From NCBI RefSeq assembly GCF_901538265.1, contig NZ_LR593886.1:930001-994000 (forward strand): a DNA stretch of 64,000 nt, in the 5' to 3' direction. This DNA comes from Gemmata massiliana (GTDB lineage Bacteria > Planctomycetota > Planctomycetia > Gemmatales > Gemmataceae). Position numbers and translations under genes: made by a program. How positions within the stretch are numbered: the stretch's first letter is position 1; every line of letters starts with the position of its first letter. The notes under the pieces are model-generated. The model ran no database searches and was not told the origin of the DNA. It worked only from the letters and a program-made list of their open reading frames with translations. This document shows positions 1-64,000 of this stretch, piece after piece.

Positions 1-633
1 GGGCTGAGCCTCGGCGAGTACACGGCGCTGGCGTTCGCGGGGGCACTGGGGTTCGAGGACGGCGTGAAACTGGTTCAGGCGCGCGGGCGGGCCATGCAGG
101 ACGCCGCGGTCGCGACGCCCTCGGGCATGGTGAGCGTGCTCGGGCTGGAAGTGCCGGAGGTCGAGGCGCTGGTGCTCGAAGTGCGCGGAACCGACACACT
201 TGAGGTCGCTAACCTGCTCTGCCCCGGGAACACAGTGGTGTCCGGCTCGGTTGCGGCGATCGACCGGTTCGAGCAACTGTGCGTGCAGAAGGGCGGTATC
301 CGTACCGTGCGGCTCGCCGTTGCGGGCGCGTTCCACACCAAACTGATGAAGCCGGCCGACGAAAAACTCGCGGCGGCGCTCACGGGCGTGGCGCTGAGCG
401 CCCCCCGGGTGCCCGTGTGGTCGAACGTGGACGCGCGCACGCACACGGACCCGGCCGAAATTCGCGGACTCTTGGTGCAGCAGGTGCTCTCGCCCGTGCG
501 GTGGGAAGACACGCTCCGGGGGCTCCTGGCCGAGAACGTGGAGCGGTTCTACGAGATCGGGCCGGGCCGCGTGCTCGCGGGTCTGCTCAAGCGGGTTCAC
601 CGAAAGGCCGATATCCGAAACGTGGCCGCGTGA
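1..633 (+). CDS. fabD: Malonyl-CoA:ACP transacylase FabD, 5'-truncated by the window edge
   Basis: FabD moves the malonyl group from CoA to acyl carrier protein to supply extender units for fatty-acid synthesis in the cytoplasm. The open frame runs in from base 1. It begins with the nucleophile-elbow motif GLSLGEY, so the catalytic serine is the third residue visible and about 90 N-terminal residues are missing. The second-half GAFHT motif with the catalytic histidine lies near residue 110 of the visible part, and the C-terminus (EIGPGRVLAGLLKR) is typical of the family. An internal ATG at 64 is not the real start, because the catalytic serine lies before it. The gene is followed by acpP and fabF, the usual fab cluster order. 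Confidence 0.95.
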   Translation, partial: GLSLGEYTALAFAGALGFEDGVKLVQARGRAMQDAAVATPSGMVSVLGLEVPEVEALVLEVRGTDTLEVANLLCPGNTVVSGSVAAIDRFEQLCVQKGGIRTVRLAVAGAFHTKLMKPADEKLAAALTGVALSAPRVPVWSNVDARTHTDPAEIRGLLVQQVLSPVRWEDTLRGLLAENVERFYEIGPGRVLAGLLKRVHRKADIRNVAA

Positions 634-941
634 TCGCCGAAGTCGCGGCGGAAGGAAAAAGGCAAAACAACTCGCGAGTCGCCGCTGGTGCGGATCTCGT
701 CTTCGTTTTTCCTTCCTCCTTTTGCCTTTTAACTTCCCCGGGTAGGGGCGGCCTTTTCTTTTAGTGGTCGCGTCAGTAGAGTTTTGTTCGTAAGTCGCTG
801 CACAGGCGCTGGGGAAGGCCACTCACCCTTCGCGAGCCGGGCGAGCGCCATACAAAAACCAGACGCAGTGTGCGGGGACCGGTTGGTGCCGGTCGGACCG
901 CGGGGTTGCGGTGGCGCCACCACCGCCCGGAGGGTCGAACC
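634..941. other. Intergenic region fabD-acpP with a possible hairpin
   Basis: No convincing gene is seen. Bases 657-667 and 720-730 are perfect 11-base inverted arms (AAAAGGCAAAA and its complement) separated by about 52 bases of loop. The loop also contains a GGAAGGAAAAA/TTTTTCCTTCC partner pair. This could be a weak terminator for fabD or a small intergenic palindromic repeat. The last part of the region carries the acpP ribosome-binding site, GGAGGG at 929-934. Confidence 0.4.
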
Positions 942-1187
942 GTGTCCGTTGAGCAACGTGTTATCGACATCGTGAGCGAGCACTTCGCCTACGATAAAGA
1001 AAAGATCACTCGCAACACCACGTTCATCGAAGAGATCGGCGCGGACTCGCTCGACATCGTCGAGTTCGTCATGGAACTGGAAGAAGAGTTCGACATCCAG
1101 ATCCCGGACGATCAGGCCGAAAAAATTAAGACCGTCGGCGAAGCCACCGACTACATCGACACCGCTATCAAGAACAAGCCACAGTGA
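942..1187 (+). CDS. acpP: Acyl carrier protein
   Basis: An 81-residue acidic carrier protein that holds growing acyl chains on a 4'-phosphopantetheine arm. The arm attaches to Ser36 in the GADSLD motif, followed by the usual helix II (VEFVMELEEEFDIQIPD). The GTG at 942 was chosen because GGAGGG ends 7 bases before it and because the protein then begins at the normal position for ACPs (SVEQRVIDIV). The open frame extends further upstream, but that part has no ACP-like sequence. The stop codon overlaps the GTG start of fabF (GTGA), so the two genes are probably translationally coupled. Confidence 0.96.
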   Translation: MSVEQRVIDIVSEHFAYDKEKITRNTTFIEEIGADSLDIVEFVMELEEEFDIQIPDDQAEKIKTVGEATDYIDTAIKNKPQ

Positions 1188-2476
1188 CTTCTTCCTCTTC
1201 CGCGACCCGCCGCAGGGTGGTAATCACCGGCCTCGGCACGGTGAACCCGCTCGCGCTGAACGTGCCGGACTACTGGCGGGGCCTCCTCGCCGGGCAGAGC
1301 GGTATCGCGCCGATCACCCTCTTCAACACCGCCGCGCACAAACTGGTGAACGGTACCGACGTGCCGTTCAAGGTGACGTTCGCCGGCGAGGTGAAGGGCT
1401 TCAGCCCCGAACCCACCATCGACACGCGATCGGCCCGCCGACTCGACCGGTTCACGCAGTTCGCGATCGTCGCGGCTGCCGAAGCGGTGAAAGAGAGCGG
1501 CCTCGATTTCGCGAAGGAGAACCCGTTCCGCTGCGGGTGCATCCTCGGGAGCGGGATCGGCGGTATGGCCGAGTGGGAAGACGGGCACCGCACGCTGATG
1601 GAGCGTGGCCCCGACCGACTCGGGCCGTTCCTCATCGCGAAGATGATTGCCAACTCCGCGAGCGGCAACATCTCCATCCGGTTCGGGCTCCGCGGGCCGA
1701 ACACGACCGTTTCCACCGCGTGCTCGTCCGCCGCACACGCGATCGCGGACTCGGTGGCCGCAATTCGTAGCGGACTCGCCGACGTGATGGTGAGTGGAGG
1801 GAGCGAAGCCGCAGTGACGCCGCTTGGATTGGGCGGGTTCATTGCGTGCCGCGCGTTGTCCCAACGGAACGACGATCCGAAGGCCGCGAGCCGCCCCTGG
1901 GACAAGGACCGCGACGGCTTCGTGCTAAGCGAGGGCGCGGGGATTCTCGTCCTCGAAGAATACGAACGCGCCAAGGCTCGGAACGCCCCGATCTACGCCG
2001 AAGTGTGCGGATCGGGCAACACGGCCGATGCGTTCCACATCACGGCCCCGCACGAAGACGGCATCGGCGCGGCCGAGGCGATGCGCGAAGCTGTGAAGGA
2101 CGCGGGCTGGAACCTGGACGACGTCAACTACATCAACGCGCACGGGACCAGCACCGGGCTGGGTGACGTGGCCGAAACCAAGGCCGTGAAACTCGTGTTC
2201 GGCGAGCACGCGAAGAAGCTCATGGTGTCCAGCACCAAGAGCATGATCGGGCACCTGCTCGGCGCGAGCGGCGGCGTGGAAGCGGTCGCATGTGCGCTGA
2301 GCATCAAGCACGGCGTGTTGCACCCGACGATCAATCTGGACAACCAGGACGTCGAGGGCGGGTGCGACCTGGACTACATCCCCAACGCGGCTCGCGAAAC
2401 CCGCGTGCGCAAGGTACTGTCCAACAGCTTCGGATTCGGCGGGCACAACTGCTCGATCGCGCTCGGCGCGGTGTAA
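1184..2476 (+). CDS. fabF: 3-oxoacyl-ACP synthase II (KAS II)
   Basis: A 430-residue condensing enzyme that elongates acyl-ACP with malonyl-ACP. The thiolase-fold catalytic triad is present: Cys180 in TACSSAAHA, His320 in NAHGTSTGLGD and His357 in IGHLLGASG. The length fits the FabF family (410-430 residues). The GTG start overlaps the acpP stop codon. A strong hairpin at 2546-2580 closes the operon. Nothing unusual is seen in the sequence. Confidence 0.96.
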   Translation: MTSSSSATRRRVVITGLGTVNPLALNVPDYWRGLLAGQSGIAPITLFNTAAHKLVNGTDVPFKVTFAGEVKGFSPEPTIDTRSARRLDRFTQFAIVAAAEAVKESGLDFAKENPFRCGCILGSGIGGMAEWEDGHRTLMERGPDRLGPFLIAKMIANSASGNISIRFGLRGPNTTVSTACSSAAHAIADSVAAIRSGLADVMVSGGSEAAVTPLGLGGFIACRALSQRNDDPKAASRPWDKDRDGFVLSEGAGILVLEEYERAKARNAPIYAEVCGSGNTADAFHITAPHEDGIGAAEAMREAVKDAGWNLDDVNYINAHGTSTGLGDVAETKAVKLVFGEHAKKLMVSSTKSMIGHLLGASGGVEAVACALSIKHGVLHPTINLDNQDVEGGCDLDYIPNAARETRVRKVLSNSFGFGGHNCSIALGAV

Positions 2477-2545
2477 CGACACCGGAGGCGGCGCGAGACC
2501 CGTTTTCTGCGCTCCCGCGAGCCGCTCATATAACACCATCAACAC

Positions 2546-2580
2546 CAGGGGTTGAAACCTAACCAGGGTTTCAACCCCTG
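2546..2580 (+). terminator. Hairpin downstream of fabF
   Basis: A perfect 14-base-pair stem (arms 2546-2559 and 2567-2580) with a 7-base loop lies 70 bases after the fabF stop and before the next gene's start at 2611. There is only a weak T-rich tail (CTTCGTTAAAT). Likely an intrinsic terminator or RNA-stabilising hairpin for the fab operon. Confidence 0.6.
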
Positions 2581-2610
2581 CTTCGTTAAATAGCCCCTTG
2601 AGGACGTCAC

Positions 2611-3795
2611 ATGCTTCCCGATTTACTCGCCGGCCGGTGGGCCGACGTGTCGCTCACGCAGCCCGAGTTCGCGCGTTACTCGCGGCACGTTATCATGCCC
2701 GAGGTCGGGCTCGACGGGCAGCGTAAGCTCAAGGCCGCAAAAGTGCTCGTGATCGGCACCGGCGGGCTCGGGTCGCCGCTCGCGCTCTACCTCGCGGCGG
2801 CGGGCGTCGGCACGCTCGGGCTCGTCGATTTCGACGTGGTGGACACCTCGAACCTCCAGCGGCAGATCATCCACGGCACCGCGGACGTGGGGCGCTCGAA
2901 GTGCCAGTCCGCCGCGGACCGGCTCCGCGACGTGAACCCGGAAGTGCAGATCGACTTGTGGGAGACGCACTTCACGTCGAAGAACGCGCTCGACATCGTG
3001 AAGCACTACGACATCGTGGTCGACGGGACCGACAACTTCCCGACGCGGTACCTCGTCGACGATGCGTGCGTGCTACTCAACAAGCCGAACGTGTACGGCA
3101 GCATCTTCCGCTTTGACGGGCAAGCCACGGTGTTCGATCCGCGCGTGGGGCCGTGTTACCGGTGCCTGTACCCCGAACCGCCGCCCCCGGGCGAGGTGCC
3201 GAGTTGCGCGGAGGGCGGCGTGCTCGGGATTCTGCCGGGTGTGATCGGGTGCATTCAGGCCACGGAAACGATCAAGCTCATTCTGGGCATCGGCGAACCG
3301 CTCATCGGCCGGCTGCTGCACTACGACGCGCTGAACATGACGTTCCGGACGTTCAAGATCCGCCGCGATCCGAAGTGGGCGGTCGGTGCCCCGCACCCGA
3401 CCATTAAGGGACTGATCGATTACGAAGAGTTCTGTGGCGTGCGCGGCGGGGCATCGGCGACGCAACCCGCGTTCAGCGGGAGCGACATCACGCCCGAGCA
3501 ACTCAAGAAGCGCGTTGACGCGGGCGAGAACCTGTTCGTACTGGACGTGCGGAACCCGAACGAGTTCCAGATTTGCCGCATCCCGGGAACGGTGTTGCTC
3601 CCGCTACCGGAACTGCCGACGCGCTTCAGTGAAGTGCCGAAGGACCGCGAGGTGATCGTTCACTGCAAGAGCGGGATGCGGAGCCAGAAGGCGATCGACT
3701 TCTTGAAATCGCAGGGGTACACGAAGCTCGTGAACCTGACCGGCGGCATCCTCGGCTGGGCCGACAAGGTCGATCCGGGGATGCCGCGGTACTGA
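2611..3795 (+). CDS. MoeB/ThiF-type adenylyltransferase with C-terminal rhodanese domain
   Basis: A 394-residue E1-like enzyme of the MoeZ/MOCS3 type. It adenylates the C-terminus of a ThiS/MoaD-like sulfur carrier, and its rhodanese domain passes sulfur to the carrier. Residues about 15-260 hold the ThiF fold: a nucleotide-binding GTGGLGS motif, the VDFDVVDTSNLQRQ segment, and the crossover-loop Cys199 in PSCAEGG. Residues about 290-394 are the rhodanese domain, with active-site Cys352 in HCKSGMRS. The first zinc pair is present (Cys182 and Cys185, CYRC). The second CxxC usually found in the RDPKCPVCG segment reads RDPKWAVGA here, so the structural zinc site seems to be lost. The pathway (thiamine, molybdopterin or cysteine synthesis) cannot be fixed from context. 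Confidence 0.88.
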   Translation: MLPDLLAGRWADVSLTQPEFARYSRHVIMPEVGLDGQRKLKAAKVLVIGTGGLGSPLALYLAAAGVGTLGLVDFDVVDTSNLQRQIIHGTADVGRSKCQSAADRLRDVNPEVQIDLWETHFTSKNALDIVKHYDIVVDGTDNFPTRYLVDDACVLLNKPNVYGSIFRFDGQATVFDPRVGPCYRCLYPEPPPPGEVPSCAEGGVLGILPGVIGCIQATETIKLILGIGEPLIGRLLHYDALNMTFRTFKIRRDPKWAVGAPHPTIKGLIDYEEFCGVRGGASATQPAFSGSDITPEQLKKRVDAGENLFVLDVRNPNEFQICRIPGTVLLPLPELPTRFSEVPKDREVIVHCKSGMRSQKAIDFLKSQGYTKLVNLTGGILGWADKVDPGMPRY

Positions 3796-3808
3796 TTTTG
3801 GCATTTCG

Positions 3809-3858
3809 CTCAGCACAAAGGGGCGGGGCATTTGGATGCGCCGCCCCTTTGTGCTGAG
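3809..3858. terminator. Bidirectional terminator between convergent genes
   Basis: A perfect 18-base-pair stem (3809-3826 with 3841-3858) with a 14-base loop fills the 68-base gap between the moeB-like gene and the convergent transporter gene. It probably terminates both. Confidence 0.75.
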
Positions 3859-3863
3859 TATTG

Positions 3864-5138
3864 TTACGCCCCCGGCGGGACCGCGGCCGGTTCCGCGACG
3901 CGGGCCGGGCGCTCGCGGAACACCAGCAGGAACACCCCGAGGCAGACGAACACACCGATACTGGGCACCATCCAGAACGCGGACCAGTTCACTTCTTTCG
4001 TTTCGGGGTTCGTGTAGTGACCCTGGAGAATCCCGCAGACGAGGCTACCGAGCCACATCCCGACACCGTAGGTGAGGAAGCTGAACAGTGCCTGTGCGCT
4101 GGCCCGGATGTCCTTCGGAGCCTTGTTGTCGCAGTGAATGAACCCGGCCGCAAAGAAGAAGTCGAAGCAGAACCCGTGGAGCGCGACGCCCACGATCGCC
4201 ATCGCGAACGCGGCCCCTTCCGGCCCCGCGTTCGCGAACAGGAAGTACCGCAGCCCCCAGCAGAACATCCCCAGGGCCAGCACCCACTTCATACCGAACC
4301 GCACTAGGAACAGCGGGAGCAGCGGCAGGAACACGGTTTCGCACACCTGCCCGATGAGCATCGTCGAGCCAATGTTCTTCACACCGCACTGCTTTGCCAG
4401 GAAGTCCGACGTGGACGTGTAGTAGAACGCCAGCACCACGGTGATCGCCAGTGACACGATGAAGAACGCGGCGAACGAGAAATCTTTGAACAGCCCCAAG
4501 GCCCGCACGAACGGGATACCCTGAGCCTGACCCTTTGGTGGGGTGTGCGGCAACAGGAAGCTGTATACGCCCAGCACCGCAGACAGTCCGGCGGCCAGGA
4601 GCAGCGGGCCGTTAGTAGCCGCAGCGGTCTTGTCCCCGTCGCGAAACACCGCGTCGATGGTGAACCCGGCGGCGATCCAGCCCAACGTACCCAGCACGCG
4701 GACCCCGGGGAAGTCGCGTTGCCCGTCCGGGACGTGCTCGAAGGTGATCGAGTTCGCGAGCACCAGCGTCGGATTATAGAGCAGCGCGTAGACGAACGTG
4801 AGTGCGAACAGCGTCCAGTATTGGCCCGGGTCTTGTGTCTGCGCGATCAGATACAGCAGTCCGGCGCCCGCGAGGTGGCAGATCGCCATCAGCTTCTCGC
4901 TGGCGATCAACCGGTCGGCGATGTACCCGGCGAAGATAGTCGAGAAGATCGCGCCGAGCGCCATGTTACCGATCAGGGCACCGGCCTGTTCACTGGTGAA
5001 GTTCAGCCCGAGGAGGTACGGGAAGAATACCACGAACCAAGCCCCCCAGACGGCGAACTGGAGGAACATCATCACGGACAGGTTGAGGCGCAGCGGTAGT
5101 GCGAGTGGCGGAGCGGTCGCGGGCTGAACTGCGGACAT
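3864..5138 (-). CDS. MFS transporter, nucleoside:H+ symporter (NupG/XapB-like)
   Basis: A 424-residue polytopic membrane protein with about 12 hydrophobic segments. The N-terminus (LSVMMFLQFAVWGAWFV) and the following TSEQAGALIG segment match the nucleoside:proton symporter branch of the major facilitator superfamily (PF03825-type). Planctomycetes carry many such paralogs, and their real substrates are largely unproven. The start at 5138 has a GGAG about 8 bases upstream. The gene is convergent with the moeB-like gene and divergent from the esterase gene, so it is probably transcribed alone. Substrate is inferred from family only. Confidence 0.8.
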   Translation of the reverse strand: MSAVQPATAPPLALPLRLNLSVMMFLQFAVWGAWFVVFFPYLLGLNFTSEQAGALIGNMALGAIFSTIFAGYIADRLIASEKLMAICHLAGAGLLYLIAQTQDPGQYWTLFALTFVYALLYNPTLVLANSITFEHVPDGQRDFPGVRVLGTLGWIAAGFTIDAVFRDGDKTAAATNGPLLLAAGLSAVLGVYSFLLPHTPPKGQAQGIPFVRALGLFKDFSFAAFFIVSLAITVVLAFYYTSTSDFLAKQCGVKNIGSTMLIGQVCETVFLPLLPLFLVRFGMKWVLALGMFCWGLRYFLFANAGPEGAAFAMAIVGVALHGFCFDFFFAAGFIHCDNKAPKDIRASAQALFSFLTYGVGMWLGSLVCGILQGHYTNPETKEVNWSAFWMVPSIGVFVCLGVFLLVFRERPARVAEPAAVPPGA

Positions 5139-5338
5139 ATTGTCTCCGAGTGTGAAGCGTTAGCGCGGAATGTCGCTGAATGTAAAGCCCGGACCGCCCG
5201 GCGGCAACGAGAAACGGCACGTATGAGGAAGTCGGAGCGCCGGTAACGACCGGTTCTTCTCTCCTGGCCCCTTGACCGGGGCGAGCGCCCCCGGACAATC
5301 GACCCCGTCCGACCTCTTCCCGTTCCGCGGAGATCACC

Positions 5339-6262
5339 ATGCGGTCCGCGTTCGCGTTGCTCATCGGGGCACTGGCGTGTTCGTTCGTGGCCGGTCAGCC
5401 GGCGCCCGAGCACCTGCCGCCCAAAATCACCTACAAGCTCGGGTCCGATTCCCAGAAGCAGGAGGGCGTGCCCGCGGGGGAACTGATCGGGCCGGTACTC
5501 TTCAAGAGCAAGGTGTTCGACGGCACCGTCCGGCAATACTGGGTGTACGTCCCCGCGCAGTACAAACCGGAGCACGCGGCGAGCGTACTGGTGTTTCAAG
5601 ACGGGCAGCGGGCGATCAACCCGAAGGGCGTGATCCGCGCGCCGGTGGTGCTCGACAACCTCATTCACCGAAAAGAGATCCCGGTAACGATCGGCATCTT
5701 CGTGACGCCGGGGCATAAGGGGGCCGAGTACCCGGCGTCGCTCGGCACCGGGAACCCGAACAACCGCAGCATCGAGTACGACTCGCTCGGGGACGCTTTC
5801 GCCAAGCTGATCGTCGATGAAGTGCTGCCAGAGGTGGCGCAAAAGTACACGCTGACGAAAGACCCGAACGAGCGGGCGATCGCGGGGTTCTCCAGTGGCG
5901 GGATCGCGGCGTTCACGGTGGCGTGGGAGCGCCCGGAGGCATTCCGGCGCGTGTACAGTGCGATCGGGAGTTTCACCAATCTGCGCGGCGGTCACGTGTA
6001 CCCGGATCTGGTGCGCAAAGCGGACGCGAAGCCGATCCGCGTATACGTGCAGGACGGCGTTCACGACAACCGCAGCCCGATGAACACGAAGCGCGACTGG
6101 TTCCTGCAAAACGAACTGATGGTCGGGGCGCTGCGGGAAAAGGATTACGACTACAAGTACGTGCTCGGCGCCGGCGGGCACGCGGACGACCACGGCGGCG
6201 CGCTCCTGCCGGACGCGCTCCGCTGGCTGTGGCGCGATCACGCGGTCGTGAAGGGGAAGTAA
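5339..6262 (+). CDS. Secreted enterochelin-esterase-like alpha/beta hydrolase
   Basis: A 307-residue protein with an N-terminal signal peptide (about residues 1-20, hydrophobic AFALLIGALACSFVAG). It is followed by the esterase-D/enterochelin-esterase fold: YWVYVPAQY strand, VFQDG, then the nucleophile elbow GFSSGG with Ser185. A likely catalytic His lies in GAGGHADDHGG near the C-terminus. It is expected to hydrolyse carboxylic esters in the periplasm. Planctomycetal members often accompany polysaccharide degradation, but no such neighbour is seen here. ATG 5339 has GCGGAGA upstream. The substrate is unknown. Confidence 0.82.
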   Translation: MRSAFALLIGALACSFVAGQPAPEHLPPKITYKLGSDSQKQEGVPAGELIGPVLFKSKVFDGTVRQYWVYVPAQYKPEHAASVLVFQDGQRAINPKGVIRAPVVLDNLIHRKEIPVTIGIFVTPGHKGAEYPASLGTGNPNNRSIEYDSLGDAFAKLIVDEVLPEVAQKYTLTKDPNERAIAGFSSGGIAAFTVAWERPEAFRRVYSAIGSFTNLRGGHVYPDLVRKADAKPIRVYVQDGVHDNRSPMNTKRDWFLQNELMVGALREKDYDYKYVLGAGGHADDHGGALLPDALRWLWRDHAVVKGK

Positions 6263-6271
6263 TCGCACACG

Positions 6272-6354
6272 ATAACGAGCCGCGACCGCCAGGAAGCGGG
6301 AGGCACTTTTTGGCGGTTGTCGTTACGCACCGGGAGCCGCGGCCCGCTTCCTGG
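6272..6354. repeat. REP-like palindrome, 3' arm split by the insertion sequence
   Basis: Bases 6289-6300 (CCAGGAAGCGGG) pair perfectly with 6343-6354. The outer arm AACGAGCCGC at 6272-6281 has its complement, GCGGCTCGTT, only at 7616-7625, beyond the insertion sequence. Joining the flanks restores one long imperfect hairpin, so the element was probably intact before the insertion. Confidence 0.6.
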
Positions 6355-7609
6355 CCAGTAGTTTCAAGGGATTTGGCAGTGCCGCATGGGAGTTCCTAAG
6401 TTCAAGGTTCTCAGGCACTTGAACGGGAACCTCCCATGCGACGTGGTTACTCTACGATCACCCCGGCGGTGGTCCACGCGCTGACGCGCCGGCCCTTGGA
6501 ACGGACCCTCGATTGGACCGACTACAAGACGTCGATCACGAGCACCCAGTTGTTCGACCTGATACTGCTGGTCGCGAGCACCACGCGAACCCTGTTCGCG
6601 GTGGCGACCCGGTACTTCCACTTCTCGCACGAGACCGCGCGACAGGGCGTTCGTGCGAACCTGGGCTCCGAGGACCACCTCACGGCCCGGTTGGTTGATG
6701 CCCTTCATGACGTGGCCCGGTTCACGCGCCGGGACCGGAGGCGCCGGTGGACGTGCGCCATCGACGTGCATTACGTGCCGTTCTACGGGGACCGCTCGAC
6801 CCCGGGGATCATCGGCGGACCCAAGAAGGCCGGGACCTCGTTCTTCCACGCCTACGCCACGTGTGTCCTGATCCACAAGCACCGGCGATACACGGTCGGG
6901 TTGGTCACGGTGCACAAAGGGGACAAGCCACATCAGCAGGTACGAGCGCTGCTGGACCACGTGGCGGCTCGTGGGCTCACGGTTGGTGGAGTGGTGCTGG
7001 ACGCCGGGTTCGACAGCGGGGACGCGCTGCTGCTGTTGCAGCAATGGGATCTGTACTACGCGGTGCCGATCCGCAAGAAGGGGAAAGGCATGAACCGGCG
7101 CAACGAGTGCTACACCACGCCGTCGGGCACCGTCGCCACGATGGAATGGGTGACCGAGAAGACGCGCCGGTCCGTGTCCACCCGGGTGCTCGTGTGGCGC
7201 CGCCCGGGTGAATCGCACGCGCGGGTATATGCGTTCTCGGGTTGGGGTGATGCGGGGGCCGTATCCGAGGCGAAGCGCGCGTGGCTCGGGCGGCGCCGGT
7301 ACCGGGAGCGGTTCGGGATCGAAACCAGTTACCGGCAGAAGAACCAGGCCCGCGGGTGGACCACCAGCACCAACCCCGAGTACCGGTTGTTACTGGAGGG
7401 TGTGGCGTTGCTGTTGCGCCAGGTGTGGGTGTGCTTGGCACTCCGGATCGCACGCGCCCAGAACCGGAATGCGTGGGTGCATGAACTCCCGCTGGCCGAG
7501 ATGCTCGACTGGCTCACACAACGGATCCGCTCACGATACCCACGCACACGATGTATCACACTGACCCACAATACACTTACACGCGCGGTAACGCCTTGAA
7601 ACTACTGGC
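6354..7609 (+). mobile_element. Complete DDE insertion sequence (IS4-superfamily, ISH3-like), about 1.25 kb
   Basis: Perfect 16-base terminal inverted repeats at 6354-6369 (GCCAGTAGTTTCAAGG) and 7594-7609 bound a single intact transposase gene. The transposase stop overlaps the right repeat. No clear target-site duplication is seen at the flanks (TTCCTG before, AAGGG after). The outermost base of each repeat is ambiguous because the element sits inside a GC-rich palindrome. The intact ends and gene suggest a recent or active copy. Confidence 0.85.
6436..7599 (+). CDS. DDE transposase of the insertion sequence
   Basis: A 387-residue transposase with an RNase H-like catalytic core. The likely DDE residues are Asp110 (CAIDVHYVPFYGD), Asp189 (VVLDAGFDSGD) and Glu296 (RFGIETSYRQKNQ). 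The last sits in the Y-R-E-type signature of the IS4 superfamily, and the RYRERFGIETSYR to LLLEGVALLLR arrangement resembles ISH3-clade enzymes. It catalyses excision and insertion of the element bounded by the 16-base inverted repeats. The start ATG follows an AACGGGAACC leader without a strong ribosome site. The frame is uninterrupted, so the enzyme may be functional. The family assignment is by motif only. Confidence 0.88.
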   Translation: MRRGYSTITPAVVHALTRRPLERTLDWTDYKTSITSTQLFDLILLVASTTRTLFAVATRYFHFSHETARQGVRANLGSEDHLTARLVDALHDVARFTRRDRRRRWTCAIDVHYVPFYGDRSTPGIIGGPKKAGTSFFHAYATCVLIHKHRRYTVGLVTVHKGDKPHQQVRALLDHVAARGLTVGGVVLDAGFDSGDALLLLQQWDLYYAVPIRKKGKGMNRRNECYTTPSGTVATMEWVTEKTRRSVSTRVLVWRRPGESHARVYAFSGWGDAGAVSEAKRAWLGRRRYRERFGIETSYRQKNQARGWTTSTNPEYRLLLEGVALLLRQVWVCLALRIARAQNRNAWVHELPLAEMLDWLTQRIRSRYPRTRCITLTHNTLTRAVTP

Positions 7610-7670
7610 AAGGGAGCGGCTCGTTTAAACCACTGCCACGATCCTGAGTGAGAACCCGCTCGCCGCTGGT

Positions 7671-8702
7671 TTACTTCTTGGGTGCCGGGATTGGGTTTGG
7701 GAGAACGACTGGGTCGGGGAACGTGAGGTGGTACTTCGGGGCAGCCCGTCGCATCAGTTCCGCACGCAGTTTCGGGAGCTCGTTCGAGATCTTCGCACTC
7801 ATCACATCCATCAGCAGCGCCGGTTTCTCTTTCTCGAACGACTTGCTCTTGTCCGCGGGGATCACCTTATCGCACTTGAGGGCAATGAACCCTTTATTGC
7901 CTTCCAGTTCGATCTGAATGAGCGGACTGACTTCGCCGGATTGGAGTTTCGCGACTGCGGCGTACACGGCCTGTTCAGCTTGTCGTTCCTCAAACGGGCG
8001 CGCACGGGGAATTAACTCGGTTCGTCCGTCGGCTGCCACACTCGACCTCGGCTGCCCCGCTTGTGGGCCGCGCCGGGCGTGGGCATCGAACTCTTTTTCG
8101 CTCTCTCGCACCTTTTCGTAGGCCGCGCGTGCCTCGGTCTCGTTGCTCCACAAGATGATGCGGCAGTCGAGCTTTTCACCATATTTCAGGTCGAACGCCC
8201 GTCGCAGTTCCGCTTCGGTTGCGGCTTTGATTTTCGCGTGCGTCAGCCGGGTGAGCATTTGCAGCGGAATGTTTACGTCTTCGTTCCATTCCTCAAGTGT
8301 CTTGGACTGGCTCTTGAGCAGTTCTTCCGTGAGCTGTGCGCGGGTCATCTTGGCCGCCGCGCAAGTCGCGTCGAGCGCCGCCTCGATTTCTAGAGGCGCG
8401 AAGGTGAATCCTTCCTGAGCGAAGCCGCGCGCGATGATCTGGTTGTTTACGAACGGTTCCAGTTCCTTCTTCCCGTACCGGCGGATGAGGTGGTTCGCGA
8501 ACGCCTCGCGCGTGATTGGGACGTCGCCGAAAATGGTCGCGACCGGTTCCGACGGTTTTGGCGGTTTCGGCTCAGTTGGCTTCGCGTCCGCAGCTTTCGC
8601 GGCCGATACAGGCGCTGGTTGCGCAGAACTCTTCCACGTTCCGAAATCGGTGAATGCCGCGCCCGCTGCCACTGCCAGGGCCAGTTTCCATTTCGTAATC
8701 AT
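7671..8702 (-). CDS. SurA/parvulin-like foldase protein, tandem copy of the extension of the neighbouring sigma factor
   Basis: A 343-residue protein beginning with a hydrophobic anchor (MITKWKLALAVAAGAAF), a Pro/Lys-rich linker, then an IFGDVPITREAFANHLI segment and a helical region typical of SurA N-terminal chaperone domains. The C-terminal part (GEVSPLIQ, GFIALKCDKVIPA) resembles the end of parvulin peptidyl-prolyl isomerase domains. It aligns along its whole length with the C-terminal half of the adjacent sigma-factor fusion. The similarity continues about 35 bases upstream of its start into what is sigma-factor coding sequence in the other copy. It is therefore a truncated duplicate that starts at a formerly internal methionine. 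A foldase role outside the cytoplasm is inferred. Confidence 0.7.
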   Translation of the reverse strand: MITKWKLALAVAAGAAFTDFGTWKSSAQPAPVSAAKAADAKPTEPKPPKPSEPVATIFGDVPITREAFANHLIRRYGKKELEPFVNNQIIARGFAQEGFTFAPLEIEAALDATCAAAKMTRAQLTEELLKSQSKTLEEWNEDVNIPLQMLTRLTHAKIKAATEAELRRAFDLKYGEKLDCRIILWSNETEARAAYEKVRESEKEFDAHARRGPQAGQPRSSVAADGRTELIPRARPFEERQAEQAVYAAVAKLQSGEVSPLIQIELEGNKGFIALKCDKVIPADKSKSFEKEKPALLMDVMSAKISNELPKLRAELMRRAAPKYHLTFPDPVVLPNPIPAPKK

Positions 8703-8768
8703 GGTTCTCGTTACCCTTCCGTGAGGAACAGTACCCGGGCCGGGACCGCCCCGGAGCCCACCGTCGAT

Positions 8769-9521
8769 TCACTTCTTGGGTGCCGGGAGCGGCTTCGGGA
8801 GAACCATCGCATCGGTAAACGCGAGGTGGAATTTCGGTTTCGCTTCGCGCTTCAGTTCGTCGAACAGCTTCGGGATCTCTTTTTCCAGTCGGGCGTTTAC
8901 CACCTCGGGAAGGAGCATCGGCTTTTCCGCCTCGAACGACTTGCTCTTGTCGGCCGGGATCACCCGGTCGCACTTAACAACGATGAAGCCCGTTTCCGTT
9001 TTGATGAGGGGACTAATTTCACCCGCCTTCAGTTTTACCGCAGCCCGATGAGTGGCGTTGTCGCCGTTAATAGTCGGGGTGCGCGAGATCGGGAGGACGC
9101 GCCCGCCATTTGAAGCGAGGGCCGGTTCTGACTGGCGCCGGGCATAATCACTGAACTCATTTTCATTTTCGTGAATTCTTTCGTATGCTCCTTGTGCTTC
9201 GGTGCCCTTGTCTTTCGTCCAGGTAATGACCCGGCACGAAACCTTTTCTCCGTACTTCGCGTCAAAGGCTCGGCGCAGTTCTGCTTCGGTTATGGGCGGC
9301 ATCTTCGCTTGGCACAACCGAGCGAGCATGAGGCGCGGAACAACGACGTCTTCCGCCCATTCATCAAGCGTTTTCCCGTGCCGCGGGAGCACGTCTTTCG
9401 CGAATTGGGTGCGGGTCATTCCGAGGCTCTTACAGTCCTCGTCGAGCGCCGCCAGCACGTCGTCGCCGGTGATCCCCCAGTCTCTCCGCCCGAAGGCGTG
9501 TGCGATGATCTGCGTGTTCAC
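8769..9521 (-). CDS. Foldase (SurA/parvulin-like) C-terminal part of the frameshifted sigma-factor fusion
   Basis: This 250-residue frame starts within VNTQIIAHAF and matches the paralog at 7671-8702 from the NNQIIARGF segment onward. It is the downstream half of the gene that starts at 10543. A single missing base near 9545 separates the halves: the paralog reads TTCTTCCCGTACCGG where this copy reads TTCTTCCCTACCGA. The deletion creates a TAG stop in the upstream frame. A GTG at the head of this frame could permit separate translation, but the fragment would then lack the membrane anchor. Annotated separately because the frames differ; biologically it is one gene, either recently broken or affected by a sequence error. 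Confidence 0.65.
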   Translation of the reverse strand: MNTQIIAHAFGRRDWGITGDDVLAALDEDCKSLGMTRTQFAKDVLPRHGKTLDEWAEDVVVPRLMLARLCQAKMPPITEAELRRAFDAKYGEKVSCRVITWTKDKGTEAQGAYERIHENENEFSDYARRQSEPALASNGGRVLPISRTPTINGDNATHRAAVKLKAGEISPLIKTETGFIVVKCDRVIPADKSKSFEAEKPMLLPEVVNARLEKEIPKLFDELKREAKPKFHLAFTDAMVLPKPLPAPKK

Positions 9522-9544
9522 GAACAGATCCAGTTCCTTCTTCC

Positions 9545-10543
9545 CTACCGACGGATGAGGTGATCCGCGAATGCCTCGCGCGTGATTTGAACGTCGCCGA
9601 AGATGGTTGCGATCGGTTCCGGCCCGCTCACCGCCGGGATCTTTTTCTCGAGCGCTGCGGGCTTATCGGGGGGTAGCGCGGGCGGTAACGCAGCCACGGG
9701 CTGGTTCGGAGCGGTCGGTGTCGGTGGGTGTGCGGACGTTTGCCACGCACCGACACCGCTCAACCCGACGCACGCGGCGATCATGGCGCCGGCCAGTTTC
9801 CATTTCACGATCATCGATTTCACAGCCCCTTCCGTGAGGAACAAAACCCCGGCCGGGACCGCCCCGGCCGTTCGCGTGAGCGTGTGGACCGCGTTGCGCA
9901 CGGTCGCGCTCGCCAGTGACGCGGGTACGGTCAGCGCCAGCCCCGCGGTGACCGGGGCGACGCCGCGTCGGGCGAGCCGGGCGCGGAGCATCTTGCGCCC
10001 GCGTGCCAGCCGACTCGACAGCGTGCCCTCGGTCAGCCCCAGTTCGCGGGCCGCGGCGCGCCGACTCGTCCCCTGGATTTCGCACAGGATCAGCGGCTGG
10101 CGGTAGATCGCCGGCAGTGCGGCGAGTTCTTCGTCGAGGACCGCGCTCGCGTCGTCCGGTTCGCTCGACGGGATCGGTTGATCGCTCATCGCGGGTACCT
10201 GCCTTTCGTTCGCCAGGCGTTTGGCGCGGGCCGACCGTGCCCGGCGCGTCACCCGGAGCGCGACGCCGTAGAGCCACGGACCGAGTGACTCGCGCCACTC
10301 GGTCCCGCGTGCCCGGTTCACGAGCACGAGAAACGTGGCCTGGAACGCATCCTCGGCGTCCGGTGTGGCGCCCAGGAACCGGCGACACACGCCCAAGACG
10401 GTGGGGCCGTGGCGCCGGACCAGTTCCGCGAACGCGGCCTGATCGGTGCTTTTGAGAAACGCCGCTACGAGGTGAGCGTCGGTTCGCGGATCGTCCGCGC
10501 CCGCGGTCAACCGGGATACGGCGTGAAGGAGACTGGCCGGCAT
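9545..10543 (-). CDS. ECF-type RNA polymerase sigma factor with membrane-anchored foldase extension (frameshifted)
   Basis: Residues about 20-95 form sigma region 2 (FAELVRRHGPTVLGVCRRFL, DAEDAFQATFLVL). Residues about 115-175 form region 4 with the helix-turn-helix (SRRAAARELGLTEGTLSSRL). A predicted transmembrane segment follows at residues 244-267 (MIVKWKLAGAMIAACVGLSG), then a Pro-rich linker and the beginning of a SurA-like domain (TIFGDVQITREAF). ATG 10543 was chosen over an upstream in-frame ATG because GGAGG lies 8 bases before it and sigma homology begins there. No separate anti-sigma gene is adjacent, so the extension may act as a built-in sensor of envelope state; that is inference. 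The frame ends at a TAG produced by a one-base deletion, and the rest of the protein is in the frame 8769-9521. Confidence 0.8.
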   Translation of the reverse strand: MPASLLHAVSRLTAGADDPRTDAHLVAAFLKSTDQAAFAELVRRHGPTVLGVCRRFLGATPDAEDAFQATFLVLVNRARGTEWRESLGPWLYGVALRVTRRARSARAKRLANERQVPAMSDQPIPSSEPDDASAVLDEELAALPAIYRQPLILCEIQGTSRRAAARELGLTEGTLSSRLARGRKMLRARLARRGVAPVTAGLALTVPASLASATVRNAVHTLTRTAGAVPAGVLFLTEGAVKSMIVKWKLAGAMIAACVGLSGVGAWQTSAHPPTPTAPNQPVAALPPALPPDKPAALEKKIPAVSGPEPIATIFGDVQITREAFADHLIRR

Positions 10544-10705
10544 CGTGCGCCTCCGTGCGACGGGTCCGTTCAGAAGGGTATTGCAGCGAACCGCCTCGCG
10601 CGTCCCTATTTTTCCGCAACCGGTTCCGGGGAGCAAAAAAGAACGCGGTCGGCGCGAACAGAATTCGCGCCGACCGCGTGGGTTGAGGTTCGATCAAAGC
10701 GTGAG

Positions 10706-13700
10706 CTATTTGTCCGTGATCGGCGGTTTGAGCGGTGCCGGCGGTTTGTTCGGGGTACCCGGGGTGGTCGGTCCCGTCGGAGTGCCCGGCACCACCGGGT
10801 TGGTTGACACGGGCGGGGTACTCGGTGCCGGCGGTTTGCTCGGTGCGGGCGCCGGTTTCGGGTCTTGTGCCCGCAACGGGTTCTCGGGCTTCGCGATGGC
10901 GAACGGCCGAACGGCCGACGGGCGCCCGAGCGTCGGGTTCTGCGCCCCGCCGCTCAACTGGCGCACGCGGGCGGTCGCGTAGGTATCGAGTTCGTGGATG
11001 TAGACTACCCCGTCCTCGTCGATGTCGCCGTACCCGGACAGCCCCTCGACCAACCCGAGCGTGAAGAACCCGGCCTTGCTGATCGGGCTCTCGATGGCGT
11101 ACTCGCGCCCGAGCGAGGCGCACATGACGATCACCCCGGAGTCCTCGGCCGTCAGGTCGCGGACGAGGGTGTCGGCCTGGGCCGGGGCGCGCTCCTTCTC
11201 GGCGACCGAGCCGGAGTGACAGGCGTCCAGAATGGCGACCAACCGGCCGGGCATGTTGTCGAGCCGGGCCTTGAACTCGTCCCCGGGCAGGCACGAAGTG
11301 CCCTCGAAATCGTCCTGTTTGACGTCGAACGGGACGAGGTAGAACCGGTTGAAGAGGTCGCGCATCCCGTGGCCGGAGAAGGAGACGATGCCGACGTCCT
11401 GGGGCGTCATCTTCGACTTCATCCAGTCCAACCCGTCGCGGATGCCCTGTTTGGTCGCGTTCTTATCGGTGAGCAGCTTTACCTCGATCTTGGAGAACAC
11501 GTTTTTCGACTTGTCCTTGAACGCCGCGGCGAGCATTTCCGCGTCGGTGGCGCAGTATCGCAGCTTCAGACTACCGGGGTAGTCGGACACCCCCATCGCG
11601 AGGACGTACAGGTTCGGTTTGGGGATCTCGCCCGGGCGGACCACGACGCCAACCTTTGACATGCCCTTGCTCACAGAGGAGTCGGCGATGACGGCGACGG
11701 TGTGCGTTCCGGGCACGAGGGGAACTTCCCAGGTGGCTTCCGCCGGGACGCTCGGGTCGGCGTTCTCGAACCGCTTCACACCGGCAGTCCCTTTAAAAGG
11801 GCGCCCGTTCACGAGGAGGCGCATCGCGGTGATCGGGTGCTTGGTGCTCGTCGCGTGGGCCTTCACGGTGAAACTGTCCTTGTCGACTTTGATCTCGGTT
11901 TCGGTGAACCCGTCGAGCGTGACTTCCGGCGGGAGCACGTCGGCCACGCTGGTCGTCTGGACCAGGGCCTTGTCGAATTTCTGGGCCATCGCCATTGCCG
12001 CTTGCAGGTTGCCGGCGGGGATGAGGTACTTGAGCAGCGCCGGCTGGTACATGGACGAGCGGAACCGCTCGGCCGGGTGGACCTGCGGGATCTTGACCCC
12101 GGCCGCTTGGATCTGCCAGGCGATGAGGCGCTCGCCCTGCCCGGAACAGGCGTAGTACCCTTCCGGGGTCCACGCGATCCACTCGCGCCCGGCGATGAAA
12201 ATCGACATGATCGGTTCCTCGCGGTTCCGCTGCCAGATGCGGATCGTCTGGTCGGACGAGCCGGTCGCGAAGTATTTGCTGTCCGGCGACGGGGTCACGC
12301 AGAGTACGTTCCCGCTGTGGCCGACGAAATTTCCCATGATCCCGAGGTTCGCCGGGTTGACCATGTACAGGTTCCGGACCCCGCCCACGAGCACCGCGTT
12401 CCCCTTCGGCAGGATGGTGGCCGAGTAGATCGGTTCGCGGCCGGGGAGGGCGACCAGCGCCGGCTCGCGCCCGGCCGTCTGGACCATGAACACGCTCTTT
12501 TCCGTGCGCAGTTTGACCCCGGCGTCGTCACTTTCCACCGTTTGGGTGTACTTGGACGGGTCGGGCGGGTTGCCGACGCCGAACTCGTCGAGTCGGAAGG
12601 TGTTCTCCAGCGCGAGCACCCCTTCGTCTTTCTTGTTGCTGTTGCCCCACGCGATCGACTTGCCGTCCTTCGCCCACGCGATCGCCCACACGCCGTTCCC
12701 GGTACCGGCCAGCCGGTGCTCGATCTTGGCGTCGTCCGATTTCCAGATCAGCGTCTCGTTCTGGTTCCCGCCGCTGGACACGATCTGGCTCCCGTCGGCC
12801 GAGATGTCGAGCGCGAACACGACGTTGCTGTGGGCCGTGACGCCGACCCGCGGCACCCCGCTGTCGGCCGAGACGATGCCGGTCCACCCGCCGACGCCGG
12901 GGCTCGCGCCCGCGACCGCGATCTCGCGGTCATTGGGCGTGAATTGCAGTTGGTGAATGCGCACCGGTTTGCCGCCGTGGGTGACGGGCGCCAGGCTCTT
13001 TTGGAACTGCCCGTTCGCGGAGCCGAGCATGATCTCGCCCGTGGTCGTGCCGACCGCGAGCGTCTGGCCGTCGTTGCTCCAGGCGAGTGCCGAGGGCGTG
13101 ACCCCGCTGATCGGGAAATCCTTGTGCTGGGCGGTCGCCGCGAAGTTCCAGATCTGTACGAAGTGGTCGGCCCCGAGGGTGGCGAGCAGTTTCGCCTTCG
13201 GGTTCGGGTTGTACTTCACCTCCAGCACCCGCGCCTTGCTGATCGGGGGCGCGGGGTACGACGCGCCCGTGGACACGTTCACCATCTGGATCGTGCCGTT
13301 CTCGCACCCGACGCCGAGCCAGTTGCCGTCGTTGGAGAAGCTCAGGCCAGTGACCGTAGCGCTACCCACGTCGAGGCGCTTGATGAGCGCGCCGGTGTCG
13401 GGCGCGACGATGTAGATCGGCACCTGCCCGCCCTTAACTTTGGCCAGCGGTTCCCCAGAGACCGCGAGCCGCTTGCCGGACCGGGACATCGCCGCTGCCA
13501 AGAGTGAGCCTTCGTGACCCGGACCCGCGGGGAACCGGACGGTCTTCACCGTTTCGTTGGTGGTCGGGTCCCAGAACCGCACCGCCTTGTCTTCGCCAAC
13601 AGTGATGATCTGGTCATTTTTCGTGTTGAAGAACACCTTGCCGACGAACCCGGTGTGTCCGCCGGAGTCGAGCGTCAGTAGCGGGCGCAGCGTGCCCTTC

Positions 13701-14446
13701 GGTAGCGCTGGGGGGACCGGTAGTGGGCCGTCCGGCTTGAACGTGGTGGCGCGGACGAACGGGTCTTCGTCCGGCGCCAGCGGGGGAACGGGCGGTGCCT
13801 TGACTACGGGCGCCGTTGTCGTGAGCTTCCCGCCGCTGGGACGGATCTTCGGCGGGGGAGGGAGCGGAGGGAGCTGCGGCTCCTGTGGGTTAGCATTCTT
13901 GGGAGGGTTGGCGTTCGGGTTGGGGGGCGTGTTCGGCCCCGGGCCGGGCTTGGGTGGGTCCGCGTTCGGGCCGGGATTCGGCGTGGATGGGATCGGCCCG
14001 TTTGTCGGCTGGGGCTTCACCTCGGCCGTTGAGTCGTTCTTTGTCGGTTTACTCGATCCCGTGAGAGCAAAAATCAGCGCGCCGAGACCGCCGAGCAACA
14101 GTACCCCGGCAACGGCGCCCGCGATGATGATCTTCTGTTGTCCGGAGTCACCGCCCGCCTTCTTCTTTTTCTTTCGGGGAGCGTCGTCTTCGTCGTCTTC
14201 GTCATCATCGTCTCGACGGGAACGCTTGGTTGCCCGGGCGGATTTGGCATCCTCGGCCTTGAGGCGCTCTTTGGTGCCCGTACCGGGTTTGGACTTCTTT
14301 GATTTGGTCGGCGGTTCGTCCGCTTCCAGTGTGGCGACGAAGTCGTACCCGCACTTCAGGCAGGTAACGTCGTGGTCGCCCTCACCGTCAACGGTGAAGC
14401 GCATACTGGCGTCACACTTCGGGCACGGGGTCTTAATTACGGGCAC
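10706..14446 (-). CDS. Zinc ribbon-TM-WD40-caspase (peptidase C14) protein
   Basis: A 1,246-residue protein. Residues 1-35 are a zinc ribbon (CPKCDASM and CLKCGYDF). After a charged region a transmembrane helix lies near residues 106-130, followed by a long Pro/Asn-rich linker (about 150-240). Residues about 250-790 hold WD40-type beta-propeller repeats (for example SGNVLCVTPSPDSKYFATGS and DQTIRIW). The last third is a caspase-like domain with the catalytic dyad His1026 (FSGHGMRD) and Cys1076 (DACHSGS), and a Pro-rich tail ends the protein. By family knowledge such proteases cleave after basic or acidic residues and often act in regulated proteolysis or suicide responses. The propeller probably senses a partner. 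The position of the membrane helix would place the propeller and protease outside the cytoplasm if the zinc ribbon is inside. Confidence 0.85.
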   Translation of the reverse strand: MPVIKTPCPKCDASMRFTVDGEGDHDVTCLKCGYDFVATLEADEPPTKSKKSKPGTGTKERLKAEDAKSARATKRSRRDDDDEDDEDDAPRKKKKKAGGDSGQQKIIIAGAVAGVLLLGGLGALIFALTGSSKPTKNDSTAEVKPQPTNGPIPSTPNPGPNADPPKPGPGPNTPPNPNANPPKNANPQEPQLPPLPPPPKIRPSGGKLTTTAPVVKAPPVPPLAPDEDPFVRATTFKPDGPLPVPPALPKGTLRPLLTLDSGGHTGFVGKVFFNTKNDQIITVGEDKAVRFWDPTTNETVKTVRFPAGPGHEGSLLAAAMSRSGKRLAVSGEPLAKVKGGQVPIYIVAPDTGALIKRLDVGSATVTGLSFSNDGNWLGVGCENGTIQMVNVSTGASYPAPPISKARVLEVKYNPNPKAKLLATLGADHFVQIWNFAATAQHKDFPISGVTPSALAWSNDGQTLAVGTTTGEIMLGSANGQFQKSLAPVTHGGKPVRIHQLQFTPNDREIAVAGASPGVGGWTGIVSADSGVPRVGVTAHSNVVFALDISADGSQIVSSGGNQNETLIWKSDDAKIEHRLAGTGNGVWAIAWAKDGKSIAWGNSNKKDEGVLALENTFRLDEFGVGNPPDPSKYTQTVESDDAGVKLRTEKSVFMVQTAGREPALVALPGREPIYSATILPKGNAVLVGGVRNLYMVNPANLGIMGNFVGHSGNVLCVTPSPDSKYFATGSSDQTIRIWQRNREEPIMSIFIAGREWIAWTPEGYYACSGQGERLIAWQIQAAGVKIPQVHPAERFRSSMYQPALLKYLIPAGNLQAAMAMAQKFDKALVQTTSVADVLPPEVTLDGFTETEIKVDKDSFTVKAHATSTKHPITAMRLLVNGRPFKGTAGVKRFENADPSVPAEATWEVPLVPGTHTVAVIADSSVSKGMSKVGVVVRPGEIPKPNLYVLAMGVSDYPGSLKLRYCATDAEMLAAAFKDKSKNVFSKIEVKLLTDKNATKQGIRDGLDWMKSKMTPQDVGIVSFSGHGMRDLFNRFYLVPFDVKQDDFEGTSCLPGDEFKARLDNMPGRLVAILDACHSGSVAEKERAPAQADTLVRDLTAEDSGVIVMCASLGREYAIESPISKAGFFTLGLVEGLSGYGDIDEDGVVYIHELDTYATARVRQLSGGAQNPTLGRPSAVRPFAIAKPENPLRAQDPKPAPAPSKPPAPSTPPVSTNPVVPGTPTGPTTPGTPNKPPAPLKPPITDK

Positions 14447-14652
14447 GGGCGCACCGTTGGGTCGTGAACGGGGACTACGGATAAGCAGCGGATTGTGCTG
14501 GCAGGTCGCACAAGCAAGTAGGAGTTATGAAATGCTGATCGGTTGGTGTTCGTTCGTCAAGTAGAAAAGTTTTTCGTAACGGTCTTTCGTTACACACGTC
14601 CGGTCGGAATGTTCAGCACCTGAATCGTTTTCTCATGGCTTCGTCATTTTTG

Positions 14653-14668
14653 TGGGCGGGCACTTGCA
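14653..14668 (+). promoter_or_regulatory. Second, weaker sigma-54 -24/-12-like element
   Basis: TGGGCGGGCACTTGCA has GG (14654-14655) and GC (14666-14667) separated by 10 bases, as in sigma-54 promoters. However, the -24 part departs from the TGGCAC consensus. It lies 37 bases upstream of the better element at 14690-14705. Confidence 0.35.
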
Positions 14669-14689
14669 GCTACCCAAATTGAAGGGCGC

Positions 14690-14705
14690 TGGCACGCCCG
14701 TTGCA
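14690..14705 (+). promoter_or_regulatory. Canonical sigma-54 (RpoN) promoter of the small helical protein gene
   Basis: TGGCACGCCCGTTGCA matches the TGGCACG-N4-TTGCA consensus exactly, with the invariant GG at 14691-14692 and GC at 14703-14704, 10 bases apart. The predicted transcription start is about 14716, giving a leader of about 70 bases with an AAGGAGA ribosome site before the ATG at 14786. It lies in the 339-base gap between divergent genes, in which I see no other gene. A sigma-54 activator gene is present elsewhere in the window (45150-46076), but no link is shown. Confidence 0.75.
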
Positions 14706-14785
14706 TTACCTCTTCACATAACGGCGGTCGGGCCGATAAACCCGGCACGAATGGCAACAAAGTCACAAGTTTAAGGAGACCGATC

Positions 14786-15016
14786 ATGGCCGATACGATC
14801 AAAGGCAAACTGGTTGAAGCGGGTAATGCGATCTCGGAAACGGCCCAGAAGGTCGCGAACCGGGCCAGCGAAAAGGCGGAAGAAGCCAAGAACTGGGTGA
14901 ACGAGAAGCTGAACAAGGCCCAGAATCGTGCAGACGAGGCCGCAGAGAAGGCCCAGAACGAAGCGGAGGCGGCCAAGGCTGATGCCGAGGCCAAAGACTG
15001 TAACAAGTGCCCATAA
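14786..15016 (+). CDS. Small LEA-like/apolipoprotein-like amphipathic helical protein
   Basis: A 76-residue, highly charged Ala/Lys/Glu-rich protein that should form one long amphipathic helix, with repeats of the AxEKAxEAK type. It ends in a two-cysteine motif (DCNKCP). It resembles group 4 late-embryogenesis-abundant and similar stress-protective proteins, but low complexity makes homology uncertain. AAGGAGA lies about 8 bases before the ATG. It has its own sigma-54 promoter upstream and a strong terminator downstream, so it is a single-gene unit, presumably switched on by a specific activator. The terminal cysteines could mediate dimerisation or metal binding; that is inference. Confidence 0.75.
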   Translation: MADTIKGKLVEAGNAISETAQKVANRASEKAEEAKNWVNEKLNKAQNRADEAAEKAQNEAEAAKADAEAKDCNKCP

Positions 15017-15038
15017 CCGTCTGACCGCGGTTATCCAG

Positions 15039-15067
15039 CAGGGCCACCCACTAAGTGGGTGGCCCTG
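15039..15067 (+). terminator. Intrinsic terminator of the small helical protein gene
   Basis: A perfect palindrome (14-base arms 15039-15052 and 15054-15067) centred on one base, followed by TTTGCGTTT. It lies 23 bases after the stop codon. Confidence 0.8.
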
Positions 15068-15207
15068 TTTGCGTTTGGTGGCGCGAATTCTACGCCCTTT
15101 TTTCGTGTACTGCGATCCGTGCTTGTGGCAGCTTTTCCGGAGAATTTGAGCAATCAGCTTCGCACATCTCCGCTGCTTGAGTGACGCACGCTGCGGGGAG
15201 AAGAGTT

Positions 15208-15294
15208 TTGCCAGGATCAACAGGATTTACGGGATGAAGACCTGACGCGCGGTATCCACGGGATCTTGTTGATCCCGTTAATCCTGTCAAAGCT
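15208..15294. repeat. Interspersed intergenic inverted repeat of the CAGGATTAACGGGAT type
   Basis: The left arm (CAGGATCAACAGGATTTACGGGAT) is imperfectly complementary to the right arm (ATCCCGTTAATCCTGTC). Such repeats of GGAT/AACAGG units are common between genes in large environmental genomes. It lies between the small helical protein gene and the 3' end of the convergent glycosyltransferase gene; no gene is seen in the 287-base gap. Confidence 0.55.
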
Positions 15295-15303
15295 ATTCCC
15301 GCC

Positions 15304-16722
15304 CTACGTGCGCTTCTGGTTGTTCACCCGCACTTGCGGCAGCCCGCGGCGGTCCTTCTCGAAGTAGCAGATCTCGACGAGCGTCGGCCACAGTTCGATC
15401 GAACCCTTGATGACCGACACCACGTCGTCCGCAATGCGGAGCAGGTTCTGTTGGAAGAAGTCCGGCTCGAAGCTGTAGAACGCCTTTTGGAGATTGGCCG
15501 CGAACAATCGCAGTGCGTCCGCGCGTTCCGACTGTGCAGTCCCGGCCGCCTCAATCGCGCGACTGTGTAGCGCCGCGACTTTGTCCAGGCTTCGCGCCGC
15601 GTCCTCGGCCGTCACCTCGCCGCTGTAGTCGAACCCGATGGTCAATTCGTCCGTGTGGCTGAGCGTGTCCTTGATCTTCCGCTTGAGCAGGTTGCACACT
15701 TCCTCGTTGAAGACCTCGGCGGCCACCGGGTTCCGCATGTAGTTCGACTTGGTGTGGTTTTGGGCCGCATCTACGTGCGCCGCGGCAACCTGATCCTGCC
15801 GCACCCACAACCGGTACACGTAGTCCTCGAACCGCAGTCGCGTGGGGAAGAACGGCGGGAGGCCGAACGTGTTGTCGTACCCGGCGACGCCGCAATCCAT
15901 TCGCCAATTCAGTTTGGTGACCGCGGGGCGGAAGTTGACCAGCACGTAAAGCTCGTTCAGCTCGTCCGGGTCCACTTGCTCGTCGTTGGTCAGGAACAGC
16001 TCGGCGAAGTCGAGTGCGTCCACGTCGTTCGTTCCCGATCGGAACGTTTGAGCCATCTTCACGACCGCGTCCGGGCGGACCGAGCCTTTTTGCAGCAGCA
16101 GCGAGTTTTCCCGGCTCACGCCCTTGGTCGCGTTGGTCTCCAGGTCCATTGCGGTATCGACTAACAGCTCACCTGTCTCGTAGTTCGCCGGCACGTCGCT
16201 GGCGCGTTTGCCGAGCACGTCCAGGAACGCGCCGAGTACGTCGAACGATTTCCGCACGTACCCGTTCTGATTCACGCGGTGGAGCCGACCGCGGCTGATT
16301 TCGCCCTCGTCGAGCGATTCCAGACTGTCTTCCATGAGGGCGTAGGGCCGCATGTCGTCGTCGGCCGATACTACCAATCCGCCGAGTGTGTACATGAGGG
16401 CGCAGTTGCGGTTCCCGCCGTAACTCGGGCGGAACAGGTTCTTCACCAGTCCGTCCAATCGCTTGTCGCGCAGCCGCTGACCGATGTAGCTGGTGAACGC
16501 CTCCTTCTCTCGTGGCCCGACGTAGAACACGTCGCTGTAAGTGCGGGTTCGTTCGAGGAGCGGGTAATACTTCTCCTGAGCGGCCGGGCTGGAGTCGTCG
16601 AACACGATGATCTTCGGCGAGTGCCCGTTGCGTCGAAAGTGTTCGTCGTAGGCTTCGACTGTCTCGCCCACGTCGCGGAGCCGGTACGTAGGAATGACGA
16701 AATACAGGTCGCGGGCATGCAT
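15304..16722 (-). CDS. GT-A-type glycosyltransferase
   Basis: A 472-residue cytoplasmic protein. It begins with a GT2-like nucleotide-sugar binding strand (YFVIPTYRLRDVGETV, KIIVFDDSS). A DxD-like metal/sugar-nucleotide motif follows in VVSADDDMRP, near residue 120, and an ED acceptor-site motif (RLRFEDYVYRLW) near residue 300. The C-terminal 130 residues are helical. It lies 255 bases downstream of the GH38-like gene on the same strand, suggesting a shared carbohydrate role. Donor and acceptor are unknown. No strong ribosome site precedes the ATG at 16722. The fold call is good; precise family membership is not established. Confidence 0.65.
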   Translation of the reverse strand: MHARDLYFVIPTYRLRDVGETVEAYDEHFRRNGHSPKIIVFDDSSPAAQEKYYPLLERTRTYSDVFYVGPREKEAFTSYIGQRLRDKRLDGLVKNLFRPSYGGNRNCALMYTLGGLVVSADDDMRPYALMEDSLESLDEGEISRGRLHRVNQNGYVRKSFDVLGAFLDVLGKRASDVPANYETGELLVDTAMDLETNATKGVSRENSLLLQKGSVRPDAVVKMAQTFRSGTNDVDALDFAELFLTNDEQVDPDELNELYVLVNFRPAVTKLNWRMDCGVAGYDNTFGLPPFFPTRLRFEDYVYRLWVRQDQVAAAHVDAAQNHTKSNYMRNPVAAEVFNEEVCNLLKRKIKDTLSHTDELTIGFDYSGEVTAEDAARSLDKVAALHSRAIEAAGTAQSERADALRLFAANLQKAFYSFEPDFFQQNLLRIADDVVSVIKGSIELWPTLVEICYFEKDRRGLPQVRVNNQKRT

Positions 16723-16977
16723 TTTAGGAGCGTCCAGGACGCAGTTACTGCGTCAATAGCCGCACACGCGACGGGCGGCTCGCTGAATCACAGCTCAAAT
16801 CACCGACCCGTAGTTGCGGGGCGGGGAGCTAACGCACTGCCCGTGCCGGACCGATTAGAGAACTGGAAGTGGTTTCGTAGATGAGTGTTGCGAACGATGG
16901 GCTGTCAGAGTGAGTAGCCGAAACTCGTGCGAAATGCCGTGGTCGGATTGCAGCCTGCAACCCGACCATAGTGCTGG

Positions 16978-19791
16978 TTAGATCCACTCGGCCTTCACGC
17001 GAAGGGTTTCGCCGGCGGAGTATTCGAGCGGGATTGCGTCGCCGTTCATCGCGAGCGGTTGGAGCACGTTCCCCATCCCGTCCACGAGCGCGGCCGTGTT
17101 CGGGTCGCGTGCGAACCGCAGGTCTGCTGCCCCACTGAACCCCGCCGTTTCAATGAGCGAACCGGTGATTGCACGGTTCGCGCCTTCACTCGGGTCGCAC
17201 GGGCGCAGGCTCATTAACAACAGACTTGGCATGTCGATGTGGGCCAGCCAGCCGGCCGCGCCGATTGCGGGCGGGCCTTTCTCAGTGAACACCACCGGCG
17301 ACGGCGACACCCAGCCCTGCGCGGTCTGCATCGGTACGTCGCGGTCGGTCGCGAGAAGCAAGTCGAAGGTGCGCGCTTGTTCGCCTTCGGGAACCAGAAT
17401 CACGTCCGCCATGCGCGCGCCGTGGCGCTGAACGAACGGCAACCCGCCCGTGAACAGGAACGATCGTTCTGCACCGAGGCGGACTTCGAGGTAATCGGGC
17501 GAAACCGGCCGCGTGTACCCTGTTTGTGCGTTCGAGCCGTTCACCCCGCGGAACAGGACCGCGCGCTCGTCGCGCCAGCCAAACCGCGCGCCGTAAAAAG
17601 CGTGCCACGGGTATCCCGTTGGCTGGTGCTTCACGTCGAGTTCGATGCGCAATTCCAGCACCGGCCGGCCGAGCCACGCCCGCACGCGCTGTTTGAAGGT
17701 CGCGAGGATCTCGTCGTGATCGTTGACCAGGTCGCCCGTGCTTACAATTTCGCCGAGCGCTGCGCCGCTGTTTGTCACGCGGACGTCCCGGGCGATCATC
17801 TTACTGCCGGGGTTGAACACCAACTGCTGACCGAACCGCGTGGCGCGCGTGCGCAGGTCGCGGAACGAGCGGATGCCGCCGGTGGTCGCGTCCACGTCGC
17901 ACTCGATGAACTCGTTCCGCACCGTTAAACCGTCTGCGAGTTTGATGCGTGGCTTGGGCGGTGCGGCATTTCCCGCACGCGGCACCCACGCGAACCCCAG
18001 CGACGGGACTTCCACCACGAGCCGCGCGGCGGTGCCGCTGAACTCCGCGGCCTTCACCGGATCGGCCACCGGAATCGCGCCGCGGACCCCGTTGATCTCC
18101 AGTGCCACGCGCCGCGTGAACCCACAGGGGTTGAACACCATCAACCCCGGCTGCCCATCTGCCGATCGCGCCTGAACGCGGTCCGCGAGTTTCTTCGCCC
18201 AGTGTGTTTCGAGAGGGGTGAGGGTGGGAGATTCTTCGCCTCCCGCTCCAATGTTTACCCCGCGCGTTTCGATCGCGTCTTCGACTTCGGTCAGTGCTCG
18301 GAGTGAGTCTTCGTCTTCGGGTGTGGGTGGTGTGAGGGCACGGTGGAGGGCCGCGAGTGTGAAGGTCGAGTCGATCCGCCGCCGGAGCCGGAGGTGGTTC
18401 GGGAACCCGCTTACGGGGTCCGGGCGGTGCAGGTTCGTCGTGCGGTCGTCGAGGTAGTCCGCGAAGAACTCATCGGCCGACTGTACGCCGATGTAGTCGC
18501 CGCTCGTGGCGCCGCCGAAGTAGCGACTCAAGTTGGTCCAGTCGCCGAACACGGGCGCGAGATCGGCCAGCGCGAGCAGGTCGTGGTACGTTGCGAATGC
18601 GGGTTCGGCCTTGTGAACGAGCGATACCGTGGGCGCGGAATCGTAACTGGTGGCCTGGTGCAGGTGGTAGACGAGGTTGAAGAACGTGTGCGGGTCGTGA
18701 GCCGGGAGCGGTTCGCGCGTGAACGCCTCGACCGCCTTGCCGTCGGGACCGGGCCAGTTCACCGCGGACGAACGGATGCTGGGAATCAGCCCGCCGTCTG
18801 AGCTGACCAGCACCGCGTGCTTGAAGCCCATGTGCGTGAGCCAGCCCGGGAGTTGCGGGTGGAACGCGCTCTTCTTGCGGCCGTAAACGGCGGGTTCGAC
18901 GCCGAACAGCTTATGCGTTGCGCGACGTGCCGCGCGGAGGTTCCACAACTGACTCTCAATCGGCAACAGGGCATCTTCGCGGTCGCGGTACGATCCGCAG
19001 CACAGATCTACCGCTTGCGGCAGATCGGGCGGGATTTTCGCTTTGAGTTCGCTGAACCGGTCCGGTGCCTGCTCCGCGAGTTGCTCCAGCGTTTCGCCGG
19101 ACGCGAGCACTGTAATGGGCAACCCGGCCGCGAGCGAGGCCGGCCACGGTGTATCGAGGTTCTTCGGGTCGACGTGAACCCAATCGAGCCAGTAGAGCGA
19201 GCCCGAATAAACCGGCTCGCGCCCGGCTTGCAGTTTCTCGGCCGCGCTCTTCAGGGACGCCTTGTAATCCTCGCTGCGTTCGAGTGCGTCCCGGGCGGCG
19301 ACCACATCGGCCCAGAAGCCGGGGGCGTCGAGCAGCTTCTCGTGGTCCATCGCCTCGTAGAGCGTGTCGAGCATAAGGTAGCCGTAGCCCAACCCGGCGA
19401 AGAGTCGAACGGCTTCCGGTGGTGCATCGAATAGGCCCGTGGCGCGGCCCGTCTCCCGGAGAGCAGAGAGTAATCGCTCGATGGTTTCCGCACGCGACGC
19501 GGTCGCCCGAAACACGACTGCGTTGGCCTGTTCGACGCGCTGGTTCCAGTCGTCTGGTTGGAACAGGTATGCGCCCTCGGGCACGCAGTACACGAACCCG
19601 GTTCGCGGGAGGTCGTGGTCGTAGGAGCTAGACGCTTGGGGCGGTTGCACGGCCCCGGCGAGCGCGGCCGGGTGCCACAGGGCCGCGAACCCGTTGAGCC
19701 ACGCGGCCACTTCGTCCGGAGTTTGTTGGAGCGGGTACGAGGTCGCGAGCCGGTACGACGAGAGCAGGTGCAGTTGGCGTTCTTCGCTCAT
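16978..19791 (-). CDS. GH38-like (alpha-mannosidase-type) glycoside hydrolase
   Basis: A 937-residue protein without an obvious signal peptide. The middle part (LPGWLTHMGFKHAVLVSS, then NWPGPDGKAVEAF) resembles the end of the GH38 catalytic barrel. The following helical segment and the C-terminal beta-sandwich (GLMVFNPCGFTRRVALEI, NEFIECDVDATTGGIRSF) match the usual domain order of alpha-mannosidases. The N-terminal HxD and nucleophile segments of classical GH38 enzymes could not be recognised, so the protein may be divergent or inactive. It sits upstream of a glycosyltransferase on the same strand. Confidence in the fold is moderate and in the mannosidase activity low. Confidence 0.55.
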   Translation of the reverse strand: MSEERQLHLLSSYRLATSYPLQQTPDEVAAWLNGFAALWHPAALAGAVQPPQASSSYDHDLPRTGFVYCVPEGAYLFQPDDWNQRVEQANAVVFRATASRAETIERLLSALRETGRATGLFDAPPEAVRLFAGLGYGYLMLDTLYEAMDHEKLLDAPGFWADVVAARDALERSEDYKASLKSAAEKLQAGREPVYSGSLYWLDWVHVDPKNLDTPWPASLAAGLPITVLASGETLEQLAEQAPDRFSELKAKIPPDLPQAVDLCCGSYRDREDALLPIESQLWNLRAARRATHKLFGVEPAVYGRKKSAFHPQLPGWLTHMGFKHAVLVSSDGGLIPSIRSSAVNWPGPDGKAVEAFTREPLPAHDPHTFFNLVYHLHQATSYDSAPTVSLVHKAEPAFATYHDLLALADLAPVFGDWTNLSRYFGGATSGDYIGVQSADEFFADYLDDRTTNLHRPDPVSGFPNHLRLRRRIDSTFTLAALHRALTPPTPEDEDSLRALTEVEDAIETRGVNIGAGGEESPTLTPLETHWAKKLADRVQARSADGQPGLMVFNPCGFTRRVALEINGVRGAIPVADPVKAAEFSGTAARLVVEVPSLGFAWVPRAGNAAPPKPRIKLADGLTVRNEFIECDVDATTGGIRSFRDLRTRATRFGQQLVFNPGSKMIARDVRVTNSGAALGEIVSTGDLVNDHDEILATFKQRVRAWLGRPVLELRIELDVKHQPTGYPWHAFYGARFGWRDERAVLFRGVNGSNAQTGYTRPVSPDYLEVRLGAERSFLFTGGLPFVQRHGARMADVILVPEGEQARTFDLLLATDRDVPMQTAQGWVSPSPVVFTEKGPPAIGAAGWLAHIDMPSLLLMSLRPCDPSEGANRAITGSLIETAGFSGAADLRFARDPNTAALVDGMGNVLQPLAMNGDAIPLEYSAGETLRVKAEWI

Positions 19792-19867
19792 GGTGGGTCG
19801 CTGGCGTGCAGTGGCTGGATCGGCGCGCGAACCCGGTTATAGTACAGAACCCGACGCCCGGTGCCCC

Positions 19868-21199
19868 ATGTCCGACCACGACGCCCTGCTGTCCGCGATC
19901 CTGGCCCACCCGGACGAGGACACGCCGCGCCTGATGTTCGCCGACTGGCTCCAGGAGAACGGCGCGGCCCCGCGCGCGGAATTCGTTCGGGTGCAGATCG
20001 AACTGGCCCGTCTACGCGCGGAGGAGGTGGACCTCCCGGACACATTCGGCACGCTTCAGAGCGCGGACGGGTGCCAGTTCCGCCCGCATGACACGGCCGA
20101 GCGGGTCGCACTGTTGCGGCGCGAGAGCGAACTGCTGAGCGCGAACCGGCGGGCGTGGGCGGCCGAACTACCAGAGTACGCAGTGGCAGGAACCGCGCTC
20201 GACGACGCCGGCTTCTTCCGCGGGTTCGTGGGGCACGTCTCGCTCCCACTCGAACCGCTTGTGCGGAACCCGGATCGCTTGTGGGAGCGGCACCCGGTCG
20301 AGTCACTGGATTTGTCCCGTGTCGATCCGGAGGCACGAGAGCGGGTGCCGGAGTGCCAACAACTCGACCGCATCCGCGCGCTCCGGTTCGGCTTCCTTGC
20401 CAGTGTGCCGTGCGAAGCGGAATTCTTCGCGCCGTTTGTCGAATGCCCTCACCTCGCGGCCGTGCGGGTGTTCGATTTGGGGCGCCTGGATTGCAGCGAT
20501 TCCGCCCTCATTGCGCTGGCCGATGCGCCGTACTTGCGCCCGACTGCGCTCAAGTTGCACTGCCCGCACGTTTCACGCGATACCCTCGAACGGCTACTAC
20601 ACGCTCCGTTTGCCTCTCGCGTGCGCCGGTTCGAGCAGCGCCGGGCCGTGGGGTGGGCGCCCGAGGTGATCGCTGCAGCGCCACTCGGCGCGCTCCGGTT
20701 TTTGGACCTGCGAGGAGCGATGTGCGGGGACGCGGGTGTCCGCGCGCTGGCCAGTTCTCCACACATCACGGAGTTGGTCACACTCGATCTGAGTTCCAAC
20801 GGACTTACCAACACGGCTCTTGAAGCACTGGCCGCGTGGCCGGGACTTGAGAGCGTGAAATCGCTGAACCTGGCGTTCAATCGAAATATCACCGACGCAG
20901 GTGTTCGGGTGTTGCTCTCGGTTCGCCGGTTCCGCCCGATCCACATCGGATTGCAGCAAACGCAGCTCGGTGACGCGGGGGCCGAAGTGCTGGCCGCGTG
21001 GCCCGGTCTGGAAACCGTGATCGATCTCGATCTGACCGCTGCTGAAATGGGCGATTGGGGAGCAGCAGCTCTCGCGGGATCGGCGAACTGGCGCGACGTG
21101 CGGTATTTGCGCGTGAGCCGGAACAATTTCGGGGCGCAAGCGAAGGCGCAACTCTGTTCGCGGTTCGGGCGCGGGGGAATTGACATCTGGGGCTGGTGA
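19868..21199 (+). CDS. TIGR02996-domain leucine-rich repeat protein
   Basis: A 443-residue protein. The first 50 residues form the Gemmata-type repeat-companion domain (LLSAILAHPDEDTPRLMFAD, WLQENG-APRAEFVRVQIE). The rest contains ribonuclease-inhibitor-like leucine-rich repeats such as ITELVTLDLSSNGLTNTALE. ATG 19868 was chosen because this domain always starts a few residues before LL-AI. The open frame continues upstream but overlaps the divergent gene. The family is expanded in Gemmataceae, its role is unknown, and protein-protein interaction is likely. It is followed by a shorter paralog 24 bases downstream. Confidence 0.85.
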   Translation: MSDHDALLSAILAHPDEDTPRLMFADWLQENGAAPRAEFVRVQIELARLRAEEVDLPDTFGTLQSADGCQFRPHDTAERVALLRRESELLSANRRAWAAELPEYAVAGTALDDAGFFRGFVGHVSLPLEPLVRNPDRLWERHPVESLDLSRVDPEARERVPECQQLDRIRALRFGFLASVPCEAEFFAPFVECPHLAAVRVFDLGRLDCSDSALIALADAPYLRPTALKLHCPHVSRDTLERLLHAPFASRVRRFEQRRAVGWAPEVIAAAPLGALRFLDLRGAMCGDAGVRALASSPHITELVTLDLSSNGLTNTALEALAAWPGLESVKSLNLAFNRNITDAGVRVLLSVRRFRPIHIGLQQTQLGDAGAEVLAAWPGLETVIDLDLTAAEMGDWGAAALAGSANWRDVRYLRVSRNNFGAQAKAQLCSRFGRGGIDIWGW

Positions 21200-21223
21200 C
21201 CGGTCATCTGGTACGATGAGATT

Positions 21224-22012
21224 ATGACGAGCGACGAGCGTGCGTTCCTCAAAGCGATTTGCGACCAGCCGGCGGACGACACCGTCCGGCTCGTGTTCGC
21301 CGATTGGCTCGAAGAGCACGGCCAGGCCCCGCGCGCGAACTTCATCCGCACTCAAATCGAACTGGTTCACACGCCACCGGGCACCGACGAGGACGAGCGC
21401 CGGCGCGTGGTACTGTTCACCCGGCGCGACGCGGCCCTGAAAGCACACGGGGCCGAGTGGCTCCGCCCGTTCCACCCGTATGCGCGCGAGGACTCGTTCG
21501 TGCGCGGGTTCGTGCAAAAGATCGACGTGCCCGCGAACACGTTCCTCCAGCACGCGGAGCCGTGGTTCGCGTGTACGCCCCTCACGCGGGTGAAGTTCAC
21601 CACCTGCCGCATCTGGGACCAGATGTGCGGCGTGTATGCGTGGTGGACCGAGCCCCTGTTCGCGTCCCCGTTCCTCTCGCGCCTGGAGAGCATCGACTTA
21701 GAGGGGCTGGAACTGAACGCGCACGACATGGAACTGCTCGCGGCCCACCCAAACCTGTCCCGGTTGCGCGAACTGGTGCTGGCGGACAACGACATCCGCA
21801 CCGAGGGCGCCATCGCGCTCGCGAACATGCCGCAGTTGCGGGGGCTCGAATCACTCGACGTGCGCGGGAACCGCATTACCGATCGTGGCGCGCGGGCGCT
21901 GGCACAGAGCGAGTACCTCGGCCAGTTGAAGGAACTCTACATCACCAAGAATTCGATCCGCGACCGCAACTGGGCCGTGTTGGAGAGCCGGTTCGGGGAC
22001 GCGCTGCATTGA
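21224..22012 (+). CDS. TIGR02996-domain leucine-rich repeat protein, short paralog
   Basis: A 262-residue paralog of the preceding gene. The companion domain is at residues 5-50 (AFLKAICDQPADDTVRLVFAD, WLEEHG-APRANFIRTQIE), followed by about four leucine-rich repeats (LRELVLADNDIRTEGAIALA, LESLDVRGNRITDRGARALA). The gap to the upstream gene is 24 bases and to the downstream gene 13 bases, so the three genes are probably one operon. Function unknown; scaffold or interaction protein by fold. Confidence 0.85.
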   Translation: MTSDERAFLKAICDQPADDTVRLVFADWLEEHGQAPRANFIRTQIELVHTPPGTDEDERRRVVLFTRRDAALKAHGAEWLRPFHPYAREDSFVRGFVQKIDVPANTFLQHAEPWFACTPLTRVKFTTCRIWDQMCGVYAWWTEPLFASPFLSRLESIDLEGLELNAHDMELLAAHPNLSRLRELVLADNDIRTEGAIALANMPQLRGLESLDVRGNRITDRGARALAQSEYLGQLKELYITKNSIRDRNWAVLESRFGDALH

Positions 22013-22025
22013 TGGAGAGTCGCCC

Positions 22026-22733
22026 ATGACCGAAGCGGAATGGCTGGCGTGTACCGACGAAGAAGCGATTGCCGCGGCTGTGTGTGAGTTCGCGAGCGAC
22101 CGCAAGGCCCGCTTGATCGCGTGCGGGTGCTGTCGGCTCGTCTGGGACTGGCTCGTGAACGACAAGAGTCGGGGGGCCGTTGAGACAAGTGAACTGTTCG
22201 CCGACGGCCTCGTGACGGACGACGAGTTGAGTCGCGCGGCGTACTTCGCCGAAGCCGCCGTGTTTGCTGTGGACGAAATGCGAGAGCGCTACCGGCGGGA
22301 CCAGAAGGCCGTTCGGGACGGGTGGCTTGATGCTCGCGATGCGACTGAAAACGGCATACCGAGCCGTGATCGCACGCTCATCTCGTTTGATATCGCTCGC
22401 GCCGCAGCGAACTGGGCCGAGCGATTGAACGCGGACGATCCGCGATTGTGTTTTCGAGAGTTACCCGATCCGATCTTCTCGCCAGTGGTTGCCCGTGACG
22501 TGATGGGCAATCCGTTTCGCTCCGCCGCTATCGATCCGTCCCGGCTTACGACAAACGTCCTGACGCTTGCGGCCCAGATGTACGAGTCGCGTGATTGTAG
22601 CGCGATGCCCATTCTGGCCGACGCGCTACAAGATGCTGGTTGCGATGACATTGATGTACTCAGCCACTGCCGCGTCCCGGGACCACACGTGCGCGGGTGC
22701 TGGGTGGTCGATTTGCTCCTGGGAAAGACGTGA
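22026..22733 (+). CDS. Gemmataceae-type conserved protein (MTEAEWL family)
   Basis: A 235-residue protein whose N-terminus (MTEAEWLACTD), the CGCCR segment, the IFSPVVARDVMGNPFR region and the terminus (GPHVRGCWVVDLLLGK) recall a multi-copy family I associate with Gemmata-like planctomycetes. No function is known to me. Conserved cysteines and histidines could bind metal, but no standard motif is evident. It is the third gene of an apparent operon with two TIGR02996/LRR proteins and ends 20 bases before a convergent gene. The association of this family with LRR/companion-domain proteins may be functional. Confidence 0.7.
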   Translation: MTEAEWLACTDEEAIAAAVCEFASDRKARLIACGCCRLVWDWLVNDKSRGAVETSELFADGLVTDDELSRAAYFAEAAVFAVDEMRERYRRDQKAVRDGWLDARDATENGIPSRDRTLISFDIARAAANWAERLNADDPRLCFRELPDPIFSPVVARDVMGNPFRSAAIDPSRLTTNVLTLAAQMYESRDCSAMPILADALQDAGCDDIDVLSHCRVPGPHVRGCWVVDLLLGKT

Positions 22734-22752
22734 GGCGAGGTCGATCACAAGA

Positions 22753-24369
22753 CTACTTCTTCGGCGGCGCGGTGACCGTTAACCACAGGTCTGCCGTGGT
22801 ATCGTCGGACTCGGTCTGTGCGAAGCGGGCCGTGCGCTGGTACTTCGGCTCGCCCTTGATCGTGCCGATTAGTCGGAACGAACCCGACCACGGTTTTCCC
22901 GCGGTGAGCGAAATCGTTACGACCCCCGCCTGGGCTTTCGCGGGCTTGGCGACGTCGAGCTTTACCCCTTCGGGCAGTCCCTCCGCGCTGATCTCGACGT
23001 TTTTCGCGAACTCGTTCAGGCGGTTCACTTTCACCGGGATCGTCGTCGGTTGGCCTGGGATAATCGCGAAGCGGTCCGCGGCAACGGTGAGGTCGTAGTC
23101 TGGCTTCGCTTCGAGGACGCGGATGAGGAATACATCACGTGCGCTTCCACCTCCGCCGTAAAGATCACTCGCCGCGATCGAATACGCTCCATCGGCCGGT
23201 GGAGTAAATGCCAGCACACTGTCGCCGTTTAACTTGGCCGGCTCCGCCCGCGCGACGCGCTTCTCGTCCTTGTCGAACACCTCGATAACCGGGTTTACTG
23301 CTAATCCGAGTGCTCGGCTTTCAACCTGGATCGTGAGGGCTTGCCCCTTCTTGAGCGATACAGATACTCGCCGAGCCGTACCCTTCGCGGGCAGCCGGGT
23401 CGTGAGCGAGAAGGGTACCTCGTACTTGGGCGCGAGCCGATCACGTTGATCCACGTCAACGAAATGCGCGTGCGGTTCGACCCGAAGGGGGACCGTGTTC
23501 GCGATTTCCGGGTCCGAGAGGATCGCGAAGGCTTCTCCCGATGCGGCCTTTGGTACGAGGAGCCGTTTCCCGGTTTTGGGAATGTTCCACCCCCTGACAT
23601 CGGCTCGCAGCGGGGCATCTGGTTCGCGCACGGGAAGCGCGAAGTCCGCGAACGCTCCCGTCGTCAGCGTAAGGCGGTACACGCAGGCGTCTGAGCCGAA
23701 GTAGCGGATGCTCGCGTCGGGCGTTGCGGGGAACGCATAAACGCGGGCGATGTAAGTGCCGTCCTTCTTGGCCGTGAACGCGAGTTGCGGATCGAGCCCG
23801 TGGAAGTCGTTGTTCTCTTCGAGCACGAACCCGTCGGCGGAAAGGATCTGGAGCATCCCGTCTATCGGGGAGTTGAGCACGCGGTTCGCCTGGAGCGAGG
23901 CCACGAGCGTCTGCCCCTTCTTGAGCGGCACCGCGAAGCAATCGACGTCGCCGTTCTTTTCGAGCCGGCCGTTTACGGTAACCGTTGAGCCGTCCAGAGC
24001 ATGTGGTTTCCTGAAATCGTCGTTCGGCTCCTTCTCGGTTACTTCGGGCAACACCCCGACCACGAACGGTCGCAGCGCGTTCGCGCCTTCCGCGTTGTGA
24101 GCACGGAGCCAGTACGTGCTCGGTATTGCGTCCTTCGCGACCGTGACCGCGAACTTCCCCTTTGAGACTTCCGCCGACACGCCCACGCCACTGACCCACA
24201 CTTTTGTGGTCGCGTCGAGCGTACCTGCAGCGGTCACTTCGGTCGTGGTGCCGCGCTGGGCACCGGCGGGGTAGAGGTGCGTGATGGCGGGCGGGGCCGC
24301 GAATACGAAAGAAGAAAAGCCGCCACAGATGAACGCGGATAAACACAGATAAAGACAAAATCTGAGCAT
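22753..24369 (-). CDS. Secreted protein with pre-peptidase C-terminal (PPC)-like domains
   Basis: A 538-residue secreted protein. The signal peptide (MLRFCLYLCLSAFICGGFSS, then FVFA) is followed by APPAITHLYPAGAQRGTTTE, the usual beginning of planctomycete PPC proteins. PPC-like beta-sandwich segments are seen near residues 130-230 (EKEPNDDF, GDVDCFAVPLKKGQTLVASL) and again near residues 340-420. It is the last gene of the strand containing the DUF1549/1553 and DUF1501 genes and likely forms part of the same extracytoplasmic complex. ATG 24369 gives a standard signal peptide; an in-frame ATG at 24432 would add 21 charged residues. The signal peptide coding sequence coincides with an interspersed repeat. 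Confidence 0.8.
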   Translation of the reverse strand: MLRFCLYLCLSAFICGGFSSFVFAAPPAITHLYPAGAQRGTTTEVTAAGTLDATTKVWVSGVGVSAEVSKGKFAVTVAKDAIPSTYWLRAHNAEGANALRPFVVGVLPEVTEKEPNDDFRKPHALDGSTVTVNGRLEKNGDVDCFAVPLKKGQTLVASLQANRVLNSPIDGMLQILSADGFVLEENNDFHGLDPQLAFTAKKDGTYIARVYAFPATPDASIRYFGSDACVYRLTLTTGAFADFALPVREPDAPLRADVRGWNIPKTGKRLLVPKAASGEAFAILSDPEIANTVPLRVEPHAHFVDVDQRDRLAPKYEVPFSLTTRLPAKGTARRVSVSLKKGQALTIQVESRALGLAVNPVIEVFDKDEKRVARAEPAKLNGDSVLAFTPPADGAYSIAASDLYGGGGSARDVFLIRVLEAKPDYDLTVAADRFAIIPGQPTTIPVKVNRLNEFAKNVEISAEGLPEGVKLDVAKPAKAQAGVVTISLTAGKPWSGSFRLIGTIKGEPKYQRTARFAQTESDDTTADLWLTVTAPPKK

Positions 24370-24425
24370 GGGGTTTCTTCTGATCCGCGTTCTATCTGTG
24401 TTAATCCGTGGCGTATTTCTTGTCT
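24320..24425. repeat. Interspersed inverted repeat overlapping the signal peptide of the PPC protein
   Basis: One arm (CCACAGATGAACGCGGATAA, then ACACAGATAAAG) begins near 24324. Reading the other strand from about 24415 gives CCACGGATTAACACAGATAG followed by AACGCGGATC. These CACAGAT/GCGGAT repeats are common in intergenic DNA of many large genomes. Here the first arm encodes the hydrophobic LYLCLSAFICGG core of the signal peptide. Confidence 0.6.
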
Positions 24426-24428
24426 TTA

Positions 24429-25757
24429 TCACATCAGCTCTTTGATCGGCGTCGGGTCGCTGACGAGGTGCGCGGGGCGCCCCTGTTGGTTGAACAGGAT
24501 CTTGTTCGGGTCGATGCCGAGCTTCGTGTACACGGTGGACACGAAGTTCTCGGGCGCCAGAACGCGCTCGATCGCGGCGAAGCCTTTTTTGTCAGTGGCG
24601 CCGACAACCGTTCCGCCCGGGGTTCCACCGCCCGCGAACAACACGCTCATCGCGTTGGCCCAGTGGTCGCGGCCGGCGTCCTTGTTGATTTGCGGCGTGC
24701 GCCCGAATTCGCCTAGCGCGATCACGAGCGTGCTATCGAGCAACCCGCGCTGGTCCAGGTCTTCGATGAGTGCTGACACGCTGTTGTCCCACTCGGGCAG
24801 ACGCTTCTTCAGGGAGTCGAACAGTTTGGAGTGATGGTCCCATCCGCCGTCGTAGACCGTCACGAACGGCACACCAGCCTCGACCAAGCGCCGAGCGAGC
24901 AGGCACCGCTGACCGAAGGCGTTGCGTCCGTAGCGCTCGCGGGTGCGGGCCGGTTCGCGGCCGATGTCAAATGCGGCCTGCGCCTCGCGCGAGTTCATCA
25001 GGTCGTAAGCCTGTTTGTAGTGCTCGTCGAGCGCGAGTGCGGGGTCGCCCGCGGCACGGTCCATGAACCGCTTGAGGGTATCGACCTCGCTCCGCGTACC
25101 GGCGCGGTCGTCGAAGCGCTCGCCGGTCAAACCCTCCGGCAGCGCCACGTCGCGCACCTTGAAGCTCCGGCCGTTGGGGTCTTCCGCGACCACGAACGGC
25201 GCGAACTTCGCGCCGAGGAAGTTCGGCCCGCCGGAGCGCGACATGCTCGGCATGCTGAAGTACGCGGGCAGCCCGGCGGGCGCGCCTTTCTCGCACGCGA
25301 CGACCGACCCCATACTCGGGTGAAAGCTCACGAACGCGCCGCATCCGACGGGGATTCGCGGCGGGGCGCCGGTCATCATGTAGTGATTCCCGGCACCGTG
25401 GTTGCCCTGCTCGTGCCGGATGGAGCGGATCATCGCGAACTTGCCGAAGCCCTTCGCGAGCTTCGTCATGTGTTCGGAGAACTGCACACCGGGCGTTGTG
25501 GTCGGGATCGCTTTGAAATCACCGCGGTACTCCGCGGGCGCGTCCGGTTTGGGGTCGAACATCTCGTAGTGCGTCGGCCCGCCGTCCTGCCAGATCAGGA
25601 CGCACGACTTCGCTTTGGCCGCGGGCGCGTTCGCGACCTCCGCGGCGAACCCGCGCGCACGCAGCGCGGTGACCAACCCGCCCCCGAGCAGCGTACCCAG
25701 GCCGAGCTGGAGGGCGTCGCGGCGCGAAACGCCGTTGCAATTGGTGTATGTGGGCAT
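24429..25757 (-). CDS. DUF1501 family protein
   Basis: A 442-residue protein of the arylsulfatase/alkaline-phosphatase-like DUF1501 family, nearly always paired with DUF1549/DUF1553 proteins in planctomycetes. A twin-arginine-like N-terminus (SRRDALQLGLGTLLGGG) indicates Tat export. Recognisable family segments include SCVLIWQDGGPTHYEMFDPK, HEQGNHGAGNHYMMTG and ALGEFGRTPQINKDAGRDHW. The start has GGAGG 5-9 bases upstream. The gap to the PPC gene start is 59 bases. The biochemical role is unproven; an extracytoplasmic enzyme or electron-transfer partner is inferred from context. Confidence 0.88.
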   Translation of the reverse strand: MPTYTNCNGVSRRDALQLGLGTLLGGGLVTALRARGFAAEVANAPAAKAKSCVLIWQDGGPTHYEMFDPKPDAPAEYRGDFKAIPTTTPGVQFSEHMTKLAKGFGKFAMIRSIRHEQGNHGAGNHYMMTGAPPRIPVGCGAFVSFHPSMGSVVACEKGAPAGLPAYFSMPSMSRSGGPNFLGAKFAPFVVAEDPNGRSFKVRDVALPEGLTGERFDDRAGTRSEVDTLKRFMDRAAGDPALALDEHYKQAYDLMNSREAQAAFDIGREPARTRERYGRNAFGQRCLLARRLVEAGVPFVTVYDGGWDHHSKLFDSLKKRLPEWDNSVSALIEDLDQRGLLDSTLVIALGEFGRTPQINKDAGRDHWANAMSVLFAGGGTPGGTVVGATDKKGFAAIERVLAPENFVSTVYTKLGIDPNKILFNQQGRPAHLVSDPTPIKELM

Positions 25758-25772
25758 GGACCCTCCAAAAAT

Positions 25773-26639
25773 TTAAGTTTGCTGTGACCGCAGCTTGTTC
25801 ACCGCGCCTTCAAACATATCGAGGACTTTTGAAAGACCATTGAACTGGTCCACATGCTTTTTGCTTTCTACGGGCTGCGGGAAACCGAATTTCTGTGCTG
25901 CTCTACGTTCGAGGTCGCACACGGCGCTCGCTAGAAAATCAACATCTTTCATTGTGGCTTCTGTGTCGAGCCTGATGACCTCTCCTTCTTTGATTGGATA
26001 ATTTGGCAGGCGTTTTAAAAATATCTTATTCGCAATTCCTCGGTTATGTGCAATTAGATTTCGTAATTCGATGATCTGAATCAACCGATCGAGATCGTTT
26101 GCGTCTATCAATACATCTAGACCGATTTTCTTCTTCAAGTAGGCCGCTAGTTTTCGCATTCCTTGATAAGATAGTTCATGTACTTTTTTCTCGGCCAAGT
26201 GGAGAACGACATCCTTCATGTCATTGAACTGAAGGATGTCATCAATCGTTATCTGCTCTTTCGACTTCAGTGTTTCGGGTTTAGCAACAAAGACAAGGGT
26301 AAGCAATTCACTGAGATAGCAGAGGTAGCTATCCACGATTTTAGATAGCATTAGTTGCATCAGTAATTGTTCGCGTGTAACCAGGGTACCTATCGCGCCG
26401 TGCCGCTCTTGGAGTTTAGCCAAGATGGAATCCTTCACATCCTGCGGATGGTCACTTCTTAGTACCGTGCGGGCTGCATCTCGGCTCGTCTCATCTCTAT
26501 CTGCTGCCAAGAGGTAAACGAAGAGGAAGAAAGATGCTGTTTGCCAGTGCTCAGTTAAGAAATCTGCGCATGCCTTTGACATCGGATCTGGGAGTAAATC
26601 CTTTGGGAAAGGCTGTTTTGTAGCGTTCGGAGTGCTCAT
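25773..26639 (-). CDS. HEPN-like protein inserted in the DUF1549-DUF1501 operon
   Basis: A 288-residue, mostly helical protein with base composition clearly lower in GC than its neighbours. The ELRNLIAHNRG motif supplies an R-x4-H signature (Arg193, His198), as in HEPN RNases and related toxins or ApeA/RiboL-PSP-like effectors. ATG 26639 was chosen; the frame extends upstream but overlaps the DUF1549/DUF1553 gene. It lies 15 bases before the DUF1501 start and 26 bases after the DUF1549/DUF1553 stop, breaking a pair that is normally adjacent. An origin by transfer is likely. Function as a defence or abortive-infection factor is inference, and a non-catalytic HEPN role is also possible. Confidence 0.6.
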   Translation of the reverse strand: MSTPNATKQPFPKDLLPDPMSKACADFLTEHWQTASFFLFVYLLAADRDETSRDAARTVLRSDHPQDVKDSILAKLQERHGAIGTLVTREQLLMQLMLSKIVDSYLCYLSELLTLVFVAKPETLKSKEQITIDDILQFNDMKDVVLHLAEKKVHELSYQGMRKLAAYLKKKIGLDVLIDANDLDRLIQIIELRNLIAHNRGIANKIFLKRLPNYPIKEGEVIRLDTEATMKDVDFLASAVCDLERRAAQKFGFPQPVESKKHVDQFNGLSKVLDMFEGAVNKLRSQQT

Positions 26640-26665
26640 GGTGCGTGCCCAGGATGCTTCTAATA

Positions 26666-29125
26666 TTAGTCGTTGAACACGAACTCCGGGGTGTTGATGA
26701 GCGCCCACATCAGGTCTTCGGCCGCGCTGCGTTTCGTGGCCCCTTTTTTCTCGAAGCGTTTCACGGCTGTTGTGCGTTCCGTTTCGGTTGGGGGGCGGCA
26801 ATACGCGAGCAAGTAAAGCTCGTCAACGATTTCTGCGGGTGCCTTCGGGCCTTTCGCGAGAGCGGCGCAGCGCCCTTCGTCCGAGGTCACTTTGCGGTAG
26901 AGGTTCGGGCTGTTCATCAGGTGGAGCGCCTGAACAACAGTCGTGTCCGAGGTGCGCTCACACGGCGGGTCTTGGTTCGGGTCGGGTCGGCCGAAACTGT
27001 CGAGGAACACCGACTGCGAGCGCGCGGTCCACACTTCAATGGCCCGTGACCCCGCCGGCATCGCTTCAAACTTCTCCGGCACGCCCGAAACGTCACTGAC
27101 CATATCGAGCAGCACTTCCGCGCGGATGCGCTGCCGGTAGTGGTGCGAGTAGTTCCGCAGGTCGGCCGTGTTGCGCTCATTCGGCGCGGTGCTCAGCCCG
27201 TAAGCGTGGCTCAAACAGATAGTGCGAATGAGTGCCTTCAGGTCGCACTTGTTCTTGCGGAAATCCTTCGCGAGCGCGTCCAGTAGCTCCGGGTTGCTGG
27301 GCGGGTTCGTGGCGCGGAGGTCGTCCACCGGGTCAACGATTCCGCGGCCCATCAGATCGGCCCACACGCGGTTCGCAATGACCTTCGCGAAGTACGGGTT
27401 CTCGGGAGCCGTGACCCACGCGGCCAGCACCGCACGCGGGTCTTTGTCCGGGTCGATGTCGAGCGGCTTGCCCAGAAGGGGCGTCGGTGTCATTTCCTTA
27501 CCGGTGACCGGGTGCCGGACTGAGCTGCCGTTGCGCTTACCGCCCGTACCGCTACCGAGGTGGATCACTTCCTCGCCGCCGCTAATGGGGGCCGAGATGC
27601 CGACACCCTTGCGCCCGATGCGACCGAAGAACGCCGCGAAGCTGTAGAAATCGTCCTGGCCCCACACTTCAAACGGGTGATGGTGGCACTTCGCGCAATC
27701 GAGTCGGACGCCGAGAAAGAGCTGGCTTACCATCGTGGTCAGTTCGTCCGGTTCGCGCCGGTTGCGGTAGAACACCGCGGCACCGTTAGTGAACGTGCTC
27801 CCGTTCGCGGTGATGATCTCGCGCACGAACTCGTCGTAGGGCTGGTTCGCGCGGAAGCTCTTGCGAATCCACTGGTCGAGGTTGTACGTCGCCTTCATGC
27901 CGACGTGGTACGGGTTCGGGCGCAGCAGGTCGGTCCATTTATTCGCCCAGAAGTCCGCGTACTCCGGACGGTCGAGGAGCGCATCAATCAGCTTCTCGCG
28001 CTTCTGTGGGCCTTTGTCCGCGAGGAACGCCCGCGTTTCGTCCGGTGTGGGTAACCGACCGATCACGTCGAGGTACGCGCGTCGGTGGAACTTGGCGTCT
28101 GATGCGCGTTCGGACGGCGTGACGTTGAGTTGCTTCAACTTCGCCCACACGAGGCCGTCGATGAAGTTGTTTCGTGGGAGCTTCTCGTACACGCTCGTGT
28201 CCACGTCCGTGGGCAGCGGAATCAGCACGCTGGACACCGCGAACTTTTCGGCGAAGCGGGCCATAATCGTTGCTTCGCCGGGAATCGGCCCGGCCTTCAC
28301 CACACCCGCGGCATCAACGGCGGCGTAAACGCTTTCGCTCGACGAGAACTGCGACAGGCTGGTGACGTCGCGCGTGGTGCCATCGGAGTAGTGAGCCGTC
28401 ACCGCGAGTTGTTGGCTCGCTTTGAAGGTCATCAGCCGGCTATCGGGGAACAGTGTGATCTTTTCGAGCTTCGGCGCGTTCTCGGGTGTACGCGGGGTTC
28501 CCGAAGCGATCCATTTTTCGAGCACGCGGTATTCGGGACCGTCTTCCGGGAGCTTCTTGCCGCCGCCGTGCGGTGTTTGGCCGCTCGCCTTGCGGAGCAG
28601 CAGGCTAAAGGTCGGGTTCGCGGGGAAGATGCGCCGACCGCGTGCTTCGGTGGTGATCGCGTTGAAGTCAAAATCGTTGTCGTAAGCGAGTAGTGAGAGC
28701 TGAAAGCCGTTCTGCCCGCGTGCTTTTCCGTGACACGCCCCCGCATTGCACCCGGATCGCGTGAGGATCGGCTGAATGTCTCGCTCGAAGGTGACCGGAC
28801 TCGCGCTCGTGGTGTTCTTCACACGCACGGCGATCTTCGCGATTCGGCCGTTCGCAGTAACTGTAACGACCGCGTTGCCGTCACTTACCGGGACCACCAC
28901 ACCTGCCTTGACTACCGCGACGCTCGGGGCGCTACTCGCGTAGGTGGCGTCCGCAGTGCGGTCCGCGTGCTTGCCGTTCTTTGTTTCCGTCACCACCAAC
29001 TGTTGCTTGGCGTCGGCGCCGTCGAGCGCAACTGTGTGGGGAAACGCACTCAATTCGTCCGCGGCTCGAAGAGGAGTCGCATAAGCGAACAAAGTCACAG
29101 CAAGAAGGAAGGCGTATCGCCGCAT
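26666..29125 (-). CDS. Planctomycete cytochrome-like protein with Big2, DUF1549 and DUF1553 domains
   Basis: An 819-residue secreted protein. The signal peptide (about residues 1-21, YAFLLAVTLFAYATPLRA) is followed by a bacterial Ig-like domain (residues about 30-105). Next comes a haem-type CxxxCH motif (SGCNAGACHGKA), a second Ig-like segment (LAVTAHYSDGTTRDVTSLSQ), DUF1549 (RRAYLDVIGRLPTPDETRAF) and DUF1553 (ANRVWADLMGRGIVDPVDDL). It is the first gene of a group continuing with the HEPN-like gene, DUF1501 and PPC genes. The family is thought to belong to an extracytoplasmic redox complex of planctomycetes. Direct biochemical evidence is not known to me. Confidence 0.88.
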   Translation of the reverse strand: MRRYAFLLAVTLFAYATPLRAADELSAFPHTVALDGADAKQQLVVTETKNGKHADRTADATYASSAPSVAVVKAGVVVPVSDGNAVVTVTANGRIAKIAVRVKNTTSASPVTFERDIQPILTRSGCNAGACHGKARGQNGFQLSLLAYDNDFDFNAITTEARGRRIFPANPTFSLLLRKASGQTPHGGGKKLPEDGPEYRVLEKWIASGTPRTPENAPKLEKITLFPDSRLMTFKASQQLAVTAHYSDGTTRDVTSLSQFSSSESVYAAVDAAGVVKAGPIPGEATIMARFAEKFAVSSVLIPLPTDVDTSVYEKLPRNNFIDGLVWAKLKQLNVTPSERASDAKFHRRAYLDVIGRLPTPDETRAFLADKGPQKREKLIDALLDRPEYADFWANKWTDLLRPNPYHVGMKATYNLDQWIRKSFRANQPYDEFVREIITANGSTFTNGAAVFYRNRREPDELTTMVSQLFLGVRLDCAKCHHHPFEVWGQDDFYSFAAFFGRIGRKGVGISAPISGGEEVIHLGSGTGGKRNGSSVRHPVTGKEMTPTPLLGKPLDIDPDKDPRAVLAAWVTAPENPYFAKVIANRVWADLMGRGIVDPVDDLRATNPPSNPELLDALAKDFRKNKCDLKALIRTICLSHAYGLSTAPNERNTADLRNYSHHYRQRIRAEVLLDMVSDVSGVPEKFEAMPAGSRAIEVWTARSQSVFLDSFGRPDPNQDPPCERTSDTTVVQALHLMNSPNLYRKVTSDEGRCAALAKGPKAPAEIVDELYLLAYCRPPTETERTTAVKRFEKKGATKRSAAEDLMWALINTPEFVFND

Positions 29126-29263
29126 GATGTCGGAGGAGAGTGCGGGAGGGCGGGCAACTTCTGGCGGGTGAAATCAGAATACCCCGGCGCCGGTTTCGAC
29201 GCCAGTGAAACTGCAGTAATCCAGACGCCCCACCCGCTCGTTAGCACACGGCACGAGCGGGCA

Positions 29264-31180
29264 TCAGTGGCAGCAGGTGCCCTTCGCGGTCACTTTGGTG
29301 GGCGGCGGGAGGTCGTTGGCCGGGTTCATCGTGAAGAAGCCGTTGGGCTTGAGCAGGAATCCGATGGTGGCCGTCGGCATTACGGGATAGTCTTCCGGGC
29401 GCGGAATGTGTGTGTGCCCGAATGTGTACCAGAACACCACGTCCGTGTTCGCGATGGGGCGGTCCCGCTCGGTCCACTTCACTAGGCCGTCGCTGCCCGT
29501 GCTCTGGTTCGGGTAGTCACCGGCCGCGAACCGCTCGCTCGCGTCGAACGGCGTCACCCACACGTGATAGTTCACGAACCCGGCCCGGCGCCGCCACCAC
29601 GCATCGGTACTCGCCATCGGGAGCGAGTTGTCCATCGGGAGCAGCTTGTACCCCACCGGATCGCCGACCGCGTTGAGGACGTTGGGGTTCACCACGCGCC
29701 AAGTTCGTGCGGTTTCCAGTTTGAGGTGGTCGCGGGCCTGCTTTTCGGTTTCCAGTGTCGTGGACCGGGCGCGGAAGGCGTTGCCGTGCGGGTTCGCGGG
29801 TCCGGGTTCGTCCGGCACCACGTCCACGCGCTGCACCGAGTTGTTGACCCCGTCGAGCGCGAAATCGAGCCGCACGTTGAAGAAGTGCTGGTGAACCGGG
29901 GCGTAGAGTTGCGGCGCGATCATCGTGCCGTATTCGGACTTTTCGCCGGGGTGCGTCGTACCGAGGGACAAGATCCCGGTGAGGCGCACTTCCAGTTGGA
30001 TGTTGCCGTCCTGGTAGAGCGACCAGAAGAACCCGTACTCGTAGTTCTCGACGGTGGAGACACTCGACACGATGAGGCGCCGCGAGCGCCGGACTTCGGG
30101 CCGGTCCGGGAGCCGGCGGTCGGTGTGCTTCCAGAGCGTGCCCGCGTCTTCTTCGTGCATGCAGATCGCGTTCGTGATCGTGAGCGGCTCCCCGCGGCTC
30201 GTCACCAGGTGCGCGTCGAAGTACCGGATGTGGCCCACGCAGTCGCACCCCAGCGTCAGACTGTTCGCGCACATCCCCATGCCGTACTCGCCGACGTCGA
30301 AGGCGTTCTTGCGGAACTGCGTGGGCGTCGGGTCGCCGTAAGGCACAACCATTTCGGTGAGTGACGCGCGGTGCAGGATTGAGCGCTCTCGGCCGCCGTC
30401 GGTGTAACGCAGGTGGTGAAGCGTCAGCCCCTCGCGGGCGTTGAACCCAATCACGAAGCTCCAGTTCTGCCACGTCACCTGGAAACCGTCCACCTGGAAG
30501 CTCGGGCCGTCCGGTTGCGTGATCTCCAGGCGCTTGATATCGGTCCGCGGGTTCGGTCCGCGGTCCGCGGCGTAATTGCCCGGCTGTGGGGGCAGCGGCC
30601 AGTGGCCGTATTCTTCGACCCGGATCACCTTCATCTCGTTGAGATCGACGATCGGTCGAATGCCCTCGATCGGGCGCGCGTATCCGTTGTCGGTCGGGTC
30701 CGAACGCAGGAAACAGAGCGGCCGGGCGAGTCGGCGGGCGCTCTCCTCGGGTTTGCCGTAGTTCCCCGCGCTCCAGATGTCGACCATCACGAGTGACACG
30801 TCTTCCACGCCGTACTGCTTCTTGAGCGCAGCGCGGAACTCGGGGCTGGCGAGCACGGCCTGTTCGCACTCGACCTGCTCGTCGATGGTCATCGTCGGCT
30901 GCGCGCCGGGGACGTGCTTCCAGGCGAGCACCTTGCGCTCGGCGAGCGCGAGTGTTGCTTCGTAGCACGAGTTCGTGGCGTTATCGAACAGCACCGCCAG
31001 CGCCTTGCGATCGAACGCGGTCCGGTCGCCGGCGTGAACGAGAGCCTTCTGCGGTTCTTCCAAACTGATCGAAACGAATCGCGTCGTCGGTGAGACGCGG
31101 CCCGCGTCTTTGAGGGTGGCGACCGCGGAGCGAACTTCTTCGGCCGTGAGGGGTTCGAGTGGGTGCTTGACGGTGGACAT
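29264..31180 (-). CDS. Copper amine oxidase (primary-amine oxidase)
   Basis: A 638-residue enzyme that oxidises primary amines to aldehydes with release of ammonia and hydrogen peroxide, using copper and a self-made topaquinone cofactor. The cofactor tyrosine is Tyr380 in TVENYEYGF. Copper-ligand histidines are recognisable in VHQHFFNVRLDF and FTFGHTHIPRPEDYP-like segments near residues 440 and 605. ATG 31180 (MSTVKHPLEPLTAEEV) was chosen because family homology begins at LTAEE. The open frame extends upstream without homology. No signal peptide is seen, so a cytoplasmic location is likely. The gene follows the giant helical protein gene by 149 bases. Confidence 0.9.
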   Translation of the reverse strand: MSTVKHPLEPLTAEEVRSAVATLKDAGRVSPTTRFVSISLEEPQKALVHAGDRTAFDRKALAVLFDNATNSCYEATLALAERKVLAWKHVPGAQPTMTIDEQVECEQAVLASPEFRAALKKQYGVEDVSLVMVDIWSAGNYGKPEESARRLARPLCFLRSDPTDNGYARPIEGIRPIVDLNEMKVIRVEEYGHWPLPPQPGNYAADRGPNPRTDIKRLEITQPDGPSFQVDGFQVTWQNWSFVIGFNAREGLTLHHLRYTDGGRERSILHRASLTEMVVPYGDPTPTQFRKNAFDVGEYGMGMCANSLTLGCDCVGHIRYFDAHLVTSRGEPLTITNAICMHEEDAGTLWKHTDRRLPDRPEVRRSRRLIVSSVSTVENYEYGFFWSLYQDGNIQLEVRLTGILSLGTTHPGEKSEYGTMIAPQLYAPVHQHFFNVRLDFALDGVNNSVQRVDVVPDEPGPANPHGNAFRARSTTLETEKQARDHLKLETARTWRVVNPNVLNAVGDPVGYKLLPMDNSLPMASTDAWWRRRAGFVNYHVWVTPFDASERFAAGDYPNQSTGSDGLVKWTERDRPIANTDVVFWYTFGHTHIPRPEDYPVMPTATIGFLLKPNGFFTMNPANDLPPPTKVTAKGTCCH

Positions 31181-31329
31181 GGTGCCTCGGTGGGTGGGGC
31201 CGGAGAGGTGGCGCAAGTGTACCCGTCGGGCACACGGGTACCAATCGATTTTGGACCGCGTGTGTGAATCGGTGTCGGACGTGATTTCCCGTGCGGGCGG
31301 GTGAAAATGAGCCCGGGTGCAACGCCGTT

Positions 31330-34300
31330 TCACTTCGAGAGGTTCACGCTCTTTGAGGCGGTCCCGAGCGCGTCCGCGGCGGCGCGTGTCGCATTCTCGG
31401 CCGAGGTCGGGGGAATGGACGTGAGGTTGACGAGGGCGGAACGCATCGCGACTTCTGCCGCACGCAGTGCGACTCCGAGATCGCTCGCGCTCGTTGGGCC
31501 TACCGGAACTGCTCCCGAGATGCGCGTGTACGCGGTCCGAATCCGCGCGTCGGCGTCGGCCCGTAACTTCGCAGCCTCTCGGATCTCGCTTGCCTCGGCT
31601 TTTCGGACGGCCTCGATCAGCAATTTTTCCGCACGTGCCGCTTGTGTCACGGTCTCCAAGATCACGTTCGTCGTTTCGTCGAGCGGGTCCGATCCTTTCG
31701 CCGACAGTTCCAGTGCTTGGGCCAGTTCTGCGGCCCGAGCCGCGAGTTGCTTCGCGCGCACGATCTGTTGCGCGGTCGCGGCGTTCGAGGCGCCGGTGAG
31801 CTTCGTTACGGCTCCGAGGACGGTTCCCTGACGCGCGGCGAGGTCCGTTGCGCGCTGGCCCCACGGCTTCCCAGCACCGGCCCGTTCCAGTTGCTTGAGA
31901 AGGTCGACGGCCGTTTCAGCGCTTTTGGTTGCCCCGCGTGCGTCACCGACTCGAAGGCGATCGGCTGCGCTCACCGCGGCCTTCCATTGTGACTTCAGTT
32001 CCCCCGCTTCGGGCGCAAGCGCGAGGAGATCGGCTGCGATCGCGCGCTGGCTCGCTTCGAGATCGGGGAACGGATTGATGGATGCCGGTCGGAGCCGGTT
32101 CGCGAGTGCTTGTGCGAAACTCGTGAGTTGATCGTGGAGCGTGTGCTGCTGGCTCACGAGCCCGCGGAGCGCTTCGGCGAACGCCCGGGACGGCAAGTAC
32201 GTGTCGATTTCGGGTGGCGCCGGCGGCACGCTGGTGCCCGTGGATGTGGCGAGTGCGGCAACGTCGGCCATCTTCGCCGGGAGTTCGTCGAGGGCCTCCG
32301 CGAGCGCCTTTTGGTCGGAGGCGAGCCGGTCCGGTTCGGTTTTCGTGCGGAGCCGTGCGTACAGGTCCAGCACGCGCTTCTTGTTCAGTTGACCCGCGAC
32401 ACCGACGCGGGTGTGAACGAGTTCTTCCGCCTCACGCACCAGTTGTCGCCCCGCCGCGTCCGAAGCCGGCGGGTTGAACGGCGTCTTGGCGTCGGACAGT
32501 TCCCTGGCGCGTGCGACCGCGAGGCGCCGGTTGTAGGCGAACCGCTGCACGCACTCCAGGTCGGTTTCGGAGCCACTGAGTCGGCCGCTGAGTTGTTCCA
32601 GCGCGTTGGTCGCGGCGCGAATGTGGCGCCGGGCTTCGTCCGGTTTTGTATCGTTGCGGAACCACGAATCGAAGCCCAGGAACGCGGCCCTTGCGTCGTT
32701 CAGAAGGGCGGGCGCTTCGGGGGCCGTGAGGCGCTCCAGTTGCCTTTGCACGTCTTGTACGACCGGCCCAGCCGGTTCGAGGAGCTTGGTCGTGAGGTTC
32801 GCGCCGTGGGCATCAAGGGCGTTGGCGAGCGCGACGAGTTTGCGATACAGTTCGTCCACTTTGGCGTCAGGTGGCACGAACCCTTCGAGGACGAGTTTGA
32901 GCCGGTCGAGTTCGCGGCGGACCAGCAACTGCGACGCCTGAATATCAAAGGGGGCGCCGACTTGCAGGTCGGCAACAGCGAGCGCTACGGCCGAAACGAC
33001 GCGCGCCTGGCGCTCGTCCAGCCCCGGGAGATCGAGCGCGGAAATCATTGGCCCGAGTGACCGCTGGCGCTCGGCGAGCGGCGCGAGTTTTTTCAAGAGC
33101 ACGGGTGTGGCGGCTTGCCCCTCGGACCCGCGGAGCACTTGCTCGATCTCGTTCGCGAGCGTGTCCTGGGGGGGACGGAGCTTCTCGAACGCGCGGAGTG
33201 TTTTCGCGAGCCGGTCGGCAACCGGCGGCGTTTTCTCCGCGAGCCGGTTGAGTGCGTCGGTGGCGAGTTTCATCGCTGCCGGCGCTCCCGCGCCGGTCCC
33301 CGCGAGGTTCTTGTTCGCAGTGCCGGTGTGGACCGTGGCGCTGTCGCGCGCGGACTTGGTTGGCGCATCCGGGGGGAGCGCGAGTTGGGCCAGACCGGTG
33401 TGAATTGCTTTCTGTTCGTTGCGGAAGGCCGTTCGCGTACTTTCTGGAAGCTTGTCGAAGGGAATCGTTTGAGTCGCCGTGTTGAGGCGCGTGCGGAGAT
33501 CGTCCTGCCAGAGCGCGAGTTGCTTCGCGCCCTTCTGGGGGTCGATCCGGTCCGCGGCCCACCTGTCGAACTCGAGCGCGATCCGTTCGAGTGCCTGGGT
33601 CTGGCGCTCCAGCTCGGTGAGCGCCTCGACCGTCTTCCCGCGCGCGGCGAGGTCCACGACGCGGCGGAAGTCGTCGATCTTGGGCGGGGCGGACCCGGTC
33701 AGCCGCGCCGCGGTGTCGGTCGCGACGAACAACTGCGCGGCCCGTTTCGTGAGTGACTCCTGATCGTGCGTGAGCCGTTCGAGGATCGTGGCTTGTGCGT
33801 CGATCGAGGTCTGGCGGGCCGCCGCGTCGAGGTCGCGCAACTGCGTCGAAAATTCAAACAGCGCCTGCGCGAGCCGGCGCGCTTCCGTACTCCTGGCGCC
33901 ATCGGCCGCGGTGCGGAGGGGCGCGCTCTCGGCGAGAAGGGCTTTCAGCCGGGCAAACAGTTCCCGTTGACGGGCGAGTGCGTCTTTCGCGTCAGCTTTG
34001 GCCCCGGCGAGAGCCAGTTGGTCCGCAGCGAGTGCGCTGAGCTTCGCGCGGTCGAGTCGGTCCCGGGCGAGATTGGTGTTCCGCGTGAGGAGCGCGTCCA
34101 ACTTGGTGCCCGCGGCCCCCAGATGCCCAATTGCGGTCGCGAATGTGTCTGCCCGGCCCGCTTCGTCGGCCTCGATCTTGTGAGTCGCTTCTTCTGTGCT
34201 TTTAAGATCGCGGTCGGCGATTTCGCGTGCTGTGGCGGCAAGTGCCCGCAGCTCGGGCGTCAGAGCGGCATCGCGTGCGAGATCGTTCAGCACTTCCGCA

Positions 34301-36060
34301 GCTCGAACGACTTTCTCACGGACCGTGTTCAGTCGAGTGGTGTGATCCGGGGCCAGCGTCGAGTGCCCGATCGCGTCCGCTTGGACGGCCCGCGTGAGTT
34401 CCTCGGCCTCGCGCACGGCACGGAGCGCGGCTTCGGCCGCAGTTCGGATCGCGTCGCGCTGACCCAGAATGTCTTGTTCTTCGATCGGTGGCGCGTTCGC
34501 GGCAATCCGCAACTCGCTCCACCCAGTCACGGGGTAGATCGTTTCTTGCGGCCCGAGTTTGTCTGCGCCGAGATGACGATCGTCCGTCACGCGAATGCGG
34601 AAGCGGATAGGGCCACTGGCGTGGGTTAGAGGCGCGAGGTCAAAATCGAGGTGCCCGGTCACACGCGCGGGACCACTGGGGGCGAGCGGGATCGGCACCG
34701 TGGTCACTGGTGTGTCGGTGGGGCCGGTCGCGTACTCCAGCACGGCGCTGGAAATGTTCATGTCGTCCCGGGCAACGAGGTCAATCGCGATGCGGGTGCC
34801 CGGGCGCGCGGTACGCGGGTGCGGGGAGACGCCGGATACCTGTTCTACCCACGGCGCTTTGTCGTGTGTGATGCGTGCGTGGACGGTGTGCGATGAACGG
34901 AGCCTCCTCCCGTTCTCTTCTCGTAACAAAACCAGGCGCAGGGCACTATTTTTGCGCCCGAGAACGGAGATCGTTGCAGTAGCGGAGAGGTGGTCCGGCG
35001 CGAGTTCCACTGAGATCGGCTCGGGCTTGTCTTCGCCGTGACGCCATTCCAATTGCGCACTCGCGGCCGGGTGCGTGAACTTCAATTGAAGAGTGACGGT
35101 GCTATACCCGAGAGCATCGAAGTTCACGAACCCCGCGACGGTCTGTTTGCGCCACGACGCGGCGTAAGCGGGCGGGGTAACCACGATGTGCGTATCTTCG
35201 GCCAGCTCCACCGCGTCGAGTACGGCGACGCGGAGCCACTCGCTCGTCGTGTTGCCGATCTGAACGCGGTACTCGAAGTCGCCGGGTACCTCCGCGCGCG
35301 TGACGTGGAACGCGCCCGTATCGTCCGCGATCATCGGGAGACGGTACTCGGACCCGCTAGGGTGGTTGCGGAACAGCAGTGTCGCACCTTCCGGTGCGCG
35401 CACGAGCGCCCGGTTGTCGATTTTCTCCGCGAACGCGGTAAGCGTGACCGGCCCGCCGCGCCGCACGACCGGCTCACCGGACGTCACCACCACGCGAATG
35501 CCCGCGTCCGGCTGGCGGACCCAGGGCATCGCCACGCGCTTGATCCGGTCCGCACTGTTGGGGATCAACCCTGCGACCATCAGAAAACTGAGCAGCGCCA
35601 GCAGCGCGCCACAAACGCGCAGGAGTACCGGGTGTGAAGGGATCGCGCGTTCAAAATCGACCGTGCGGGCACGCCGGGCGGTGTCCTCCGCGAGTGCCGC
35701 GCGCACCGCGTCGGACGTTTCAATGTACTCGTCTCCCACAAGGGTGCGGAGGCGCTCGGACAATTCCGGCAGCCTCTTCGCCAGTTCGTCGGCCACGTCC
35801 GCGAGCCGGATCTCGGCCTGCCACGGGCGCACGATCAGGCGCCACACGAGTACACCCAAACCCGTAATCCACACCGCGATAAACACCGCGCGAGCGTTTG
35901 CGGGTAGCCCGAAGAGGGTATCGAGGAGCAGAACGAGGGCGGTCGCGGCGACGGCCACCAGGAGGCACAAACTGGCGCCACGAGCCAGGCGCAGCGCCCG
36001 CACGCGCGGAACCAGCGCGACGAGCCGCTGTTCGAGGGCGGGCGGCAGTGCGGCGACCAT
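31330..36060 (-). CDS. Giant membrane-anchored helical protein (DUF4175-like)
   Basis: A 1,576-residue protein. Two N-terminal hydrophobic segments (LCLLVAVAATALVLLLDTLF and ARAVFIAVWITGLGVLVW) and a third near residue 150 (VLLRVCGALLALLSFLMV) anchor it. A region of beta-rich Ig-like modules follows (about residues 180-480). The remaining 1,000 residues are Ala/Arg/Leu-rich helices with coiled-coil character. The arrangement resembles the DUF4175 family of large membrane proteins, often near MoxR/DUF58 genes, although none is seen here. ATG 36060 was chosen because the upstream 44 residues of open frame are Arg-rich and overlap the divergent promoter region. Role unknown; envelope or cell-shape scaffolding is speculation. 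Confidence 0.65.
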   Translation of the reverse strand: MVAALPPALEQRLVALVPRVRALRLARGASLCLLVAVAATALVLLLDTLFGLPANARAVFIAVWITGLGVLVWRLIVRPWQAEIRLADVADELAKRLPELSERLRTLVGDEYIETSDAVRAALAEDTARRARTVDFERAIPSHPVLLRVCGALLALLSFLMVAGLIPNSADRIKRVAMPWVRQPDAGIRVVVTSGEPVVRRGGPVTLTAFAEKIDNRALVRAPEGATLLFRNHPSGSEYRLPMIADDTGAFHVTRAEVPGDFEYRVQIGNTTSEWLRVAVLDAVELAEDTHIVVTPPAYAASWRKQTVAGFVNFDALGYSTVTLQLKFTHPAASAQLEWRHGEDKPEPISVELAPDHLSATATISVLGRKNSALRLVLLREENGRRLRSSHTVHARITHDKAPWVEQVSGVSPHPRTARPGTRIAIDLVARDDMNISSAVLEYATGPTDTPVTTVPIPLAPSGPARVTGHLDFDLAPLTHASGPIRFRIRVTDDRHLGADKLGPQETIYPVTGWSELRIAANAPPIEEQDILGQRDAIRTAAEAALRAVREAEELTRAVQADAIGHSTLAPDHTTRLNTVREKVVRAAEVLNDLARDAALTPELRALAATAREIADRDLKSTEEATHKIEADEAGRADTFATAIGHLGAAGTKLDALLTRNTNLARDRLDRAKLSALAADQLALAGAKADAKDALARQRELFARLKALLAESAPLRTAADGARSTEARRLAQALFEFSTQLRDLDAAARQTSIDAQATILERLTHDQESLTKRAAQLFVATDTAARLTGSAPPKIDDFRRVVDLAARGKTVEALTELERQTQALERIALEFDRWAADRIDPQKGAKQLALWQDDLRTRLNTATQTIPFDKLPESTRTAFRNEQKAIHTGLAQLALPPDAPTKSARDSATVHTGTANKNLAGTGAGAPAAMKLATDALNRLAEKTPPVADRLAKTLRAFEKLRPPQDTLANEIEQVLRGSEGQAATPVLLKKLAPLAERQRSLGPMISALDLPGLDERQARVVSAVALAVADLQVGAPFDIQASQLLVRRELDRLKLVLEGFVPPDAKVDELYRKLVALANALDAHGANLTTKLLEPAGPVVQDVQRQLERLTAPEAPALLNDARAAFLGFDSWFRNDTKPDEARRHIRAATNALEQLSGRLSGSETDLECVQRFAYNRRLAVARARELSDAKTPFNPPASDAAGRQLVREAEELVHTRVGVAGQLNKKRVLDLYARLRTKTEPDRLASDQKALAEALDELPAKMADVAALATSTGTSVPPAPPEIDTYLPSRAFAEALRGLVSQQHTLHDQLTSFAQALANRLRPASINPFPDLEASQRAIAADLLALAPEAGELKSQWKAAVSAADRLRVGDARGATKSAETAVDLLKQLERAGAGKPWGQRATDLAARQGTVLGAVTKLTGASNAATAQQIVRAKQLAARAAELAQALELSAKGSDPLDETTNVILETVTQAARAEKLLIEAVRKAEASEIREAAKLRADADARIRTAYTRISGAVPVGPTSASDLGVALRAAEVAMRSALVNLTSIPPTSAENATRAAADALGTASKSVNLSK

Positions 36061-36197
36061 CAACGCTCCGACGGTGGCAATGTCTCTGCGTCCGAACCGC
36101 GCCCGGACACGCGCGAAGTGTGTAACTAAACTATACCCGCGGCCGGACCGTCGCGGCAAGCACGAGCCGTGCCCCTCACCCGGAGTCACCAATCATT

Positions 36198-36857
36198 ATG
36201 GTTTCGCCCGAACGACTGGCGTCGATGCAGAAGAGCTGGGTGCGGACGCTCGACCAGTACCGCGTGGCGCCCGCGGACGCGTACCCCCCGTTCGACGTGC
36301 TCGTGGCCGCGCACTCGGCCCCGGAACGACACTACCACAACCTCGAACACCTCAACGAGATGTTCCGGGTCGTCGAGCGCTTGGCGCCGACCGTCGAAAA
36401 CCCGAACGCGCTGCAACTGGCGATCTGGTTCCACGACGCGGTATACGATTCGCGCGCGAAGGACAACGAGCAGCGGAGCGGGGAACTCGCGGTCGATTTA
36501 CTCGGCCCGATCGGAGTACCGGCTTCGGCCATCGAGCGCATCGTGCGTATGATCTGGGCGACCGCACACGCGGCCGAAGCCCCCGGGGACCGCGATACGC
36601 GCGTGTTGCTCGACGCCGATCTCGCGATTCTCGGCGCTTCCGAGGAGCGATATGCCCGGTACGCCCGCGATATCCGCCAGGAATATTCCTGGGTGCCGGA
36701 GCCGGAGTACCGGGCGGGCCGGGCGGCCGTGCTCGAACGATTTCTCGCTGCGCCGCGGTTGTACCACTCGCCCATCATGTTCGAGGAAGGTGAGCAACGG
36801 GCGCGGTCGAATTTGCGCAATGAACTGGCGGAACTGCAGAGCACGCGAGGGGTGTAG
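36198..36857 (+). CDS. Predicted HD-family metal-dependent phosphohydrolase
   Basis: A 219-residue protein of the COG4339-type HD superfamily. The metal-binding residues are visible in ERHYHNLEHL (His), AIWFHDAVYD (His-Asp pair) and LLDADLAILG (Asp). It probably hydrolyses a nucleotide or phosphate ester in the cytoplasm; the substrate is not known. It is divergent from the giant helical protein gene, with 137 bases between starts, and ends before a palindromic repeat. The length is normal for the family. Confidence 0.85.
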   Translation: MVSPERLASMQKSWVRTLDQYRVAPADAYPPFDVLVAAHSAPERHYHNLEHLNEMFRVVERLAPTVENPNALQLAIWFHDAVYDSRAKDNEQRSGELAVDLLGPIGVPASAIERIVRMIWATAHAAEAPGDRDTRVLLDADLAILGASEERYARYARDIRQEYSWVPEPEYRAGRAAVLERFLAAPRLYHSPIMFEEGEQRARSNLRNELAELQSTRGV

Positions 36858-36867
36858 GGCGTCTCGT

Positions 36868-36985
36868 CTTGGCCAGAAGCCAGAGAACAGAAGACAACGG
36901 CAGAGGGTAGAGGCATCAAGAGCAGCCGTTGTTTTCGCCTGCCTTCTGATTTCTGGCCTCTGATCTCTGTTCTAGTCTCTGCCGT
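36868..36985. repeat. Imperfect inverted repeat of the CCAGAAATCAGAAGG type
   Basis: AGCCAGAGAACAGAAGACAA at the left is imperfectly complementary to the CGTTGTTTTC...CTTCTGATTTCTGGCCT segment at the right. Further CTCTG units follow. It fills most of the gap between the HD protein gene and clpB and may act as a terminator for the former. No gene is seen. Confidence 0.5.
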
Positions 36986-37093
36986 CTATTCTCTGAAAGT
37001 CCGGTTCACGAAGAACCCAATTCGCCGTTCGCCTCTCTAATGTGCGACGCCCGCCTCCAACCATTTCGAGAGGCCGGGAAGGAGGAGCAACTT

Positions 37094-39709
37094 ATGGATC
37101 TGAACCAATTTACTGAGAAGGCACAGCAAGCCCTCGCCGGCGCACAGAAACTCGCCGCGAGGTTCAATCACCAGCAAATCGACGTCGAACACGCCCTCTT
37201 GTCGTTACTCGACCAAGAGAAAGGGCTTACGCCCGCAATTTTGGAGAAGGCCGGTGTTTCGGCCGATGCCGTTACGATCAAGCTTCAGCGCGAGTTGGAG
37301 AAACAGCCCAAAGTAACCGGCACGAACGCGGAACCGCGCCTCACGCAGCGCCTCATCAAGCTCATCGACACGGCTGAGAGCGAAGCGAAGAAGCTCAAGG
37401 ACGAGTACGTCTCGGTCGAGCACCTGCTGCTCGCCATGACGGATGATACCGGCACCGCGGGGAAGACGCTCCGCGAGTTCGGCCTCACGCGCGACCGCCT
37501 GCTTACCGCGTTGAAGGAAGTTCGCGGAAGCCAGCGCGTTACGTCACAGAACCCGGAAGAGACCTACCAGTCGTTGGAGAAGTACGGGCGCGATCTCACG
37601 CAGTTCGCCCAGCGCGGGAAACTCGACCCGGTCATCGGGCGCGACGAAGAGATTCGCCGCGTCGTGCAGGTGCTCTCGCGCCGCACGAAGAACAACCCGG
37701 TGCTCATCGGCGAACCCGGCGTCGGTAAGACCGCCGTCGTCGAGGGGCTCGCGCAGCGGATCGTCCGAGGGGACGTACCCGAGGGGCTGAAAGACAAGAT
37801 GATCGTGGCGCTCGACATGGGCGCGCTCATCGCGGGGGCGAAGTACCGCGGTGAGTTCGAGGAGCGCCTGAAAGCGGTTCTGAAGGAAGTCACGTCGTCC
37901 GACGGTCGCATCATTTTGTTTATTGACGAAATGCACACGATCGTCGGTGCGGGTAAGGCCGAGGGTGCGATGGACGCCGGCAACCTGCTGAAGCCGCTCC
38001 TCGCGCGCGGCGAGTTGCACTGCATCGGCGCGACCACGCTCGACGAGTACCGGCAACACATCGAGAAGGATGCCGCGCTCGAGCGCCGGTTCCAACCGGT
38101 GTTCGTCGGCGAACCGTCGGTGGAGGACACCATCAGCATCCTGCGCGGATTGAAGGAACGGTACGAGGTTCATCACGGGGTGCGCATCAAGGACTCCGCG
38201 CTGGTTTCGGCCGCGGTGCTGTCCAACCGCTACATCTCGGACCGGTTCCTGCCCGACAAGGCCATCGACTTGGTGGACGAATCGGCCGCGAAGTTGCGGA
38301 CCGAAATCGACAGTATGCCGACGGAGTTGGACGAGATCAGCCGTCGCGTGATGCAGTTGGAGATCGAGCGCGAAGCACTGAAAAAGGAAACCGACCGCGC
38401 CTCGCGCGATCGGCTCGAAAAGTTGGAACACGAACTCGGCAACCTGAAGGCCGATGCGGACGCGCTCAAGGCCCGGTGGCAGGCCGAGAAGCAGGCCGTT
38501 CAGCAGGTGCAGGTGGTTCGCGAACAACTCGAACAGACTAAGCAAGAAGTTGAGCGCGCGGAACGCCAGTACGACCTGAATCGGGCCGCGGAACTGAAGT
38601 ACGGCAAGCTCCCGGAACTCGAAAAGAAGCTCGCGGCGGCAGAAGCGGCGTTCGCACGCGACAAGGCGAACAAGCTCATCAAGGAGGAGGTCGGCGAGGA
38701 GGAGATCGCGGCTGTTGTGAGTCGATGGACCGGGGTGCCGGTGTCGAAACTCATGGAGGGCGAGAAGGAGAAACTGCTACACCTCGAAGACGAACTACAC
38801 AAGCGCGTCATCGGCCAGAACGAGGCAGTGCTAGCGGTGTCCGAAGCTGTCGTTCGTGCCCGGAGCGGGCTGAAAGACCCGAACCGGCCGATCGGGAGCT
38901 TCATCTTCCTCGGCCCGACCGGGGTGGGCAAAACGGAACTGGCCCGCGCACTGGCGGAGTTCCTGTTCGACGACGAAAAAGCGATGATCCGCATCGACAT
39001 GAGCGAGTATCAGGAGAAGCACACGGTCTCGCGCCTGGTCGGGGCGCCCCCGGGCTACGTGGGGTACGACGAGGGCGGCCAGCTTACCGAAGCGGTGCGG
39101 CGCCGGCCGTACTCGGTAGTGCTGTTCGACGAGATCGAGAAGGCCCACCCGGACGTGTTCAACACGCTGCTCCAGGTGCTCGACGACGGCCGGCTCACGG
39201 ACGGACAGGGGCGCACGGTGGACTTCAAGAACACCATCGTCGTGATGACCTCGAATGTCGGGGGCCAGCGCATTCTGCAGTACAAGGGGTCGCACATCGG
39301 TGAGGTGTACGACCGCATGAAGGACGCGGTCATGGAGGAACTGCGGAAGGGCTTCCGGCCGGAGTTCCTGAATCGTGTGGACGAGATCATCGTGTTCCAC
39401 GCGCTGACCGAGGCGGACCTCACGAAGATCGTGGAGATCCAACTCGGCAACCTGCGCAAGCGCTTGGCCGAGCGGAAGATCGCGCTGGCGCTCACGGACG
39501 CCGCGAAGGTCCACATCGTCCGCGAGGGCCACGAACCGGCCTACGGCGCGCGCCCGCTGAAGCGCTCGATCCAGCGGGGGGTGGAAACGCCGCTCGCGCG
39601 GATGCTGCTGAAGGGCGAGATCGTCGACGGCGGCACGGTCACGGTGGACTGCGATGTGTCGCGCGACGCGCTCACGTTCACCGCGACTAACCCCGAAGTG
39701 ACTGCGTAG
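37094..39709 (+). CDS. clpB: ClpB disaggregase
   Basis: An 871-residue Hsp100 ATPase that, with DnaK, pulls proteins out of aggregates. Domains in order: N-terminal Clp repeat domain (about 1-145), first AAA+ module with Walker [10 protein letters not shown] (about residue 206), the middle coiled-coil domain (about 400-520), second AAA+ module with Walker [10 protein letters not shown] (about residue 607) and the C-terminal ClpB domain with the [10 protein letters not shown] sensor-2 arginine. ATG 37094 has AAGGAGGAG upstream. The open frame to 37040 includes non-homologous residues. No IGF/IGL ClpP loop is apparent, in keeping with ClpB. No CIRCE element or other heat-shock operator was recognised upstream. 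Confidence 0.97.
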
Positions 39710-39729
39710 CCAGTTGTCGCAAAACAGAC

Positions 39730-39755
39730 GCGCCCGCGGCATCAACCGCGGGCGC
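39730..39755 (+). terminator. Terminator downstream of clpB
   Basis: A perfect 10-base-pair GC stem (39730-39739 with 39746-39755) with a CATCAA loop, followed by ATTCGTTTCG. It lies 20 bases after the clpB stop. Confidence 0.7.
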
Positions 39756-39830
39756 ATTCGTTTCGACTGTTGCAAGAACGCCGCGGGTGATATCTTGGGT
39801 ACATCCTTATGGAGGTATCAGGGGGATTTC

Positions 39831-40052
39831 GTGACCGAATTGACGTTAGAATCGCTCGCGAAGCGAGTTGAAACCCTCGAGAAACTGGCGGCCGAACAGC
39901 GAGCCGCGCCGGTCGTGAATATGGATTGGCTGAAAGTCGTTGGTATGTTCGATTCCGACCCCGCGTTCATGCAACAGGTGATTGCGGAAGGGCAAGCGAT
40001 TCGAGAAGCGGAACGTCACGCAGCGAAGGAATCGCGGAATGATCCTACTTGA
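39831..40052 (+). CDS. Small putative antitoxin upstream of a PIN toxin
   Basis: A 73-residue protein beginning VTELTLESLAKRVETLEKLA, with a short amphipathic coiled-coil followed by a charged helix. GTG 39831 has GGGGGA upstream. The open frame extends to 39714 through the clpB terminator and is not credible there. The stop codon overlaps the start of the PIN-domain gene by 14 bases, the usual arrangement of toxin-antitoxin pairs. No DNA-binding domain is recognised. The role is inferred from the neighbour. Confidence 0.65.
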   Translation: MTELTLESLAKRVETLEKLAAEQRAAPVVNMDWLKVVGMFDSDPAFMQQVIAEGQAIREAERHAAKESRNDPT

Positions 40053-40491
40053 CACCGATCACATCTCGACTTTGCAAGTTCCAAGTAGTGACCGGCGAGT
40101 GAGGCTGGTTAATCGCCTCGCACAGGTGGCTGCGGCCGGTGAAGTGATTGGAACCACAATCGTAACGATCGAGGAGCAGATGCGCGGCTGGTTGGCTGCC
40201 ATTGCCCGAGAACGCCGCCCACATCGACAAACTGGACCGTATCGCGAGTTGGCCAGATTGTTCGAGTTTTTTCGTCCCTTTCACCATGCTCTTTTCGATG
40301 AGCGCGCGGCCGACATCTTCGAGCAGTTCGCGCGAATCCGAATTGGCACAATGGACAAGAAAATTGCGTCCATTGCACTTGTGAACCGCGCGCTGTTACT
40401 GACCGCAAACCGGTGGGACTACGAACAGATTCCCGGTTTGCGATTCGAGAACTGGATGGACCCGCCACCTGCGACTGGCGCAGTACCTTGA
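40039..40491 (+). CDS. PIN-domain toxin (VapC-like ribonuclease)
   Basis: A 150-residue PIN-domain nuclease. Acidic catalytic residues are visible in ILLDTDHIS (Asp5, Asp7), VTIEEQMRG (Glu), GTMDKKIASIAL (Asp) and the C-terminal TANRWDYEQIPGL, where the usual D/N pair is N-R-W-D. By family, VapC toxins cut tRNA or rRNA when free of antitoxin. ATG 40039 lies inside the end of the upstream small gene (14-base overlap), indicating translational coupling. GC content is slightly lower than in neighbouring genes. Likely a functional toxin-antitoxin module. Confidence 0.82.
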   Translation: MILLDTDHISTLQVPSSDRRVRLVNRLAQVAAAGEVIGTTIVTIEEQMRGWLAAIARERRPHRQTGPYRELARLFEFFRPFHHALFDERAADIFEQFARIRIGTMDKKIASIALVNRALLLTANRWDYEQIPGLRFENWMDPPPATGAVP

Positions 40492-40513
40492 TAGCTTTTT
40501 TGACGCTGATGGC

Positions 40514-41002
40514 TTACACGGCCGGGGGCTTGCCTAGGCTGCGGCGAATGGTCGAGAGCTGACCGCAGTGCATCGTGAAGTGCATCGCACCGAACAGCAC
40601 GGCTTCGCCGTAGTTGGTGGCGAAGCGGCTAGGGTTCGCGGGTGGGTTCGAGAGCGCTTCCACGGGAAGTGTCCGCGTTGCTTCGATGAGTTTGTCTACA
40701 CACACATCGAGTAGTTTCAGCAGATCATCCTTGCCATCCAAATCGGTTTGTACCTCCGCCGCTTTCTTCGTCACGCTGTACCGGCCGACGAACTCTTCCG
40801 TCAACTCCGGCAGGTCGTTTGCACCGAGCCGTTCCGCCGTTCGGCGCGCGGTAACCGCGAGGTGCCCGACGATCCACGCGGCCGAGTTCGTACCGGGAAC
40901 CGGTTGGTGAGCGAATTCGGACGCGGTGAGATCGTCCGTCATCGTGTGAACCATCTGTCGCCCCATCCGGTAGCCACTGGCGAGTAGGTCATTGGGTGAC
41001 AT
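40514..41002 (-). CDS. DinB-family protein
   Basis: A 162-residue four-helix-bundle protein of the DinB/YfiT type. Metal-binding histidines are probably in AWIVGHLAVTARR and FGAMHFTMHCGQL, the usual first and last positions. Members act as thiol-dependent transferases or hydrolases, and most have no known substrate. ATG 41002 was chosen because homology begins at MSPNDLLASGYRM. It is convergent with the PIN toxin gene and divergent from nnrD. It is unrelated to DNA polymerase DinB. Confidence 0.78.
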   Translation of the reverse strand: MSPNDLLASGYRMGRQMVHTMTDDLTASEFAHQPVPGTNSAAWIVGHLAVTARRTAERLGANDLPELTEEFVGRYSVTKKAAEVQTDLDGKDDLLKLLDVCVDKLIEATRTLPVEALSNPPANPSRFATNYGEAVLFGAMHFTMHCGQLSTIRRSLGKPPAV

Positions 41003-41138
41003 TGGAATCTCGTGCGCTGGGGAGGACTCTGCGGAACGGGATACCAGATAGCGTAGTGGTCCTTTCCTGTTGAGTGCCAATCCGATGTCCGTGGGCCAGC
41101 TGGTGCGGTATAACCCTATATGAGTGCGGAGGATGGCG

Positions 41139-42011
41139 ATGAGCGTTACGGTGCGAAATGTCCCCCCGCTGCCGCGTCGCGCCCCCGACGGTCACAAGGG
41201 GACTTACGGCAAGGTGCTGGTCGTCGCCGGGAGCCGCGGGATGAGCGGCGCCGCGGTTCTGTGCGGTCGTGCCGCGCTTCGCAGCGGTGCCGGGGTGGTG
41301 CAGGTCGCGTGTCCGGCCGATGTGCAGCCCGTCGTAGCGACAGCGTACCCGGGGTACACCACGCTTGCTATTCGCCAGCACGCAGACGGTACTTTCGGCG
41401 ACAGTGCTGCGGGTGAAGTGATCGAACTGGCGCGGGCCGCGGACGTTGTGGCCATCGGCCCCGGGTTGGGGCGCGACGACGCGACCGTCACCTTCGTGCG
41501 CCGGGTACTTGCGGACCTGTCCGGTGCGACCGTGGTACTCGATGCGGACGGGCTGTTTGCCTTGTCCCCGTTTCGCGACGATTTCACGAAACGAACCACG
41601 ACATTCGTGCTGACCCCGCACCCGGGAGAATTCGCGCGCCTGACCGGAAAACCGGTGCCCGGAACGGATCGCGAGCGCGAAGACCAAGCTGTTGATTTTG
41701 CGTCACGTTTCGGTGGCGTGTTGCTGCTCAAAGGGGCCGGGACGGTCGTGACCGACGGCGTGAACGTGTACCGCAACACGACGGGCAACCCGGGCATGGC
41801 GACCGGCGGGAGCGGGGACGTGCTCTCGGGAATCATTGCTGCACTTATCGGTCAGGGGCTCGGCGCGTTCGACGCGACCGTTCTGGGCGCGTGGGTTCAC
41901 GGTCGGGCCGGTGACCTCGGCGCGGCCGTATTGGGACAAACCGCGCTCAACGCGACCGACCTACTCGATTATCTCCCGGCGGCGTTCAAAGAGCTTGAAA
42001 CTCACTGGTAG
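41139..42011 (+). CDS. nnrD: ADP-dependent NAD(P)H-hydrate dehydratase
   Basis: A 290-residue ribokinase-fold enzyme that repairs hydrated NADH/NADPH using ADP as the energy source. Conserved segments include HKGTYGKVLVVAGSRGMSGA near the start, AIGPGLGR, VVLDADGLFAL, TPHPGEFARL and GNPGMATGGSGDVLSG with the catalytic Asp. Only the dehydratase (YjeF C-terminal) domain is present; the epimerase domain (NnrE) is absent. ATG 41139 has GGAGG at 41128-41132; upstream starts at 41124 and 41133 are less well placed. The stop lies 8 bases before the next gene, which suggests an operon. Confidence 0.92.
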   Translation: MSVTVRNVPPLPRRAPDGHKGTYGKVLVVAGSRGMSGAAVLCGRAALRSGAGVVQVACPADVQPVVATAYPGYTTLAIRQHADGTFGDSAAGEVIELARAADVVAIGPGLGRDDATVTFVRRVLADLSGATVVLDADGLFALSPFRDDFTKRTTTFVLTPHPGEFARLTGKPVPGTDREREDQAVDFASRFGGVLLLKGAGTVVTDGVNVYRNTTGNPGMATGGSGDVLSGIIAALIGQGLGAFDATVLGAWVHGRAGDLGAAVLGQTALNATDLLDYLPAAFKELETHW

Positions 42012-42019
42012 GAGCGGAT

Positions 42020-43027
42020 ATGCGGTTGATTTGCCCGCACTGCATGAGCGGCGTGACCGTGGCCGACGATACGGCCGGCAAAGAAGCAACGTGCCCGAAC
42101 TGTGGTCGATCGTTCCCCACGCCCGCGCGATACTCTGCCGCGGTCGTACCTGAAGCGGCTGCCGCGGTCGCGAGCGCAGCGGCCGCGCCACCTTCGGGAG
42201 CAGTTCCACCGACTCCGCCGCCGGTACCCGGGGCGCCCTCGGCTCCAACTCCACCTCCGGGATACGTTCCGCCCGCGCCGTCGGCTCCCGACGGCTTCCT
42301 CCCGTCTTCGCGGGCCGCTACGCCCGAACTCGCCGGCTACACGCACGCGCGAGGAATCACCATTTCGCCGAAGGTGGTCGCGTGGCTCCCGGCCGCGCTG
42401 CTGACGGTGGTGTTCGTGCTCACCTTCTTCCCGTGGGTGGGGAGCTACGCCGGTGAGTCGGCTGTGTATTCGCAGCGCCCGTGGGGGGCAATGTTTGGGC
42501 TGAAACCGAATCGCAACTTCAAGTTTGAGCAGAATGCGGCCGTTCAGAGTGACTGGATTGACAAGATGAACGGCGACTGGTTGCTGTTGATCCCGTTCTT
42601 TTCTCTTTTATTTGCCGCACTAGCCTTTGCCTGGGCTGAACGCGGGCTTGGGACGCTCGATCCGAGAAAGGTGCCACCGCTCGTGAAACTGTGGCCGTGG
42701 CGCAACACGATCGTTTTGGGATGTGCCACGCTTGCTCTGCTATTTTTGCTGTGGCAAATCGCGAACGGCTTTAGCATGGAGCGGGCCATTCAGAAACAGA
42801 TCTCGGATAAGTTTGCCGAGCGCCGTGAGAAAGAGACTAGTCCCTCCAAGTTGGACACGTTGAAGTACGAAGAGGAGCAGGCATACAACGCTTACAACGT
42901 CGAACGGACGACGTGGCTGTACCTCGCACTTTTGTGCAACGCGCTCGCGGTCGGAGCCACAGCCACGCGCATCGCACTCGACAAGCGCGGCAATAAACCC
43001 GCCCCGAAGATCGTGCTCCACTATTGA
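42020..43027 (+). CDS. Zinc-ribbon multi-pass membrane protein
   Basis: A 335-residue protein. Residues 1-35 hold a zinc ribbon (CPHCMSG and CPNCGRSF). A Pro/Ala-rich linker follows (about 40-105), and then four hydrophobic segments are visible (VVAWLPAALLTVVFVLTFF, LLLIPFFSLLFAALAFAW, TIVLGCATLALLFLLWQIA, TWLYLALLCNALAVGATAT). This zinc ribbon-linker-membrane design is common in planctomycetes. Function unknown. AGGAG overlaps the nnrD stop, so the two genes are probably co-transcribed. Confidence 0.75.
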   Translation: MRLICPHCMSGVTVADDTAGKEATCPNCGRSFPTPARYSAAVVPEAAAAVASAAAAPPSGAVPPTPPPVPGAPSAPTPPPGYVPPAPSAPDGFLPSSRAATPELAGYTHARGITISPKVVAWLPAALLTVVFVLTFFPWVGSYAGESAVYSQRPWGAMFGLKPNRNFKFEQNAAVQSDWIDKMNGDWLLLIPFFSLLFAALAFAWAERGLGTLDPRKVPPLVKLWPWRNTIVLGCATLALLFLLWQIANGFSMERAIQKQISDKFAERREKETSPSKLDTLKYEEEQAYNAYNVERTTWLYLALLCNALAVGATATRIALDKRGNKPAPKIVLHY

Positions 43028-43042
43028 TGTAGGTCTCAAGCG

Positions 43043-43077
43043 AAGAGTTTTGATAGGTTAATTTTGTCAAAACTCTT
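43043..43077 (+). terminator. Terminator downstream of the zinc-ribbon membrane protein
   Basis: A perfect 11-base-pair stem (AAGAGTTTTGA at 43043-43053 with 43067-43077), a 13-base loop and a T-rich tail (TTAT). Confidence 0.7.
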
Positions 43078-43186
43078 TATAGTGGCCCCGAAAACTGGAC
43101 CCCCGCGGCGGTCTACCGGACCTCTTCCGTTGGGCACGCCTGATCGAACCGTCTGGTGCGGCGGATCGGTTGTAGAGGAGTGAGAG

Positions 43187-43611
43187 GTGCTGGAGGTGGT
43201 GCATTATCCGCCGGGTGGGAGCTCGTCCTCCGGGTCCGGATGGGATGCGCTCCCGTGCCGTCACCCGGACTGGGCAGCCATCGAGTCCGCCATCCGGCGA
43301 CTCGATCGGAACGAGTACCCGTTCGTCTGGCTGTACACCGCCGAGCCGATCGACGGGATGTCCCGGAGAACGCCCTGTGCATCATGGGCGGGCGGGGGGA
43401 GTACAGCCTGCTCCTCTCCCGGGACAGCGGGGAGGCCCACTACTACGACGAGACCCGGGGGGATGCCCCAGTCCGCATCTGGGAGAGTGATCAGGGGTCG
43501 GTGACGACGGAGAGGAATCTGTGCAACGACCTGCCAGCGGTGCTGCGGGTCGTCCGGTACTTCGCTGGCACCGGGAAGCTTCTACCGGAGGTCGGCTGGG
43601 AGAAGTTGTGA
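43187..43611 (+). pseudogene. Imm1-like immunity gene broken by a frameshift
   Basis: The first frame (from GTG 43187) encodes VVHYPPGGSSSSGSGWDALP through FVWLYTAEPIDG. The second frame (to 43611) encodes ALCIMGGRGEYSLLL, AHYYDETRGDAPVRIWESDQ and NDLPAVLRVVRYFAGTGK. Together these resemble Imm1-type immunity proteins that neutralise deaminase-like polymorphic toxins, joined if one C is restored in the TCCCGG run near 43361-43366. No toxin gene is nearby, so it is an orphan. The break may be real decay or a sequencing error. Just upstream, the sequence AGTGGCCCCGAAAACTGGAC (43081-43100) may be a remnant of an insertion-sequence end. Confidence 0.6.
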
Positions 43612-43715
43612 CCGCCACGGTCACCCGGCGAGAGGGTGGCGGAGCCGGTTACGGGAATAGCGAAGGAACGCTACTTTTAGGTCTCGACAATGGCGGTTGC
43701 CACACTTCGCTCAGT

Positions 43716-44558
43716 TCACACCGGTTGCTCACCATATTTCCACCCGGCGGCTTCTTCGCCATCGAGCCGCAGGGTGAGGCATTTCGCGCTGCCGCCTGCT
43801 TTGAGAAATTCGTCCAACTCCACTTCGATTGCCCGGTAGCCGGCGCGGGTCAGGTCTTCGGCCAAGCGCGGGCACTGGCTGTTGTGAACGACCGTCTTGC
43901 CGACTACCACCGCGTTGCACCCGAACCGGAACGCTTCCTCCTCCGCGACCGGGATGAGCTTGGGCACGTGCGTGTGCAGCACGCGCTTGCCGTAGGTGTC
44001 GAACGCATCCGGGAAGTAGATCGCTTCGCCCGGTGCGATCGGGCAGAAGCACGTATCGAGGTGGTAGAACCGCGGGTTCACCAGTTCGAGCGGGAGCACG
44101 CGCACCTCGAACGTCTTGCCGACCCACTGGTGCGCGCTCGCGTCCGACCGCGTCCGGTACCCCGCGAACAGCGTGTCGCCACAGAACAGCGCGTCGCCCG
44201 CGCCTTCGTGGAACGAGGTCTCTGGTAGGTGAGTGACGGTGAACCCGTGTTCCGCGAACCACGCATCGAAGTGGGGCGACTCCTTGGCTCGAACTTCGTG
44301 CCGGAACCGGCTGCTCAGGAACGTGTTGTGGAATATCAGTCCGGCGTTGGCGGTGAACACGAGGTCCGGCAACCCGGGTTGTGGGACCATCGTTTCGACC
44401 TTAACACCGAGTGACACGAGCGTGTCGTGGAGCTGTTGCCACTGGCGGAACGCGAGCGCGCGAACGGCCCCGAGGGACCGGTTCATCCACGGGTTGATTT
44501 CGTACTCGATCCCGTAGTGGTCCGGCGGGCACATCAGAATTCGCGCTTGCGACGACAT
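43716..44558 (-). CDS. Dimethylarginine dimethylaminohydrolase-like amidinohydrolase
   Basis: A 280-residue member of the amidinotransferase/DDAH superfamily (five-bladed propeller). Conserved segments are PDLVFTANAGL (substrate-binding Asp), the FHEGAGDALF loop with acidic residues, YHLDTCFCPI with the catalytic His, and the nucleophile Cys260 in GGSAKCLTLRL. Such enzymes hydrolyse N-methylated arginine, arginine or related guanidino compounds, and the exact substrate cannot be read from sequence. The gene is not in an obvious operon: 180 bases separate its start from the ferredoxin gene end. Confidence 0.85.
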   Translation of the reverse strand: MSSQARILMCPPDHYGIEYEINPWMNRSLGAVRALAFRQWQQLHDTLVSLGVKVETMVPQPGLPDLVFTANAGLIFHNTFLSSRFRHEVRAKESPHFDAWFAEHGFTVTHLPETSFHEGAGDALFCGDTLFAGYRTRSDASAHQWVGKTFEVRVLPLELVNPRFYHLDTCFCPIAPGEAIYFPDAFDTYGKRVLHTHVPKLIPVAEEEAFRFGCNAVVVGKTVVHNSQCPRLAEDLTRAGYRAIEVELDEFLKAGGSAKCLTLRLDGEEAAGWKYGEQPV

Positions 44559-44738
44559 ATCGGACTTCCGTGATTGCGTGAACGACGCGGCTGTGTTCCC
44601 ATTTTACCAAACGTGGGAAGAGAGCTTTGAGATGCGCCTACTGCATACTGCGGGCGGAACTTGCGCTTCAATGACTCAACCTCACGGAGCCGGCAATTGG
44701 TCCGTGAGGTCGAAAAATTCGGATAACTTCGCAACTAC

Positions 44739-45017
44739 CTACCGATTTATCTTCTCCGTAACGCGCGCGCCGACCGGTTTAAGCACTTCCACGCGGTCGG
44801 CGTTGAGTTGCACGAAGCCCGACCACTTCACGGGTACGTTAGCGTCGAGGAAGATCGCTTCAACCGGGCACTCCGGAAAACACGCCCCGCAATCGATGCA
44901 GTCGTTCGGGTCGATGTAAAGTTGTTGTTCGTCTCCGTAAAAGCATTCCATCGGACACACCACTACGCAATCCGTGTACTTGCACCCCACACAGGGGGCG
45001 GCCACAACGTGCGCCAT
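44739..45017 (-). CDS. 7Fe/8Fe ferredoxin
   Basis: A 92-residue electron carrier. The N-terminal cysteine pattern (CVGCKYTDCVVVCP) matches seven-iron ferredoxins of the FdxA type, which use a [3Fe-4S] cluster with a [4Fe-4S] cluster. The second set is CIDCGACFPECP. A C-terminal extension of about 35 residues follows. ATG 45017 has AGGAG 6 bases upstream; a GTG one codon earlier is less well spaced. No redox partner is adjacent. Confidence 0.92.
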   Translation of the reverse strand: MAHVVAAPCVGCKYTDCVVVCPMECFYGDEQQLYIDPNDCIDCGACFPECPVEAIFLDANVPVKWSGFVQLNADRVEVLKPVGARVTEKINR

Positions 45018-45149
45018 CACACCACTCCTGATTCAAATGAAAAGAACCAGCGGGCCGAATTGCACGTCGCGTGCCGAGTGAAATGTGCTTGAAAATCAGC
45101 GTTTCGACGTGGGATCAACGACGCGATTTGGTCGCGCGACGAAGTGCGG

Positions 45150-46076
45150 TCACGTATCGTCGCCGTCGCGCGTGAGGCCGTGCTTACGCATCTTGCCGTA
45201 GAGCGTAGTGGGCTTCAGCCCGAGCCGCTGAGCGGCGCCGCCGGGACCGTAAATGCGCCCGTCCGCGGCTTTCAGGGCCGCGAGGATACGGGCCTTCTCT
45301 TGCTCGGCCCACGTGCGCGCGGTTTCCACCGGCGAAGTGGTTGCGAGCCAGGCGGGATCGACCACGAGTTCGGCCCCGTCGCTCACGATCACCGCGCGCT
45401 CGATCACGTTCTGAAGCTCGCGCACGTTGCCGGGCCAGTCGTGGGCATCGAGCGTGCGGAGTACTCGTGCGGAGATGATCGTTGTGGGGCGGCGGTGCCG
45501 TTCCGCGAAGTGGGCGAGGAAGTGAGCCGCGAGCGCCGGGATGTCGGTTTTGCGCTCGCGTAACGGAGGAAGCGTGATCGGAAACACATTCAGTCGGTAG
45601 AAGAGGTCGGCACGAAACGAACCGGCACGCACCTCGGCCGCGAGATCGCGGTTCGTCGCAGCAACGACCCTGACGCTGACGGAAATTGCATCGCCTCCTC
45701 CCAATCGCTCAACGATGCCCTCTTGGAGCACACGGAGTAGAGCCACCTGGACGTCGGCCGCGAGATCGCCCACCTCATCGAGAAAGAGCGTGCCGTTGTG
45801 CGCTTGCTCGAAGCGCCCGATGCGACGTTTCACCGCGCCCGTGAACGCGCCCGGTTCGTGACCAAACAACTCACTCGCGACGAGAGCAGGTACCAGCGCG
45901 GCGCCGTTGACCGGCACGAACGCCCCGCGTGCCCGGCGGCTCTGCTCGTGTAGTGCTCGCGCAACGAGTTCCTTGCCGGTGCCGGTTTCACCCAGGATGA
46001 GTACGGTCGCGTCGGTGGGGGCCACCTGCTCGACGGCGCGTCGGACGTGGGCGAGTGCCCCGACAAGTGCGGTCAT
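45150..46076 (-). CDS. Sigma-54-dependent transcriptional activator without a sensor domain
   Basis: A 308-residue enhancer-binding protein made of an AAA+ central domain (Walker A GETGTGKE, the sigma-54-contacting loop GAFTGA, Walker B TLFLDEV, and the R-finger segment around [12 protein letters not shown]) and a C-terminal Fis-type helix-turn-helix ([20 protein letters not shown]). It lacks the usual N-terminal receiver, GAF or PAS domain. ATG 46076 overlaps the stop of the DUF1653 gene (46073), so the two are co-translated. The open frame continues upstream into that gene, without homology. Its control must come from another protein or from expression level. Targets are unknown; a sigma-54 promoter is seen at 14690. 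Confidence 0.9.
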
Positions 46077-46303
46077 GATGGGTTCGGGCCGATGTACGCG
46101 AAACGCGGGACCGTTTCGCCGTTGTGAGTGACCGTTTCGAGAAACATCGCCCGCGGGCGCACCCACAACCCGGTGGCGTTGTAAAGCGGTTTGTACACGA
46201 CGAGCAGTTCGTCCGTTTCACTGTGTCGGGCGACACCGACGACTTCGTATTCGCCGCCCTTATAGTGACGATACCGACCGGGAACGGGTTCGTTACTGGA
46301 CAT
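46073..46303 (-). CDS. DUF1653 family protein
   Basis: A 76-residue protein with the DUF1653 core ([51 protein letters not shown]). The domain is a small beta-barrel-like fold of unknown function, found in many bacteria. Its stop overlaps the start codon of the sigma-54 activator gene by 4 bases, so they form an operon. Whether the small protein modulates the sensorless activator is an open question. Confidence 0.88.
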
Positions 46304-46333
46304 AGTGCCCTTTGTGAGATGCGCCGTACCATC

Positions 46334-46360
46334 GCGGGCCTGAATGAAATTCAGGCCCGC
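46334..46360 (-). terminator. Hairpin between the Lys/Pro-rich secreted protein gene and the DUF1653 gene
   Basis: A perfect 12-base-pair stem (46334-46345 with 46349-46360) and a GAA loop lie 8 bases beyond the stop of the minus-strand gene at 46368. There is no T-run, so termination efficiency is uncertain. Confidence 0.55.
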
Positions 46361-46367
46361 ACCGCAC

Positions 46368-46910
46368 TTATTTCGGCTTCACTTCTTTTGGCGTAGGAGC
46401 GGTAGGGCGGGTGGCGGGTTTTGACTCGTCGGGCTTCTTCGCCGGTTCTTCAGCCTTCTTCATTGGCGAGTCTGTCTTCTTAGGCTCGTCGGGCGCCTTT
46501 TCTTCCGGTTTCTTCGTCGGCGGAGCAGGTTTGGTGTCGCTGATCGCGACCTTCAGATTCTTGCGCACGCCCTCGATCGTGTTGTGGAGCAAGAACGCTT
46601 TGCGCGACACGTCGGCTTCCTTCTCCGCGTCGTCGAGTCCGGTGTCGATGATCTTCTGGGTATCCGGGCGGTGCGCGAGCAGCGGGCGCACGGTCATGAG
46701 TGCTCCCTGGTAGATCCGGTACGCGCCCGTGAAGTCTTTGCCCTCGTTGTAAAGGTCTGCGCCCTTGTTGTGCACGGTGCGGAGCGTGTCGATCACGAGT
46801 TTGTCGAACACCTTCACGTTCGGCAGCTTCGGCTCGTCCGCGCTCCGTGCGGGAACGCTCCAGCCCAGCACCGCGGCGAGCGCGAGTGCCGCCAGGCTCC
46901 TGGTGGTCAT
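46368..46910 (-). CDS. Secreted protein with Lys/Pro-rich tail, function unknown
   Basis: A 180-residue protein with a clear signal peptide (residues about 1-23, SLAALALAAVLGWSVPARSA). A helical domain (KVFDKLVIDTLRTVHNKGAD, YRIYQGALMTVRPLLA) follows. The tail of about 55 residues is made of Lys/Pro/Glu-rich repeats such as KKPEEKAPDEPKK. AGGAGG precedes the ATG at the usual spacing. No family was recognised. The tail suggests binding to acidic polymers or the cell wall, which is inference. Confidence 0.7.
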   Translation of the reverse strand: MTTRSLAALALAAVLGWSVPARSADEPKLPNVKVFDKLVIDTLRTVHNKGADLYNEGKDFTGAYRIYQGALMTVRPLLAHRPDTQKIIDTGLDDAEKEADVSRKAFLLHNTIEGVRKNLKVAISDTKPAPPTKKPEEKAPDEPKKTDSPMKKAEEPAKKPDESKPATRPTAPTPKEVKPK

Positions 46911-47047
46911 GTGCTTCCTCCTGCGTCAACTTATTTGAAAGCCTACGCGCCAATCATGACGCACCCGAGTCGGGGTTGCAACGCGACTCCGGTTCCGCGT
47001 AGCATCTAGCGCGAATCAGTTTTTTGCCCCCGCACGGAAGCGGAACC

Positions 47048-47875
47048 GTGGCCGATAAGCTCACGCAACAAATCCTGGACGCTCTCGGGCGCTGCGCCGC
47101 GGAGCCGATCGGCTTACCGCTGTTCGCGGGGAAGACCGAGCCGGGCCTGTTCCCGAACGCTTCCAGTGCCAAACCCGCGGCCCAGAAGTGCCTCGCGGAC
47201 GATCTCGTGCGAATCGTCGGCACCGACGCGAAAAACAAAGCACCACGCGACCTCTACGGCCTGACCGAAAAGGGCTGGGAATTTCTGCTCGCGGCCGTGA
47301 ACCCGAAACAGGTACTCGAAGACTTCGTCCGCGTGCTCGAAGCCCGACAGGGCGAGATCGGCGAACTGCTCTCTACCGCGCGCCGGATGGCGGACAGTTT
47401 GCAGGGGCTGAAAGATGCTGTTGCCCGCGTTCTGCCGAGTGTGACAGCGGCGAAGATCCAAGAACCTAACCCCCCAGCCCCCTTCCCTAAAAAGGAAGGG
47501 GGAGCAGAGCCAGAGCCAAGCGCCCCCTCAGCGCTGGATTTCAGCCCCTCTCCGTTTAGAGGAGGGGTTGGGGAGGGGTTGCTGCCCGAGGCCACCGCCG
47601 TTCTCGAAATTCCCGCCATCCTCGCGCCGGCGGTGCTCGCGTACCTCGCGGATCGTTCCGGCCCCACCGACTGTCCGCTGCCGGAGTTGTTCCGCGCGCT
47701 CGCGCTGACGGACTCGCTCACGATCGGCGCGTTCCACGACTGCTTGCGCCAACTGTGCGCGGACGGGGCGATTTCCCTCCCCGCGTGGACCGGCCCGCTT
47801 TACGCCCTCCCGGAACCGCAATACGCCTTGCTCATCGGTCACGGGATCGCTTACTACGCTTCGCTTCGTTCGTAG
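47048..47875 (+). CDS. Winged-helix/coiled-coil protein upstream of a P-loop ATPase, with an embedded repeat
   Basis: A 275-residue protein. Residues about 1-85 look like a winged helix (LTQQILDALGRCAA, RDLYGLTEKGWEFLLAAVNP). Residues about 85-135 form a coiled coil (EDFVRVLEARQGEIGELLST). Residues about 195-275 may form a second winged helix (ALTDSLTIGAFHDCLRQLCA). Between them, residues about 139-180 are encoded by a two-hairpin interspersed repeat (PFPKKEGG, SPSPFRGGVGEG). GTG 47048 was chosen for homology-like content; the frame reaches 47024. The ATPase gene begins 73 bases downstream on the same strand. A DNA-binding adaptor for that ATPase is inferred. No family was recognised. Confidence 0.65.
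   Translation: MADKLTQQILDALGRCAAEPIGLPLFAGKTEPGLFPNASSAKPAAQKCLADDLVRIVGTDAKNKAPRDLYGLTEKGWEFLLAAVNPKQVLEDFVRVLEARQGEIGELLSTARRMADSLQGLKDAVARVLPSVTAAKIQEPNPPAPFPKKEGGAEPEPSAPSALDFSPSPFRGGVGEGLLPEATAVLEIPAILAPAVLAYLADRSGPTDCPLPELFRALALTDSLTIGAFHDCLRQLCADGAISLPAWTGPLYALPEPQYALLIGHGIAYYASLRS
47463..47580. repeat. Two-hairpin interspersed repeat inserted in frame (copy A)
   Basis: Hairpin 1 has 9-base arms (47478-47486 with 47494-47502, CCCCCTTCC). Hairpin 2 is the CCCCTCTCCGTTTAGAGGAG block at 47545-47564 followed by GGGTTGGGGAGGGG. A variable spacer of about 42 bases lies between. The same element occurs at 61912-62036 in the same orientation and reading frame. Confidence 0.8.
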
Positions 47876-47947
47876 GATTCGGACAGGAATGGGATCGGGT
47901 GAGTTGCGGCCGTGCCCGCTTCTCTTCCTACTACCGGAGGTTCAAGG

Positions 47948-50569
47948 ATGAACGCTACAGCTCTCGCGCCCGAACCGACGCTCACCGGCCGCACCCGCGA
48001 CGTCCTGAAGCGCGCCGGGAACCCGTTCCGCAACTACTTCGCCCGCAACCCGGACGACGAAGTGTGCGCGCGGTTCCACGTGCCGGAACTGTTCGCGGCC
48101 GAGCGCGACCTGCTGCACGCGATCATCGACCTGTACCGCTACGACCCGCAGACGCACAGCGAGGTCGTGCCCATTTTGGGGAACAAGGGAGCGGGCAAGA
48201 CGCACCTGCTCCACAGCATCAAGCACGGCGTGGGCGGTCAGTGGCAACTGCTCGTCACGCCGGGCGTGTACCAGCGCGACTCGGATTTCCTCGAATACCT
48301 GCTGTTCCAGATCATCGATACGCTCCTCGGCGGCGGAAAACAGAAGGGCGTGCGGCCCCTCGATTTCATTGGCGACCAACTCGTCCGGCGCCAGCTCGGG
48401 GTCGCCCTGCGCGAATTGTCCGATGAGGAGAAGGTGGAACTGTTCCCACCCCCGGGTCTCGGCCGGTGGGCGCGCCGGCTCGGTTTGGGGACGCAACAGG
48501 CCCGTGAACGGGCCGAGTGGCTCGCGGAGAACCTAAGCGGGTACTCGAACTTCGCCCGGATGCCCACGCCGATCGCTCAGGCACTCACGGACGCGGGGCT
48601 GACGCCGCAGAAGGCGTTCGATCTCGTTTGCACGCACATCCAGAAGAACGAGGCGCACAACACCGCCGGACTCATGCGCCGGCACATCTTCCAGGGGTTC
48701 GCGAAAGCGGCTCTCCTGCGAGACGAGAGCGAGCTCGCGAACTTCCTCACCTACGGGTTCGCGGAACTGGAGTTCCATGTCCGCCCCACGCGGCAGGATC
48801 TCGTGCTCGCGCTCTTCAAGGTGCTGACGGAAGTGTTCCGCAGTCTGAAGACGCCCGTGGTGGTCGCGTTCGACCAGCTCGAAGACTTGCTCCTGGCGCG
48901 CCGGACGGACGACGCCCACCGCACCGCGGAGGCGTTCTTCGCGGGCATCGTTCAGGTGATGCACCAGATCGACGGGCTGTGCTTCCTGATCTTCGCCGAG
49001 CGCGGATTGTGGAACCGCTTCGTGCCCTCGCTGGACGGCTACATTCAGGACCGGCTGAACAACCCGGTTCACGTCCCGAAGCACGGCACCGTGAAGGCTA
49101 TTAGGCTCGAAGCGCCGCCCGCGGACCTCGTGCGCCGGGTGGTCGAAGCGCGCCTGCGGTCCTGCCTGGGTGAACTCCCGGCCGGTGAGTCGGTCTCGGA
49201 AATCTTCCCGTTCGTGGACGAGCAGATCACGCGCATCGCGCGCACTGAACCGACGCTCCGCGACATGCTCCAACAGTTCCGTCACCTGTTCGATCACGTA
49301 GTGTACGGCCCGGACGACGCCCAGGCGCCAGTGGCCCGGGTTTCGGAACCGACCCCAGTGAAGGCTGTCGAGGTCGAACTGATTCAACCGGACGCGGCGC
49401 CGGAACTACCCGCAGGGCGGTTCGATGTGACCGCAGAGATCGCCGCAATGCCGGCGCTCCCCGCGCCGGTCATCGAACCCAAGTTGCCGGAACTGCCCGT
49501 TTCGTATGACCCCGTGAGCCGGATCGCGGCGCTGCTCGGGCGCGACGAAGACGACGTTCTCCCGCCGCTCCCGACACTGACGATCAAGCACGTGGAGGTA
49601 ATCGAAGCTCCTGCGGAAGAGCCGCCTGTGGCGGAAGTTGTATCGCCCGCGCCGCTCCTCATGCTTCCGCCGGCGGTCACCGATGACGTGCCGATGGCCG
49701 TCGCCGTGGATCTGGAAGAAATCGTCGAAGAAAGCATCACGAGCAGCGAGCTGGTTGTTGAAGTGCAGGAACCACCCGCACTGCCCGTCGTTCAAGCTGA
49801 AGCCCCCACGGTTGTGGCAGCCGCCCCGGAGGTGCCGGCCGTGGCGCCCTTTCCGTCAGCGGTACCCGCAAACGTATCGCCCGCCACTGTGGTGAAGCCA
49901 GCCGTTTCGGTCGCGGCCACGGCACCGGCGGTGGCACGAGACAGCCACGCGGCACTGGTCGAATTGTGGGAACAGGAACAGCGCGCGGCCCGGCGGAAGC
50001 TCGAACCGGAAGGCGCACTCACGGGCGCGACGCGCGAACTCCAGGCGGGCTTGGGGGCGTTCCTGAGTGTGTGCCACGAGCACGGCGTGAAGGTTGGCCC
50101 GTGGCGCCTCCAGCACGTCGTCAACGAGTGGTCGTATGGCGAGCACCCGACTTACGGCGTCGTCACGATCGCGCACTGGGCCTGCAAGGACGCCCAACCG
50201 TGGCGCATGGGGCTGGGCCTGTTCCTCGCACGCGGGGCCGGGAAGCCGAAAGACCTGGAAGTGAAGCTCGCGGTGCTGGACACGGAGCCCGCGGTGGTGG
50301 ATCTGCTCGTGTTGCTCCGCCCCGAGGACGACATTGCGACTACGGGCAAGAGCAAGACGCTCCTCCAAGATGCGGAGCGCCGCGGAAAGCACACGCGCCT
50401 GGAACCGGTGTCGCTCGACGGGTTCGCGCAGATGTACGCCTTCCCGCGCTGGCTCGCGGCCGTGCGCGAGTCGCTCCCCGAAGGCGCGCCGCTGCCCAAT
50501 CTCGCGGACATCATCCAGGAGAAGGGCGAGAAACTGCTCGAACAGGTATGTATGCCGGTCCAGGGCTAA
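47948..50569 (+). CDS. Large P-loop ATPase (AAA/ORC-like) with variable linker and C-terminal domain
   Basis: An 873-residue protein. Residues about 1-450 form an AAA/STAND-type ATPase with Walker A GNKGAGKTHLL near residue 80 and Walker B VVVAFDQLEDLLLA near residue 310. A degenerate winged-helix-like part (PTLRDMLQQFRHLFDHVVYG) follows. Residues about 460-660 are a Pro/Ala/Val-rich disordered linker. Residues about 670-873 form a separate domain (HAALVELWEQEQRAARRKLE, VNEWSYGEHPTYGVVTIAHW) ending in a helical segment. CGGAGG precedes the ATG 7 bases upstream. It resembles ORC/CDC6-like or defence-type ATPases in layout, but I could not assign a family. It is coupled to the winged-helix gene upstream. 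Confidence 0.7.
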   Translation: MNATALAPEPTLTGRTRDVLKRAGNPFRNYFARNPDDEVCARFHVPELFAAERDLLHAIIDLYRYDPQTHSEVVPILGNKGAGKTHLLHSIKHGVGGQWQLLVTPGVYQRDSDFLEYLLFQIIDTLLGGGKQKGVRPLDFIGDQLVRRQLGVALRELSDEEKVELFPPPGLGRWARRLGLGTQQARERAEWLAENLSGYSNFARMPTPIAQALTDAGLTPQKAFDLVCTHIQKNEAHNTAGLMRRHIFQGFAKAALLRDESELANFLTYGFAELEFHVRPTRQDLVLALFKVLTEVFRSLKTPVVVAFDQLEDLLLARRTDDAHRTAEAFFAGIVQVMHQIDGLCFLIFAERGLWNRFVPSLDGYIQDRLNNPVHVPKHGTVKAIRLEAPPADLVRRVVEARLRSCLGELPAGESVSEIFPFVDEQITRIARTEPTLRDMLQQFRHLFDHVVYGPDDAQAPVARVSEPTPVKAVEVELIQPDAAPELPAGRFDVTAEIAAMPALPAPVIEPKLPELPVSYDPVSRIAALLGRDEDDVLPPLPTLTIKHVEVIEAPAEEPPVAEVVSPAPLLMLPPAVTDDVPMAVAVDLEEIVEESITSSELVVEVQEPPALPVVQAEAPTVVAAAPEVPAVAPFPSAVPANVSPATVVKPAVSVAATAPAVARDSHAALVELWEQEQRAARRKLEPEGALTGATRELQAGLGAFLSVCHEHGVKVGPWRLQHVVNEWSYGEHPTYGVVTIAHWACKDAQPWRMGLGLFLARGAGKPKDLEVKLAVLDTEPAVVDLLVLLRPEDDIATTGKSKTLLQDAERRGKHTRLEPVSLDGFAQMYAFPRWLAAVRESLPEGAPLPNLADIIQEKGEKLLEQVCMPVQG

Positions 50570-50583
50570 GACCCGATGATGAA

Positions 50584-50620
50584 ACGACGGCCACGCACTA
50601 CTTTGGTGCGTGGCCGTCGT
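50584..50620. terminator. Bidirectional terminator overlapping the 3' end of the LuxR-type gene
   Basis: A perfect 15-base-pair stem (50584-50598 with 50606-50620) with a 7-base loop separates the convergent ATPase and LuxR-type genes. Its right arm encodes the last residues and stop of the LuxR-type protein. Confidence 0.75.
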
Positions 50621-51431
50621 CATTGGCCCACGCGAACCCGGTGCCCCATCCGCGTCGAATCCACCGGGCGAGCAACTCGGCCCGCGTCGTCACTCCGAAG
50701 TGCGTGAAGATCACTTTGACGTACTGATTAACGGTGTACTTGCTGATTCCCAGTCGCGCTGCGACTTGCTTGTCCGAGTCCCCCTCCAACAGACACCGGA
50801 GCACCCCCCGGACCCGCGGCGCGAGATCGACCGGAGAGGGGGCGTCGAACCGCGTCAGCGCGCCGCCGACGAATGCCATAATTGTAGAGTGAGCCTCTGC
50901 GAGTATCGCTTTTTCTCGATCATTGAAGTTTCGTCGACCCGCCGCGCGACAGAAGAACGCACCGTTGGTCTCATTTGTCTTTCCCGGCACACACTTGCAG
51001 CACCAAAGGCTGTGGTGAACCCCGATAGGCCGATATACCTCTTGGTATTCGATTCCCCGAAGCCACTGCCTCTCGTCTACAAAATCCGTCGCGCTCAGGG
51101 CAACTCCGTCCTGACTTTGAAGGCGCACGCCACATTCTAGCAGCATCGGCGAGTAGGCCGGATCCGTCTTCATCAACTCCAGCGCCCGCCGCCACCCCGC
51201 TCGGTTGAAGCCGTTATCCCAGCCCCAATCGGCCGTTCCCAATTCTCGTGGCGTTCCCGCTTTGAGTCCGGTCAGTTCACCACCCAACGCCAAATCGGCC
51301 CCGACTAGCGCTGCGATCTTGGAAAACCAGTGTTTCCGCCAAGCGATTGGGTCATCGCCGAGGTCGCGGCACTCGTGGGTCAGTTCGTAGACGGCGCGGA
51401 GGTCGCGAAGCCGAACGGCAGCAGACGGCAT
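50598..51431 (-). CDS. LuxR-type response/transcription regulator
   Basis: A 277-residue regulator with a C-terminal LuxR helix-turn-helix (residues about 205-262, RVRGVLRCLLEGDSDKQVAA and GISKYTVNQYVKVIFTHFGV). The N-terminal 190 residues look like a GAF-like sensor with several cysteines (SLWCCKCVPGKT), which might bind metal or sense redox state; that is inference. It lacks a receiver domain. The gene is convergent with the ATPase gene and shares its terminator. Ligand and targets are unknown. Confidence 0.85.
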   Translation of the reverse strand: MPSAAVRLRDLRAVYELTHECRDLGDDPIAWRKHWFSKIAALVGADLALGGELTGLKAGTPRELGTADWGWDNGFNRAGWRRALELMKTDPAYSPMLLECGVRLQSQDGVALSATDFVDERQWLRGIEYQEVYRPIGVHHSLWCCKCVPGKTNETNGAFFCRAAGRRNFNDREKAILAEAHSTIMAFVGGALTRFDAPSPVDLAPRVRGVLRCLLEGDSDKQVAARLGISKYTVNQYVKVIFTHFGVTTRAELLARWIRRGWGTGFAWANDDGHAPK

Positions 51432-51678
51432 GACTTACTCGAGCGCCTGTGGAAACGATCATGCTCCCTAGTTTAAGGGACTCGTGCAAATGAGTGAAGA
51501 AGAATAACTTCTCATCAGCCTAACGTGATCGGCTGATACTTCGAGAAATTCAAGTTCTTCAAGCCGGTCTGAGTGGGCAGAGCCGGACCTATCGTGGGTC
51601 GGGCGGATTACTCAGTTAGGCGGCACCGAAGCGTGGGCAAGTCGCCCAAGTCACGGTCATCTTAATTGCGGAGGCTTT

Positions 51679-52092
51679 ATGTTTTTCGACCCAGATCGGG
51701 CAGAAACGACGGCTCTGAGCTTTGCGGACGTGCGGGCCGAGCTGTTCGCTAAAGTTCCAAAGGAAATGGTATCCCTGTACCAAAACCAGCATTACTTCGT
51801 CATCAAGGCGACTGTCGCCGGTGTCATCAAGCGGTGGGTGTGGGTGTCTGCTACCAGCGGAGTCACGAATCACCCGCGGCAGACGGTCTATTTGCCACCT
51901 GGCTTTATCGTCACAGGTGGTGGCGCCCGCGCGAATTGGCGCAATGCTGGTAATCTACTTACCGGGTCGTACCCGCTGTTCGGTTCGATCCACGGTTGGG
52001 CCGCAGAAGCCAAAGATCACAGCGTGGCGGATCCTGCCTCCGTGACAGTTTGGGTCATTGGGTTGGAGGTCGAGGGAATCGGTCCCGCGTAA
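51679..52092 (+). CDS. Hypothetical protein
   Basis: A 137-residue protein with no recognised family. It has hydrophobic strands (HYFVIKATVAGVIKRWVWVS, TVYLPPGFIVTGGGARANW), suggesting a beta-rich fold, and no signal peptide. Base composition is slightly lower in GC than in flanking genes. GCGGAGG precedes the ATG by 5-8 bases, which supports translation. The 247 bases upstream hold no other gene. The stretch VWVIGLEVEGIG at the end resembles no motif I know. Confidence 0.6.
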   Translation: MFFDPDRAETTALSFADVRAELFAKVPKEMVSLYQNQHYFVIKATVAGVIKRWVWVSATSGVTNHPRQTVYLPPGFIVTGGGARANWRNAGNLLTGSYPLFGSIHGWAAEAKDHSVADPASVTVWVIGLEVEGIGPA

Positions 52093-52282
52093 AAACATCC
52101 AGAGCGTTGTGAGGAAAGCAAGATAAAGTAAGGGCGTATTTTCCGAGCGCTCAGACCGTTAACCGCGTCAATTACGGTGTGGTTGGTAACAGCCGCAACG
52201 CCTGCACCCGATTATCGTCTGAGTTCCTATCTTGTCCCCGACCCGGTTCGGCATTCTGTCGCGCCGGGGTTGGGGCAACAGG

Positions 52283-53539
52283 ATGACCTACGACGAGGCC
52301 ATTTCATTCTGGTACGGGCGCATCAACTACGAGGTACGGTCGGCGGGGCCGCTCGACCTCAAGTTGGAACGCATGCACGCGCTCCTTCGGCGCCTGGGCG
52401 ACCCGCAGGACTGGTTGCGCCTAGTTCACGTTACGGGAACGAAGGGGAAAGGCTCGACGTGCGCGATGCTCGCGTCCGTGCTGCGCGCGGCGGGGTACCG
52501 GGTCGGTCTGTTTACGTCCCCACACCTCGAGCACGTCGAAGAGCGGATGCAGGTGGACGGCGTACCCATTTCGCACGCGGAAATGGTCGCCCGCATGGAA
52601 GAGGTCGCGCCCGCCGTGCGCGCGATGGAAGAGGAAGCACCACTCCCCTCACCCACGTTCTTCGAGATCGGCACCGCCCTCGGGTTCTTGCACTTCGTGC
52701 GCCGGCGGGTCGATATCGCGATCCTCGAGGTCGGACTCGGCGGGCGGTTCGACAGCACGAACGTGTGCCATCCCCTCGTATCGGTTATCACGAACATCGG
52801 GTTCGACCACACGGCCCAACTCGGTAACACGCTCGAAGCGATCGCGTACCAGAAGGCCGGGATCATTAAGCGCCGGGTGCCCGTCGTGAGTGGTGTGTCG
52901 CAACCCGGTCCGCGGGCGGTGATTCGCGAAGTAGCCACTGAAATGGGCGCGCCGCTGTGGGAGGTGGGGGCACCTAACGCGCCCCTCTCGCTCAATCTCC
53001 TCGGCGCGCACCAGGTGCAGAACGCGGCCACTGCGCTCTCGGTCGTTGAGCGCCTGCGTGAAACCGGGATGCCCATCCCGGACGGGGCCGTGGCTCGTGG
53101 CCTCGCAAATGTGAAATGGCCCGCGCGCGTCGAAGTGATTCGCGAGCGCCCCGTCGTCATTCTCGACACCGCGCACAATGTGCCGAGCGCCGAAGCTCTG
53201 GTTAACACCCTGCGCGCCTCGTTCCCGCAGAGCGCCACGAAGCGCGTCGTGTTCGCGGTCTCGTCCGACAAACAGTTTGCGGATATTTTGCGCATCCTGG
53301 CCGGATACTTCAATCACTTCTACTTGACGAAGTACGGTAACAACCCGCGGTGCGTGCCCCCGGAAAAACTGGCCGCGACCCTCGCGGCGGTTGCTCCCGG
53401 CACATCGTTCACCGTCCACGCGACCGCTCCCGGTGCGTGGCGCGAGGCCCATTCCGCTACGGCAGCGGGTGATTTGGTGTGCGTGACCGGGTCCGTCTTT
53501 TTGGCCGGCGAGTTACGCTCGGTACTTTCGGAAATTTAG
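52283..53539 (+). CDS. folC: Folylpolyglutamate synthase/dihydrofolate synthase
   Basis: A 418-residue Mur-ligase-fold enzyme that adds glutamate to dihydropteroate and/or folates. The P-loop GTKGKGST lies at residues about 52-59, SPHLEHVEERMQVDG carries the folate-binding loop, and IGFDHTAQLGNT and LDTAHNVPSA (the usual LDGAHNP region) are present. ATG 52283 has a good position at MTYDEAISFWYGR; the frame extends upstream to 52232 without homology. The pathway is one-carbon metabolism in the cytoplasm. No other folate gene is adjacent. Confidence 0.93.
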   Translation: MTYDEAISFWYGRINYEVRSAGPLDLKLERMHALLRRLGDPQDWLRLVHVTGTKGKGSTCAMLASVLRAAGYRVGLFTSPHLEHVEERMQVDGVPISHAEMVARMEEVAPAVRAMEEEAPLPSPTFFEIGTALGFLHFVRRRVDIAILEVGLGGRFDSTNVCHPLVSVITNIGFDHTAQLGNTLEAIAYQKAGIIKRRVPVVSGVSQPGPRAVIREVATEMGAPLWEVGAPNAPLSLNLLGAHQVQNAATALSVVERLRETGMPIPDGAVARGLANVKWPARVEVIRERPVVILDTAHNVPSAEALVNTLRASFPQSATKRVVFAVSSDKQFADILRILAGYFNHFYLTKYGNNPRCVPPEKLAATLAAVAPGTSFTVHATAPGAWREAHSATAAGDLVCVTGSVFLAGELRSVLSEI

Positions 53540-53565
53540 GGCATTATACACTGTCGGACTTGTCG

Positions 53566-53591
53566 GCGCGCAACTTGTTCTCGTTGCGCGC
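53566..53591 (+). terminator. Possible terminator downstream of folC
   Basis: A 9-base-pair stem (GCGCGCAAC at 53566-53574 with 53583-53591) and an 8-base loop lie 26 bases after the folC stop. There is no clear T-run. Confidence 0.45.
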
Positions 53592-53737
53592 TGCACGTTG
53601 ATTCGTAGCCATTCCCACTCTAAAGTTCCTTCGGCTCGCAGCCCGCGGTACGCCCCCTTCGTTTCTCATCCGGGATTCGCCGCCGCGTTCGTCCGTCACG
53701 TTCGCCTATTCTTTCCTTCCGAAGAAGAGGTTCGCTT

Positions 53738-55996
53738 TTGCGCACGAAAGCTCGTCTTTCCACCCGTCTCGGGGTGGAGTGGCTCGAGGAACGCGCCGTT
53801 CCGGCCGCGTATTACGTTGCGACCACCGGAACGGACTCGGCCGCCGGAACCGCGGCCAGCCCGTGGAAGACCCTTCAGCACGCGGCCGATGTCGTGCGGG
53901 CCGGGGACACCGTAACGGTTCGGGCGGGGAGCTACACGGGGTTCTACCTGAGTACCGATGGCACTGCCGCGTCCCGGATCACCTTCACCGGTGAGGCCGG
54001 CGCGAAGATCACGAGCCGGAACGCCAGGACCGCGGACGGGATCAACCTCGAAGGGGCCGATTACGTCACCATTCAGGGGTTCAGTGTCACCGGCGCGGGC
54101 CGCGCGGGGATCCGCTCGGTTACGAACCACGACGTTATCATTCGCAACAACAACTGCGACAGCAACGCAGTATGGGGCATCTTCACCGGGTTCAGTGACA
54201 ACCTCACGATCGAGAACAACGTGACGTCGCGCTCGGTCCAGCAGCACGGCATCTACGTGTCCAACAGTGGCGACAACCCGATCATCCGCGGGAACGTGTC
54301 CTGGGGGAACCGCGGGTGCGGGATCCACATGAACGGGGACGTCAGTCAGGGCGGGGACGGGATCATCTCGAACGCCCTGGTCGAGAACAACGTCTTGTAC
54401 AGCAACGGGGCCGGGGGCGGGTCGGCGATCAACGCCGACGGGGTGCAGAATTCCGTGTTCCGTAACAACTTGATCTACAACACCCTCGCCGCCGGTATCA
54501 CCCTGTTCCGGCAGGACGGGGGCGGGGTGTCTAGCGGGAACTTGGTGGAGAACAACACCGTTCTCGTCGCGTCGATCGGGCGGTGGGCGCTGAGCATCAC
54601 GAACGGGAGTACGAACAACACCGTTCGGAACAATATCCTGTACAGTGCTCAATCGTTCCGCGGGGCGATCTCGATTTCCGCGGACAGCCTGTCCGGGTTC
54701 GTGAGCGATTACAATCTCACCGAGAACGTGTTCTCGGTTGACGACGGTAACACCGCCCTCTCCTTGACCCAGTGGCGCGCCGCGACCGGGCGGGACGCGC
54801 ACTCGTTCACTACAGCGGACCCGAATTCGCTGTTCGTGAACCCCTCGGCGGGCGACTACCACCTTAAACCGACGAGCGCCGCGGTCGATAAGGGCACGAC
54901 GGTCGGTGCTCCCCCGACCGATGCCGAGGGTACGCCGCGGCCGAGCGGCGGTGGTGTAGACATCGGGCACGACGAACTCGCAACCAGCCCTCCGCCTCCG
55001 GCTTCACCCCCGCCCCCGGCCTCACCCCCCGCCCCGCCTGTAACAGGGCAACCGTTCGCGGTCGGGACGAACGGAGGAACGGTGGCCAAGGTCACGATGT
55101 ACAACGCGGACCGCACGGTTCGGTTCACCGTGACCCCGTTCGGGAGTGCTTACACCGGCGCGGCGTCGGTCGCGGTCGGTGACGTGACCGGCGACGGGAT
55201 CGCGGACGTGGTCGTCGGCTCCAACGGGCTCAAGAACGCGCAGGTGGTGATCGTCGACGGGGCGACCGGAACGGTCCGTTCCGAGAAACTCCTTGCGAGC
55301 AACACCTATTACGGCGCGACGTCGGTCGCGGTGGGCGACGTGACCGGTGACGGGATCGCGGACATCGCGGTGGGGACCGATGGTGACCGGACCGTGCGCG
55401 TGTTCAGGGGCGGTGACTACAGCAAGTTAATCGAGCTCTCGACCGGCCCCGCGGCCGGTTACTGGGGGCGCACGCAGGTCGCGCTCGGCGACCTCAACGG
55501 GGACGGCAAGGCCGACCTGGTGGTCTCGGCACTGTACGCGACGGGAATAACCGTCTCGGGGTTCAACGGTACGTCGCTCCGCGCGGGGGGCACGCCGACC
55601 GCACTGTTTGGCACGTTCTCGCCGGGCGTGGAGGTGTCCGGGAAGGGGGTGACTCTCGCGATCGGGGACGTGAACGGGGACGGTTACGGGGATCTGGTCC
55701 TCGGAGCCGGGGAGTGGGGCAACGGGCGCGTGGCCGTGTACTCGGGCAAGTCGCTCGTGCAGGCAAATAGTAAAGTCTTGCTCGCCAACTTCGCGCCCGC
55801 GGGGGCCGTGAGTTTGGGGGGTGTTCGGGTGGCCATCCGGGACATCAACGGCGACGGGGAACTCGATATCATCACGTCATCGGGGGAACTGGTGACGACC
55901 TTTAATGGGAGCAACTTGCCCCTGACCGGGTTGCCGACGAGCCTGTTCGCTTTCGATCCGGACACGACCGTTGCCGGTGGTGTTTGGATCGGGTAA
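53738..55996 (+). CDS. Extracellular right-handed beta-helix protein with FG-GAP repeats
   Basis: A 752-residue protein. It begins at a TTG (53738) preceded by GAAGAAGAGG. The N-terminal GVEWLEERAVPAAYY segment matches the short LxxExLExRxxPA motif common at the start of planctomycetal exported proteins. Residues about 20-405 form a parallel beta-helix (YVTIQGFSVTGAGRAGIRSV, NNTVRNNILYSA), a fold of pectate lyases and other polysaccharide-binding proteins. A Pro-rich linker (PPPASPPPPASPPAPP) follows. The last 320 residues contain FG-GAP/VCBS-type beta-propeller repeats (VGDVTGDGIADVVVG, GDLNGDGKADLVVS) with DxDxDG-like calcium loops. A cell-surface adhesion or polysaccharide-degrading role is likely but unproven. 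Confidence 0.85.
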   Translation: MRTKARLSTRLGVEWLEERAVPAAYYVATTGTDSAAGTAASPWKTLQHAADVVRAGDTVTVRAGSYTGFYLSTDGTAASRITFTGEAGAKITSRNARTADGINLEGADYVTIQGFSVTGAGRAGIRSVTNHDVIIRNNNCDSNAVWGIFTGFSDNLTIENNVTSRSVQQHGIYVSNSGDNPIIRGNVSWGNRGCGIHMNGDVSQGGDGIISNALVENNVLYSNGAGGGSAINADGVQNSVFRNNLIYNTLAAGITLFRQDGGGVSSGNLVENNTVLVASIGRWALSITNGSTNNTVRNNILYSAQSFRGAISISADSLSGFVSDYNLTENVFSVDDGNTALSLTQWRAATGRDAHSFTTADPNSLFVNPSAGDYHLKPTSAAVDKGTTVGAPPTDAEGTPRPSGGGVDIGHDELATSPPPPASPPPPASPPAPPVTGQPFAVGTNGGTVAKVTMYNADRTVRFTVTPFGSAYTGAASVAVGDVTGDGIADVVVGSNGLKNAQVVIVDGATGTVRSEKLLASNTYYGATSVAVGDVTGDGIADIAVGTDGDRTVRVFRGGDYSKLIELSTGPAAGYWGRTQVALGDLNGDGKADLVVSALYATGITVSGFNGTSLRAGGTPTALFGTFSPGVEVSGKGVTLAIGDVNGDGYGDLVLGAGEWGNGRVAVYSGKSLVQANSKVLLANFAPAGAVSLGGVRVAIRDINGDGELDIITSSGELVTTFNGSNLPLTGLPTSLFAFDPDTTVAGGVWIG

Positions 55997-56342
55997 TCGG
56001 GCGTACCGCGAGCCCGGGGCTCGGAGCACATTGGTGCGTGCCGAGCGCCCGGGCACGGCGTGTCCCGGCCGTATATCGATCAATGGCATTTCTGAATATG
56101 TACCGGCACTCGGGACGGCTTCGGTGAATTTCGGAGCCGTCCGCCCTCGCGGGTTCCTGCGCGGGGAAATCTCATTGATTTCCGCCCCCACGTCCCGACT
56201 TGAATCCCGTCGCCAACATTTCCGTCTTCTATCCGTAATCTGTTCGGCCTGGGGGTGCTAGAATGGTCAGCGCCTCTCCGGCCGGTCGCGCGGATCGGGC
56301 GAACCGGTTGGCGTTCGCCCCGTGGCGTGGTGAAATAACTTC
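55997..56342. other. Intergenic region without a recognised gene
   Basis: A 346-base gap. The palindrome CGAGCCCGGGGCTCG at 56009-56023 could form a short stem with almost no loop, and further GC-rich segments follow. I see no open frame with coding character, no RNA gene and no clear promoter. Confidence 0.5.
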
Positions 56343-58139
56343 ATGAAGCTGCTCACCTCAGTTTTCCCACGAAACGGACGGGTGCTGCCAGCCGGGGGCT
56401 GGTTCACGCTCGCGGTCGTTGCATTTCTCGTCGGGCTCGAGGTCGCCGGGCGCTACGCCACGTCCGACCTCCACGACGCGCTGGGGGCGTTTGCGCTCAT
56501 TGGGGCCGGGGGGCTCGTAGCCGCGCGGCACCGGCGCGAGCCGCTCTCGTGGGTCGTTTGGCTCGCGGGCGTCGGGCGCAAGTTGACCGGGTCCGCGGCG
56601 TGGCTCCGCTACGATCACGGTATCGACTTGCGCGGTGTCCCGCCGCTTCCGCGGCGCACCCCGCCCGTTGTGTTCGCGGTCATCGCGCTGCTTTTCGGGT
56701 GGGGCCTTGTCGCCGCCGGTGTGTGGGTTGCGTTCCCCACGGGTTGGCGCGTTATCGGGCTCTATTCTTCATACACGCTGTACCTCGGGTTCATGATTGC
56801 GCTCTGGGGCGCACTGGCCGCGGTCACGTTCGTGGGCGTGTTCGTTCCGATCGCGGTACTCGACAAGCGCTTGAAAGAGTGGGTCGGCGACACGGACCGG
56901 CGCGGGGCCGAACTCGCGGCCATTGTGGGGTACGCGGTGCTCGTCGCGACGGTCGCGTGGGTCGTCCCGCCGGCCCCGGTGCTGGCCCTGTGTCTCGTCG
57001 TGGCGGCGGGCGCGTGGCTCGCGTACCTGCCTCGCACCGCCGACGGCGCCGCCCTGCTGTGGCGCTCGGCGACCGACAAGCCGGTGTTCGCGGTGCCGCT
57101 GCGCCGGGCGCTCGCGGTGATCGTGGGGCTGACCGCGCTGCTCGCGTTCGACGTGCTCCTCACCGCGTGCGGCGGGCGCCTGTTCGACGTGCCGCGCCAC
57201 GACGACACCATGCCCCTCACGGCCCTCCTCGGTACCGTGACCGCGTGGCTCCTTCCGGGCGTGCTGAGCGTGCTGGGCGTTAAGCTCGTCAGCGCGCGAA
57301 GTAGCGACCCGGCTCGGCGCACGCCGCCTACGCTCCACGTCTCAGGTGCAGACGAAGGGGCGATCCGGCAGGCCGTGCGGATCGCGCGGACGTGGGCTTG
57401 GTTCGTGCGCGCGACACCGGCGCCCCGTATTGCGGGACAGGTGGGCGTCGAGATCGTCGGACCGGAAGCCTCCGAAGCAACGGAGTTCAACCCGCGCTGG
57501 CCGCTCAAAGTTTGTCTCGCGGACCTCGAACTGCGAGCCGTGAAGGAGCGCCTCGACCGGCGCGACGAGATCAAGGTCCGGCGCCAGTTGTTCCGCGGGT
57601 TGCAGAAACTGTTCAAGCGCGCGAGCGCGTTCAAGGGGCCGGCGGGCGGCGGGTTCTGGCTCGCCCCGCACTGGTGGTTCGTCGAGGGCGTCGGGCGCGA
57701 GGACGCGGACTCGGCCAGTGAAGAGGCCCCGCCCCTCGTGGGTCCGGCGTACCACCGTGTGCTGGCACCCCGCGCGCGCCAGCACGCGCACGCGGTCCTG
57801 CGGGCCACACAGGTGGACATGATTTTCGTGGAAGATGGCGTGACGTTCCGCAACCTCGAACGCGCGCTCCGCGTGCTGACCGAGTTGTACGACGTTCACG
57901 GCGGGAAGCGGCGCGCGGAGGAGATGCACTTCCGCGGCATCCCGAAGGTGAAGGCGATGATCCACGAGTACGAACCGGGGAACCCGTTCCGCTCGGACCT
58001 GTACCCGGAGCCGAAGTTCGATGACCTGTCGCGGGTCCGGGTGCTCCACATCTTCCGCGACCGCGGCGCCCACGAGGAGTTGGCGGACCAGCCGTTCGAT
58101 TTCTCCTCGACGCCCGCGCCGGTGGGGATGTGGGGGTAG
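56343..58139 (+). CDS. Multi-pass membrane protein of unknown function
   Basis: A 598-residue protein with about 7-8 hydrophobic segments in the first 325 residues (for example WFTLAVVAFLVGLEVAG, VVFAVIALLFGWGLVAAGVW, LALCLVVAAGAWLAY). The C-terminal 270 residues are soluble and helical, with conserved-looking Trp, His and Arg residues (FWLAPHWWFVEG, RVLHIFRDRGAHEEL). No family was recognised. The ATG lies after a weak ribosome site (GGTGAAATAACTTC). The next gene, a histidine kinase, starts 123 bases downstream on the same strand, so the two could be related. Confidence 0.65.
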   Translation: MKLLTSVFPRNGRVLPAGGWFTLAVVAFLVGLEVAGRYATSDLHDALGAFALIGAGGLVAARHRREPLSWVVWLAGVGRKLTGSAAWLRYDHGIDLRGVPPLPRRTPPVVFAVIALLFGWGLVAAGVWVAFPTGWRVIGLYSSYTLYLGFMIALWGALAAVTFVGVFVPIAVLDKRLKEWVGDTDRRGAELAAIVGYAVLVATVAWVVPPAPVLALCLVVAAGAWLAYLPRTADGAALLWRSATDKPVFAVPLRRALAVIVGLTALLAFDVLLTACGGRLFDVPRHDDTMPLTALLGTVTAWLLPGVLSVLGVKLVSARSSDPARRTPPTLHVSGADEGAIRQAVRIARTWAWFVRATPAPRIAGQVGVEIVGPEASEATEFNPRWPLKVCLADLELRAVKERLDRRDEIKVRRQLFRGLQKLFKRASAFKGPAGGGFWLAPHWWFVEGVGREDADSASEEAPPLVGPAYHRVLAPRARQHAHAVLRATQVDMIFVEDGVTFRNLERALRVLTELYDVHGGKRRAEEMHFRGIPKVKAMIHEYEPGNPFRSDLYPEPKFDDLSRVRVLHIFRDRGAHEELADQPFDFSSTPAPVGMWG

Positions 58140-58262
58140 AGTGTGTCTCACGGGCGCTGGTCCCACCGCTCCTCGAATGTGAACAGAAATTACTGTCGAA
58201 TTGTTGCCGGGCGAAGTACAGTAGCAAACAAGTTTGTACGCTGATTACGCACCGTGCCTCCA

Positions 58263-59582
58263 ATGACGACACCGCTCATCCCGGAGCCGAGTCGGGCCAC
58301 CGAAATCGCTCGCCTCGAACTCGCCCGCCTCGCGCAGAGCGAACCGCTCGACGCCGTGTTTCGGCGGGCGTGCGAACTGTCCGCGGGGGCGCTTACGGTC
58401 GAGCGCGTCGGGGTGTGGCTGTTCATCGACGACCACACCGCGCTCCGTTGCGCGAATCTGTTCGAGCGGGGCAAGAACGAGCACTCGGCCGGGGCGATCT
58501 TGCGGGTCGAGGACTTCCCCAACTACTTCGCTTCACTCTCAATTCGTAAGGCCGTTCCCGTTGAGGTCGTCGGGAACGAGCCGTGGACGGCCGATCTTGC
58601 CGCAAAATACCTCCAGCCACTCGGTATCGGCTCGATCCTCGATGCCGGCATCTTCTTGGGCGGTGAGCTGACCGGGGTGGTGTGCCACGAGCACGTCGGG
58701 CGCCCGCGCGAGTGGACGACGGAAGCCCGCGACTTCGTGGGCTCGATCAGTGACCTGCTCGCGCTCCGGATTCAGTCGGCCGAGGTGCGCGAACTGCGCG
58801 CGGCGTTCCTGACGCAGGACGAGCGCGCGGCGGCGCAAGACAAGGCCGCGGCTCTGGAGCAACTCGCGGCGGGCGTGGCGCACGACTTCCGCAACCTGTT
58901 GTCGGTGTTTCTCGGGTACGGTGGGCTGCTCAGTCGGCGAAGCGACATTCCACAAGACGCGCGGAAACAGGCGCAAGACATCGTAACGGCCGCGGAACAA
59001 GGAGCCGCACTCGCCAAGGGGCTGATGGACTTCGCGCGCCCGAAGGTCGCACCACCGACCGTGCTCGACCTGAGCCTCGTCACCGCCGAGTTCTTACCCG
59101 TTCTCAAAGCGGCGGTCGGTTCCAGGCACGAGCTGCGGTACTCGCAGCCCGCCGAACTCGGTCAGGTGTTTATTGAAAAGGACCAGTTCACGCGCCTGTT
59201 GTTGAACCTCGCGCTCAACGCGAGCGAGGCCATGCCCGAGGGCGGGACGATCAAGATCCGCCTCGCGCCCGTGAAATTGACCGGGAACCCCAGCTACCTG
59301 GGCCGCTTTGTGCTGCTCGAAGTGTCCGATACCGGGGGCGGCATCGACGACGAGACGCGGCGCCGGATGTTCGAGCCGTTTTTTACCACCAAGAAGCAGG
59401 GGACGGGATTGGGCTTGGCGATCGTGCGCCAGGTCGTGGACCGCGTGGGCGGGCTGATTCGCGTCGAGAGCGTTGCGGGAAAGGGGACCACGTTCCGCGT
59501 ATTCTTCCCGCGCGTGGGGGCGAGCACCGGTGGCACCTCACTGTTCCCCATCTTGCCGAGTTCGGAAGAAGATTTGAAGTGA
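58263..59582 (+). CDS. GAF-domain sensor histidine kinase
   Basis: A 439-residue soluble kinase. Residues about 20-175 form a GAF sensor domain (VERVGVWLFIDD, GIFLGGELTGVVCHEHVG). The phospho-acceptor His207 is in LAAGVAHDFRNLLSVFLGYG, and the ATPase region has the N box (NLALNASEAM), G1 (DTGGGI), F box (FEPFFTTK) and G2 (GTGLGLAI) motifs. It autophosphorylates and passes phosphate to a response regulator, none of which is adjacent. ATG 58263 is used; a GTG three codons upstream at 58254 is an alternative. No transmembrane segment is seen. The kinase core is of the NtrB/FixL-like type. Confidence 0.9.
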   Translation: MTTPLIPEPSRATEIARLELARLAQSEPLDAVFRRACELSAGALTVERVGVWLFIDDHTALRCANLFERGKNEHSAGAILRVEDFPNYFASLSIRKAVPVEVVGNEPWTADLAAKYLQPLGIGSILDAGIFLGGELTGVVCHEHVGRPREWTTEARDFVGSISDLLALRIQSAEVRELRAAFLTQDERAAAQDKAAALEQLAAGVAHDFRNLLSVFLGYGGLLSRRSDIPQDARKQAQDIVTAAEQGAALAKGLMDFARPKVAPPTVLDLSLVTAEFLPVLKAAVGSRHELRYSQPAELGQVFIEKDQFTRLLLNLALNASEAMPEGGTIKIRLAPVKLTGNPSYLGRFVLLEVSDTGGGIDDETRRRMFEPFFTTKKQGTGLGLAIVRQVVDRVGGLIRVESVAGKGTTFRVFFPRVGASTGGTSLFPILPSSEEDLK

Positions 59583-59589
59583 CCGCGCA

Positions 59590-59613
59590 AAAATAAAACC
59601 GGCTTCCGCCGGT
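59590..59613 (-). terminator. Intrinsic terminator of the Y-family polymerase gene
   Basis: On the minus strand a short hairpin (6-base-pair stem, ACCGGC/GCCGGT, with arms at 59598-59603 and 59608-59613) is followed by TTTTATTTTT. It lies 30 bases beyond the polymerase stop codon. A classic intrinsic terminator shape, although the stem is short. Confidence 0.75.
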
Positions 59614-59642
59614 CCGCACGTGGTCGGGTTGTTGTGCTCGGT

Positions 59643-60878
59643 TCAGTTCACGCGGCGATCAAAATCCGGGATCTGTGTGAACGCGACCCGCGATGGGGCC
59701 GCGTCCCGCATCCCGAACATCGAGCCTAAGTAGACCACACTCGCGCCGAACTCCGCGTTCACGTCGTCCATCGCGTGCGACAAATCTTCGGCTTGGTGAT
59801 CGTCGTCGAACAGGGACGGCGTCGCGCTCCGGGACGGCACCAGTTCACTCAGCACCATACTCACCTTGAACGGCGTGCGCCCGCGCGGGCGGTGTTCCCA
59901 CATCTTTGCTGCCGCCGCAACGAACGCCTGCGTGTCGCGGCACCGAGGCACGTGCACGCTCTCTTCCCATCGCACCGAATCGCCCCGGTCGGCGCCCAGA
60001 AAGCGCACGCCGACCGATATCGAACCGGCCCAGTAGTTGATCTTCCGCAACCGGGCCGCGGCCTTGTGAACGAGACGCACGAGTACCCCATACGCGCCGG
60101 CGTCGGTGCGTAGCTCCGGGGGAAGAACGTGTGAGTGGCTCACGGTCTGGCGCCGGGTCGGGGTGTCGGCGACTTCCTCACCGCGGAGCAGTCGGTACCA
60201 GCGCTCGCCGTGAACCTTGCTTCCCCACACTTTCGCGAGCGCTTGTGCGGGCGCGGCGCAGAACTGAGCGGCCGTGAAAATGCCGTGCCGCTCCAGCCGC
60301 CGTTCCATGCGCGGCCCAATGCCGGGGAAGTCGTTCAACCGGAGTTTGTGGAGCTTGTGCGGCAGATCCGCGTCCGCGAGGACGGTCAGACCGTCCGGTT
60401 TCTCCATATCGGCCGCGACTTTCGCCAGCAGTGTGTTCGGGCCGGCGCCGATCGAACACGCCATATAGTCGCCCGCGAGGGCGCGAATGGCACTTTTGAT
60501 TTTCTGTGCGAGGATCGCGATTTTTTCCGGCTCGCGCTCGGCACTGGTCAGCCGGCACGACATTTCGTCGATGGATACAACTTTCTCGATCGGAATGACG
60601 CTCCGCACGGCTGCGAGAATGCGGTTGTGCATGGTAACGTAGCGGCGGTGATCCCCGGTTACGAACACGATTTCCGGGCACAATATGCGGGCCTCCCATA
60701 CCGGCGTACCCGTCTTGACGCCGCGCGCTTTTGCTTCGTAACTCGCCGCGATGCACGAGGTCGTTTCGGCCTTCGTGGGGATGACCGCGACCGCGCGGTA
60801 TCGCAGTTTGTGATCGTACTGCTGTTCGACGGACGCGAAGAACGAGTTCATGTCGATGAACAGGTGTCGGAGCGGCAC
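59643..60878 (-). CDS. Y-family DNA polymerase (Pol IV-like)
   Basis: A 411-residue translesion DNA polymerase. Catalytic carboxylates are visible in FIDMNSFFASVEQQ (Asp9) and VSIDEMSC (Asp104, Glu105). The helix-hairpin-helix LNDFPGIGPRMERRLERHGI is in the thumb, and a little-finger domain follows. The segment PTKAETTSCIAASYEAKARG replaces the shorter RGVVLAASYEAR loop of classical Pol IV, so it belongs to a divergent subgroup. It copies past DNA lesions with low fidelity, usually under SOS control. No LexA box could be recognised; a TTCAC-N14-GTGAA inverted sequence is present 24-47 bases upstream of the start. The gene is divergent from the NAD fusion gene. Confidence 0.88.
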   Translation of the reverse strand: MPLRHLFIDMNSFFASVEQQYDHKLRYRAVAVIPTKAETTSCIAASYEAKARGVKTGTPVWEARILCPEIVFVTGDHRRYVTMHNRILAAVRSVIPIEKVVSIDEMSCRLTSAEREPEKIAILAQKIKSAIRALAGDYMACSIGAGPNTLLAKVAADMEKPDGLTVLADADLPHKLHKLRLNDFPGIGPRMERRLERHGIFTAAQFCAAPAQALAKVWGSKVHGERWYRLLRGEEVADTPTRRQTVSHSHVLPPELRTDAGAYGVLVRLVHKAAARLRKINYWAGSISVGVRFLGADRGDSVRWEESVHVPRCRDTQAFVAAAAKMWEHRPRGRTPFKVSMVLSELVPSRSATPSLFDDDHQAEDLSHAMDDVNAEFGASVVYLGSMFGMRDAAPSRVAFTQIPDFDRRVN

Positions 60879-61154
60879 GGTACGCCCTCATGATTCATCC
60901 GTTCACTATGAGCGGATATGGTGAATATAAGTGCGCTATATCTGGCGAAACGCAACCGCACGGCGGGTAAAAATAACAAAAAATCTGTCACCCGACATCG
61001 CAAAAGCGGGCGCGTGGGGTGAGGGAAACTTCGTTTACACTGGTACGCGCTCGTGCAGTGTTGCCTCGGTTTCTTGGTAAGCGGACGAGCAACAACCCTG
61101 CCTTGCGGCCAGTACAATCAACACGTTCCGTTCACGGTCCGCGGATGTCGTTTC

Positions 61155-63548
61155 ATGGCCCACCCCACTCACGCCGAAATACTCGCGCACCTCGCCAACC
61201 TCGCTTCGCCCCCCGGTGGGCTGGGGGCGCTTCATCACTTTGCCGAGCGATTGTGCGTTGTTCAGCAGGCGCTCAAACCGGTTACGACCCCGCGCCGACT
61301 CGTGTTGTTCGCGGCCGACCACGGACCGGACGCGGAAAGTCGGGTCGGGACCACGATCCACCACATCGCGGACGGCGGAGCTGCGACCGCGGTCGTCGCG
61401 AAGTCCACGCACACGGAATTGGTGCTGGTCGATGTCGGTTCGCGGACCGACGCGCTGCCGGAATCGCCGCGCTACCGGAGCCGTAAGGTGCGCCCGGGTT
61501 CGCGCGACTTCACGAAGCAACCGGCGCTCACCGCCGATGAGTTCCGCGCCGCGTTCGTAGTCGGGCAGAAGGAGGCGGAACAGGCGCACGCGGACGGAAT
61601 GAGATTGGTGGCAGTTGATGCGATTGGTGCGGAAAGTGCGCACGTCGCGGGTCGGGTTCGCTCTGTCGACGCGGACCGAACCGACGACCTCATGGGCGCG
61701 TGGGGCGCGGTCGGAGGAGCGGATGTCGCGGCCGTCGCGGGGTTCATTGCGAAGGCCGTTGAACTCGGGTTAACCGTGCTGATTGAGGGCGATGTGGCAC
61801 GGGCGGGGCTGCACGTCGCGGAGCGACTCTATCCCGGCACCGCGGCGAAGGTAATTGCGGGAACAGAACCTACCCCCCCGTCCCTCCTCCCCGAAGGGAA
61901 GGGGGAAACAGAACCTACCCCCCTAACCCCCTTCCCTAAGAAGGAAGGGGGAACAGAACCAAATACAACCAGCGCGAAGCAGTCGGCAACGGTTTTAAGC
62001 CCCTCTCCGTTTAGGGGAGGGGTTGGGGAGGGGTTTCCGACAGGATCTCTCCCCACCGAAGGGCTTTCAGTACTGCTCACGTTTCCGCTCCTCGATGCGG
62101 CGGCTGCCGTCGTGGTGCGCACGGCGCGGCGCGAGGAACCGGAGCGAGACACTCGCGCGAAGCCCGCGCGCAAAGTGGCCGTGTTTACGGGAAGTTTCGA
62201 CCCGCCCACGACCTACCACCGCCGGGTCGCGACGCTCCTGCGCGGGCGCGGGTTCGACGAGGTCGTCGTGCGCCCCACCGGTCCGCGGTGCGACACGCCG
62301 GAAACCGAGCACGCGAAGCCGGTCCACCGTGCGGTAATGGCAGACCTGGCATTTCGCGACCTCCCTGGGGTTACGGTCGACCTGTCCGACCTCGACGACG
62401 CGGTGTTCACCCCGCACTACTCGTTCAACGATCTGCTCGCGGACCGCGGCGAGGTGTGGCACGTGATCCCCGCGGAGTTCGTTGTGGGCGGGCGCGCCGG
62501 GGAATCCGCCATCCACACGAAATGGGAACTGGGGGTGGACGCCTGGACCAGTCACCGGTTCGTCGTGCTGCACTCGCCCGAGTCGCCGCCCGACGCGGCC
62601 GACCTGCCGCCGGTGTGCCGGCTCATCGCGGTCGACGGGCATGTCGCTACAGAAGACATTCGGCTCCGCGTGTTTCAGGGCGGTTCGCCGCGCCCCGACG
62701 TGACCGACGATGTGGAGGAGTACATCCGGCGCTACCGCCTGTTCACCGGTATGTCAGCCCCGCGCGAGACTCGTGTGCGGCTCGGGGCGCCGCGGTTGAA
62801 GATCGTCACGGCCGATAAGAGCGAAAAAGCGCTGCGGGCCGCGGAGCCGTTCCGCAAGCTCGAATCGAGCGACCCGACGCACATTCTCGTGCTCGGGGGC
62901 GACGGCACGATGCTCCAGGCGATCCGCGACTACTGGCGATTGCGGCTCCCGTTCCTGGGGCTGAACGCGGGCACGCTCGGATTCCTGATGAACGAGTCGC
63001 TGCCGCCGGACCCGGACGGCGCCGAGATCGTACTGTACCGGATGCCGATGATCCGCGTGGACGCCGAACTGCCGGACGGCAAGCGCGTGCAGTCGCTCGC
63101 GTTCGCGGACGCCTGGGTGGAACGCGACAGTGGGCAGGCCGCGTGGCTGAAGATCGAAGTGGATGGCAAAACGCAGGTGCCGCGCGTGGTCGGTGACGGG
63201 TTACTCGTGGCGACGCCCGCCGGGTCGAGTGCCTACGCACGGGCGATGGGCGCGACTTCGGTTCCGCTGACCGCACCAGTGTTCACGCTGGCCGGATCGA
63301 ACGTGTTCCGCCCGCGCTTCTGGAAACCGGTCGCGCTCCCGGAAACGACGTCGGTCGGGTTCACGAGCCTAGACCACAACGGCAAGCGCCCGATCCGCGG
63401 GTTCATCGACGGGCACCTGATCGGCGCCGTGAAATCGATGCACGTCCGCGTGAGCACGGTCGCGATGGTCGAACTCGGTTTCACGCCCGAGTTCGACCTC
63501 TCCGCTCGTTTGCTGCGCTCGATGTTCCCGCCCTCGGACACGTTGTGA
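61155..63548 (+). CDS. CobT-like/NadD-like/NAD kinase three-domain fusion
   Basis: A 797-residue protein. Residues about 1-235 and 296-320 resemble nicotinate mononucleotide:dimethylbenzimidazole phosphoribosyltransferase (LANLASPPGGLGALHHFAE, LVLFAADHG, VGGADVAAVAGFIAKA, then TFPLLDAAAAVVV). Residues about 340-530 resemble the NadD nucleotidyltransferase (VAVFTGSFDPPTTYHRR, ending EYIRRYRLF). Residues about 547-797 are an NAD kinase with the GGDGT motif at residues 581-585 and LNAGTLGFL. Together these cover steps from nicotinate mononucleotide to NADP, so a multi-step enzyme of pyridine-nucleotide metabolism is inferred. The NadD nucleotide motif is degenerate (TTYH for T/HxGH, ATEDIR for SST..R) and the CobT catalytic region is disrupted by a repeat, so these two activities are uncertain. 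ATG 61155 was chosen because homology starts there. Confidence 0.82.
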   Translation: MAHPTHAEILAHLANLASPPGGLGALHHFAERLCVVQQALKPVTTPRRLVLFAADHGPDAESRVGTTIHHIADGGAATAVVAKSTHTELVLVDVGSRTDALPESPRYRSRKVRPGSRDFTKQPALTADEFRAAFVVGQKEAEQAHADGMRLVAVDAIGAESAHVAGRVRSVDADRTDDLMGAWGAVGGADVAAVAGFIAKAVELGLTVLIEGDVARAGLHVAERLYPGTAAKVIAGTEPTPPSLLPEGKGETEPTPLTPFPKKEGGTEPNTTSAKQSATVLSPSPFRGGVGEGFPTGSLPTEGLSVLLTFPLLDAAAAVVVRTARREEPERDTRAKPARKVAVFTGSFDPPTTYHRRVATLLRGRGFDEVVVRPTGPRCDTPETEHAKPVHRAVMADLAFRDLPGVTVDLSDLDDAVFTPHYSFNDLLADRGEVWHVIPAEFVVGGRAGESAIHTKWELGVDAWTSHRFVVLHSPESPPDAADLPPVCRLIAVDGHVATEDIRLRVFQGGSPRPDVTDDVEEYIRRYRLFTGMSAPRETRVRLGAPRLKIVTADKSEKALRAAEPFRKLESSDPTHILVLGGDGTMLQAIRDYWRLRLPFLGLNAGTLGFLMNESLPPDPDGAEIVLYRMPMIRVDAELPDGKRVQSLAFADAWVERDSGQAAWLKIEVDGKTQVPRVVGDGLLVATPAGSSAYARAMGATSVPLTAPVFTLAGSNVFRPRFWKPVALPETTSVGFTSLDHNGKRPIRGFIDGHLIGAVKSMHVRVSTVAMVELGFTPEFDLSARLLRSMFPPSDTL
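61870..62036. repeat. Two-hairpin interspersed repeat inserted in frame (copy B, with an extra half-unit)
   Basis: Hairpin 1 has 9-base arms (61927-61935 with 61943-61951, CCCCCTTCC). Hairpin 2 pairs 62000-62008 (CCCCTCTCC) with 62014-62022 with one G-U pair. A related half-unit with CCTCCCC/GGGAAGGGGG lies just before, at 61870-61905. Reading in the host gene frame gives PFPKKEGG and LSPSPFRGGVGEG, identical to copy A apart from flanking residues. Confidence 0.8.
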
Positions 63549-63620
63549 GAGCGCGGTAGCCGCGTAGTCGATAACCACATTCACAGAACCGAGTCGATCG
63601 GCTTCGTATGAGCCGATCGC

Positions 63621-64000
63621 TCACGCTACCAGCCCGTTTCCAAATCGCGCGGCGAGTGCCGCCAGCCCGTCTCCACCGATGCGATTGCTTGTCAAATCGA
63701 TGCGTGTCACGTTGCGCAAGTGCGGCGATCGTGCCAGGGCAATCGCGCCCGTGTTGCTGATGCGGTTGTGCGCGAGTGACAGGCGTTCGACGCGCGCGAG
63801 TCGCGGGTTTTGAGCCAGATCGCACACTTCTGGGTCGCCGAACCCGTTGTGTGACAGATTCAGCACCCGTATGCCACTGAGAAACGGCGATTGTGACAGC
63901 CAGGGTACGAGCGGCGTCCCTGTACGGCCGGGGGATAGTCCCGCAAGTGTCACCTCCGACGCAGAAGCCATAACAGGCGCCGAAAGCAGTGCCGCGAAGA
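63621..64000 (-). CDS. Leucine-rich repeat protein, 5' end beyond the window
   Basis: The visible 126 codons encode leucine-rich repeats of the ribonuclease-inhibitor type (VLNLSHNGFGDPEVCDLAQN, VERLSLAHNRISNTGAIALA, VTRIDLTSNRIGGDGLAALA) and end with a stop at 63621. The frame stays open to the edge (FAALLSAPVM), so the ATG at 63971 is probably internal. The repeats match those of the two TIGR02996 proteins at 19.9-22 kb, so the missing part likely carries the same companion domain. Confidence 0.75.
   Translation of the reverse strand, partial: FAALLSAPVMASASEVTLAGLSPGRTGTPLVPWLSQSPFLSGIRVLNLSHNGFGDPEVCDLAQNPRLARVERLSLAHNRISNTGAIALARSPHLRNVTRIDLTSNRIGGDGLAALAARFGNGLVA

Follow-up and report, generated by a model that had tools for sequence, protein, structure and literature searches.

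Planctomycete ECF sigma factors with C-terminal extensions are a known class, and the extensions described in the available parts of two reports are WD40-like repeats (PMC8999054, PMC8567305). In the available part of one of them, group ECF57 has one cysteine in region 2 and one in region 4, and for IutY (ECF243) and the sigma-anti-sigma fusions of ECF48, ECF52 and ECF53 release by proteolysis is shown or proposed (PMC8999054). Among envelope chaperones, excerpts of two further reports describe SurA and PpiD as acting without isomerase activity: the SurA core alone largely substitutes for SurA, and PpiD is an inner-membrane-anchored chaperone whose parvulin domain is inactive (PMC7195389, PMC2956729).

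The gene described here belongs to this class of extended planctomycete ECF factors. It lies in a window of 64,000 nucleotides, the whole stretch of DNA that was analysed, from Gemmata massiliana, a soil-type bacterium whose genome is a single contig of 10.1 Mb. Like ECF57 and the WD40-type ECFs of Gemmataceae, as the available text presents them, it begins with an ECF sigma factor and continues into a long C-terminal part; here, however, the extension is a SurA/PrsA-like chaperone domain placed past a membrane helix. By the same text it also shares with ECF57 the cysteines of regions 2 and 4, one in each (LGVCRR and LILCEI in the translation), and no anti-sigma gene is seen adjoining. With IutY and ECF48/52/53, as excerpted, it has in common a sigma factor coupled to a membrane segment and to a domain outside, but no anti-sigma domain was found in its sigma-membrane part, for which Pfam gives no match at E up to 1. 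PpiD of E. coli, in the part of the report at hand, likewise combines a membrane anchor, a SurA-like N-region and a parvulin domain without activity (PMC2956729), but it carries no sigma factor. No title or opening lines in the literature searched name a sigma-foldase or sigma-SurA fusion; a mention in an ECF classification or survey is possible. Within that literature, a chaperone-type sensor on an ECF sigma factor appears not to have been described previously.

The whole fusion (sigma, helix and foldase) occupies positions 10543-8769 of the reverse strand and is interrupted by a TAG stop codon at 9547-9545. A sequence-only reading had put regions 2 and 4 of a sigma factor, a transmembrane helix and a SurA-like domain into one gene; Pfam and hydropathy agree with this one-strand arrangement, which is not due to chance, because the whole of it recurs in other genomes. 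The ECF sigma part (9545..10543, minus strand), running from the ATG at 10543 to the TAG, is a frame of 332 codons that contains regions 2 and 4, a linker and the membrane helix and reaches into the foldase domain. Region 2 (10223..10423, residues 41-107) matches PF04542, Sigma70_r2, with 39.5 bits (E 4.9e-10) and region 4 (9986..10138, residues 136-186) matches PF08281, Sigma70_r4_2, with 44.7 bits (E 1e-11), both on the minus strand and above the cut-offs. TIGR02937 gives 71.5 against a cut-off of 42.9, and the sigma factor consists of regions 2 and 4 only, in about 200 residues, as expected of an ECF factor. The membrane helix (9757..9816, minus strand) is predicted from a hydropathy scan and from alignment with intact fusions. 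Its Kyte-Doolittle mean of 1.48 over 19 residues is of the weakest kind among its relatives, and lysines lie toward its sigma side (MIVKWK...).

Upstream, a terminator-like hairpin with a 17-pair stem (10643..10679, minus strand) separates the sigma gene from a caspase gene. This neighbour (10706-14446, minus strand) encodes a 1246-residue protein that combines WD40 repeats with a caspase-like domain (PF00656, 6.7e-20), and a similar gene adjoins the sigma-foldase gene in G009, G012 and G002. A scan of 7500-10800 for sigma-70 promoters gave no match, and no protease gene was seen beside the fusion when the neighbourhood was looked over unsystematically.

Past the stop codon, the remaining fused foldase (8769..9521, minus strand) continues in a shifted frame that is stop-free for 250 codons. 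Its parvulin domain matches PF00639, Rotamase, with 41 bits (E 4.1e-10) against a cut-off of 21.7. A sigma-less copy of 343 residues with a signal-like N-terminus follows at 7671..8702 on the same strand; its own score is below that cut-off, so its parvulin-type fold rests on a predicted model. The AlphaFold model of the copy, built from five sequences (pLDDT 65, pTM 0.58), is best in the parvulin part and the last helix. It starts with a helical N-terminal domain, continues with a parvulin domain and ends in a long C-terminal helix, an order that agrees with that of SurA/PrsA chaperones. A PDB sequence search with the copy alone gave no meaningful match; Foldseek, run with the model, found PrsA (5tvl, 4.3e-8) and SurA in BAM complexes (9hga, 5.6e-5). 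The titles of its 22 PDB matches at E up to 0.001 name PrsA, SurA or other PPIase/SurA-like proteins, save for a leptospiral protein (3nrk) and a YrvJ-YacD model (9a7d). The SurA N-domain stays under the Pfam cut-off in every fusion tested; among the four fusions of the genus scanned, SurA_N appears in G002 only, at best 1.5e-4. A full-length model of a relative's fusion, built without an alignment, reached a pLDDT of 43.

Two active-site histidines define the parvulin PPIase enzyme. With the histidine columns placed by alignment to PrsA and read by eye, both the first-strand and the last-strand histidine are missing in all 31 aligned homologues: 10 fusions, 4 copies and 17 single-copy homologues. 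As the secreted single-copy proteins lack them too (17/17), the loss is older than the fusion and did not arise with it. The domain shares its sequence profile with PrsA and SurA foldases, and the modelled copy shares their fold, but it differs from them in lacking the catalytic histidines and in being fused to a sigma factor. It looks noncatalytic for proline isomerisation. The fused foldase is under purifying selection, with dN/dS between 0.20 and 0.42 in 10/10 pairs of five genomes.

We looked for orthologous sigma-foldase fusions, as the sequence-only reading had suggested, by searching 95 Gemmataceae genomes with the fusion of G012, whose first 337 residues are 89% identical to the sigma frame of the window. 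At least eight of these genomes, from four genera, encode sigma and foldase in a single open frame, a lower bound as about 14 candidates were scored per genome. The intact fusions are those of G002, G012 and G016 (same genus), G112, G114 and G116 (g57), G077 (g49) and G067 (g43), and the sigma-foldase fusion is a real gene type. The fusion at L075:1205-3316 has some 100-150 extra residues between membrane helix and foldase domain. A tree of the sigma parts, which took in 45 of the 101 other sigma factors of the window's genome, joins nine of ten fusion sigmas and two sigma-SurA proteins in one group (SH-aLRT 95). G067 falls elsewhere, and therefore the sigma-foldase pairing may have arisen twice. 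In the foldase tree, nine fusions cluster with four copies (96/86), and the 17 single-copy homologues (5 from the genus and 12 of the 25 loci L014-L038) lie outside this group; G067 also stands outside, on a long branch, and G077 inside, again on a long branch.

The two sigma-SurA proteins occur in G012 and G002, where another sigma fusion derived from the same locus has a different C-terminus (L043:4506-5903 and L039:8011-9513). In G002 it sits beside the fusion and the copy, in G012 beside the other flank of the locus. In both cases its sigma clusters with that of the fusion from the same species (SH-aLRT 99 and 93), and its C-terminus resembles a type of SurA-like lipoprotein matched in 75 of the 95 genomes, with an identity of up to 71% (G004). 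The window genome's own lipoprotein of this type contains SurA_N_3 (3.8e-8) and Rotamase_2 (1.5e-15). In G012, the version joined to sigma retains the N-module and ~20 residues at its end, and about 148 isomerase-bearing residues are missing; the trimmed module is not above the Pfam cut-off, its identity resting on direct alignment.

Sigma factors of this layout are numerous in the window's genome, where 121 sigma matches yielded 102 usable frames of a sigma-membrane-X type. Sequence was fetched for 104 of the 121 places, the other 17 being 15 short frames (186-289 codons), the linker of the copy and the second half of the gene in stretch L186; the truncated or split genes L184 and L186 were then omitted. 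All 102 frames have a hydrophobic segment after region 4 (19-residue mean hydropathy of at least 1.4). Their C-terminal parts span 30-989 residues, some frames being cut by the end of the fetched stretch. The largest count for a single Pfam family is that of a beta-propeller family, with 31 of the 102 (the fused foldase frame was substituted for the broken fusion's own C-terminus). By a loose pattern, 43 of the 102 have the cysteines of both region 2 and region 4. Searching the same genome with the copy retrieved only the fusion, the copy itself and one single-copy homologue of the secreted type. The fusion is thus one rare sensor among about a hundred sigma-membrane-X proteins.

In the window, the fusion is split, leaving the anchored sigma without most of its sensor. 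The one-base deletion near 9545 that had been noticed against the downstream copy is confirmed by alignment: where the frame breaks, the window lacks one base relative to its own copy and to G009, G012, G002 and G016. Programmed frameshifting is ruled out because intact relatives read straight through the site. The fusion of G009 (Gemmata sp. IIL30, scaffold HG799462.1), the closest relative among the genomes searched, is also broken, by a different lesion: a 246-bp tandem repeat of the region from sigma region 4 to the membrane segment, which shifts the frame. Over 20 kb collinear between the two genomes, only 16978-19836 (minus strand) clearly differs in frame besides the fusion. There, the window has one open frame of 952 codons and G009 two frames with about 280 extra bases; the product has no Pfam match at E up to 0.01. 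With only one other collinear gene differing in frame, lesions in both genomes are unlikely to be mere noise.

It is quite possible, if somewhat short of an even chance, that the split comes from an error in sequencing or assembly and that the gene is intact in the cell. The difference is a single base, and the shifted frame is open over its 250 codons with no further damage. Another sigma-membrane gene of the same genome, at C1:6239927-6240807 in stretch L186, is also split between two frames. Against an error speak the assembly into one contig and the breakage of the sister fusion by a lesion of its own, in a region with a single other frame difference.

Comparison of the two sisters also reveals a mosaic. 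Their identity is 70-85% within ~9800-8770 and mostly 85-99% outside, and dS is 0.116 for the sigma part, 0.262 for the upstream caspase gene and 0.246 for the copy, against 0.884 for the fused foldase. Conservation of the sigma sequence contrasts with a mosaic foldase part. Because of this synonymous excess, fast mutation alone is insufficient, and neutral decay as a cause of the divergence is rejected by the same values together with the foldase dN/dS of 0.22; the simplest reading of these sequences is that the sensor half was swapped by exchange. That the fusion is decaying in this species pair, with only the sigma-less copy still useful, is possible but rather doubtful. The lesions do differ between the two genomes, whose copies are strongly conserved (dN/dS 0.107). 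The fusion, however, is under purifying selection in its sigma part (dN/dS 0.18) as well as in its foldase, it has no additional stops, and its foldase dS of 0.88 exceeds what decay alone gives and points to exchange. With two sister genomes carrying a broken fusion, the gene may be dispensable.

The copy is related to the fusion, as alignment of the two bears out: it is 69-71% identical in DNA, in two pieces, and its residues 76-343 are 52% identical to the fused foldase. A 77-bp segment across its start codon (8679..8754, minus strand) is 82% identical to the DNA of the fusion's linker and membrane segment. The similarity to sigma-coding sequence previously proposed upstream of the copy therefore holds for the linker between region 4 and the helix, and does not extend to regions 2 or 4. 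Directly after the copy, 6436-7599 (plus strand) is a DDE-type transposase gene (PF01609, E 1.5e-4, slightly under the cut-off), within ~1.4 kb that is missing from the otherwise collinear G009. G016 has the copy upstream of the fusion, and the copy's frame opens with a few residues resembling the sigma N-terminus. This frame start and the linker remnant suggest a fusion as the ancestor of the copies. In the foldase tree, the fusion of G002 joins the four copies in a 100/100 group, so the duplication predates the split of these species; gene conversion in G002 is probable.

The proposal that the copy compensates for the broken gene fails, the copy being older than the break, present beside intact fusions in G002 and G016, and devoid of a sigma part. 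We consider it unlikely that the copy is instead a dominant regulator of the fusion, a decoy and not a general chaperone: it has the same domain and adjoins the fusion in four of the five genus members with the locus, yet G012 retains an intact fusion without any copy.

We somewhat favour reading the locus as a one-protein envelope-stress switch made of an ECF sigma factor, a helix and a periplasmic, noncatalytic, client-binding SurA/PrsA-like domain. The cytoplasmic sigma would be held at the membrane by the single helix, with the foldase domain in the periplasm according to the predicted topology. Since SurA and PpiD chaperone without isomerase activity, the fused domain should, by analogy, bind unfolded chains outside the membrane. 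Client occupancy would change the state of the domain, and the sigma would be freed or activated by cleavage or conformational release. Release is most likely by proteolysis, first in a Pro/Ala-rich stretch outside the membrane and then within it, and the released sigma would act on transcription. The secreted copy, born from an old duplication of the fusion, would serve as a chaperone, perhaps in competition for the same clients. Direct sensing of envelope stress by the foldase part, as first suggested from sequence, is the best-supported function, given the noncatalytic-looking domain and the second, SurA-derived sigma fusion; the cell probably feels misfolded envelope proteins directly through the fused foldase. 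That the domain is a working periplasmic chaperone, with a sigma that merely follows or controls its own level, is improbable: the same domain does occur in secreted sigma-less proteins of this genome, but the sigma-membrane module is joined to about a hundred different C-terminal parts, as for interchangeable input domains.

More tentatively, these genes could form a direct counterpart, of Gemmata type, to the unfolded-protein response, in which one ECF lineage has adopted two unlike envelope chaperones as membrane-tied sensors, the sensor half being swapped or varied between species through recombination near the membrane segment while the sigma stays constant. One sensor is parvulin-like without catalytic histidines; the other is a SurA-like lipoprotein with its isomerase domain cut out. 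In the eukaryotic response, ATF6 and Ire1 are membrane-tied regulators with an unfolded-protein sensing part outside, a likeness we draw as analogy only, with no claim of homology. In the envelope-stress sigma systems known so far, misfolding is sensed by way of proteases and anti-sigma factors that are proteins of their own, according to the available part of one report (PMC8103513). If our reading is true, no envelope-stress pathway of that sort would be shorter than a sigma factor equipped with a sensor of its own, derived from a chaperone, and the roughly one hundred unexplained sigma-membrane-X proteins of this genome would gain a testable rule: the X part names the signal.

Follow-up and report, generated by a model that had tools for sequence, protein, structure and literature searches.

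The only NAD kinase detected in Gemmata massiliana is joined to CobT-like and NadD-like regions that are probably retained pseudo-enzyme domains

Introduction

Among the protein fusions known around NaMN or NAD chemistry are BluB/CobT2 of Propionibacterium (PMC4657239), the archaeal NADP phosphatase/NAD kinase (NF010678) and NadR, and while the Gemmata protein analysed here shares this theme with them, none of these joins CobT or NadD to NAD kinase (NADK) as it does. In the open-licence literature that we searched there was no description of an NADK-NadD or NADK-CobT fusion, which is weak evidence of absence, and no paper in which 'Gemmata' and 'NAD kinase' occur together. Of the parent enzymes, CobT from Salmonella uses E317 as general base and holds the ribose 2'-OH through E174 (PMC9561151), and depletion of NADK halts the growth of M. 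tuberculosis (PMC10470730). The window (the whole stretch of DNA that was analysed) comprises 64,000 nucleotides of Gemmata massiliana, and a first-pass annotation had read in one of its frames a protein joining CobT-like, NadD-like and NADK domains. How the pool is divided between NAD and NADP is set by NADK, whose control in bacteria without obvious regulators is, in our judgement, poorly known.

Results

The frame (61155..63548, plus strand) runs uninterrupted from an ATG at 61155 to a stop at 63548, has no internal stops and codes for 797 aa plus stop. A longer frame is possible from an upstream GTG at 61053; in the orthologue alignment, however, the Met at 61155 is the start common to ten sequences, which favours 61155. 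The source genome is a single contig (10.1 Mb, 98.9% complete), and the same open frame occurs in nine other Gemmata-group assemblies. Ten sequences - one of which, L059, ends at a contig end - align from the shared Met through NADK, a relative in Gemmata sp. IIL30 has 93% identity over the best segment and flanking genes are common to the window and L003, L004 and L005. Independent orthologues together with conserved synteny rule out an assembly error or a chance frame, and the fusion, for which separate orthologous genes had been named as a possible counter-finding, is real. In the same neighbourhood, a conserved gene on the minus strand (59643-60878) resembles, by eye, a Y-family DNA polymerase (FIDMNSFFASVEQQ), and an ORF at 58254-59582 has a C-terminus that looks histidine-kinase-like, again by eye; the latter is present in the window and L005, and when sought in the otherwise syntenic flanks of L003 and L004 it gave no nucleotide match.

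Profile matches uphold all three family assignments and, with the orthologues, bear out that the three regions are joined in a single frame. In an HMM scan, Pfam DBI_PRT (CobT) matched residues 6-161 (E 4.6e-34) plus a second stretch, TIGR00482 (NadD) matched residues 343-529 over nearly its whole profile (E 2.2e-8; 34 bits against a curated cut-off of 112) and NF003406 (NADK) matched residues 562-791 (E 1.2e-42; 146 bits against an equivalog cut-off of 211); the PF01513 score of the NADK region exceeds its own cut-off. Low CobT and NadD scores already suggested divergence. Profile-profile comparison with canonical relatives, in which the fused CobT matched canonical planctomycete CobT (100%, E 2e-64) and the NadD-like region matched canonical NadD (96.6%, E 6e-10), puts the homology of both regions beyond doubt in our reading. 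A structure model of the full protein, built from four sequences, had a mean pLDDT of 34 and was set aside.

For the distribution of the fusion, 46 chosen genomes of Planctomycetota were surveyed with CobT, NadD, NADK, CobS and CobU models, the genus labels beyond the named records resting on kinship assignment. The three-part form was found only in genus g1 (the Gemmata group), in 14 genomes, a count that takes in two broken-frame genomes and G407 and G411, where a CobT piece lies at a contig end. These two might be taken as counter-examples with a separate cobT, but as the pieces stop at contig ends they are probably assembly splits. Other Gemmataceae do carry cobT as a gene of its own, as the first-pass annotation had allowed, and the fusion in the Gemmata clade is nonetheless real. 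Genus-mates G405, G406, G409 and G413 lack the CobT-like region, and the two-part form (NadD-like plus NADK) is wider in the family and also occurs outside the class, in G081 and G171. In L057, L060 and L068 the two-part ORFs begin with long additional stretches, which were considered as extra domains; judged by eye from their low-complexity sequence, these look like noise read out of frame ahead of the true start.

In a tree of the NadD-like plus NADK regions a single branch (support 92/92, recovered in 94% of bootstrap trees) sets all 13 three-part rows apart, from which we infer one origin of the three-part form. Genus g286 has, as its only NADK, a kinase without the NadD-like region. That this is the ancestral state is countered by the NADK tree, in which g286 is nested inside the two-part forms (98/92), albeit in a tree whose canonical outgroup is very long-branched; g286 is thus better read as having lost the NadD-like region. 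Since g286 lost this region yet keeps its NADK, the region appears to be accessory, and the four genus-mates without a CobT-like region point the same way for that part.

The NADK region (residues 545-792; 62787..63530, plus strand) is the sole NAD kinase detected in the genome. In G000, the genome of the window, PF01513 matches this locus alone, and in the other 13 three-part genomes the fused locus alone; a second NADK, sought with PF20143 in 13 genomes, was not found, although two of the 14 (G404 and G416) are only 65-68% complete and absences there mean little. In Gemmataceae that lack the fusion, a canonical NADK takes its place. In G485, G081 and G171 a fused NadD-like plus NADK protein and a canonical NADK occur side by side, possible intermediates or transfers. 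GGDGT (residues 581-585; 62895..62909, plus strand) is invariant across the fused family, within a GGDGTML motif that is kept here, and near the C-terminus the nucleotide-binding segment DG..TP.GS.AY is likewise kept (DGLLVATPAGSSAYA; family form DGLLVATPxGSSAYA). With the NAD kinases of PRK04761 / NF003406 the Gemmata protein shares both motifs and an end-to-end alignment over the C-terminal 230 residues; it differs from them in scoring 146-150 bits (cut-off 211), in carrying two extra fused domains and in the first residue of the NE/D motif, which reads Ala-Asp in Gemmata in place of the Asn-Asp or Asn-Glu found in deeper relatives (e.g. L061, L067, L116-L118). Judged by these scores, it is a divergent type of NADK with PRK04761 as nearest curated model. 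NADP synthesis is generally required and, this being the sole NADK detected, the fused kinase is expected to be active; hence, the NADP of the cell is almost certainly its product.

The NadD-like region (residues 338-533; 62166..62753, plus strand) spans the full profile at 34-39 bits. Its likeness to NadD (TIGR00482) lies in full-length homology, the FDP, the terminal His of the first motif and a T/S..R motif near the C-terminus, while the fused family differs in lacking two residues of HxGH, its first His and its Gly, in a relaxed glycine loop and in scores of 26-64 bits (cut-off 112). Thus GSFDPPTTYHR (62190..62222, plus strand), the counterpart of the NadD motif G-T-F-D-P-x-H-x-G-H, has Thr for the first His and Tyr for Gly in TGSFDPPTTYH and retains the last His, so that HxGH is not preserved, whereas GGTFDPVHMGH is the sequence in the canonical NadD that this genome also encodes. 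Counterparts in relatives include AGYFDPPTRFH, AAGFDPPTAHH and HAPFDPPTLHH; FDP is constant in the fused family, as is the last His except in L067; neither the first His nor the Gly is retained, nor is the glycine loop. The C-terminal ISxxxxR-type motif reads V-A/P-T-x-D-I-R, with hydroxyl and Arg retained and the first Ser gone. The motif is therefore degenerate, as first proposed, and this holds family-wide. Each of the 14 three-part genomes carries a separate, intact canonical nadD (150 bits or more), so the NadD-like region is unnecessary for NaAD synthesis. A weak third NadD-model match over the first 61 positions (G000:C1:7904951-7905118, L008) is probably another nucleotidyltransferase such as CoaD.

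The CobT-like region comes in pieces. In the N-terminal part (residues 6-166; 61170..61652) ADHG is no longer followed by the base-site loop GVSAWPxx, 7 residues long, and DxxGAES stands where CobT has GEMGIGNTT; a middle part (residues 184-234; 61704..61856) follows the deletion of roughly 45 canonical residues; an in-frame dispersed repeat (residues about 235-299; 61857..62051), missing or shorter in orthologues, separates it from a C-terminal remnant (residues 300-326; 62052..62132; PTEGLSVLLTFPLLDAAAA), all on the plus strand. Of the 70 columns that are invariant among 14 canonical planctomycete CobTs, 27 are kept in the fused CobT (19/33 before the GEMGIGN motif, 2/8 within and 6/29 after it). 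What it shares with CobT (PF02277; also ArsA/ArsB) is the scaffold of the N-terminal half, the DVG, AG and PLLDAAA segments and an acidic residue at the E317 position: E302 lies at the position of E317 in the Salmonella enzyme, where orthologues have E or D. What sets it apart is the loss of the GVSAWP loop and the HxSAEPGH segment, deleted or unrecognisable in ten fused sequences, of about 45 residues after GEMGIGNTT and of that motif itself, which is replaced by DAIGAESA: GNTT is gone and an Asp (D155) aligned with E174 of Salmonella is retained.

Profile models for CobS and CobU found neither in the 14 three-part genomes, and no intact cobT was detected there; all 10 sampled genomes with a canonical cobT have cobS, in nine of them nearby on the same contig. 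Given the lost substrate loops and the absence of cobS and cobU, the CobT-like region would no longer serve cobalamin assembly. Annotation pipelines may assign a cobT to Gemmata, and hence activation of the cobalamin lower ligand, in genomes where nucleotide-loop genes were not detected.

By simple Nei-Gojobori estimates, made without a test on pairs of relatives whose dS reached about 1 at most, dN/dS was 0.01-0.10 in most pairs for the NADK region, 0.07-0.24 for the NadD-like region and 0.12-0.33 for the CobT-like region (whole region or N-terminal part), which evolves faster than the other two and reaches 0.9 in one pair over its short C-terminal stretch. On values of 0.12-0.33 the CobT-like region is, we consider, not freely decaying, and 55 of its columns are invariant in ten sequences. 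In L005, which is strain IIL30, the loss of a single base from a run of G (about 5590) breaks the CobT-like frame, and in G417 (L119) two frame changes do so; these breaks may be sequencing errors or real decay, and if they are real, the CobT-like region would be dispensable.

The first-pass annotation had called the CobT part repeat-broken. The repeat does interrupt it, but six orthologues without the repeat (L043, L044, L045, L046, L048 and L049) have the same CobT losses, so it was not the repeat that broke CobT; from this alignment, the insert is a late, lineage-specific invasion of an already shortened CobT. In G000, G400 and G402, further long ORFs contain copies of this stretch in frame, and another copy lies in the window at 47461-47580, inside ORF 47024-47875. 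The Gemmata repeat (translation TEPTPPSLLPEGKGE..PFPKKEGG..SPSPFRGGVGEG), found in frame within many unrelated long ORFs, resembles protein-coding palindromic elements known elsewhere; in G000:C1 its copies include 4174871-4175119, 8725179-8725535 and 8382358-8382570, among others.

Discussion

To our minds, the protein is on balance probably the cell's NAD kinase with two accreted pseudo-enzyme domains that are kept for binding, most likely of an allosteric kind. The sequences show that a divergent NADK became the sole detectable NADK in much of the Gemmataceae; a NadD-like domain, its active-site motif altered, was joined to its N-terminus in an older step, and the shortened CobT-like domain was added later, in a single step confined to one Gemmata clade. 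The NadD-like domain would no longer adenylate NaMN and the CobT-like domain no longer transfer phosphoribose, and one or both may bind a pyridine nucleotide or a fragment of it (NaMN, NaAD, NAD or the free base) in a way that tunes NADK output to NAD-precursor supply; in part their role may be purely structural (oligomer assembly). While from motifs and gene content we strongly infer NADK activity and the pseudo-enzyme state of the other two regions, the tuning of the kinase by pyridine-nucleotide binding is our best guess among several. Since both N-terminal regions are under purifying selection, they are probably retained pseudo-enzyme domains, either sensing a pyridine nucleotide or holding the kinase together. 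In taking them for regulatory or binding modules rather than enzymes the first-pass annotation seems right, in view of the motif losses and the separate nadD, with binding itself a predicted property. Against a binding or regulatory reading, purifying selection is equally expected of a purely structural domain, and against the main reading as a whole stand the altered NE/D motif and an NADK score below the equivalog cut-off. Residual CobT-like chemistry stays strictly conceivable, as D155 and E/D302, at the positions of E174 and E317, are still acidic.

The main rival is that the two N-terminal domains are purely structural, deciding how the kinase oligomerises, how stable it is or where it is located, and bind no metabolite. 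A CobT scaffold that outlived its substrate loops, the faster evolution of the CobT-like region and a g286 that lost the NadD-like region and kept NADK would all fit, and yet we think it rather unlikely, as both added domains derive from nicotinate-nucleotide enzymes and conservation is strong in the pocket region of the NadD-like domain (FDPPT..HR, T/S-x-x-I-R, W), something for which a mere spacer would have no use. Nor do we put much weight on the CobT-like region being a decaying relic left in an open frame after cobalamin-gene loss, so that only the rest of the protein matters: the loss of most canonical motifs, a dN/dS above that of the other regions, the broken frames in L005 and G417 and the repeat invasion speak for it, but the frame is open in ten genomes over long divergence, with the 55 invariant columns and the dN/dS of 0.12-0.33 given above.

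Comparably doubtful is a bifunctional protein, whose NadD-like domain would still catalyse adenylyl transfer, perhaps with another mononucleotide. In its favour, conservation extends to the last His, to FDP and to the C-terminal (T/S)xxIR motif, dN/dS is 0.07-0.24, and other (T/H)xGH nucleotidyltransferases, CoaD among them, accept Thr at the position of the first His; set against this, the Gly of HxGH has become Tyr, Phe, His or Asn, the GG(S/T)F loop reads TGSF, AGYF, AAGF or HAPF across relatives and every three-part genome has its canonical NadD. Least probable by far is the proposal of the first-pass annotation that the fusion channels pyridine nucleotides through three active enzymes. 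All three parent families do handle NaMN, NaAD or NAD, but CobT draws NaMN away from NAD and so lies off the path from NaMN to NADP, while NadE, which takes NaAD to NAD, is not in the protein. With that link missing from the chain, the CobT residues that bind or act on NaMN lost, cobS and cobU absent and an intact nadD encoded separately in 14 of 14 genomes, channelling is not supported.

Returning to a kinase with two accreted pseudo-enzyme domains, we can tentatively suggest that it might be an allosterically controlled NAD kinase of a previously undescribed kind, with two retired enzymes of NaMN chemistry as stacked metabolite sensors through which NADP synthesis would answer NAD-precursor supply. 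In this family a sole NADK appears to have gained domains in a traceable order and a sister genus to have removed one of them again. Kinase alone, two-part and three-part forms may therefore offer a ready comparison set for how pseudo-enzyme domains alter a kinase.
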